Virus record (IMG/VR): IMGVR_UViG_3300009152_000198
Location: 1-24,568 of that record
DNA: 24,568 nt
From: a virus
Reading direction: 5' to 3' (one strand)
Shown: positions 1 to 24,568 of the stretch, piece by piece
How the letters are laid out: the number at the start of each line of letters is the position of its first letter
Numbering within the stretch: the first letter of the stretch is position 1
Program-made: the position numbers and the translations under genes
Notes under the pieces: model-generated
The model's input: only the letters and a program-made list of their open reading frames with translations
Told to the model about the DNA's origin: nothing
Database searches by the model: none

Positions 1-45
1 CCCTCGCCTCCACTTGAAATCTGCCCGACATACGACTGTTTCCTC

Positions 46-79
46 GCGGCAGCCCCGACGCAAACGATGGGGCTGCCGC
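46..79. other. Perfect 11-bp inverted repeat (hairpin)
   Basis: GCGGCAGCCCC at 46-56 is the exact reverse complement of 69-79, with a 12-nt loop. No T-tract follows on either strand, so it is not a classical intrinsic terminator. It could stop or process a transcript entering from the left, or mark a genome-end or packaging region. The first 146 bases otherwise hold no convincing gene. Confidence 0.6.
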
Positions 80-112
80 CGGGGGGATGGAGCGGTCGGG
101 CAGGCAGGACAG

Positions 113-140
113 TTGCTTTGCACGATCCTTTGCGTAGTAT
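113..140 (+). promoter_or_regulatory. Candidate sigma70-type promoter upstream of the first gene
   Basis: TTGCTT (113-118), 16-bp spacer, TAGTAT (135-140). Predicted transcription would begin near 147, the first possible ATG of the next gene. The mRNA would then be leaderless or nearly so. Confidence 0.4.
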
Positions 141-146
141 GGGGGC

Positions 147-437
147 ATGATCGCCATGGCAGACTTCGACGTTTCCCAGCAGATGATGACCGATCAGCAG
201 GTCATGAAGGCGATCGGTGCTCGAGCCCCGTCCACCGTGACCAGGGCGATCGCCTCCGGGCGGCTGAAAGGCTTGCGGATCGGCGAGCTTGGATGGCTGG
301 TCTATCGGTCCAGCGTCAACGAGATGCTGGCGGCTGAGGTGGAAAAGACGCCCACCGGCGGATTCCCGCGCGGGGCCGTCCGCAAGGCCAAGGCCGCGAA
401 GCGCACCAAGAAGCCGCGACGCAAGGCCGCTCGCTGA
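147..437 (+). CDS. Small helix-turn-helix / excisionase-like DNA-binding protein
   Basis: A 96-residue basic protein. Residues about 12-60 (from MMTDQQVMKAIG through the RAIASGRLKGLRIG and WLVYRSSVNEML segments) look like a MerR/excisionase-type winged helix, with a recognition-helix-like stretch followed by a basic wing. The last 25 residues are a Lys/Arg/Ala-rich tail resembling a histone H1-like DNA-compacting tail. Translation could start at 147 or 156. A GGGGG run just before 147 is the only Shine-Dalgarno-like element, and the predicted promoter places the mRNA start at about 147. As the first gene of the early region, a regulatory or excisionase role is plausible; the exact target is unknown. 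Confidence 0.65.
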   Translation: MIAMADFDVSQQMMTDQQVMKAIGARAPSTVTRAIASGRLKGLRIGELGWLVYRSSVNEMLAAEVEKTPTGGFPRGAVRKAKAAKRTKKPRRKAAR

Positions 438-442
438 CTTTT

Positions 443-459
443 TCGCAATCTGCGATTTT
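443..459. terminator. Weak, possibly bidirectional terminator
   Basis: TCGCA (443-447), ATC loop, TGCGA (451-455) followed by TTTT and preceded by a T-run, directly after the first gene. The stem is only 5 bp, so efficiency is doubtful. Confidence 0.35.
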
Positions 460-477
460 CGCCGCATTTCTTCGGCG

Positions 478-505
478 TTGACAATGCAAAGAGGTCTGCT
501 ATTCT
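478..505 (+). promoter_or_regulatory. Strong early promoter candidate
   Basis: A perfect -35 box TTGACA (478-483), a 16-bp spacer and the -10 box TATTCT (500-505). It points at the early operon that begins near 758. A 10-bp direct repeat CAATGCAAAG occurs at 482-491, overlapping the -35 and spacer, and again at 521-530 just downstream of the expected start, so an operator role is plausible. Confidence 0.6.
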
Positions 506-757
506 TCCCCTCGTCGTGACCAATGCAAAGCATCACGCTATGCGGTTGCGGCAGGTGCCACGAAAGTTCGACTCCCCAACTCAGTCTTTTCCCCGTGCTA
601 GCCGCACAAAAAACCGAGTTGACCGGAAACTGAACTTCCGTACACCTATGACTAAGCCACTCATCACAGTGATGGGTGGCCAACCAAGGCGAGGGAGTTG
701 CCGTGAAACAGCACAAGAAGGCCGCCACGGCATCCCGCATTACGAAGGGACGCACGC
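506..757 (+). promoter_or_regulatory. Regulatory stretch of dyads between the early promoter and the first operon gene
   Basis: No convincing gene lies in 438-757. It holds the promoter at 478-505, a dyad ATGC-AAA-GCAT (523-533), an inverted repeat CGGAA-N7-TTCCG (624-640), and a near-perfect 11-bp stem GCCAC-T-CATCA / TGATG-G-GTGGC with a 3-nt loop (656-680). A GTG at 703 has a good Shine-Dalgarno (GAGGGAG) and opens a long frame, but that frame runs antiphase to the better-looking gene at 758. These dyads look like operator sites or a structured 5' leader of the early operon. Confidence 0.45.
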
Positions 758-967
758 ATGGACGCACTGATCGACGCCAACCTGGAGCGAAGAGTCCAGG
801 AGCCAAACGAGTTGCTGATTCAACTCGAAGCATCCGCCATCCGGCTGACGTGGTCGCCGGAGGAGCGAGCCAGGCGGAATGCGTACCACAACAGTTGGAC
901 GCCGCCGGACGCACCGGAGTCGATCTTCGGCAAGCCCGACGGGAGGCAGCGGTTCAAGTCGCAGTGA
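758..967 (+). CDS. Small hypothetical early protein
   Basis: A 69-residue protein, acidic and helical at the N-terminus (MDALIDANLERRV) and polar after that. AAGGGA lies 7 nt before the ATG. Its TGA stop overlaps the GTG start of the next gene as GTGA, a layout that recurs throughout this operon and supports this frame over the longer overlapping frame that starts at 676. No family is recognised. It is the first gene of the early operon behind the 478-505 promoter. Confidence 0.55.
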   Translation: MDALIDANLERRVQEPNELLIQLEASAIRLTWSPEERARRNAYHNSWTPPDAPESIFGKPDGRQRFKSQ

Positions 968-1308
968 TCGCCGGCACCCTGCGGCAGCGGGCGGTCGATT
1001 CGATGGCGATGCAGTCTCGTCGTATGGCATTCAACGACGTGATCGACCTGTCGATCGACGAACGGATCGAGATTGGCGACGCCGAGGCACTCTTCGACGC
1101 CGTGGCCGAAGCGATGGAGCAGCTCGACAACCTGCAGAACGAGTTTTCTCTGACTCTGCATGTGGACGTGGCGACTCTGACTCGCATTTCCGAGGTTCGC
1201 CGCCGCCAGGACGCCACCGGCCGCCAGTGGCGGGGATCGTCATGGACAAATCAGGAGACCGGCGCGACGGATCGTGCCGGGAAGGAGGCCGGCGGAGCCG
1301 GCCAGTGA
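964..1308 (+). CDS. Hypothetical early protein with acidic helical core
   Basis: Starting at GTG 964, which overlaps the previous stop, this gives a 114-residue protein. Residues about 18-60 are strongly acidic and predicted helical (DVIDLSIDERIEIGDAE, then an LFDAVAEAMEQLDNLQNEF stretch), followed by a beta-like segment and a Gly/Thr-rich tail. A longer frame from 676 exists, but its first 96 codons read as low-quality Arg-rich sequence antiphase to the preceding gene. No family is recognised. Confidence 0.55.
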   Translation: MIAGTLRQRAVDSMAMQSRRMAFNDVIDLSIDERIEIGDAEALFDAVAEAMEQLDNLQNEFSLTLHVDVATLTRISEVRRRQDATGRQWRGSSWTNQETGATDRAGKEAGGAGQ

Positions 1309-1344
1309 CAGGACGTTAGCCAGTGCGGCCACGGCCGGCCCGCT

Positions 1345-1361
1345 GGATGGAGGAATGGATG
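1345..1361 (+). promoter_or_regulatory. Cluster of GGA motifs over the csrA ribosome-binding site
   Basis: Four GGA triplets (1345-1347, 1349-1351, 1352-1354, 1357-1359) cover the Shine-Dalgarno and start codon of the csrA homologue. CsrA-family proteins bind GGA in RNA, often over ribosome-binding sites and often on their own mRNA. Autorepression is therefore a reasonable inference. It is not shown here. Confidence 0.4.
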
Positions 1362-1565
1362 CTTGTGCTAACGCGGCGTGAGGGTGAGTCGATCCGGATT
1401 GGTCGCGACATCGTCGTGACGATCACGGAAATGAGCCACCTGCACGGCAGGCCGCGGTGCCGTGTCGGCATCGAGGCACCCGAGGACGTGAACATCATCA
1501 GGACAGAACTGGAGCGCAAGGATGGCGATTCAAGCGATGGCTACGGCAGCCACAAGGGCAAGTAG
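1359..1565 (+). CDS. csrA: CsrA/RsmA-family translational regulator
   Basis: A 68-residue protein that opens with the family signature MLVLTRREGESIRIG and continues with a beta-strand pattern and the C-terminal IEAPEDVNIIRTEL helix start. The key RNA-binding arginines of E. coli CsrA correspond to R6 and R48 here; a short insertion near residues 26-33 lengthens the central loop. The Ser/Gly/Lys-rich tail is divergent. CsrA homodimers bind GGA motifs in mRNA leaders and block or stabilise translation. The start at ATG 1359 follows a strong GGAGGA. The next gene overlaps its 3' end by 44 nt. A csrA inside a phage early operon suggests control of host or phage mRNAs soon after infection. Confidence 0.9.
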   Translation: MLVLTRREGESIRIGRDIVVTITEMSHLHGRPRCRVGIEAPEDVNIIRTELERKDGDSSDGYGSHKGK

Positions 1566-1746
1566 GGGCCATGTATCGGCGAGGGAGGCGACGCTGTCAC
1601 GGGTCCACCGTGCTGCGTCACTGCTTCTCACGTCGATGGAACGGCTCCACGGCCAGACCTACAGAGCAAACCCGGGTGACGTGTTGTTTCTCCGCCAGGC
1701 GGTGGAGGCGGCATCCGCGGAAATCCGCAGGGAGTGCGTGCGATGA
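1522..1746 (+). CDS. Small hypothetical protein coupled to the Sak4-like gene
   Basis: A 74-residue frame overlapping the csrA tail. An alternative ATG lies at 1537. The N-terminal 20 residues are low complexity; the C-terminal part (GDVLFLRQAVEAASAEIRRE) looks like a real amphipathic helix. Its TGA overlaps the next ATG as ATGA, matching the translational coupling seen elsewhere. The start is uncertain and no family is recognised. Confidence 0.5.
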   Translation: MAIQAMATAATRASRGHVSAREATLSRVHRAASLLLTSMERLHGQTYRANPGDVLFLRQAVEAASAEIRRECVR

Positions 1747-2648
1747 GTCTGAAAATCACGAAGGGTATCAGGGTTCGGGCGAAGAGGATCGTCGTTTACG
1801 GCGTCGAGTCGATCGGCAAGAGCACGTTGGCATCGCAGATGCCGAATCCGCTGGTGCTCGATACCGAGGACGGGACCAACAACATCGACGTTTGCCGGTC
1901 GGCGGTGGACACCTTCATGCAGCTTGAAGGCGACCTGCACGCCCTCGCGAGGGATTGCCAAGGCTTTCAGACGATCGTGATTGACACGATCGACAAGGCA
2001 GAGCGGCAGATGATCGACCACATGCTCCGCAAGGACCAGAAACGGTCGATCGAGGACTACGGCTTCGGCAAGGGCTACACGATGGTGTCGGAGGCTATGG
2101 GCCGACTCCTTTCCGTATGCGACACGCTCATCGACCGCGGTTTGAACGTAGTTCTCATCGCCCACTCCAAGGTGGCGAGGACGAACCCGCCGGATCTAGA
2201 CGAGGGATACGACCGCTACGAACTCAAGCTCACGAAGCAGTCGGCTCCGCTGGTGAAGGAATGGGCTGACTGCCTTCTTTTCGCCAACTACAAGACCCGG
2301 TTGGTGGAGGGCGACGACGGTCGCACCCGGGCCCGCGGCGGGAAGGAGCGGGTTCTGCACACCGAGCGGACGGCAGCGTGGGACGCCAAGAACCGTTTCG
2401 GCCTGCCGGCTGAGTTGCCGATGACGGCCGAGGCTCTCGCCCCGCTGTTTTCCGGCGTGACGCCGACCAAGCCAGGCTGGGGCGATCGCGTCAAGGCCGC
2501 GGCGTCTCTGGAAGACCTGGATGCGATCGAGACCGGCGCCAACCAGGCGGTCACGTCCGGCGACCTGACCGAGAGCCAGCGGAACACGCTTGGGGCGGCC
2601 ATCGCCAAGCGTCGTGCAGCCCTATCGCCCGAGGAGGTGCACGCATGA
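1743..2648 (+). CDS. Sak4-like RecA-fold ATPase (phage single-strand annealing / recombination)
   Basis: A 301-residue protein of the AAA_24 / phage nucleotide-binding type. The Walker A motif is GVESIGKS (residues 20-27), Walker B is TIVID (77-81), and a VLIAHSK segment holds a His near 141 in the position of the RecA sensor. The C-terminal 60 residues are a helical Ala-rich extension. Sak4-like proteins are RecA-core-only phage recombinases that anneal ssDNA together with a phage SSB, and an SSB-like gene lies two genes downstream. The ATG at 1743 overlaps the upstream stop; the frame extends to 1734 but the upstream GTG is less likely. Confidence 0.85.
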   Translation: MSLKITKGIRVRAKRIVVYGVESIGKSTLASQMPNPLVLDTEDGTNNIDVCRSAVDTFMQLEGDLHALARDCQGFQTIVIDTIDKAERQMIDHMLRKDQKRSIEDYGFGKGYTMVSEAMGRLLSVCDTLIDRGLNVVLIAHSKVARTNPPDLDEGYDRYELKLTKQSAPLVKEWADCLLFANYKTRLVEGDDGRTRARGGKERVLHTERTAAWDAKNRFGLPAELPMTAEALAPLFSGVTPTKPGWGDRVKAAASLEDLDAIETGANQAVTSGDLTESQRNTLGAAIAKRRAALSPEEVHA

Positions 2649-2848
2649 GTCGCAGCGACGACGAGAAGAAGTCGTGCCGCGAGCACGACGCAGTGATGAG
2701 GATCGTTTTTGAGACTTCAAGCTCGTTCCTTAACGGGTTGATGAGTTTCAACAGGGCCAAGTCGATCATCGACGACGCCCTGATCGGAGAAGCCGACCGC
2801 ATCGTGCGGATCGGCAGCAAGGTTCACACCCCGGAGATTGAGTCGTGA
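2645..2848 (+). CDS. Small hypothetical protein between recombinase and SSB
   Basis: A 67-residue polar protein coupled on both sides, by ATGA with the ATPase and GTGA with the SSB-like gene. It has a hydrophobic mid-segment (FLNGLMSFNRAKSIID) and no recognised motif. Its position suggests a small accessory factor of the recombination module, but this is inference only. Confidence 0.6.
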   Translation: MSRSDDEKKSCREHDAVMRIVFETSSSFLNGLMSFNRAKSIIDDALIGEADRIVRIGSKVHTPEIES

Positions 2849-3321
2849 AGTTCGACCGTTTCAGTGAAGACGATTTCGCCTCGTCTGTTATCCCCGACGG
2901 GGAAAACGAGATGGCGATTACCAAGATCAAGGATTTCGTGTCGAAGAAGGGCGAGAACTGGTGCATCGTCACCTTCCGCGACACGAACGACTCCTACAAC
3001 GAAGTCGAGAAGTGGCTGAATCCCAACGAGAAGCGGGACCAGAAGGCCGCGATGAATCTCAACGAGTCGCTGGGGCGACCGTGGGACGCCGACCTTGACG
3101 ACATCCTCATCGGCCAAGTGCTCGTCGTGAAGACGCAGCGGGCGGTGAAGGACGGCAACCCGGTGCTTGACCAGGACGGAAACCAGCGTGTGTACGTCAA
3201 CGGCTTCCTGCCGTCGTCGGCACCGGTTGCGGCCCAGGCCGCCAAGGCTCCTCCGAAGCGGACCTTGACGCAGAAGGCCGATGCGGCGAGCGGTTTCCCC
3301 AATGACGAAATTCCATTCTGA
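2845..3321 (+). CDS. DUF669-like phage ssDNA-binding protein
   Basis: A 158-residue protein with an N-terminal MKFDRFSEDDF start, a beta-rich OB-like body (about 20-125) and a Pro/Ala linker. It ends in the acidic-aromatic tip NDEIPF, the classic SSB C-terminal tail that recruits partner proteins. DUF669 proteins are phage ssDNA-binding proteins usually encoded beside recombinases and Sak4-type ATPases, as here. The GTG start overlaps the preceding stop. Confidence 0.75.
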   Translation: MKFDRFSEDDFASSVIPDGENEMAITKIKDFVSKKGENWCIVTFRDTNDSYNEVEKWLNPNEKRDQKAAMNLNESLGRPWDADLDDILIGQVLVVKTQRAVKDGNPVLDQDGNQRVYVNGFLPSSAPVAAQAAKAPPKRTLTQKADAASGFPNDEIPF

Positions 3322-3332
3322 GGAGAACACCC

Positions 3333-3617
3333 GTGGCAACTGTCTACCGAGGCACCGTCTGCGGCTCGCATTGGAACGGCTGGCGAATCTCTTACGAGAT
3401 CGCCAACACCGTCGTGATGGAGGGCAATCAGCTTGTGAAGAACGACCTGACGGGCACCTATCACCACTTTGATGAAGCATGGCACTACCGGAAGGAAGAC
3501 GCTGCCAAGGCGTGCATTCCGGAGCTGCAAAAGAACGTGCAGATGCTCGAGGAACTCATCAAGGAGATCACGGCCGACACGGGCCGTAGTGGCTGCCAAT
3601 CATCGGCCACCGTGTGA
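3333..3617 (+). CDS. Small hypothetical protein
   Basis: A 94-residue protein starting at GTG 3333 after a clear AGGAGA at 3321-3326. The N-terminal half is beta-like and aromatic-rich (WNGWRISYEIA, HFDEAWHYR); the C-terminal half is an amphipathic helix (QKNVQMLEELIKEI). It directly follows the SSB-like gene and probably belongs to the same operon. No family is recognised. Confidence 0.65.
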   Translation: MATVYRGTVCGSHWNGWRISYEIANTVVMEGNQLVKNDLTGTYHHFDEAWHYRKEDAAKACIPELQKNVQMLEELIKEITADTGRSGCQSSATV

Positions 3618-3718
3618 CGCAGCCGGCGGTCGTCGCCCTCTGACATGGCGGGCATACACCGGCTGTCTCGGTCGCGGAAACTTCCGCCGTCGAGCCGAGA
3701 CCGACCGCCCCACGTCAC
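3614..3718 (+). ncRNA. Highly structured leader, candidate cis-regulatory RNA
   Basis: The gap before the ParB-like gene folds strongly. GTGACG (3614-3619) pairs with CGTCAC (3713-3718) as a closing stem. AGCCGG (3621-3626) pairs with CCGGCT (3659-3664). Directly abutting it, GTCTCGG (3665-3671) pairs with CCGAGAC (3695-3701) around an inner CGGAA/TTCCG hairpin. A competing long-range helix, GGCGGTCG (3625-3632) with CGACCGCC (3702-3709), is mutually exclusive with the first arm. The region could be a riboswitch-like leader, an attenuator or a protein-binding RNA. No known RNA family is recognised. Confidence 0.45.
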
Positions 3719-3745
3719 GGGGCCAATACACATGGAGGCGAGGTA

Positions 3746-4888
3746 ATGATGATGCTGGACTTTATTTCAGAGTGGTGCGACCGACTCAAGCGGATGCCTC
3801 TCGCCCAGCAGGTCGAGGAGCTAAACGCCGCCAGGCGGATGATGCACGACGCCGGGCCGTTCAGCCGGGAGCCGGTGGACTGCATCGAGTGGGTTCACAC
3901 CGACGGGATTACGGCTAACGACTACAACCCCAACAGCGTCGCTCCGCCGGAGATGGAGCTATTGAAGCTGTCGATCCTTGAAGACGGCTACACCCAGCCG
4001 ATCGTCTCGTGGAGCAAGGACGGCGTGCGTGAGGTTGTGGACGGATTCCACCGCAACCGCGTTGGACGCGAGTGCATGGAGGTACGGCAGCGGATTCGCG
4101 GCTACCTTCCGCTCACGACGATTAACACGGATCGCCAGGATCGCGGCGACCGGATCGCCTCCACGATTCGCCACAACCGTGCCCGCGGCAAGCACGCCGT
4201 CACGGCCATGAGCGACATCGTGATTGAGTTGAAGCGTCGGAACTGGTCGGACGAGAAGATCGCCCGCGAACTGGGCATGGATCAAGACGAGATTCTGCGG
4301 CTTTGCCAGATCAGCGGGCTGGCTGAGTTGTTCACCGACCAAGAGTTCTCAAAGTCGTGGGACGTTGAAGGATCGGTGACTGAGGCAGATTTCGCGGAAC
4401 TCACCGACGACGTTAAGAGTTACGGGGAGTCGGAGACGGCTGGATTTCGCACTGTCAACACGTCGGACGACGGACGAATCTTTCACACCTTCGACAAGTG
4501 GGAGTGCCATCAGGCCGGCTTCTATGCCACCACTAAGGACGGCATGAACAAGGCTCAGTGCGAAGAGGCTATGCGAGCGTTGCTCGCTGACATTCCGGCA
4601 TTCCGCAAGGCTCTCCGCGGTGTCGTGAACGAGTGGAAGCACAGTTGCGAGCACTACCTGACCAATAACGCGATGAACCGGATCGCGTGGCTGGGGCAGG
4701 CCGCGACGTGCTACGCCCTAGGGATCCCGTCCGTGTACCGCGGCGGCTTCTATCTGCTCACGGAGCAGCAGCAGCAGGAAGCCAACAAGTCCGCACTCGC
4801 GGCACTCAATAAGTGGCTCAAGGCCAGCGGCAGAAAGCCGGTGCGGATGGATGAAGCCGCACCAGACCGAGAGATGGAGATTTACTGA
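3746..4888 (+). CDS. ParB/sulfiredoxin-fold protein, IbrB-like
   Basis: A 380-residue protein. Residues about 45-130 carry a ParB-type domain, with a PPEMELLKLSILEDGYTQPIV-like start and the VVDGFHRNRVGRE motif. A helix-turn-helix-like segment follows (WSDEKIARELGMDQDEILRL). The C-terminal 150 residues are alpha-rich and unassigned. ParB-fold proteins of this sort are encoded directly upstream of a PAPS-reductase-like partner in the E. coli ibrB-ibrA pair, and the same order and a TGATG overlap are seen here. ParB folds bind CTP or ATP and can act on DNA or proteins; the substrate of this pair is not known to me. Confidence 0.75.
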   Translation: MMMLDFISEWCDRLKRMPLAQQVEELNAARRMMHDAGPFSREPVDCIEWVHTDGITANDYNPNSVAPPEMELLKLSILEDGYTQPIVSWSKDGVREVVDGFHRNRVGRECMEVRQRIRGYLPLTTINTDRQDRGDRIASTIRHNRARGKHAVTAMSDIVIELKRRNWSDEKIARELGMDQDEILRLCQISGLAELFTDQEFSKSWDVEGSVTEADFAELTDDVKSYGESETAGFRTVNTSDDGRIFHTFDKWECHQAGFYATTKDGMNKAQCEEAMRALLADIPAFRKALRGVVNEWKHSCEHYLTNNAMNRIAWLGQAATCYALGIPSVYRGGFYLLTEQQQQEANKSALAALNKWLKASGRKPVRMDEAAPDREMEIY

Positions 4889-6168
4889 TGGGCGTCAAGC
4901 GATTCAACGACGTTGACGTGCTGACTGCGGCCCGACGCCGCATCTCGGAGACGTTCGACAACTTCCCGCGAATCTACGTCGCCTTTTCGGGCGGCAAGGA
5001 TTCAAGCGTGATGATGCACCTCGTTATGGATGAGGCGATCAAGCGTGGCCGCAAGGTTGCCGTGATGTTCATCGACTTTGAGGCCCAATATTCGGAGACG
5101 ATCACCCACGTTGACGAAATGTTTGCGATGTACCGGAACAACATCGACCCGCACTGGATTTGCATCCCGATGCTTCTTCGGAATGCAGTCACGAACTACG
5201 AGCCGCGGTGGACGTGCTGGGATGAAGAGAAGCAGGATGCCTGGATTCGCGAGAAGCCGCTCGGCTGCAAGACCGAGAAGGACTATCCGTTCGCCGTCCC
5301 AGGTATGGAGTTCGAGGAGTTCATCGTCCTCTTTGGTGAGTGGTACGGGCAGAATGAACTAACCGCAGGATTCATCGGCATCCGTGCCCAGGAAAGCCTC
5401 CACCGCTACTGTGCGATTGCGACCTGGGAGAAGCGTGGCAAGACGTTTGGCGGGCGGCGGTGGACGACGAACATCGTTGACCGAGTCTTCAACGTCTACC
5501 CGATCTACGACTGGCTCACCGAGGATATCTGGCGTTATCACGCCAAGCATTCGGACAAGCCGCACAACGGCATCTACGACCGGATGAATCAGGCCGGCGT
5601 CAAGCTGTCTCAGCAGCGGCTTTGCCAGCCGTTCGGTGACGACCAGCGTCGCGGATTGTGGCTGTACCACATTCTCGAGCCGCAGACGTGGTTCAAGCTG
5701 GTGGCCCGCGTCAATGGGGCCAACAGCGGATCGCTCTACATCGAGGAGCGTGGCAATATCAACGGCTACCACAAGATCACGAAGCCGGACGGTCACACCT
5801 GGCGGTCGTTCTGCAATCTGTTGCTACAGACGATGCCGGCAAAGACGCGATCTCACTACGTCGCACGGTTCAAGAAGTTCATTTGGGGATGGCACCAACG
5901 CGGCTACACGTCCATCCCGGAAGAGGCACCGCCGGAGTTGGAGGCCAAGTGCTGGGCACCTTCGTGGCGGCGGATGTGCAAGGTGCTGCTGCGAAACGAC
6001 TACTGGTGCAAGGGGCTAGGCCAAGCCCAACCGAAGTCGGAAGCCTACGGAACCTACATCCGCCTGCGTGACGCACGCAGGGCAGAGGCGAAGCGGCTGG
6101 AGTCGCAACGCCGCCAGCAAGAGAAGGCCCAGCGTCGGCTTTTCCACGACGAGGTGATTCATGGCTGA
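4888..6168 (+). CDS. PAPS-reductase-like PP-loop protein, IbrA-like (DUF3440 type)
   Basis: A 426-residue protein with the PP-loop ATP pyrophosphatase motif SGGKDSS at residues 34-40, an FIDFEAQY segment typical of PAPS-reductase-like enzymes, and a GIRAQESL motif. The long C-terminal region, rich in Trp and Tyr, resembles IbrA/DUF3440 proteins. PP-loop enzymes adenylate or transfer sulfur. Relatives include CysH and the DNA phosphorothioation enzyme DndC, but no cysteine desulfurase or DndDE/SspB partner is in the window. Coupling to the ParB-fold gene implies joint action. The tail is strongly basic and Gln-rich, suggesting nucleic-acid contact. Confidence 0.8.
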   Translation: MGVKRFNDVDVLTAARRRISETFDNFPRIYVAFSGGKDSSVMMHLVMDEAIKRGRKVAVMFIDFEAQYSETITHVDEMFAMYRNNIDPHWICIPMLLRNAVTNYEPRWTCWDEEKQDAWIREKPLGCKTEKDYPFAVPGMEFEEFIVLFGEWYGQNELTAGFIGIRAQESLHRYCAIATWEKRGKTFGGRRWTTNIVDRVFNVYPIYDWLTEDIWRYHAKHSDKPHNGIYDRMNQAGVKLSQQRLCQPFGDDQRRGLWLYHILEPQTWFKLVARVNGANSGSLYIEERGNINGYHKITKPDGHTWRSFCNLLLQTMPAKTRSHYVARFKKFIWGWHQRGYTSIPEEAPPELEAKCWAPSWRRMCKVLLRNDYWCKGLGQAQPKSEAYGTYIRLRDARRAEAKRLESQRRQQEKAQRRLFHDEVIHG

Positions 6169-6424
6169 GTTTCCTAGGGTCTGGCGTATCAACGTCTCGC
6201 CAGTGCTGACGGGCTGGGGGCTGCAGGTCCATGAGTTTCACGGGACGGTGCAGCCGATCACCGGTGGATCCGTGGTCGTTCACGCCGGCGGGTGTGCTGC
6301 CGACGTGGAGAACTGGCGTCCGAGCCGACGGGACGCCTTGCTTGATGCCGCCGACAGGATCGAGGAGCTGATCGCCCCGGCGAAGGTCCAGGTGGCCAGG
6401 CTCCGAGAGGAGGCTGGCGAATGA
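6161..6424 (+). CDS. Small hypothetical protein
   Basis: An 87-residue protein overlapping the IbrA-like stop by 8 nt and ending in an ATGA overlap with the next gene. It has a beta-rich N-terminal half (VWRINVSPVLTGWGLQVHEF) and a helical C-terminal half (DALLDAADRIEELIAP). No recognised family. Confidence 0.6.
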   Translation: MAEFPRVWRINVSPVLTGWGLQVHEFHGTVQPITGGSVVVHAGGCAADVENWRPSRRDALLDAADRIEELIAPAKVQVARLREEAGE

Positions 6425-6651
6425 AGACGTGGAGGCAGTTCGACCAAATGCGTGGCGACCACAACCGGACGTGGCATCGCCGGAGCGACGTGCTGGATGC
6501 ACTGCGGGCGATTGGGTCGCCGATGACGTGGCATGACTGCAAGAAGGCGATGGCGGCGTTGCCGAAGCCGGAGATGCGGTATGGGCACTATCGGTATACG
6601 AATCGGCACTTTGTTGCCGTGATGAAGGCGGCGGGGAGGGCATCCGCATGA
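6421..6651 (+). CDS. Small basic hypothetical protein
   Basis: A 76-residue protein, basic and rich in Trp, His and Tyr, with ATGA overlaps on both sides. The middle (RRSDVLDALRAIGSPMTWHDCKKAM in part) could be a short winged-helix, as in the next gene. Its place in a run of coupled small genes supports expression. No function can be assigned. Confidence 0.6.
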   Translation: MKTWRQFDQMRGDHNRTWHRRSDVLDALRAIGSPMTWHDCKKAMAALPKPEMRYGHYRYTNRHFVAVMKAAGRASA

Positions 6652-6959
6652 CCACCGACATCGACTTCGGGCCCCTCTTCGCCTGCACCGCCAAGGCCGA
6701 GCGTGCGGGCTTCGACACCGCGGCAGCCAAGGCCGCCGTGCTCGACCTGCTCGCGGACGGTCGGCCCAGGAGCGGCGAGGAGATCGTCGATCACTGCCTG
6801 CGGCTGGGGATCGTGCCGCATGACGCAAGGGCTTTCGGCTCGGTGTTCGCCAGGCTGCGGCAGCAGGGGGCGATTGAGGCGGTGGGGTTTACGGAGAGGA
6901 AGAAGGGGAACGGCACCAGCGGTGCCAGGGTTTGGCGAATCACGGCGGCGTCGCGTTGA
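6648..6959 (+). CDS. Winged-helix-like small DNA-binding protein
   Basis: A 103-residue protein. Residues about 25-90 show a winged-helix pattern: AAVLDLLADGRPRSGEEIV, then a second helix, then FARLRQQGAIEAVGF as recognition helix and wing. The tail is Gly/Arg-rich. It is probably the last gene of this coupled run, because the next gene has its own ribosome-binding site and a different composition. Likely a regulator; the target is unknown. Confidence 0.6.
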   Translation: MTTDIDFGPLFACTAKAERAGFDTAAAKAAVLDLLADGRPRSGEEIVDHCLRLGIVPHDARAFGSVFARLRQQGAIEAVGFTERKKGNGTSGARVWRITAASR

Positions 6960-7005
6960 CGTGCGGCCGGTGGTGTGATGGTTCGGCAAAGAAATGGAGT
7001 TTCAA

Positions 7006-7965
7006 ATGTCAACGATTTATGTTGAGAAGCAGTGCGTCCCAGAGGAGGGAGTTGATGTATTAGTAACGCCAGAAATGGCCGCAAGCTGGAGGGCGCGATT
7101 TCACTATCACGGGCAACGAAGTTTTAGGAAGTGGCACTGCGACAACCTTGCGCGGATGATGCAGCAAGGGCTGTTTCGCCCTAAGACGCAAGTTGCATTC
7201 ATGAAGCACGAGGGGGACTACTTCCTGACAAACGGCCAGCACACTCTTGCGGCCCTGGAAATGTCAGGCGTCCCCCAAGTTCTTTGCGTCACTGTCACAG
7301 AGGCTAACTCTATGGAGGAGGTGGCCGATGACTTTTCTCGCCACGACACGCACTTGACGCGGCGTTTCGGTGACGCGATGGCGGCGCACGACATCCATGA
7401 GTGGCTTGGAGTGACGGTAACTGACCTCCACACCATCTCTGCGGCGTGCGCGTTTTACGCGTCCGTAAAGGGCGAAGTCAATGTGAGGTCTGTTTCCATG
7501 ATGACGCACGATCAAAAGATGGAAATCGTCCGAAGGCACGGAAGGATGGGCGTCACTTCCATCAGTTACTTTACTGGGTCTGGGAACAGAAAGGCGTTCG
7601 TGCGACGCGCTGTGCTGTCGTGTGCGATGGCTTGCACTTATGAGTCAGATAAGGCAGAGGATTTCTATCGTGCAATGGCGATGGACGATGGACTTCGGCA
7701 GGGCGACCCTAGAAAAACTTTGCTTGAATGGCTCAAGGAGCACAACACGCAAGGCGCAGGGAGGTCTGTGGCTAATGGAGTAAAGACGGCCGCCGAGCAT
7801 GAGTTCGTGAAGGCGGTTTCTGTAGCGTGGAATGCTTGGGTTGCCGGCCGCGACCTGAAGATCATTCGCGTGAACTTCGACGCCCGCGTAGCGGCTTTCG
7901 ACCACGTTGGAGAACTTCTGGTTCGTCGGCAGATTGCGTCCAAGGGTCCGTCGTCTGGGTCGTGA
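7006..7965 (+). CDS. ParB-like / DGQH-type protein (NGQH motif)
   Basis: A 319-residue protein. ATG 7006 is preferred over 6994 because GGAG lies 6 nt upstream of it. Residues about 15-130 resemble a ParB-like fold with the signature NGQHTLAA (76-83), which corresponds to the DGQHR motif of DndB-like and phage ParB-like proteins. A His/Asp-rich segment follows (DDFSRHDTHLTRRFGD). The gene is visibly less GC-rich than its neighbours and uses A/T-ending codons, suggesting separate acquisition. It is the second ParB-fold-type gene of the window. A role in DNA modification or nucleotide binding is possible but unproven. Confidence 0.65.
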   Translation: MSTIYVEKQCVPEEGVDVLVTPEMAASWRARFHYHGQRSFRKWHCDNLARMMQQGLFRPKTQVAFMKHEGDYFLTNGQHTLAALEMSGVPQVLCVTVTEANSMEEVADDFSRHDTHLTRRFGDAMAAHDIHEWLGVTVTDLHTISAACAFYASVKGEVNVRSVSMMTHDQKMEIVRRHGRMGVTSISYFTGSGNRKAFVRRAVLSCAMACTYESDKAEDFYRAMAMDDGLRQGDPRKTLLEWLKEHNTQGAGRSVANGVKTAAEHEFVKAVSVAWNAWVAGRDLKIIRVNFDARVAAFDHVGELLVRRQIASKGPSSGS

Positions 7966-7973
7966 CATTATCG

Positions 7974-8016
7974 CCGCCCCGTGATAGGCACGAAGCAGCT
8001 TCGACGCTGCGGGCGG
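7974..8016. other. Nested hairpin after the NGQH gene
   Basis: CCGCCC (7974-7979) pairs with GGGCGG (8011-8016), enclosing GCAGC-TTCGAC-GCTGC (7995-8010). There is no T-run downstream. It may be a weak terminator or a processing structure between two transcription units. Confidence 0.35.
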
Positions 8017-8030
8017 AATGAAAGAAACCA

Positions 8031-8348
8031 ATGCCACCAGCCGACCCATTCGACGACCTCCGCCTCATGATCGAAATCGCCGACCCACTAGACCTTGAGC
8101 TGCGGCACCCTGCCGCAGGCAACAAGTGGTCGGCGGACCTGATGCCGAAGTCCGCAGCCCGCCCGGCGATCGGCGTGCAGGGGCGGATCCTCGACGCGAT
8201 GGACGACGAACGGATCACCAGGCGGCAGGCGTCGATGCTGCTCGACCTGGTGCATGAGAGGCTTCGCCCAGGCAAGCCTGGGATGTCGGTGGTGGACGAC
8301 GACGGGAATCTGACGCCGATCAGGATTGGAGGTTCCGATGGCGGGTGA
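8031..8348 (+). CDS. Small hypothetical protein upstream of the replication gene
   Basis: A 105-residue protein with helical segments (DDLRLMIEIADPLDLEL; RRQASMLLDLVHERLRPG) and an acidic C-terminus. Its 3' end overlaps the next gene by 11 nt and carries that gene's ribosome-binding site, implying coupling. The start ATG 8031 lacks a clear Shine-Dalgarno. No family is recognised; a helper of replication initiation is possible. Confidence 0.6.
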   Translation: MPPADPFDDLRLMIEIADPLDLELRHPAAGNKWSADLMPKSAARPAIGVQGRILDAMDDERITRRQASMLLDLVHERLRPGKPGMSVVDDDGNLTPIRIGGSDGG

Positions 8349-9261
8349 ATGGCTGGCAATCGACATCGGGCTGCCGGAGAAGCCGGAGACCCAGGAGTTG
8401 ATCGACCTCACCGGCGAGCCGGTGGAGGTGGTCTGCTACCGGCTCTGGCGGCTTTGGGGGTGGGCCTCGATGAACACGGTAGACGGGGTGGCCCGCATGA
8501 CCGTGCCGCGGCTGGTCAGGACATGCGGCGGGGACGATGCCTTCTGGCGGGCCGTCCAGGCCGTCGGGTGGCTGGAAATCAACGAGGCTATGGCGACCGT
8601 CGCTATCCCAGGATGGGATCGCCGGTTTAGCCAAGCTGCCAAGGCGAGACTCCAGGAATCCGACCGGAAACGGGCCTACGAAAGCCGAAATCCCGGGCGA
8701 AAACAGCCGTCTGCACCTTCCGACGCACCACCGTCGGAACCTCCCGACGGGGCACCGTCGGACGCTCCGACGGCTCAGAGTCGCAGAGGAGAGGAGAGGA
8801 GAGGAGAAGTTCCCCCTCCTCCGCGCGAGGCTTCGCAGGACCGGCCGGCAGGGCAGGACGGGTGGCCGACCCTCCTGGACGCCTGGAACCGTGGGTGCGG
8901 CAAGGCGTGGCGGACGCCGGCAAACCCACCAGACAACGCCCTGGACCGCCTCCGTGAGCCCGGCTGGCTTGAGGAAGCCCTAGCGGCGATCGAGCACCTG
9001 CCGCGGTGCAAGTTCTTTCAAACCGCCGTCACCCTCCCGCAGCTCGTCTCCAAGCCGGGCTTCGCCAGGGACGTGGCAGGCGGCAAGTACGACGACGTGA
9101 CCAAGCCACGGGCCGGGCCACGGTCTGCCGGCACAGACGACCGCCGCTCCGCCGCCGAAGCCGCTGCCGACTGGAAGCGGTCAGCCGAAGACCCGGAGGT
9201 TGCCCGCCGCCGGGCTGAGTACCTAGCGACAAAGGCACGAAAGTCTGGAGGTGCAGCATGA
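8338..9261 (+). CDS. Replication initiator / helicase-loader-like protein
   Basis: A 307-residue protein. ATG 8338 is chosen because GGAGG sits at 8328-8332; an in-frame TTG at 8326 is less likely. Residues 1-100 look like a phage replication-protein winged helix (RLWRLWGWASMNTVDGVARM, then a DDAFWRAVQAVGWLEI segment). Residues about 120-165 are a Pro/Ser/Asp linker with PSDA-type repeats and an RRGEERRGE stretch. The C-terminal part includes FFQTAVTLPQLV and a GKYDD ending, like the C-terminal module of phage initiators that contact helicase. The linker-encoding DNA carries iteron-like repeats, as in lambda gene O. Confidence 0.6.
   Translation: MAGEWLAIDIGLPEKPETQELIDLTGEPVEVVCYRLWRLWGWASMNTVDGVARMTVPRLVRTCGGDDAFWRAVQAVGWLEINEAMATVAIPGWDRRFSQAAKARLQESDRKRAYESRNPGRKQPSAPSDAPPSEPPDGAPSDAPTAQSRRGEERRGEVPPPPREASQDRPAGQDGWPTLLDAWNRGCGKAWRTPANPPDNALDRLREPGWLEEALAAIEHLPRCKFFQTAVTLPQLVSKPGFARDVAGGKYDDVTKPRAGPRSAGTDDRRSAAEAAADWKRSAEDPEVARRRAEYLATKARKSGGAA
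8719..8810. other. Candidate replication origin: 12-bp-spaced repeats plus purine tract
   Basis: Copies of CCGTCGGA or its complement occur at 8719-8726 (7/8), 8731-8738, 8743-8750 (7/8), 8755-8762 and 8766-8773, spaced 12, 12, 12 and 11 bp with alternating orientation. The last two form a perfect 8-bp stem with a 3-nt loop. A pure purine stretch of AGAGG repeats follows at 8785-8809. Lambda-type origins lie inside the initiator gene as iterons next to a strand-asymmetric tract. The repeats also encode PSDA-like peptide repeats, so a protein-level explanation is possible. Confidence 0.4.
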
Positions 9262-9539
9262 CCTCCAAACTCTCCGCCGCCTCGATCCTCGCCACCCGCT
9301 ACCGCGGCACCACCGAGAAGCAACGCCGGCTCCTCGGAGTATTTCGCAGGCTCCTGGACGCCAGGGGCTACCCGCCCACGTTCCGGGAGATCGCCGCGGC
9401 TGCCGGCACCAACGTCGGCGACGTGGCGGCGAAGTTCCTGCGGATGCGGCGTGATGGGGTGGTTTCTTGGGTTGACGGAAAAGCTAGGGCGGTGACGATC
9501 GTCAAGGAGGTTCAGCATGGGCCTACTGATCGGCATTGA
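9258..9539 (+). CDS. LexA-type winged helix-turn-helix protein without peptidase domain
   Basis: A 93-residue protein. Residues about 20-75 (RRLLGVFRRLLDARGYPPTF, REIAAAAGTNVGDVAAKFLRM) match the N-terminal DNA-binding domain of LexA, including the GYPPTFREIA core. The C-terminal autoprotease of LexA (about 130 residues) is absent, so it cannot self-cleave. It starts with an ATGA overlap and ends 23 nt inside the RuvC-like gene. It may act as a repressor or as a competitor at SOS-like operators; this is inference. Confidence 0.7.
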   Translation: MTSKLSAASILATRYRGTTEKQRRLLGVFRRLLDARGYPPTFREIAAAAGTNVGDVAAKFLRMRRDGVVSWVDGKARAVTIVKEVQHGPTDRH

Positions 9540-10011
9540 CCCAGGGCTATCCGGTGCGATCGCCGTCGTCGGCGACGGCCGTATCGCGTGCCGGGACATG
9601 CCAAACGTCGAGATCAACGGCAAGCGGCGTGTTTGCCCGGTCGGGCTCACGGCTGCCCTGCAGGCGATCCGGGACGAAGGCCACGTCGTCGAAATGGCGA
9701 TCCTTGAGCACGTTCAAGGCGTGCAAGGCACCGGTGCCACGTCCGCCTTCTCGTTCGGGCGCGGCTTCGGGGTCGTCGAGGGCGTGCTGGCCGCACTGTT
9801 CATCCCGCACACGCTCGTGCGTCCGCAATCGTGGACGAAGGCGTTGGGAGTCAGCCGTGACAAAGGCAGCCACCGCGCCGCCGCCTCACGCCTATGGCCG
9901 CAGCACGCCGACCTGTTTGCACGGGTGAAAGACGACGGCAGGGCGGATGCCGCGCTGCTTTGCCACTGGTACACGCTGCGGAGCCGCCATGGCGAAGACT
10001 GCCGCGCCTAA
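9517..10011 (+). CDS. RuvC-fold Holliday junction resolvase
   Basis: A 164-residue protein starting after a GGAGG. It shows the RNase H-like fold signature GIDPGLSGAIA with D8, an acidic residue in ILEHV (E64), the helical GRGFGVVEGV segment and the C-terminal acidic pair in KDDGRADAALL (D140, D144). These are the RuvC catalytic positions. Phage enzymes of this type resolve recombination junctions or branched DNA before packaging, which fits its position directly upstream of the terminase gene that it overlaps by 23 nt. Confidence 0.85.
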   Translation: MGLLIGIDPGLSGAIAVVGDGRIACRDMPNVEINGKRRVCPVGLTAALQAIRDEGHVVEMAILEHVQGVQGTGATSAFSFGRGFGVVEGVLAALFIPHTLVRPQSWTKALGVSRDKGSHRAAASRLWPQHADLFARVKDDGRADAALLCHWYTLRSRHGEDCRA

Positions 10012-12106
10012 CGGCGATGACGACCGGCGGAAAAGACGCCGCGACGCGGAGATTGAGCGGTCCCGCGAACTGCTCCGCCGCGGTGCCGACATTGGCGATA
10101 TTCCGAAGGTGGTGGATGCGGCAAGGCGTGAATCCTGCCGGCTGGACCTTGAGCGTTTCCTGGTGACGTATTTCCCATACTCCACAGGCCTCTCGCCGTT
10201 TTCTGACGACCACAAGCGTGTAATCGGCCGCACGCAGGACTGCGTGCTCCGCGGCGGGCGTTTCGTGAACGCCGTCTACCGAGGTTTTGCGAAGTCAACG
10301 ATCAGCGAGCTGGCACTGCTTTGGGCCATGCTATACGGCCACAAGCGATTCGGCGGAATCTTTGCAGCCGAGTCGGACCTTGCCGCCAAGGCGATCAACT
10401 CGATCCGCACTGAACTGTCCGACAACGACTTGCTCTACGACGACTTTCCGGAGGTCTGCCATGCAGTTCGTGCGTTGGAGGGCAAGGCCCAACGCTGCAA
10501 CTCGCAGACATACGCCGGCAAGCGCACCCACATCGGTTGGAAGAAGGACACGCTGGTGCTGCCGACGATCGAAAGATCGCCTTCGTCCGGTGCGATCATC
10601 ATGTCCCGCGGGCTCACCGGTTCGATCCTCGGCTTGCGGTGGAAGACGCCGGAAGGGCACCAGCTTCGCCCCGATTTCACGATCGTTGACGACCCTCAGA
10701 CCCGTGAGTCGGCCCGGTCGCCTGTCCAGTGCCAAGCACGGCTGGAGATTCTCACGAAGTCCGTGATGAAGCTCGCCGGCCACACGAAGAGCATGGCGTG
10801 CGTCGTCAACGCAACCGTGATCGAGCAAGACGACATGGTGGACCAACTGCTTGACCAGGGCCGCTATCCGGCGTGGCAGGGCGAGCGGATCCCGATGGTC
10901 CGGCAGTTCTCCGACCGCCACGAAGACTTGTGGATGGAACGCTATCGAGAGTTGCGATGCACGTTCGCGAAGGACATTGTTGGCGACCAGGCCCGCGCAC
11001 ACAGGGAGGCAAACGAGTTCTATGCCGCCAACCGCTACGAGATGGACCGTGGCTGCCTGGTCTCATGGGAGTCTTGCTTCGACCCAGACGTTGAAGTGTC
11101 TGCCATCCAACACGCCTACAACGCCCTCATCGACGACGGGCCGGACGTGTTCGCTTCGGAGTTCCAGCAGTCGCCGCTCAAGAACGCAGCAGACTCGTTG
11201 GGTATTTCGCCGGACGAGGCCCGCAGCCGGGCGATCGAAATACCGGCCGGCGTTGTGCCGCGCGGTTGCGACACGCTGACTGCGTTCGTGGACGTGCAGG
11301 AAAAACTCTTGTATTGGGCCGTGGTGGCGTGGGGATCGCAGCTCCGCGGGCACCTCGTGGCCTATGGTGCCTACCCGGAGCAGGGGCGGACGTACTACAC
11401 CCTCCGAGACGCCAAGAAGACGCTGGTGAAGGCTGCCGGCGGCGCTTCGCTCGAGGCTGCGATCCACGCCGGCCTTGAGGCGGTGGCCGCCGCGATCCTC
11501 GGCCGCGAGTTCGCCCGCGAAGACGACGAGGCGGTTCTGCGGGTGGGCCAGGTGTTCGTCGATGCCAACTGGGCACAGACGCAGGGTGTCGTAAGAGACT
11601 TCGCAAGGCGGTCTTCGTACGGCCCGAGGGTGCTGCCGACCCACGGCCGATTCGTCGGTGCTTCCGGTCAGACGATCAGCGACAAGCGTCCGGACAAAGG
11701 CGAGCGAATCGGACACAACTGGCGTACCTCGACGATCGGAAAACAGCGGCACGTCCTATACGACACCAACGCCTGGAAGACGTTCATGGCATCAAGAATC
11801 AAGCTGCCGGCCGGCGATCCACAGGCGTTCACTTTCCACGCCGGCTCGCACGAGATGCTTGTGGAGCACTTGTCTTCCGAGGCTCCTGTCAGGGTGGAGT
11901 CCAAGATGCGGACGGTTGATGAGTGGAAGCTGATCCCGGGCAGGGACAACCATTGGTGGGACTGCCTTGTTGGTGCTGCAGTAGCGGCCAGTTTCTCCGG
12001 CGTGACTGCGATCGGCGCAGACGTTGTGAAGCCGTTTCGCAGGGTTATTTCCAGGGATGAGATGGCGGCCAAACGAGCGGCCATCATGGCCCAGAAATGG
12101 CGATGA
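9989..12106 (+). CDS. Terminase large subunit (GpA-type packaging motor and nuclease)
   Basis: A 705-residue protein. The ATPase domain has an unusual Walker A region VYRGFAKST (96-104) with F-A in place of the usual Gly before Lys, and Walker B TIVDD (231-235). The nuclease domain has FVDVQ (D435), VFVDANWAQTQ (D525) and a late acidic pair around DNHWWD (D653, D658). These match the RNase H-like nuclease of GpA-family terminases, which cut concatemers and pump DNA into proheads. An ATG at 9989 is preferred over an upstream start at 9947. No separate small terminase gene is recognised next to it. Confidence 0.85.
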   Translation: MAKTAAPNGDDDRRKRRRDAEIERSRELLRRGADIGDIPKVVDAARRESCRLDLERFLVTYFPYSTGLSPFSDDHKRVIGRTQDCVLRGGRFVNAVYRGFAKSTISELALLWAMLYGHKRFGGIFAAESDLAAKAINSIRTELSDNDLLYDDFPEVCHAVRALEGKAQRCNSQTYAGKRTHIGWKKDTLVLPTIERSPSSGAIIMSRGLTGSILGLRWKTPEGHQLRPDFTIVDDPQTRESARSPVQCQARLEILTKSVMKLAGHTKSMACVVNATVIEQDDMVDQLLDQGRYPAWQGERIPMVRQFSDRHEDLWMERYRELRCTFAKDIVGDQARAHREANEFYAANRYEMDRGCLVSWESCFDPDVEVSAIQHAYNALIDDGPDVFASEFQQSPLKNAADSLGISPDEARSRAIEIPAGVVPRGCDTLTAFVDVQEKLLYWAVVAWGSQLRGHLVAYGAYPEQGRTYYTLRDAKKTLVKAAGGASLEAAIHAGLEAVAAAILGREFAREDDEAVLRVGQVFVDANWAQTQGVVRDFARRSSYGPRVLPTHGRFVGASGQTISDKRPDKGERIGHNWRTSTIGKQRHVLYDTNAWKTFMASRIKLPAGDPQAFTFHAGSHEMLVEHLSSEAPVRVESKMRTVDEWKLIPGRDNHWWDCLVGAAVAASFSGVTAIGADVVKPFRRVISRDEMAAKRAAIMAQKWR

Positions 12107-12220
12107 AATCTGGGTTGACGGCAAAGTAGTTTCATGGAGATTCACCGTAATGGCTTTTGATTGCGACAGGATCGCCGTAAGAGTTTTGGTCGCCTGGTAA
12201 GACTTTTTCTGTTGGCAACA

Positions 12221-12490
12221 ATGCTCAAAAATGATGAACAATCCGAGCCTGATTTGCTGCCGGTGCTTCGCACTCTGGCCGACGGCGTGCGCGGAATGGG
12301 CCTGGGCGACCCCGATTGCGGCGAGCGCATAGAGGCAAGCGATGTTGTGCGGTGGGCCGCCACGGAGATTGAACGCCTGCGGATGTCACGCGAGGAGCGC
12401 GAGGCGATCCATTGGTTGCTTGGCGACGTTGCCGCCATCACTAAGCCGCCAGAGGGCACGCTGCTTGGACTACTGGAGCGGACGAAGTGA
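12221..12490 (+). CDS. Small acidic protein, paralogue A1 (VRGMGLGDP family)
   Basis: From ATG 12221 this gives 89 residues; an upstream TTG at 12161 would add a poor-quality extension. The core LRTLADGVRGMGLGDPD, then IEASDVVRWAATEIERLR, is nearly the same as the protein at 13297-13614, down to closely matching codons. An amphipathic helical tail follows. The function is unknown. It overlaps the DUF551-type gene by GTGA. The two genes may travel as one two-gene cassette, or this gene may be phage-native at the left edge of the array. Confidence 0.6.
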   Translation: MLKNDEQSEPDLLPVLRTLADGVRGMGLGDPDCGERIEASDVVRWAATEIERLRMSREEREAIHWLLGDVAAITKPPEGTLLGLLERTK

Positions 12491-12864
12491 GAATCGACCC
12501 TGACACCTGCCGCGACCCCGACATGCTCGCGGCTGAGGTGCGGCGATTGCAGGGCGTAATCGCCGCAGCGGCCCCCACGCTCACCGACGAGGAGCGGCCT
12601 TTTGCGGAGCCCCGAACGTATTTCAAAACAGATGGAAAGCGACTGATTGCGAATATGAGCGGGGAGTGGATTCCCGTGTCGGAGCGGCTGCCGGCCATCG
12701 GCGAGCAAGTGCTTGTGGCGGCGATCGGTCGCGTGGTCACGGCGACGAGACGAGAAGGCTGGTGGAGGCACGAGATCGACACCGGAACACAGACACTCTC
12801 GTTAGGTTGCTGCACCCCTACTCACTGGATGCCGCTCCCGGCCCCGCCCGAGACGAGCAAGTAG
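12487..12864 (+). CDS. DUF551-domain protein, paralogue B1
   Basis: A 125-residue protein. An N-terminal helical stretch (AAEVRRLQGVIAAAAPTL) leads to a DUF551 domain: WIPVSERLPAIGEQVLVA at the start and THWMPLPAPP at the end (about residues 58-122). DUF551 proteins are small, common in phages and of unknown function. A GTG start overlaps the upstream stop. The gene ends immediately before the first attC-like site, typical of a cassette gene. Confidence 0.75.
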   Translation: MRIDPDTCRDPDMLAAEVRRLQGVIAAAAPTLTDEERPFAEPRTYFKTDGKRLIANMSGEWIPVSERLPAIGEQVLVAAIGRVVTATRREGWWRHEIDTGTQTLSLGCCTPTHWMPLPAPPETSK

Positions 12865-12870
12865 CCACAG

Positions 12871-12952
12871 AACACCAGAGATCAGAAGATCGCGACCATG
12901 GAGACTGACAACATGAAAGACGACGCTCGCGATCCTTCTGCATCGCGTGGTT
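12871..12952. other. attC-like recombination site 1
   Basis: AAC 12871-12873; 6-nt spacer; GAT 12880-12882; CAGAAG 12883-12888; ATCGCGA 12889-12895; 31-nt loop; TCGCGAT 12927-12933; bulged C12934; CTTCTG 12935-12940; bulged C12941; ATC 12942-12944; 5-nt spacer; GTT 12950-12952. The predicted crossover lies between G12950 and T12951. The loop contains the ATG (12898) of the next cassette gene. Confidence 0.8.
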
Positions 12953-13260
12953 CGCTGCTGCTGTGTGCGCGAAGTTTGGCCGGCTTGACGGTGTGCGGCC
13001 TCGCGGTGTCATGGCCGCTGCTCGTCGCCATCGGCATAGTGGTTGCGGTGGCAGTCGATCACGGCCCGCATTGGGTTTCAGTCCGCGAGAGGCTCCCGCC
13101 GACCGACGACGGGACACCAGACGCGACGTTTCTGGTTTGGAATCGGACGGATGTAATACAAGCATGGCGGGAGCAGGACGGCAGGTTTACGGGCGTCACT
13201 GGCGAGCATATCCCCCGCGTGACGCACTGGATGGAAATGCCGGAGCCACCTCGCGAGTGA
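12898..13260 (+). CDS. Membrane-anchored DUF551 protein, paralogue B2 (cassette gene)
   Basis: A 120-residue protein. Residues 1-18 come from the loop and right arm of attC-like site 1. From Gly18/Ser19 onward the cassette itself encodes a hydrophobic segment (about 20-53, SLLLCARSLAGLTV to a VAIGIVVAVAV stretch), long enough for one or two membrane helices, followed by a DUF551 domain (WVSVRERLPP to THWMEMPEPP). A second in-frame ATG lies at 12913. Unlike its paralogue at 12487, it carries the membrane segment. The 5' end of this cassette (GTTCGCTGC) is the complement of its 3' end (13264-13272). Confidence 0.75.
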   Translation: METDNMKDDARDPSASRGSLLLCARSLAGLTVCGLAVSWPLLVAIGIVVAVAVDHGPHWVSVRERLPPTDDGTPDATFLVWNRTDVIQAWREQDGRFTGVTGEHIPRVTHWMEMPEPPRE

Positions 13261-13269
13261 TTGGCAGCG

Positions 13270-13351
13270 AACGCGCAGGATCAGGAGCGGCGAGACATGG
13301 ACACTGACAACACCAACCGGGACGCCGAGCCGTCTCTTGCATCCGCTGGTT
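13270..13351. other. attC-like recombination site 2
   Basis: AAC 13270-13272; 6-nt spacer; GAT 13279-13281; CAGGAG 13282-13287; CGGC 13288-13291; loop; GCCG 13329-13332; bulged T13333; CTCTTG 13334-13339 (one G-T wobble); bulged C13340; ATC 13341-13343; 5-nt spacer; GTT 13349-13351. The AGGAG in the left arm lies about 9 nt before the ATG at 13297 and can serve as its Shine-Dalgarno. Confidence 0.8.
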
Positions 13352-13614
13352 CTCACGGCGACACGCTGTCAGTGCTGCGCACGTTGATCGACGGCGTGCG
13401 CGGAATGGGGCTCGGCGACCCCGACCGCGGCGACCGTATCGAGGCGAGCGATGTTGTTCGCTGGGCTGTCGATGAGATCGAACGACTGAGGCTCACCGAC
13501 GCGGAGCGTGGTGTGATATGGACTGTCGCGGAGGCATACGCCGAGAACGACGGCGACCCAGAGTGCGAGCGGATCGCCAGAATCATGCAGGGGCTTTGGC
13601 AACGGACAAGTTGA
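13297..13614 (+). CDS. Small acidic protein, paralogue A2 (VRGMGLGDP family, cassette gene)
   Basis: A 105-residue protein. The first 18 residues (beginning MDTDNTNRDAEPSLASAG) are encoded by attC-like site 2; the rest is cassette sequence. The core VRGMGLGDPDRGDRIEASD, followed by VVRWAVDEIERL, is close to the protein at 12221-12490, while the C-terminal 35 residues (an acidic helix, AEAYAENDGDPECERI) differ. The TGA stop is part of the cassette-end motif TGAGAAC (13612-13618), complementary to the cassette start GTTCTCA (13349-13355). The function is unknown. Confidence 0.75.
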   Translation: MDTDNTNRDAEPSLASAGSHGDTLSVLRTLIDGVRGMGLGDPDRGDRIEASDVVRWAVDEIERLRLTDAERGVIWTVAEAYAENDGDPECERIARIMQGLWQRTS

Positions 13615-13615
13615 G

Positions 13616-13698
13616 AACGCCAAAGATGAGCAGTTGCGGACGCATGAAAAAGCAATCACCAAAAGCGAGCAAGCCGCAATCTGCTCCATCGTGTGGTT
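13616..13698. other. attC-like recombination site 3
   Basis: AAC 13616-13618; 6-nt spacer; GAT 13625-13627; GAGCAG 13628-13633; TTGCGG 13634-13639; loop; CCGCAA 13674-13679; bulged T13680; CTGCTC 13681-13686; bulged C13687; ATC 13688-13690; 5-nt spacer; GTT 13696-13698. An ATG (13644) just past the left arm starts the next cassette gene. Confidence 0.8.
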
Positions 13699-13895
13699 CT
13701 ATCTGCATTCGCTCGTACAAGGACGACGAGCCATGCGGCGGGCATCAGTGCTGCGCGTGCGGAAGGACTTTCTACTGCGGCGAGCGGCACGAGTGCCCGC
13801 CACGGCCCGAGAGGGCAGAGGTGGGCGTTGCCCGCAGGCAGACGTTTGCAGAGCGGCTTTCCGAAGGCATGAAGATGCGGGCATTTAACGAATGA
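13644..13895 (+). CDS. Cys-rich mini-protein (cassette gene)
   Basis: An 83-residue protein. The first 18 residues are basic and Ser/Pro-rich (MKKQSPKASKPQSAPS) and are encoded by attC-like site 3; the cassette encodes the rest. It carries eight cysteines between residues 17 and 52, including CCACGRTFYC and ERHECPP, which looks like a compact zinc-binding knuckle. An upstream in-frame ATG at 13626 is possible. An overlapping frame from 13634 is rejected as less protein-like. The cassette start GTTCTAT (13696-13702) is complementary to its end ATAGAAC (13987-13993). The function is unknown. Confidence 0.55.
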   Translation: MKKQSPKASKPQSAPSCGSICIRSYKDDEPCGGHQCCACGRTFYCGERHECPPRPERAEVGVARRQTFAERLSEGMKMRAFNE

Positions 13896-13990
13896 GGGGC
13901 GACGCATGGCCGACGCCGCAGCCTCGTGCGGATAGGCGAACCGATCGAGCCAAACACGATCGCCGGAATCTGGTACCAGGCAATACATAG

Positions 13991-14071
13991 AACACGGAAG
14001 ATCAACGGCGGCCACCAGAGGACTCACCATGACACATGACGTAGCAGGGCCGTCCGTTGCATCGGCTGGTT
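13991..14071. other. attC-like recombination site 4
   Basis: AAC 13991-13993; 6-nt spacer; GAT 14000-14002; CAACGG 14003-14008; CGGCC 14009-14013; 34-nt loop; GGCCG 14048-14052; bulged T14053; CCGTTG 14054-14059; bulged C14060; ATC 14061-14063; 5-nt spacer; GTT 14069-14071. The loop holds AGAGGA and the ATG (14029) of the HNH gene. Confidence 0.85.
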
Positions 14072-14502
14072 ATGCCGCGTTGCTTCGTGATCCTCGGTGG
14101 CAGCGTACGAGGCTTTGCATCATGGAGCGCGACGGCTTTTCGTGCGTCGCCTGCGGAGACGAGAGCACGACACTGTCGGTGCATCATTTGCGATACCGCG
14201 GGCTTCCGTGGGATGCGGACGACGCTGACCTTCAGACGCTGTGCGAGCCCTGCCACAAAGCGCTCGGTAAGCACAGCATGGGTGGCGTCTATTACGCATG
14301 GAACGAGATCGGGCCGGACGACTGGCGAGTGCTTGCGGTGTTCGAGTGGTGCCCCGTCTGCGGCAACAGTGAAGACGCAAGCCATAGCGGCGTGATCGTG
14401 TTTGGGTGCGGCCACTCGCTTTGGTGGCCATCGGAACGGCCGGGAATGCGTGTTCAGTGGCAGCAGACTTTCAACGGGTTTCCGGCTTTCTGTTTGGCAT
14501 AA
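14029..14502 (+). CDS. HNH endonuclease-like protein (cassette gene)
   Basis: A 157-residue protein. Residues 1-14 come from attC-like site 4; the cassette encodes YAALLRDPRW onward. An HNH fold is indicated by CVACG (39-43), the HH pair (52-53), and LCEPCHKA (71-78). A second zinc pair, CPVC (108-111) with CGH (127-129), makes a C-terminal ribbon. HNH proteins of this type nick or cut DNA. A Shine-Dalgarno (AGAGGA) sits in the attC loop. The TAA stop lies in the cassette-end motif GGCATAAC (14496-14503), complementary to the cassette start GTTATGCC (14069-14076). It could be a phage nuclease, a defence effector or a packaging accessory. Confidence 0.8.
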   Translation: MTHDVAGPSVASAGYAALLRDPRWQRTRLCIMERDGFSCVACGDESTTLSVHHLRYRGLPWDADDADLQTLCEPCHKALGKHSMGGVYYAWNEIGPDDWRVLAVFEWCPVCGNSEDASHSGVIVFGCGHSLWWPSERPGMRVQWQQTFNGFPAFCLA

Positions 14503-14550
14503 CACGGAAGCTGAGCGGCGGCCCCTGGCCGTCCGCTCCAGCGCCTGGTT
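14501..14550. other. attC-like recombination site 5 (short, terminal)
   Basis: AAC 14501-14503; 6-nt spacer; GCT 14510-14512; GAGCGG 14513-14518; CGGCC 14519-14523; 3-nt loop; GGCCG 14527-14531; bulged T14532; CCGCTC 14533-14538; bulged C14539; AGC 14540-14542; 5-nt spacer; GTT 14548-14550. GCT/AGC replaces the GAT/ATC of the other sites, a compensated change. This last site has no start codon in its minimal loop. Confidence 0.85.
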
Positions 14551-14655
14551 CGACGACGCACCCGAGGATTCTTACGATGCCAACTGTCCGACGGGGGACG
14601 GAAGTCAGGTTTTCCCCGGAAAATACGTGGGTAGAAAAAAATCTTGGAGTGGGGC

Positions 14656-14683
14656 TTGCCTTCCGTCCGACGTTAGGTATACT
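14656..14683 (+). promoter_or_regulatory. Promoter for the small RHH operon
   Basis: TTGCCT (14656-14661), 16-bp spacer, TATACT (14678-14683). Transcription is expected near 14690, giving a 36-nt leader to the ATG at 14726. The promoter lies just after the last attC-like site, so the downstream genes need not depend on reading through the array. The rest of 14551-14725 holds no convincing gene. Confidence 0.55.
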
Positions 14684-14725
14684 TAGGGCATGACGCGGAA
14701 CGACAACAACACGAAAGGGACTCAA

Positions 14726-14920
14726 ATGGTTGCCAAACTCCAAGCCTTCGCCGACACGCTCGACATCAACGAAGCCACGGTCAAGGAAGTCGAAGGCGGG
14801 ATGTTCATCGAGTTCCGGCTGCACGGCGAAGACTGCGGCCGGTTCCGCTACCTCGGGCTTGCGACGGAAGGCATCCGGAAGATCAAGGCGGCGATGAAGG
14901 AAGTTGAGGCCAGCCTGTGA
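14726..14920 (+). CDS. Small hypothetical protein
   Basis: A 64-residue protein with a helix-beta-helix look (KLQAFADTLDINEATVKEVE, then GMFIEFRLHG and a basic helix). The ATG at 14726 follows GGGA; an upstream ATG at 14690 coincides with the predicted mRNA start and would be leaderless. It ends in a GTGA overlap with the RHH gene, implying a two-gene operon. No family is recognised; a partner of the RHH protein is possible. Confidence 0.65.
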   Translation: MVAKLQAFADTLDINEATVKEVEGGMFIEFRLHGEDCGRFRYLGLATEGIRKIKAAMKEVEASL

Positions 14921-15138
14921 CGGCCGACCGCATCACATTCCGCCTCGGCCCGCTTGCGGGTCCGATGGCGGCGTATTGCGAAAAGCACGGCATCACGCCG
15001 AGCGAGGCGATCCGGCTGGCGTTGTCGCGGCTGCTGCGGGTCGAGGCACCTGAGATGCCACCTGGCAACCCGGACATCGGCGAGCAGGCAGAAGCAGGAG
15101 CGGCGGCACGGTGGAAGAAACGAAGGGGCCGCAAGTAG
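14917..15138 (+). CDS. Ribbon-helix-helix (CopG/Arc-type) DNA-binding protein
   Basis: A 73-residue protein. Residues 4-45 have the RHH pattern: a beta-strand ITFRLG, then GPMAAYCEKHG as helix 1, the ITPSEAIR turn, and LALSRLLRVE as helix 2. The C-terminal tail ends in a basic KKRRGRK. RHH proteins bind DNA as dimers and often repress their own operon; the palindromes at 15155-15170 or the promoter region are candidate operators. It is not paired with an obvious toxin, so an antitoxin role is only a guess. Confidence 0.7.
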   Translation: MTADRITFRLGPLAGPMAAYCEKHGITPSEAIRLALSRLLRVEAPEMPPGNPDIGEQAEAGAAARWKKRRGRK

Positions 15139-15154
15139 TCGGCGAACCACTGTT

Positions 15155-15242
15155 TATGCGGACCCGCATAGTCGCGGCCCCTGCTGCATATCACCCCACG
15201 GAATCGACGCCGCACGGCCGCGAGACGCGAAGCAGGGGTGTT
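15155..15242. other. Palindrome and large dyads in the gap after the RHH gene
   Basis: The gap 15139-15277 has no gene. It holds the palindrome TATGCGG-AC-CCGCATA (15155-15170), CGCGGCC (15173-15179) paired with GGCCGCG (15216-15222), and CCCCTGCT (15178-15185) paired with AGCAGGGG (15231-15238). GTCGGCGAAC (15138-15147) matches the complement of the bases after attC-like site 5 (14548-14557) at 9 of 10 positions, but the attC bulge pattern is absent. It may be an RHH operator, a terminator or a decayed cassette end. Confidence 0.4.
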
Positions 15243-15277
15243 ATCTGGGTCTGCATAGTACGCCGGGAGGATCCCAA

Positions 15278-15424
15278 GTGAGTGCCCACCTGATCGCCCT
15301 GACCGGCTGCATCTACGCCTACGTCTGCCTCGAGCAGTTCTGGCGTGGCAACGTGCCGATGGCCGTAGCCTACGCTGGCTACGCCTTCGCAAACATCGGC
15401 CTCTGGCTGCTGGCGTCTCGGTGA
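15278..15424 (+). CDS. Two-TM mini membrane protein
   Basis: A 48-residue protein starting at GTG 15278, seven nt after GGGAGG. Two hydrophobic segments (about residues 4-20, HLIALTGCIYAYVCL, and 28-46, MAVAYAGYAFANIGLWLL) flank a short polar turn. Small two-TM proteins of this kind are frequent in phage genomes. The size would allow a holin or other membrane role, but no adjacent lysin is seen. Confidence 0.65.
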   Translation: MSAHLIALTGCIYAYVCLEQFWRGNVPMAVAYAGYAFANIGLWLLASR

Positions 15425-15476
15425 TTCGTCCCTGCCGTAAAATGGGGGTAGCGGCACACGGCAGCGGAGGACGCTC

Positions 15477-16121
15477 ATGGTCGATGGACTCACGGACCAG
15501 GCCAAGGCGTACATCCAGTCGGCCGTGGCCGACATGACGGCCGCAGGCGTCACGGTGACGCTCGCCGAAGAGGACGGCAATGCCTACGGCGGCAAGCTCG
15601 GCGGGTATTTCGATGAGGATGGGCCAACATTCTTCGTGGCTCGGGCAGTGTCGCCGCAGGTCTGGCTTTCGGTGTTCGTTCACGAATACCAGCACTACCG
15701 CCAGTGGCGTTCCAGCTCGCCGACGTGGCTGGCCCGCCTAGGCGGGGACTGTTGTGCCTGGTACCTCTTCGACGCATGGCTCCAGGGGGTCGTCGAGATG
15801 ACCCCGCAGCAACGAGACGACGCGATCCGCATGATCCTGGAGTGTGAGCGTGAGTGCGAGACGATGGTCCTCGCAGAGCTTGCTGCGAATCCCGGGCTCG
15901 GGCTGTCGCTCGACTGGTACCACCGGGCAGCGAACGTGTACCTCGCCTGGTACGGGGTCTGCAGGCTGACCCGCCAGTGGTATCAGCGTTCGCCATACGC
16001 AGACGACAACCTCGTCTCGCTGATGCCGGGCGACCGGCTGCTGACCATCGACGAGGCGATCCGGCCGACGCCTGCGGTCCTGGGGGCGATCACGGCGAAG
16101 GTGTTCGCGGACGTGGCGTGA
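15477..16121 (+). CDS. Putative HExxH zinc metallopeptidase-like protein
   Basis: A 214-residue protein. The zinc motif HEYQH is at residues 69-73 (VFVHEYQHYRQW), with acidic candidates for a third ligand in the ILECERECETM helix (122-128). It starts after GGAGG with ATG 15477. It has no signal peptide and resembles single-domain phage HExxH proteins of unknown substrate. It sits between the cassette array and the portal module. A structural-protein processing or host-targeting role is possible; the prohead protease role is already filled by the gene at 17856. Confidence 0.65.
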   Translation: MVDGLTDQAKAYIQSAVADMTAAGVTVTLAEEDGNAYGGKLGGYFDEDGPTFFVARAVSPQVWLSVFVHEYQHYRQWRSSSPTWLARLGGDCCAWYLFDAWLQGVVEMTPQQRDDAIRMILECERECETMVLAELAANPGLGLSLDWYHRAANVYLAWYGVCRLTRQWYQRSPYADDNLVSLMPGDRLLTIDEAIRPTPAVLGAITAKVFADVA

Positions 16122-16138
16122 CGCCATCCGGCTACTGA

Positions 16139-16154
16139 ACACTGGTACACTGGT
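16139..16154 (+). repeat. Tandem 8-bp repeat before the head genes
   Basis: ACACTGGT occurs twice head to tail (16139-16146 and 16147-16154). TACACT within it resembles a -10 box, but no -35 is evident. It may mark the promoter or an operator of the head operon. Confidence 0.35.
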
Positions 16155-16192
16155 GGTAGGGATGCGGCAGCATCCTGCACCAGGAGCCTCCA

Positions 16193-16411
16193 GTGGCCGA
16201 CAACTCCGACGTTCTTGACGCAGTGGCGGCGAATCTCGCCCAGCCGAAGCGTGCCCGCACGGACGCCGGCGAAGTGGAGCAGCACGACCTCGACAAGCAG
16301 ATTGAGGCCGCCAAGTTCGTGATCGGCAATCGGTCTGCCAGCGGCGGAACCTTCTCGCCGTTTGCCGCGGTGCGGCGGGCAAACATCGAACTCCCAGGGG
16401 GCTGCGGCTGA
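16193..16411 (+). CDS. Small protein preceding the portal (gpW-like position)
   Basis: A 72-residue protein starting at GTG 16193 after AGGAG. It is helical and polar (VLDAVAANLAQPKRARTDAGE, then DLDKQIEAAKFVIG) with a Gly-rich end. In lambda the head-tail joining protein W lies at the same place, just upstream of the portal gene, and has a similar size. Sequence evidence for W is weak, so only the position is suggestive. It overlaps the portal start as TGATG. Confidence 0.6.
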   Translation: MADNSDVLDAVAANLAQPKRARTDAGEVEQHDLDKQIEAAKFVIGNRSASGGTFSPFAAVRRANIELPGGCG

Positions 16412-17859
16412 TGGGGCTGCTCTCCTGGTTCAAGAGGCCGGCCGATCTCCGCCAGACGGTGGAATCGCAGCGTATTGCAATCACCGAGATGATCCGTGCC
16501 CGGTACGACGCGGCACAGACAACGTCGCTCAACACCCGCCACTGGTCGATGGCTGACTTCCTTTCTGCCGACGCCGCCCTGTCACCGGAGGTTCGCCGGA
16601 AAATCCGCAGTCGTGTTCGGTACGAGGTCGGGAACAACTCGTATGCCGCCGGCATGGCAAGCACTTGGGCACACGACCTGATCGGCACAGGACCGCGGCT
16701 GCAGCTCGACCTTGGCCCCGACGTGGACGCCGACCTCTGCCGCAAGGTGGAGCTTGCCGTCTACGACTGGTCGGTTGAGGTTGACCTAGCGAAGAAGCTG
16801 CGCATCGCCAAGATCGCCAAAATCAGTGACGGCGAGGTGTTCGGCATCAAGACGAACAACACACGGCTTGACGGCGTTCAACTCGACGTGCGGCTGGTTG
16901 AGGCCGATCAGTGTGCTTCGCCGGACGGCTTCCCGAACGAGCAAGACGTTGACGGGGTGGTGTACGACGAGAACGGTGTTTCTTCTCGGTACTGGATTCT
17001 CAAGCGACACCCTGGCTCAAGCTACGCCGGCTGGAACCAGGAAGGCCGCTGGGTTGACGCGAAGGACGTGTACCACTGGTTCCACGCCACACGCCCTGGG
17101 CAGCATCGCGGAGTGCCAGAACTGACGCCGGCGATCGAACTGTTTGCCCTCATGCGTCGGTTCACGCTGGCGACCGTAACGGCCGCCGAGGTGGCGGCAG
17201 ACTTCGCGGCGATTCTCAAGAGCACCATGTCGCCCGACCAAGTGGGGGCGGCCCATATCGCCGACTGGGAAACGATGCCGGTCGCCCGCGGCATGATGAC
17301 GGCGATCCCGGACGGCTACGACATCACGCAGATGCGGTCGGAGCATCCAGTTTCCACGCACGACCAGTTTGTGCGTCGGCTGCTGAATGAGTGCGCTCGT
17401 GCAGTCGATATGCCATACATCGTGGCTGCGATGGACAGCAGCATGGCGAACTACAGTTCGATGCGCGGCGACTACTTGGTGTATCGCAAGCGAATCAGCG
17501 TTGAGCGAAACGACGTGGAGCGGGTGTTTCTCGACCCGCTTCTCAAGGCATGGCTTGACGAAGCCGCCCTCGTCGCCGGGCTGATCCCTGACGGTCTGCC
17601 GCCGGTTGCTGAGTGGAACTGGTCGTGGTCGTGGGACGGCTTTGACCACGTCGATCCGCTCAAGGAGGCCGAGGCCGAGGCGGCCCAGATCGGCAACAAC
17701 ACCGCGACGCTTGCGGAGATTTGCCAGCGGCGAAACAAGGACTGGCGTCAGGTGCTCCGGCAGCGGTCGGTGGAAAAGTCGCTCGAGCGTGAACTTGGGA
17801 TTGAGCCGGTCGTGAAGACGCCCGGCCCGGCCCCGGCACAGGAGAACGTACCCGCATGA
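16411..17859 (+). CDS. Portal protein (lambda GpB-like)
   Basis: A 482-residue protein. It has a GpB-family core: an N-terminal clip-like region, the RRLLNECARAVDMPY and NYSSMRGDYLVYRK segments, and the C-terminal DHVDPLKEAEAEAAQIGNN, TLAEICQRRNKDWRQVL blocks typical of Phage_portal_2. Twelve copies form the ring at the head vertex through which DNA is packaged. It ends in an ATGA overlap with the protease-capsid gene. Confidence 0.9.
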   Translation: MGLLSWFKRPADLRQTVESQRIAITEMIRARYDAAQTTSLNTRHWSMADFLSADAALSPEVRRKIRSRVRYEVGNNSYAAGMASTWAHDLIGTGPRLQLDLGPDVDADLCRKVELAVYDWSVEVDLAKKLRIAKIAKISDGEVFGIKTNNTRLDGVQLDVRLVEADQCASPDGFPNEQDVDGVVYDENGVSSRYWILKRHPGSSYAGWNQEGRWVDAKDVYHWFHATRPGQHRGVPELTPAIELFALMRRFTLATVTAAEVAADFAAILKSTMSPDQVGAAHIADWETMPVARGMMTAIPDGYDITQMRSEHPVSTHDQFVRRLLNECARAVDMPYIVAAMDSSMANYSSMRGDYLVYRKRISVERNDVERVFLDPLLKAWLDEAALVAGLIPDGLPPVAEWNWSWSWDGFDHVDPLKEAEAEAAQIGNNTATLAEICQRRNKDWRQVLRQRSVEKSLERELGIEPVVKTPGPAPAQENVPA

Positions 17860-19739
17860 GCCGCCTTGAACTCAACGCCGACTTCAACCTGCTCGCCGCA
17901 GACGGCGAGGGCAGCGTCCCCACGTTTGAGATGACCGCCTACACCGGGGCCGCCATCCGGCAGGGGTGGAGTCGGACGCCGATCGTCGTGGACCTGGAAG
18001 GAATGTCGGCTGGCCAGACGACCCCAATCCTCTACGGCCACGGCAAGGAAATGCCGCTCCTTGACTCCGTGATCGGCAAGGGCTCGTCAACGAACGACGG
18101 CAAGCAGTTGATGCTGTCAGGCGACCTGATCGCCGGCGAGCCAGCGAGCGACAAGCTCATCCGGCTTGCCAAGGCCGGCGTCCCGCTCCAGGCGTCGATC
18201 GGTGCCGATGCCCTGTCGTTCGAGAACGTGCCCGCGGGCACGACCGTAACCGTCAACGGCCGCGATTTCGTCGGGCCGATCAGTGTTGCTCGCCGCACGA
18301 TGCTTCGTGAAGTGAGCGTGGTTCTGTTTGGTGCGGACGCCAATACGTCCGCGGCTATCGCCGCCGAGGCGAACGAGGTGTCACCCATGAGCGATCAGCT
18401 CAACGAGACGCCTGTCGATGCCGTCAAGGCATCGGCGGAAGACACGGCGAGCGTCGCCGTGGAGAAGACCCCGGCCATCCAGGCCAGCCAGCCGAAGCCG
18501 CTGACGGCCGAGGAAATCGCCAGCGTCGTCCGCGAGACGATCAAGGCGGAGCGGCTGCACGAAGTTCGTGCCAGCCGGCCCGCTGCCCCGGTTCCGACGG
18601 AGGCCGACATCCAGGCCCACCGCTCGACCGAGGCGAAGGTGGCGGAGGCCACCCTGTGCATCGTCGCCGGCCTGCAAAACCTGGAGAAGCACTTCGACGA
18701 GCGGACGCTGGAGGCCGCCGACAAGCGGCGTTCCGAGGCGGGCCTGCAGTCGCTTCTCCTTGACGCTGCCCGTGCGAACGGCTGGAAGGGACACGACCGC
18801 AAGGTGACGCATGGCAACGCGAAGGAAATCTTCGCCCATGCGTTCGGGCAGATTCAGGCCACGGGTTTCGCGACCCACAGCATCAGCAACGTGCTGGCCG
18901 CGACCTACGGCAAGTTCCTGCTCCAGGGTTTCAACGCCGTCGAGAACGTGTCGGATCAGATCTCGAACGTCCGCCCCGTGGCTGACTTCAAGACCGTGAC
19001 CGGCGTCCGCCTCAACGGTGGGTTCGTGTTTGAGGAGGTTGGCCCCAGCGGCGAGATCAAGTCGGCCGACGCGACCGACGAGACTCGCACCCTGCGGGCG
19101 AAGCTCTACGGGCGGCTCTCGTCCGTGTCGATGGTGGACATCGTGAACGACGACCTCGGTGCCCTGACCCAGGTGCCGGTGCGTCTCGGTCGTGGTGCGG
19201 CGATCAAGAAGAACATCGACTTCTGGACCGAGTTCCAGGCGTCGAACAGTTCGTACTACCAGGCGGCAACGCCGGCTGGTGGCAACGCCCTGGCGTTCGC
19301 TTCGCTCTCCACGGCGGCGATCGCATACCGGAAGCTCCTGGACACGGACGGCAACCTCCTTGGCATCACGCCCAGGATCCTGCTCGTTCCGCCCGACCTG
19401 GAGCTGACGGCTGCCCAGCTGATGACGCAATCCCTGCTCATGTCGTCAAGCCTCGGCTCGACCTCGAGCAAGGTTGTGGAGCCGACCGCGAACGTGCTCG
19501 CCGGCCGGTATCGGGTGGTTTCTTCGGCCTACCTGACCTCCACCTCGACGTGGTGGCTGATGGCCGATCCGAACGACCTCCCGGCGATGGAGGTGGCCTA
19601 CCTCAACGGTATGACCACCCCGGTTGTTCAGCAGGCCGATGCCGACTTCAACCAGCTCGGCATCCAGTTCCGCGGCTACTACGCCTACGGCGTGGCGAAG
19701 GCCGAGGCCCGCTCGACCTACCGCATGGCGACCTCGTGA
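17856..19739 (+). CDS. Fused prohead protease, scaffold and major capsid protein (Mu gpT-like)
   Basis: A 627-residue protein. Residues 1-175 look like a Mu/HK97-type prohead protease, with candidate catalytic H62 (YGHGKEM), S114 (LQASIGAD) and E152 (MLREVSVV). Residues about 178-290 are a helical Ala/Glu-rich scaffold-like region. From about 290 to the end is a Mu gpT-like capsid shell protein with LTAAQLMTQSLLMSSS and RGYYAYGVAK segments. Fusion of all three in one chain is unusual but known in some phages. An internal in-frame ATG (18387) with AGGTG upstream could express scaffold-capsid alone. Confidence 0.85.
   Translation: MSRLELNADFNLLAADGEGSVPTFEMTAYTGAAIRQGWSRTPIVVDLEGMSAGQTTPILYGHGKEMPLLDSVIGKGSSTNDGKQLMLSGDLIAGEPASDKLIRLAKAGVPLQASIGADALSFENVPAGTTVTVNGRDFVGPISVARRTMLREVSVVLFGADANTSAAIAAEANEVSPMSDQLNETPVDAVKASAEDTASVAVEKTPAIQASQPKPLTAEEIASVVRETIKAERLHEVRASRPAAPVPTEADIQAHRSTEAKVAEATLCIVAGLQNLEKHFDERTLEAADKRRSEAGLQSLLLDAARANGWKGHDRKVTHGNAKEIFAHAFGQIQATGFATHSISNVLAATYGKFLLQGFNAVENVSDQISNVRPVADFKTVTGVRLNGGFVFEEVGPSGEIKSADATDETRTLRAKLYGRLSSVSMVDIVNDDLGALTQVPVRLGRGAAIKKNIDFWTEFQASNSSYYQAATPAGGNALAFASLSTAAIAYRKLLDTDGNLLGITPRILLVPPDLELTAAQLMTQSLLMSSSLGSTSSKVVEPTANVLAGRYRVVSSAYLTSTSTWWLMADPNDLPAMEVAYLNGMTTPVVQQADADFNQLGIQFRGYYAYGVAKAEARSTYRMATS
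18374..18389 (+). promoter_or_regulatory. Internal ribosome-binding site and start inside the protease-capsid gene
   Basis: AGGTG lies shortly upstream of ATG 18387, in frame with the long gene, at the boundary between protease and scaffold (residue 178). In lambda, Nu3 scaffold is made from an internal start in gene C in the same way. Here it would yield a 450-residue scaffold-capsid product lacking the protease. Confidence 0.5.
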
Positions 19740-19756
19740 TCGTGACGTGATCCATT

Positions 19757-19789
19757 CCCGGCCGGCGGGGGCCAAACCCGCCGGCCGGG
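19757..19789. terminator. Strong 13-bp GC hairpin after the capsid gene
   Basis: CCCGGCCGGCGGG (19757-19769) and its exact complement (19777-19789) around a 7-nt loop. There is no T-tract, so it more likely acts as an attenuator or as a 3'-end stabiliser of the abundant capsid mRNA than as a full terminator. Confidence 0.6.
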
Positions 19790-19829
19790 GCTCACTACCA
19801 ACTCCCTCAGTTACGAAAGGTTCCCTCAG

Positions 19830-20156
19830 ATGGCTTCGTTCTATTCGGATGGTGACAAGTTGGACTACACGCCCACCACGGGCGTGGCGGCCGGCGAAAT
19901 CGTCGTTCTCGGTTCTCTGGTGACGATGGCGGAGCGGGCGATCGCCGCCAACGACCTCGGTGCGGTGCTGACCAACGGCGTCGTGACCGGCCCGGTGTTC
20001 ACCACCGGCGTGACCGGTGCCCAGGGCACCGCCTATCGGTGGTACGCAACCTCCGGCGTGTTCGACGCCACGACCGGAACCGCCTGCGGCTACCTGGCTC
20101 GTGCCCGGCTGGCCACCGATCGCACCGTGGCCGTGCTCCTCTGGCCGGGCTCGTGA
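19830..20156 (+). CDS. Capsid decoration/cement protein (DUF2190-like)
   Basis: A 108-residue beta-rich protein. The ATG at 19830 is preceded by AAAGG. The GEIVVLGSLVTMAERAIAAN and TDRTVAVLLWPG segments resemble DUF2190-type head decoration proteins that stud the capsid and resist internal DNA pressure. Its position directly after the capsid gene, isolated by hairpins on both sides, suits high-level independent expression. Confidence 0.7.
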   Translation: MASFYSDGDKLDYTPTTGVAAGEIVVLGSLVTMAERAIAANDLGAVLTNGVVTGPVFTTGVTGAQGTAYRWYATSGVFDATTGTACGYLARARLATDRTVAVLLWPGS

Positions 20157-20171
20157 TCGACCCCACGCAAG

Positions 20172-20220
20172 GGACCGGGTACGGCCACGCTACCGGCCGT
20201 GCCCGGTCCTCTTCGCTTTC
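20172..20220 (+). terminator. Intrinsic terminator-like hairpin after the decoration gene
   Basis: A 15-bp stem with one wobble (20172-20186 with 20195-20209), 8-nt loop, followed by the T-rich TCTTCGCTTTC. The downstream gene starts 10-20 nt later, so partial read-through would be expected. Confidence 0.6.
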
Positions 20221-20229
20221 TGGTGAACC

Positions 20230-20913
20230 ATGCAGGACATGATCGCCAACGGCGAGACGTGGTTTCGATCGCAGCGGCGTGAGCATCTGGCGACGGAGGT
20301 TTCGTATCATCCCACCGTCGGACTCACCCGCACAGTGCGGGCGACGGTCGTGGTGGGCCAGTGGGAATCGGTGGATTCAGCCGGCCAGATCCTACGGACG
20401 GAGACGAGGGACTTCCTCGTAGACACGACCGACCTCGCCCAAGATCCCAAGAAGGGCGATCGGATCGTCTACGGGGGCACGACCTACGAGGTGATGGTTC
20501 CTCCTGGTGCCCAGCACCATTGGCGGTGGTCGGACAGAAACGAGACTCTCAGGCGGATCCACACAATGGTCGTGTCCGGTGCTTCTGCCGCTGCGAATGA
20601 CACGCTGCTCGTGCGTGCGGTCGGCTCGTCCACGTCCGCGGCGATCACTGACGCCGAGATCGTCGCCCAGCTCACGCTCGACCTCGGCACCGGTCGGAGT
20701 ATTTCGCAACAGGTGACGGCGGCTGCCGCCTACCTCTACATCGTGCTGCCCGATTCGTTCGGCACGCCGCTGGTCGCTGTGAACGGCTTCCGTGTCACGG
20801 CCTTCCAGGCCACCTCCCGGTCGATCACGCTCAGCGGCCAGACCGCCAAGCCCTACACGATCTACCGCTCTACATACCCCGTGACCGGCAGCGTTCTCGT
20901 GGAGGTGGCGTGA
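20230..20913 (+). CDS. Head-tail adaptor-like protein with C-terminal beta domain
   Basis: A 227-residue protein. The first 115 residues look like a phage head-completion or adaptor domain (LTRTVRATVVVGQWESVD, then GDRIVYGGTTYEVMVPPG and SDRNETLRRIHT). From about 120 a separate beta-rich domain (NDTLLVRAVGSSTSAAITD; LYIVLPDSFGTPLVAVNGF) is appended. This could be an Ig-like module on the virion surface. It ends in a TGATGG overlap with the fibre gene. Confidence 0.65.
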   Translation: MQDMIANGETWFRSQRREHLATEVSYHPTVGLTRTVRATVVVGQWESVDSAGQILRTETRDFLVDTTDLAQDPKKGDRIVYGGTTYEVMVPPGAQHHWRWSDRNETLRRIHTMVVSGASAAANDTLLVRAVGSSTSAAITDAEIVAQLTLDLGTGRSISQQVTAAAAYLYIVLPDSFGTPLVAVNGFRVTAFQATSRSITLSGQTAKPYTIYRSTYPVTGSVLVEVA

Positions 20914-21995
20914 TGGCTGGTATCCCTGGAACCAACGTCGTTGCCCCGATCGTGCCGCTGGACACGGCGGACGTGCACCCGACGCACGCAGCGGCCTACG
21001 GGCTCGGCGGCTATCGGACGGTGGCGACGAACACCGACCGGGACGCGATCCCGACGCCAAGGCGTGAAGAGGGGATGCTGGTGTTCGTGACAGCCACCGG
21101 CAAGGTTTGGCGGCTGGGTGCGGACCTCGCGACGTGGACGGAGCAAACGTCGGCTTCGACCTGGGCCGGGATCACCGGCAAGCCCTCGACGTTCGCGCCG
21201 TCGGCCCACGCGGCCACGCACGGCAGCGGCGGGGCCGACCCGATCACGGTGACGCAGGCCCAGGTGACGTCGACGCTGGGGACGGCAAACCTCCAGGGCG
21301 ACATCACGCAGCTCTCGACAATCGTCTCGACCCTTGGGACGGCCGCCGGATACGACGTGCCGGGCAATGGCGAAAACGCGTCTGGGTCGATGGTCGTCAT
21401 CGCGACCGACACACGACTCACCAACGCCCGTACTCCGACCAGCCACTCCCACGGCAACGTGACGAACGCGGGGGCGATCGGCACGACGAGTGGGCAGATC
21501 GTCGTGACCACGACGGGCGGCGTCCTCACGACGGCCGCCACCATCGCGGCCGGTTCGGTGTCGGGCCTCGCGACCGTCGCCACCAGTGGCTCCGCGTCCG
21601 ATCTTGGCTCGGGGACTCTCCCGGTCGCGAGACTCTCGCTCGTGTCGCCCCCGGCAATCGGCGGCACCACGCCAGCGGCGGGGACGTTCACGACGCTGGT
21701 TTCCACCGGCCGGCTCAACGCGCCGTCCGGCGCAGGCGGCAGCCCCGCGGCCCGCGATGTCTACGCGGTGGCGGACACGCTGCGGTATCGCGACTCCGGC
21801 AACGTTGAGCGGCTCCTGCTCAACAATGCCGACAACCTCGCGAACCTCGGGAACACCGCGACGGCCAGGACCAATCTCGGGCTGGCTGCGGTCGCGTCCA
21901 GCGGGTCGGCGGCCGACCTGACGAGCGGCACGCTCCCCGAGACCCGCCTGCCGAATCTCGTGATCCTCCACCCATTCCTCCTCGCCGGGATGTAG
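20910..21995 (+). CDS. Tail fibre protein with repeat-rich shaft
   Basis: A 361-residue protein low in charged helices and rich in Gly, Thr, Ser and Ala. It carries the HAATHGSGGADPI motif (about residue 99), SHSHGNVTNAGAIG, the AIGGTTPAAGTFTTL fibre repeat, and paired SGSASDLGSGTLPVARL / SGSAADLTSGTLPETRL repeats. These are typical of trimeric phage fibre shafts. It ends bluntly without a recognisable tip, so receptor binding may reside in the following proteins. Confidence 0.75.
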   Translation: MMAGIPGTNVVAPIVPLDTADVHPTHAAAYGLGGYRTVATNTDRDAIPTPRREEGMLVFVTATGKVWRLGADLATWTEQTSASTWAGITGKPSTFAPSAHAATHGSGGADPITVTQAQVTSTLGTANLQGDITQLSTIVSTLGTAAGYDVPGNGENASGSMVVIATDTRLTNARTPTSHSHGNVTNAGAIGTTSGQIVVTTTGGVLTTAATIAAGSVSGLATVATSGSASDLGSGTLPVARLSLVSPPAIGGTTPAAGTFTTLVSTGRLNAPSGAGGSPAARDVYAVADTLRYRDSGNVERLLLNNADNLANLGNTATARTNLGLAAVASSGSAADLTSGTLPETRLPNLVILHPFLLAGM

Positions 21996-21998
21996 CAC

Positions 21999-22328
21999 AT
22001 GCCAGCCGCCTACCGCGTCCTCGGGCAGTCGAACCCCGCCGCGACGACGCTCACCACGCTCTATACGGTCCCGGCGTCAACCTCGACGGTCCTCTCGACG
22101 CTGTCTGTCGCGAACCTGTCGGCGAGCCTCGTAACGTTCCGGATCGCGATCAGCCCCGCCGGGGCAAGCATCGCGAACGCTCAATACATCGCCTACGACT
22201 CTGGTCTCGCTGCGAACGATAGCGTCTTCCTGACGCTCGGCGTCTCGCTCGCGGCGACCGATGTCGTGAGCGTCTACGCGAGTACGGCAAACGTCTCGTT
22301 CTCGGCCTTCGGCTCGGAGCTGACGTGA
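21999..22328 (+). CDS. Small virion / fibre-associated beta-sandwich protein
   Basis: A 109-residue protein of almost continuous beta pattern (AAYRVLGQSNPAATTL, VLSTLSVANLSASLVTFRIAIS, SVFLTLGVSLAATDVVSVY). It contains no charged helices. Proteins starting with a similar LGQ-NPAATTLTTLYTVP pattern are common beside phage fibre genes. It lies 3 nt after the fibre gene and overlaps the next gene by GTGA. Confidence 0.65.
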   Translation: MPAAYRVLGQSNPAATTLTTLYTVPASTSTVLSTLSVANLSASLVTFRIAISPAGASIANAQYIAYDSGLAANDSVFLTLGVSLAATDVVSVYASTANVSFSAFGSELT

Positions 22329-23176
22329 GCGTCACCAGGCTGACAAATCCGCGACGCATCTCGTCCGCCGGCATCGCGTCGGCTAGCGGATCATATGGCG
22401 TTTTCGATCCACGCTACATCGCCGGATGCAAGATGTGGCTCGACGGCGCGGATTCCGCCTCCGTCAGCCTCAACTCCGGAAACGTCGCCGAGTGGCGAGA
22501 CAAGAGCGGCAACCTGACGCACGCGACGCAGTTCACGGCAGCGTCGCAGCCTGCCTACAACTCCACCGGGCTGAACGGGAGGGGCGTGGTCGAGTTCGAC
22601 GCGACCGAGGCGCTCGCCTGGGCGAGCAGCACGGCGGCGTTCAACTACATGCACAACGCCACCGGCGGCTCGCTTGTCATGGTTCTCCAGCAGGACAGCA
22701 GTAGCGACCCGAACGCGATCCGATACATCCTCACCAACTCAAACACGTCAACTGCTTCGACTGGATTCGGCATCTATTCCGACGACCGTTCATCCGTCAC
22801 GCGAAACAATGGATTCGTGGCCGGGGTAAACCGCGGCGTAAGCGGGCAGGGAACGTCAAGCGGATTCGCGAACAATGCGTTTCCATCTGCCAACGGCTAC
22901 GCGGTCCTGTCCGTGGCGTTCGACAACGCAAACGCCACCGCCGCCTCGCGCGTAATCACGCGAGTAAACGGGACGGCGGTGTCGATGGGAAACACGTCGA
23001 CCAACGCGGCCGCGACCGGCAACGCATCGACGAACCTCTTTCTCGGAAACTTCGGCGGCGGCGGCTCGCTGCGAGGCGTCGCGGAGATGGTGTTTTACGA
23101 GGGCGTCCTGTCCACCGCGTCGTTCTCGCGACTGGAGTCTTACTGCGGCGCGAAGTGGGGGATCACGATCGCATGA
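22325..23176 (+). CDS. LamG/concanavalin-A-like lectin appendage protein
   Basis: A 283-residue protein. Residues about 25-280 fit the lectin-like pattern: YIAGCKMWLDGADSASVSLN, GNVAEWRDKSGN, a central beta domain and a terminal VAEMVFYEGVLSTASFSRLES motif. These lectin domains often bind glycans on cells. It is likely the receptor-recognition part of the tail appendage. The GTG start overlaps the previous stop; the 3' end overlaps the next gene. Confidence 0.7.
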   Translation: MSVTRLTNPRRISSAGIASASGSYGVFDPRYIAGCKMWLDGADSASVSLNSGNVAEWRDKSGNLTHATQFTAASQPAYNSTGLNGRGVVEFDATEALAWASSTAAFNYMHNATGGSLVMVLQQDSSSDPNAIRYILTNSNTSTASTGFGIYSDDRSSVTRNNGFVAGVNRGVSGQGTSSGFANNAFPSANGYAVLSVAFDNANATAASRVITRVNGTAVSMGNTSTNAAATGNASTNLFLGNFGGGGSLRGVAEMVFYEGVLSTASFSRLESYCGAKWGITIA

Positions 23177-23457
23177 TCTGCCTACGCTCAACACCCTCCG
23201 CGTATGAGTCTGTTCGGTCGATGCTCGACTCGTCGCTGGGCTATCCAGACATTGAGCGGAGAACGCTGACCGCGATCCCGCCGTCAGCCGATCTGCCGTC
23301 GGACGCCGATGGGCTCGTCTACCTTGCAGTCGGGGCCGACGCGATCCAGCCGGAAACGCTGGCGGGAGTTCTGTTGTCCGGCGAGTTCGAGCAGGTTCCA
23401 GAGACCGTGTTTCGCGATGTGTTCATCCGGTTTATCGGCGAGGCGGCGACCCTCTGA
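23173..23457 (+). CDS. Small hypothetical protein
   Basis: A 94-residue protein starting at ATG 23173, an ATGA overlap with the lectin-like gene. Acidic and helical at its ends, with an LVYLAVGADAIQPETLAG middle. Probably part of the appendage operon; no family is recognised. A gap of 116 nt follows with no gene. Confidence 0.6.
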   Translation: MICLRSTPSAYESVRSMLDSSLGYPDIERRTLTAIPPSADLPSDADGLVYLAVGADAIQPETLAGVLLSGEFEQVPETVFRDVFIRFIGEAATL

Positions 23458-23573
23458 TGCCTTCCCGCGTCGAACGATGGACGCCGCCACGGATTACAGT
23501 GTTTTCCGCATGAAATCCCGGGGTTTACGCCCACTGGTATTTCGGTAGCCTTGTCGGTGAACGGGTGAACACC

Positions 23574-24568
23574 ATGATTGAACACCTTCACCGAATCGCC
23601 GCCCACGCCTACTACGTCGGCGAGGAAGCCGCTGGCCGCCGGGCGTGCGAACGCCTGCTGCGGCTTCCTCTCTCGCCGGAGAAGGAAGAGAAAGTTCGCA
23701 GCAATCGAACCTGGTACACGCAGACGCTGCTGGATCTCGGCGTGAACGCCGCGTTCAAGCCGATCGAAGTCGAGTCCGCTGCCCCCGGCTGGTCGCTCTT
23801 CAATCCGTCGGTCGTGATTCACCACGGGCGGATGCTGGTCAACGTCCGGTCCAGCAACTACCGGATCGTGGAGGGCCGGTATGTGATGCCTCCGGAAGAC
23901 AGCCAGACGATCAAGACAAAGAACTGCCTATGGATTCCAGGCCGCGACCAGGCCACATACTGGTCGGCCGACTACGAGACGACAGGCTACCCCGTTGAGG
24001 GGCTGGAAGACGTGCGGCTCAACTCCGTGGACGGCAGGCTGATCGTATCGGCTACCGTCCGCAACTGTGCCGGCCTGGACGGCACCTGCCGGATCGGCGT
24101 CGGCCGCCTGGACTTGGTCGATCGTATCGACGGGCTGCGCGTCCACGCAACAATCGACGGCCGGCACGAGAAAAACTGGATGCCGATCACCGGCAGGCGG
24201 GAGTTCCTTTACCACTGCAACCTGGAAGGCCGGACGTGCCTCGTCCGCGATGACGGCGACGACTGGAGCGTGACGGCTCACGCCGAGGCTCCGCCGGTCG
24301 CCCGGGGCTTCCGCGGCGGGTCGCAGCTTGTCGAGCACCCGTGGGCACCGGGCTTGTGGTGGGCGATCGTCCACGAGGTCGCCGTCTCCGGTGGCCGGCG
24401 GGTCTACGAACACCGGTTCGTGACATTCGACGAGGCGGCGGACTGGAAAATCGCCCGGGTGTCCCCGCCTTTCGCGTTTCGCGAATCGCGAACGATTGAG
24501 TTCTGTGCCGGCTTGTGCGTGAACGACAGCGACTCGCTGATGGCATCGTTCGGCGTCAATGACGCAGA
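23574..24568 (+). CDS. GH130-like beta-propeller protein (partial, runs off the window)
   Basis: At least 331 residues from ATG 23574 (a GTG at 23565 is an alternative), open at the right edge. After a helical N-terminal segment, the body shows five-bladed-propeller motifs: SLFNPSVVIHHGRMLVNVR, EGLEDVRLNSVDGRLIVSA, KNWMPITG, GGSQLVEHPWAPGLWWAIVH, and FCAGLCVNDSDSLMASFGVNDA. These resemble GH130-type beta-mannoside phosphorylases or hydrolases and related phage proteins. Position after lectin and fibre genes suggests a host-polysaccharide enzyme. The catalytic residue cannot be fixed from this alone. Confidence 0.6.
   Translation, partial: MIEHLHRIAAHAYYVGEEAAGRRACERLLRLPLSPEKEEKVRSNRTWYTQTLLDLGVNAAFKPIEVESAAPGWSLFNPSVVIHHGRMLVNVRSSNYRIVEGRYVMPPEDSQTIKTKNCLWIPGRDQATYWSADYETTGYPVEGLEDVRLNSVDGRLIVSATVRNCAGLDGTCRIGVGRLDLVDRIDGLRVHATIDGRHEKNWMPITGRREFLYHCNLEGRTCLVRDDGDDWSVTAHAEAPPVARGFRGGSQLVEHPWAPGLWWAIVHEVAVSGGRRVYEHRFVTFDEAADWKIARVSPPFAFRESRTIEFCAGLCVNDSDSLMASFGVNDA

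What the first reader, a model, noticed from the sequence alone, without database searches (positions are those of the whole stretch)
1345..1565. Phage-encoded CsrA with GGA motifs over its own ribosome-binding site
The protein has the CsrA opening signature and both key RNA-binding arginines (R6, R48). Four GGA triplets overlap its Shine-Dalgarno and start, suggesting autoregulation. A CsrA in an early phage operon could reprogramme host translation or time phage gene expression. The lengthened central loop may alter binding.
Basis: partly seen in the sequence, partly recalled or inferred. Interest (0 to 1): 0.7.

Follow-up and report, generated by a model that had tools for sequence, protein, structure and literature searches.

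The report
Phage CsrA behind CsrA-site RNA array
A phage carries its own copy of the bacterial RNA-binding regulator CsrA, and the RNA just ahead of the gene folds into a conserved row of hairpins that look like CsrA landing pads, so the protein probably switches off its own messenger RNA and perhaps the DNA-recombination operon behind it.

Summary
The CsrA gene is real (window 1359-1565, 68 aa; Pfam CsrA E 8e-17; R6 and R48 present), and so are the four GGA triplets at 1345, 1349, 1352 and 1357. The four-GGA cluster itself is not conserved: relatives have 1-4. The conserved element is larger and starts further upstream (1253-1361). It has three hairpins: HP1 with the canonical CsrA hexaloop ACGGAU, HP2 with a GGA triloop, and HP3 with loop ACGGCC. 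GGA-bearing single strands separate them, and the Shine-Dalgarno GGAs follow. On 17 leaders 11 base pairs show compensatory changes; on 38 distinct leaders 17 of 23 do (0 of 500 shuffles reach this). Rfam has no match. A protein-blind DNA pattern for HP1-linker-HP2 found 42 loci in 2.9 million viral contigs; 41 carry csrA then a Sak4-like recombinase gene directly behind it, and the 42nd ends at a contig edge. In csrA-less relatives a similar GGA-hairpin array sits directly upstream of Sak4. Best reading: the leader of a phage csrA-Sak4 operon, repressed by CsrA through several sites including the ribosome-binding site. Binding and repression are inferred, not shown. Phage csrA genes and csrA autoregulation are known; this RNA element was not found described.

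The parts
1359..1565 (+). csrA, 68 aa, ATG start; 4-aa insert in the beta3-beta4 loop; R6/R48 intact
1253..1361 (+). Leader array (covariance model R1 hit, 110.9 bits), ten GGA triplets
1259..1280 (+). HP1: 8-bp hairpin with hexaloop ACGGAU (1267-1272), the canonical CsrA site; lies in the 3' end of the upstream gene
1280..1286 (+). Linker GGAAGGA with two GGAs, pattern GGRANGGA conserved among relatives
1287..1303 (+). HP2: 7-bp hairpin GGCCGGC-GGA-GCCGGCC, GGA in apical loop
1308..1313 (+). ACAGGA single-stranded site between HP2 and HP3; CAGGA invariant in the 17 aligned leaders
1320..1346 (+). HP3: hairpin with hexaloop ACGGCC (1331-1336); class consensus A-N-G-G-Y-N, one base off the CsrA consensus
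1345..1359 (+). GGA cluster over the Shine-Dalgarno and start (GGA at 1345, 1349, 1352, 1357)
964..1308 (+). Upstream gene (114 aa, no PHROG match) whose 3' end carries HP1 and HP2
1522..1746 (+). Downstream overlapping small ORF (74 aa), conserved in the close family
1743..2648 (+). Sak4-like ssDNA-annealing ATPase (PF13479, PHROG 124), partner of csrA across the phage family

Best explanation
This is a phage-encoded CsrA at the head of a csrA-Sak4 early operon. Its mRNA leader is a cis-acting, multi-site CsrA-binding element built like a short stretch of CsrB/RsmZ RNA: GGA in hairpin loops (HP1 ACGGAU, HP2), GGA in single-stranded linkers, and a final site over the Shine-Dalgarno. CsrA dimers are tethered by the high-affinity upstream hairpins and bridge to the SD GGAs, blocking 30S binding. 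Phage CsrA thereby limits its own synthesis and, through the overlapping downstream genes, perhaps that of the Sak4 operon. Host CsrA could occupy the same sites early in infection. Shown here: the gene, the intact RNA-binding residues, the covarying hairpins, and their conserved linkage to csrA-Sak4. Inferred: binding by the phage protein, repression, and any effect on operon timing.
For: PF02599 match over cut-off. R6 and R44-equivalent invariant in 48 of 48, and L4 and A36 in 47 of 48, distinct Sak4-linked phage CsrAs. ANGGAN hexaloop hairpins: 11 in 21 cluster-representative 150-nt leaders against 0.21 +/- 0.43 in dinucleotide shuffles, and against 63 in 2.02 Mb of control viral DNA, about 110-fold. 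GGA is the commonest central triplet of stable hexaloops in these leaders, 7 against at most 1 for any other. Covariation: 11 pairs with changes on both sides in 17 leaders and 17 of 23 in 38 distinct leaders, 0/500 shuffles as high, slid controls far lower. A DNA-only pattern gave 42 viral loci, 41 with csrA then Sak4 directly downstream and 1 truncated. E. coli csrA is translationally autorepressed through four leader sites, one over the SD (PMC7652899), and glgC uses a tethering hairpin plus SD site (same review).
Against: No binding or expression data. HP3, the hairpin nearest the SD, has GGY rather than GGA. HP1 and HP2 lie inside the upstream gene, where translating ribosomes may unfold them. 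The SD GGAs are partly explained by being a Shine-Dalgarno. The window leader's full-length folding energy is no better than shuffled sequence. In csrA-less relatives a similar array precedes Sak4, so phage CsrA is not needed for its presence.
Confidence: 0.68

Rival explanations
1. The array mainly senses or titrates HOST CsrA. It is a cis-embedded decoy or host-CsrA-controlled leader that times the recombination operon, and the phage csrA gene is a later addition between array and Sak4.
For: csrA-less relatives (L222, L229-L238, L240, L241, L244) keep GGA-hairpin arrays directly upstream of Sak4 and have no csrA elsewhere in the held records. The architecture resembles CsrB/RsmZ.
Against: The HP1-linker-HP2 form seen in the window is always followed by csrA. 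The element sits in the leader of a coding gene, ends at its SD, and has no terminator of its own in the window. The held csrA-less records are fragments. The host is unknown and may lack CsrA.
Confidence: 0.18
2. CsrA acts positively: binding remodels the leader (HP3 or alternative pairings of HP2 with HP3 sequences) and exposes the SD or prevents premature termination.
For: Alternative HP2-HP3 pairing is the predicted minimum-energy fold in the window. In some relatives HP3 is followed by a U-run (L226 U7, L311 U6). CsrA activation of ymdA by opening a hairpin is known (PMC7652899).
Against: The alternative pairing is not seen in the folds of divergent relatives. The window has no U-run after HP3. 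Multiple GGA sites ending on the SD are the usual layout for repression.
Confidence: 0.1
3. The hairpins are by-products of coding constraint or of high G+C, and the GGAs are ordinary Shine-Dalgarno sequence.
For: HP1 and HP2 overlap the upstream coding region; G+C is about 70%; SDs contain GGA.
Against: Compensatory changes in all three stems; about 110-fold enrichment over control viral DNA of mixed G+C; indels in the HP3 region argue against coding there.
Confidence: 0.03

Closest known systems
E. coli csrA autoregulatory leader (Yakhnin et al. 2011, as reviewed in PMC7652899)
   Same: csrA mRNA with several CsrA sites in the leader, one overlapping the SD; translational autorepression expected here by analogy
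   Different: Phage gene; three covarying hairpins, two with GGA loops, conserved across a phage family; linked to Sak4; partly inside the upstream gene
CsrB / RsmZ decoy sRNAs
   Same: Repeated GGA in hairpin loops and single-stranded linkers
   Different: In cis in an mRNA leader, three hairpins only, no Rfam match, no independent terminator in the window
Phage and plasmid csrA genes (Sobrero & Valverde 2020, PMC7366521; phage JC1, PMC9144972; RsmQ of pQBR103, PMC9928087)
   Same: CsrA homologue on a mobile element
   Different: Those accounts, in the passages read here, describe no leader element and no Sak4 linkage; this lineage is uncultured and has no close cultured relative
RsmE of Pseudomonas fluorescens (PDB 2JPP, 2MFC)
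   Same: Best solved-structure match by sequence (E 8e-12) and best Foldseek hit (2MFC); contact residues conserved
   Different: 4-residue insert in the beta3-beta4 loop; Gly/Ser/Asp-rich C-terminus

Membership tests
CsrA/RsmA protein family | PF02599 domain over gathering score | tested here: met
   61.3 bits, cut-off 27
CsrA/RsmA protein family | RNA-contact residues L4, R6, V/I42, R44 (E. coli numbering) | tested here: met
   Present in the window protein; R6 and R44 invariant in 48/48 Sak4-linked relatives
CsrA/RsmA protein family | CsrA fold | tested here: inconclusive
   Monomer model pLDDT 75, pTM 0.53; all 15 best Foldseek hits are CsrA/RsmA but E is 1e-3 or worse
CsrA/RsmA protein family | Homodimer that binds GGA RNA | not testable with these tools
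   Needs biochemistry
Bacterial CsrA equivalog (TIGR00202) | NCBIfam curated cut-off 70.1 bits | tested here: not met
   46.7 bits: a divergent family member, not filed as the chromosomal equivalog
csrA autoregulatory leader (E. coli type) | Several GGA sites, at least one in a hairpin loop | tested here: met
   HP1 ACGGAU, HP2 GGA, linkers
csrA autoregulatory leader (E. coli type) | A site overlapping the SD | tested here: met
   GGA at 1349, 1352, 1357
csrA autoregulatory leader (E. coli type) | CsrA represses its own translation | not testable with these tools
   Needs gel shift, toeprint, reporter
CsrB/RsmZ sRNA families | Match to a described Rfam family | tested here: not met
   No match at gathering score; only chance-level hits at E 0.87 or worse
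CsrB/RsmZ sRNA families | Independent non-coding transcript | tested here: inconclusive
   Embedded between and within coding genes; no transcript data

The most novel reading that the evidence does not exclude
A phage family carries a heritable CsrA-responsive RNA array at the head of its recombination operon. Where csrA is present the phage runs its own closed Csr circuit; where it is absent the array reads the host's CsrA, so operon timing is tied to the host's metabolic state. In one subclass protein and RNA may have co-changed specificity (loop GGA to GGY in HP3).
Probability: 0.3. Interest if true: 0.8.

Novelty: new variant of a known kind. Interest (0 to 1): 0.6.

Why it matters
Phage and plasmid csrA genes are known but their role for phages is open; the 2020 survey says loss-of-function tests are needed (PMC7366521). 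Here a conserved RNA element predicts a concrete circuit: which RNA is bound, at which bases, and which operon (recombination) is controlled. It also gives a natural comparison between relatives with and without their own csrA. The element has no match in Rfam 15 and can be transcribed in vitro from the coordinates given.

Tried and rejected
The four-GGA SD cluster as the regulatory signal: variable among relatives. ACAGGA plus hairpin as a widespread free element: the loose pattern gave no csrA-linked hit outside the family, so those hits look like chance. Folding energy of the 78-nt leader: not better than shuffles, so structure rests on covariation. Array targets elsewhere in the window: only a weak model hit at 18078 (14.1 bits), not pursued. 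ACARGGA or ACAGGA enrichment in the window: none. Host: no close relative of the protein among 84,980 genomes under the peptide patterns used, and the terminase is about 27% identical to the best-matching cultured phages, so the host stays unknown. Phylogeny: 60 columns for 85 rows, many forks open; array-bearing CsrAs cluster (4 label changes, 27.6 in shuffles) but a single origin is not shown. Nearest cultured-phage csrA relatives have E about 0.01-0.4. One PHROGs call failed on wrong coordinates and was repeated.

Full report
OBSERVATION. The ORF 1359-1565 encodes a 68-aa CsrA-family protein. Its residues R6 and R48 align with R6 and R44 of E. coli CsrA; the best sequence match among solved structures is RsmE of P. 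fluorescens. A 4-residue insert lies in the beta3-beta4 loop. GGA triplets are at 1345, 1349, 1352 and 1357; no other putative window gene has four in the same span. The window is a 24.6-kb linear virus record with portal, terminase, head protease, resolvase, ParB-like and Sak4-like genes. The NCBIfam equivalog cut-off is not reached (46.7 against 70.1 bits), so this is a divergent family member.

RELATIVES. Ten close relatives (66-100% identity) occur in viral contigs with the same neighbours. No close relative was found in the genome set. Fetching by the downstream Sak4 protein showed that 60 of the 80 best Sak4 loci carry a csrA-family ORF just upstream. Among 115 unrelated viral stretches used as a control, one has Sak4 and one a weak csrA-like ORF. 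Across 48 distinct Sak4-linked CsrAs the RNA-binding residues are essentially invariant.

THE RNA ELEMENT. Leaders of these csrA genes contain perfect hairpins with GGA in the apical loop. In the window they are HP1 1259-1280 (CCGGCGCG-ACGGAU-CGUGCCGG) and HP2 1287-1303 (GGCCGGC-GGA-GCCGGCC). Then come ACAGGA at 1308-1313, HP3 1320-1346 (loop ACGGCC) and the SD GGAs. Counting one leader per 60%-identity protein cluster, canonical ANGGAN hexaloops number 11 in 21 leaders against 0.21 in shuffles, and the density is about 110 times that of control viral DNA. On a 17-sequence alignment the three stems are 93% paired with 11 compensated pairs. On 38 distinct sequences fitted to the model, 96% are paired and 17 of 23 pairs are compensated; that alignment leans towards the structure by construction. 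Both exceed all 500 shuffles and all slid controls. Related sequences inflate such counts, so the variety of pair types (for example three types in HP3's outer stem) matters more than the shuffle count.

LINKAGE TEST. A DNA pattern covering only HP1's loop, the linker and HP2, with no protein information, was run over IMG/VR: 42 stretches. In 41, csrA follows directly and Sak4 about 300-550 nt after the pattern start; in L040 the contig ends 94 nt after the pattern start. Because the pattern is long, the hits share descent; the result shows tight linkage, not repeated invention.

VARIANTS. A second class (L225, L243, L251-L274, L276 and others) has one to four GGA hairpins upstream of csrA, with ANGGAN in the hairpin nearest the start. 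The window class has A-N-G-G-Y-N there: with its closing pairs (UCACGGCUGA in several relatives) this equals the Rsm/CsrA consensus as I recall it, (A/U)CANGGANG(U/A), except for A to Y in GGA. Whether these CsrAs accept GGY is unknown. In relatives without csrA, arrays of GGA-loop hairpins precede Sak4 itself, and no csrA was found in 18 such or related records, all fragments. In L216, L220, L242 and L245 the array precedes an unknown 175-178-aa ORF upstream of csrA (L245 by its model hit). So the array marks the head of the operon, whichever gene is first.

MECHANISM. E. coli csrA is autorepressed through four leader sites, one over the SD, and glgC is repressed by a dimer tethered to a hairpin and bridged to the SD (PMC7652899). 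The phage leader has the same ingredients. The favoured model is CsrA-mediated repression of csrA and possibly the coupled Sak4 operon. Shown: gene, residues, structure conservation, linkage. Inferred: binding, direction of regulation, role during infection.

NOVELTY. csrA in about 1% of phages was reported in 2020 (PMC7366521); phage JC1 carries one (PMC9144972); plasmid RsmQ regulates its host (PMC9928087). No paper in the searched library holds both 'Sak4' and 'carbon storage regulator', and Rfam 15 has no match. Subscription papers and preprints were not searchable. I file it as a new variant of a known kind.

Noticed in passing
L222, L223, L229-L238, L240, L241, L244 (just upstream of Sak4): csrA-less relatives keep a GGA-loop hairpin array directly upstream of the Sak4 gene.
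   Followed up: partly
L226 125-232, L311 1963-2072, L254 2205-2311: HP3 is followed by a run of 5-7 U, terminator-like, unlike the window; possible attenuation in those relatives.
   Followed up: no
L069 (L004) 1836-2750 vs window 1743-2648: Sak4 is only 49% identical while both neighbours are 82-99% identical: gene swapping at Sak4 inside a constant module.
   Followed up: no
L029 upstream of 3001: A csrA not linked to Sak4 also has a perfect hairpin with hexaloop ACGGAU about 70 nt upstream of its start.
   Followed up: no
L012 3001 and 4385: Two csrA-family genes within 1.4 kb on one viral contig.
   Followed up: no
window 4888-6168: PAPS reductase/DUF3440 gene; phage JC1 (PMC9144972) also carries both csrA and a PAPS reductase.
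   Followed up: no
window 14029-14502: HNH endonuclease with a sub-threshold match to the IscB model (34 bits, cut-off 175).
   Followed up: no
L216, L220, L242, L245: Array lies upstream of an unknown 175-178-aa ORF that precedes csrA, rather than directly upstream of csrA.
   Followed up: partly
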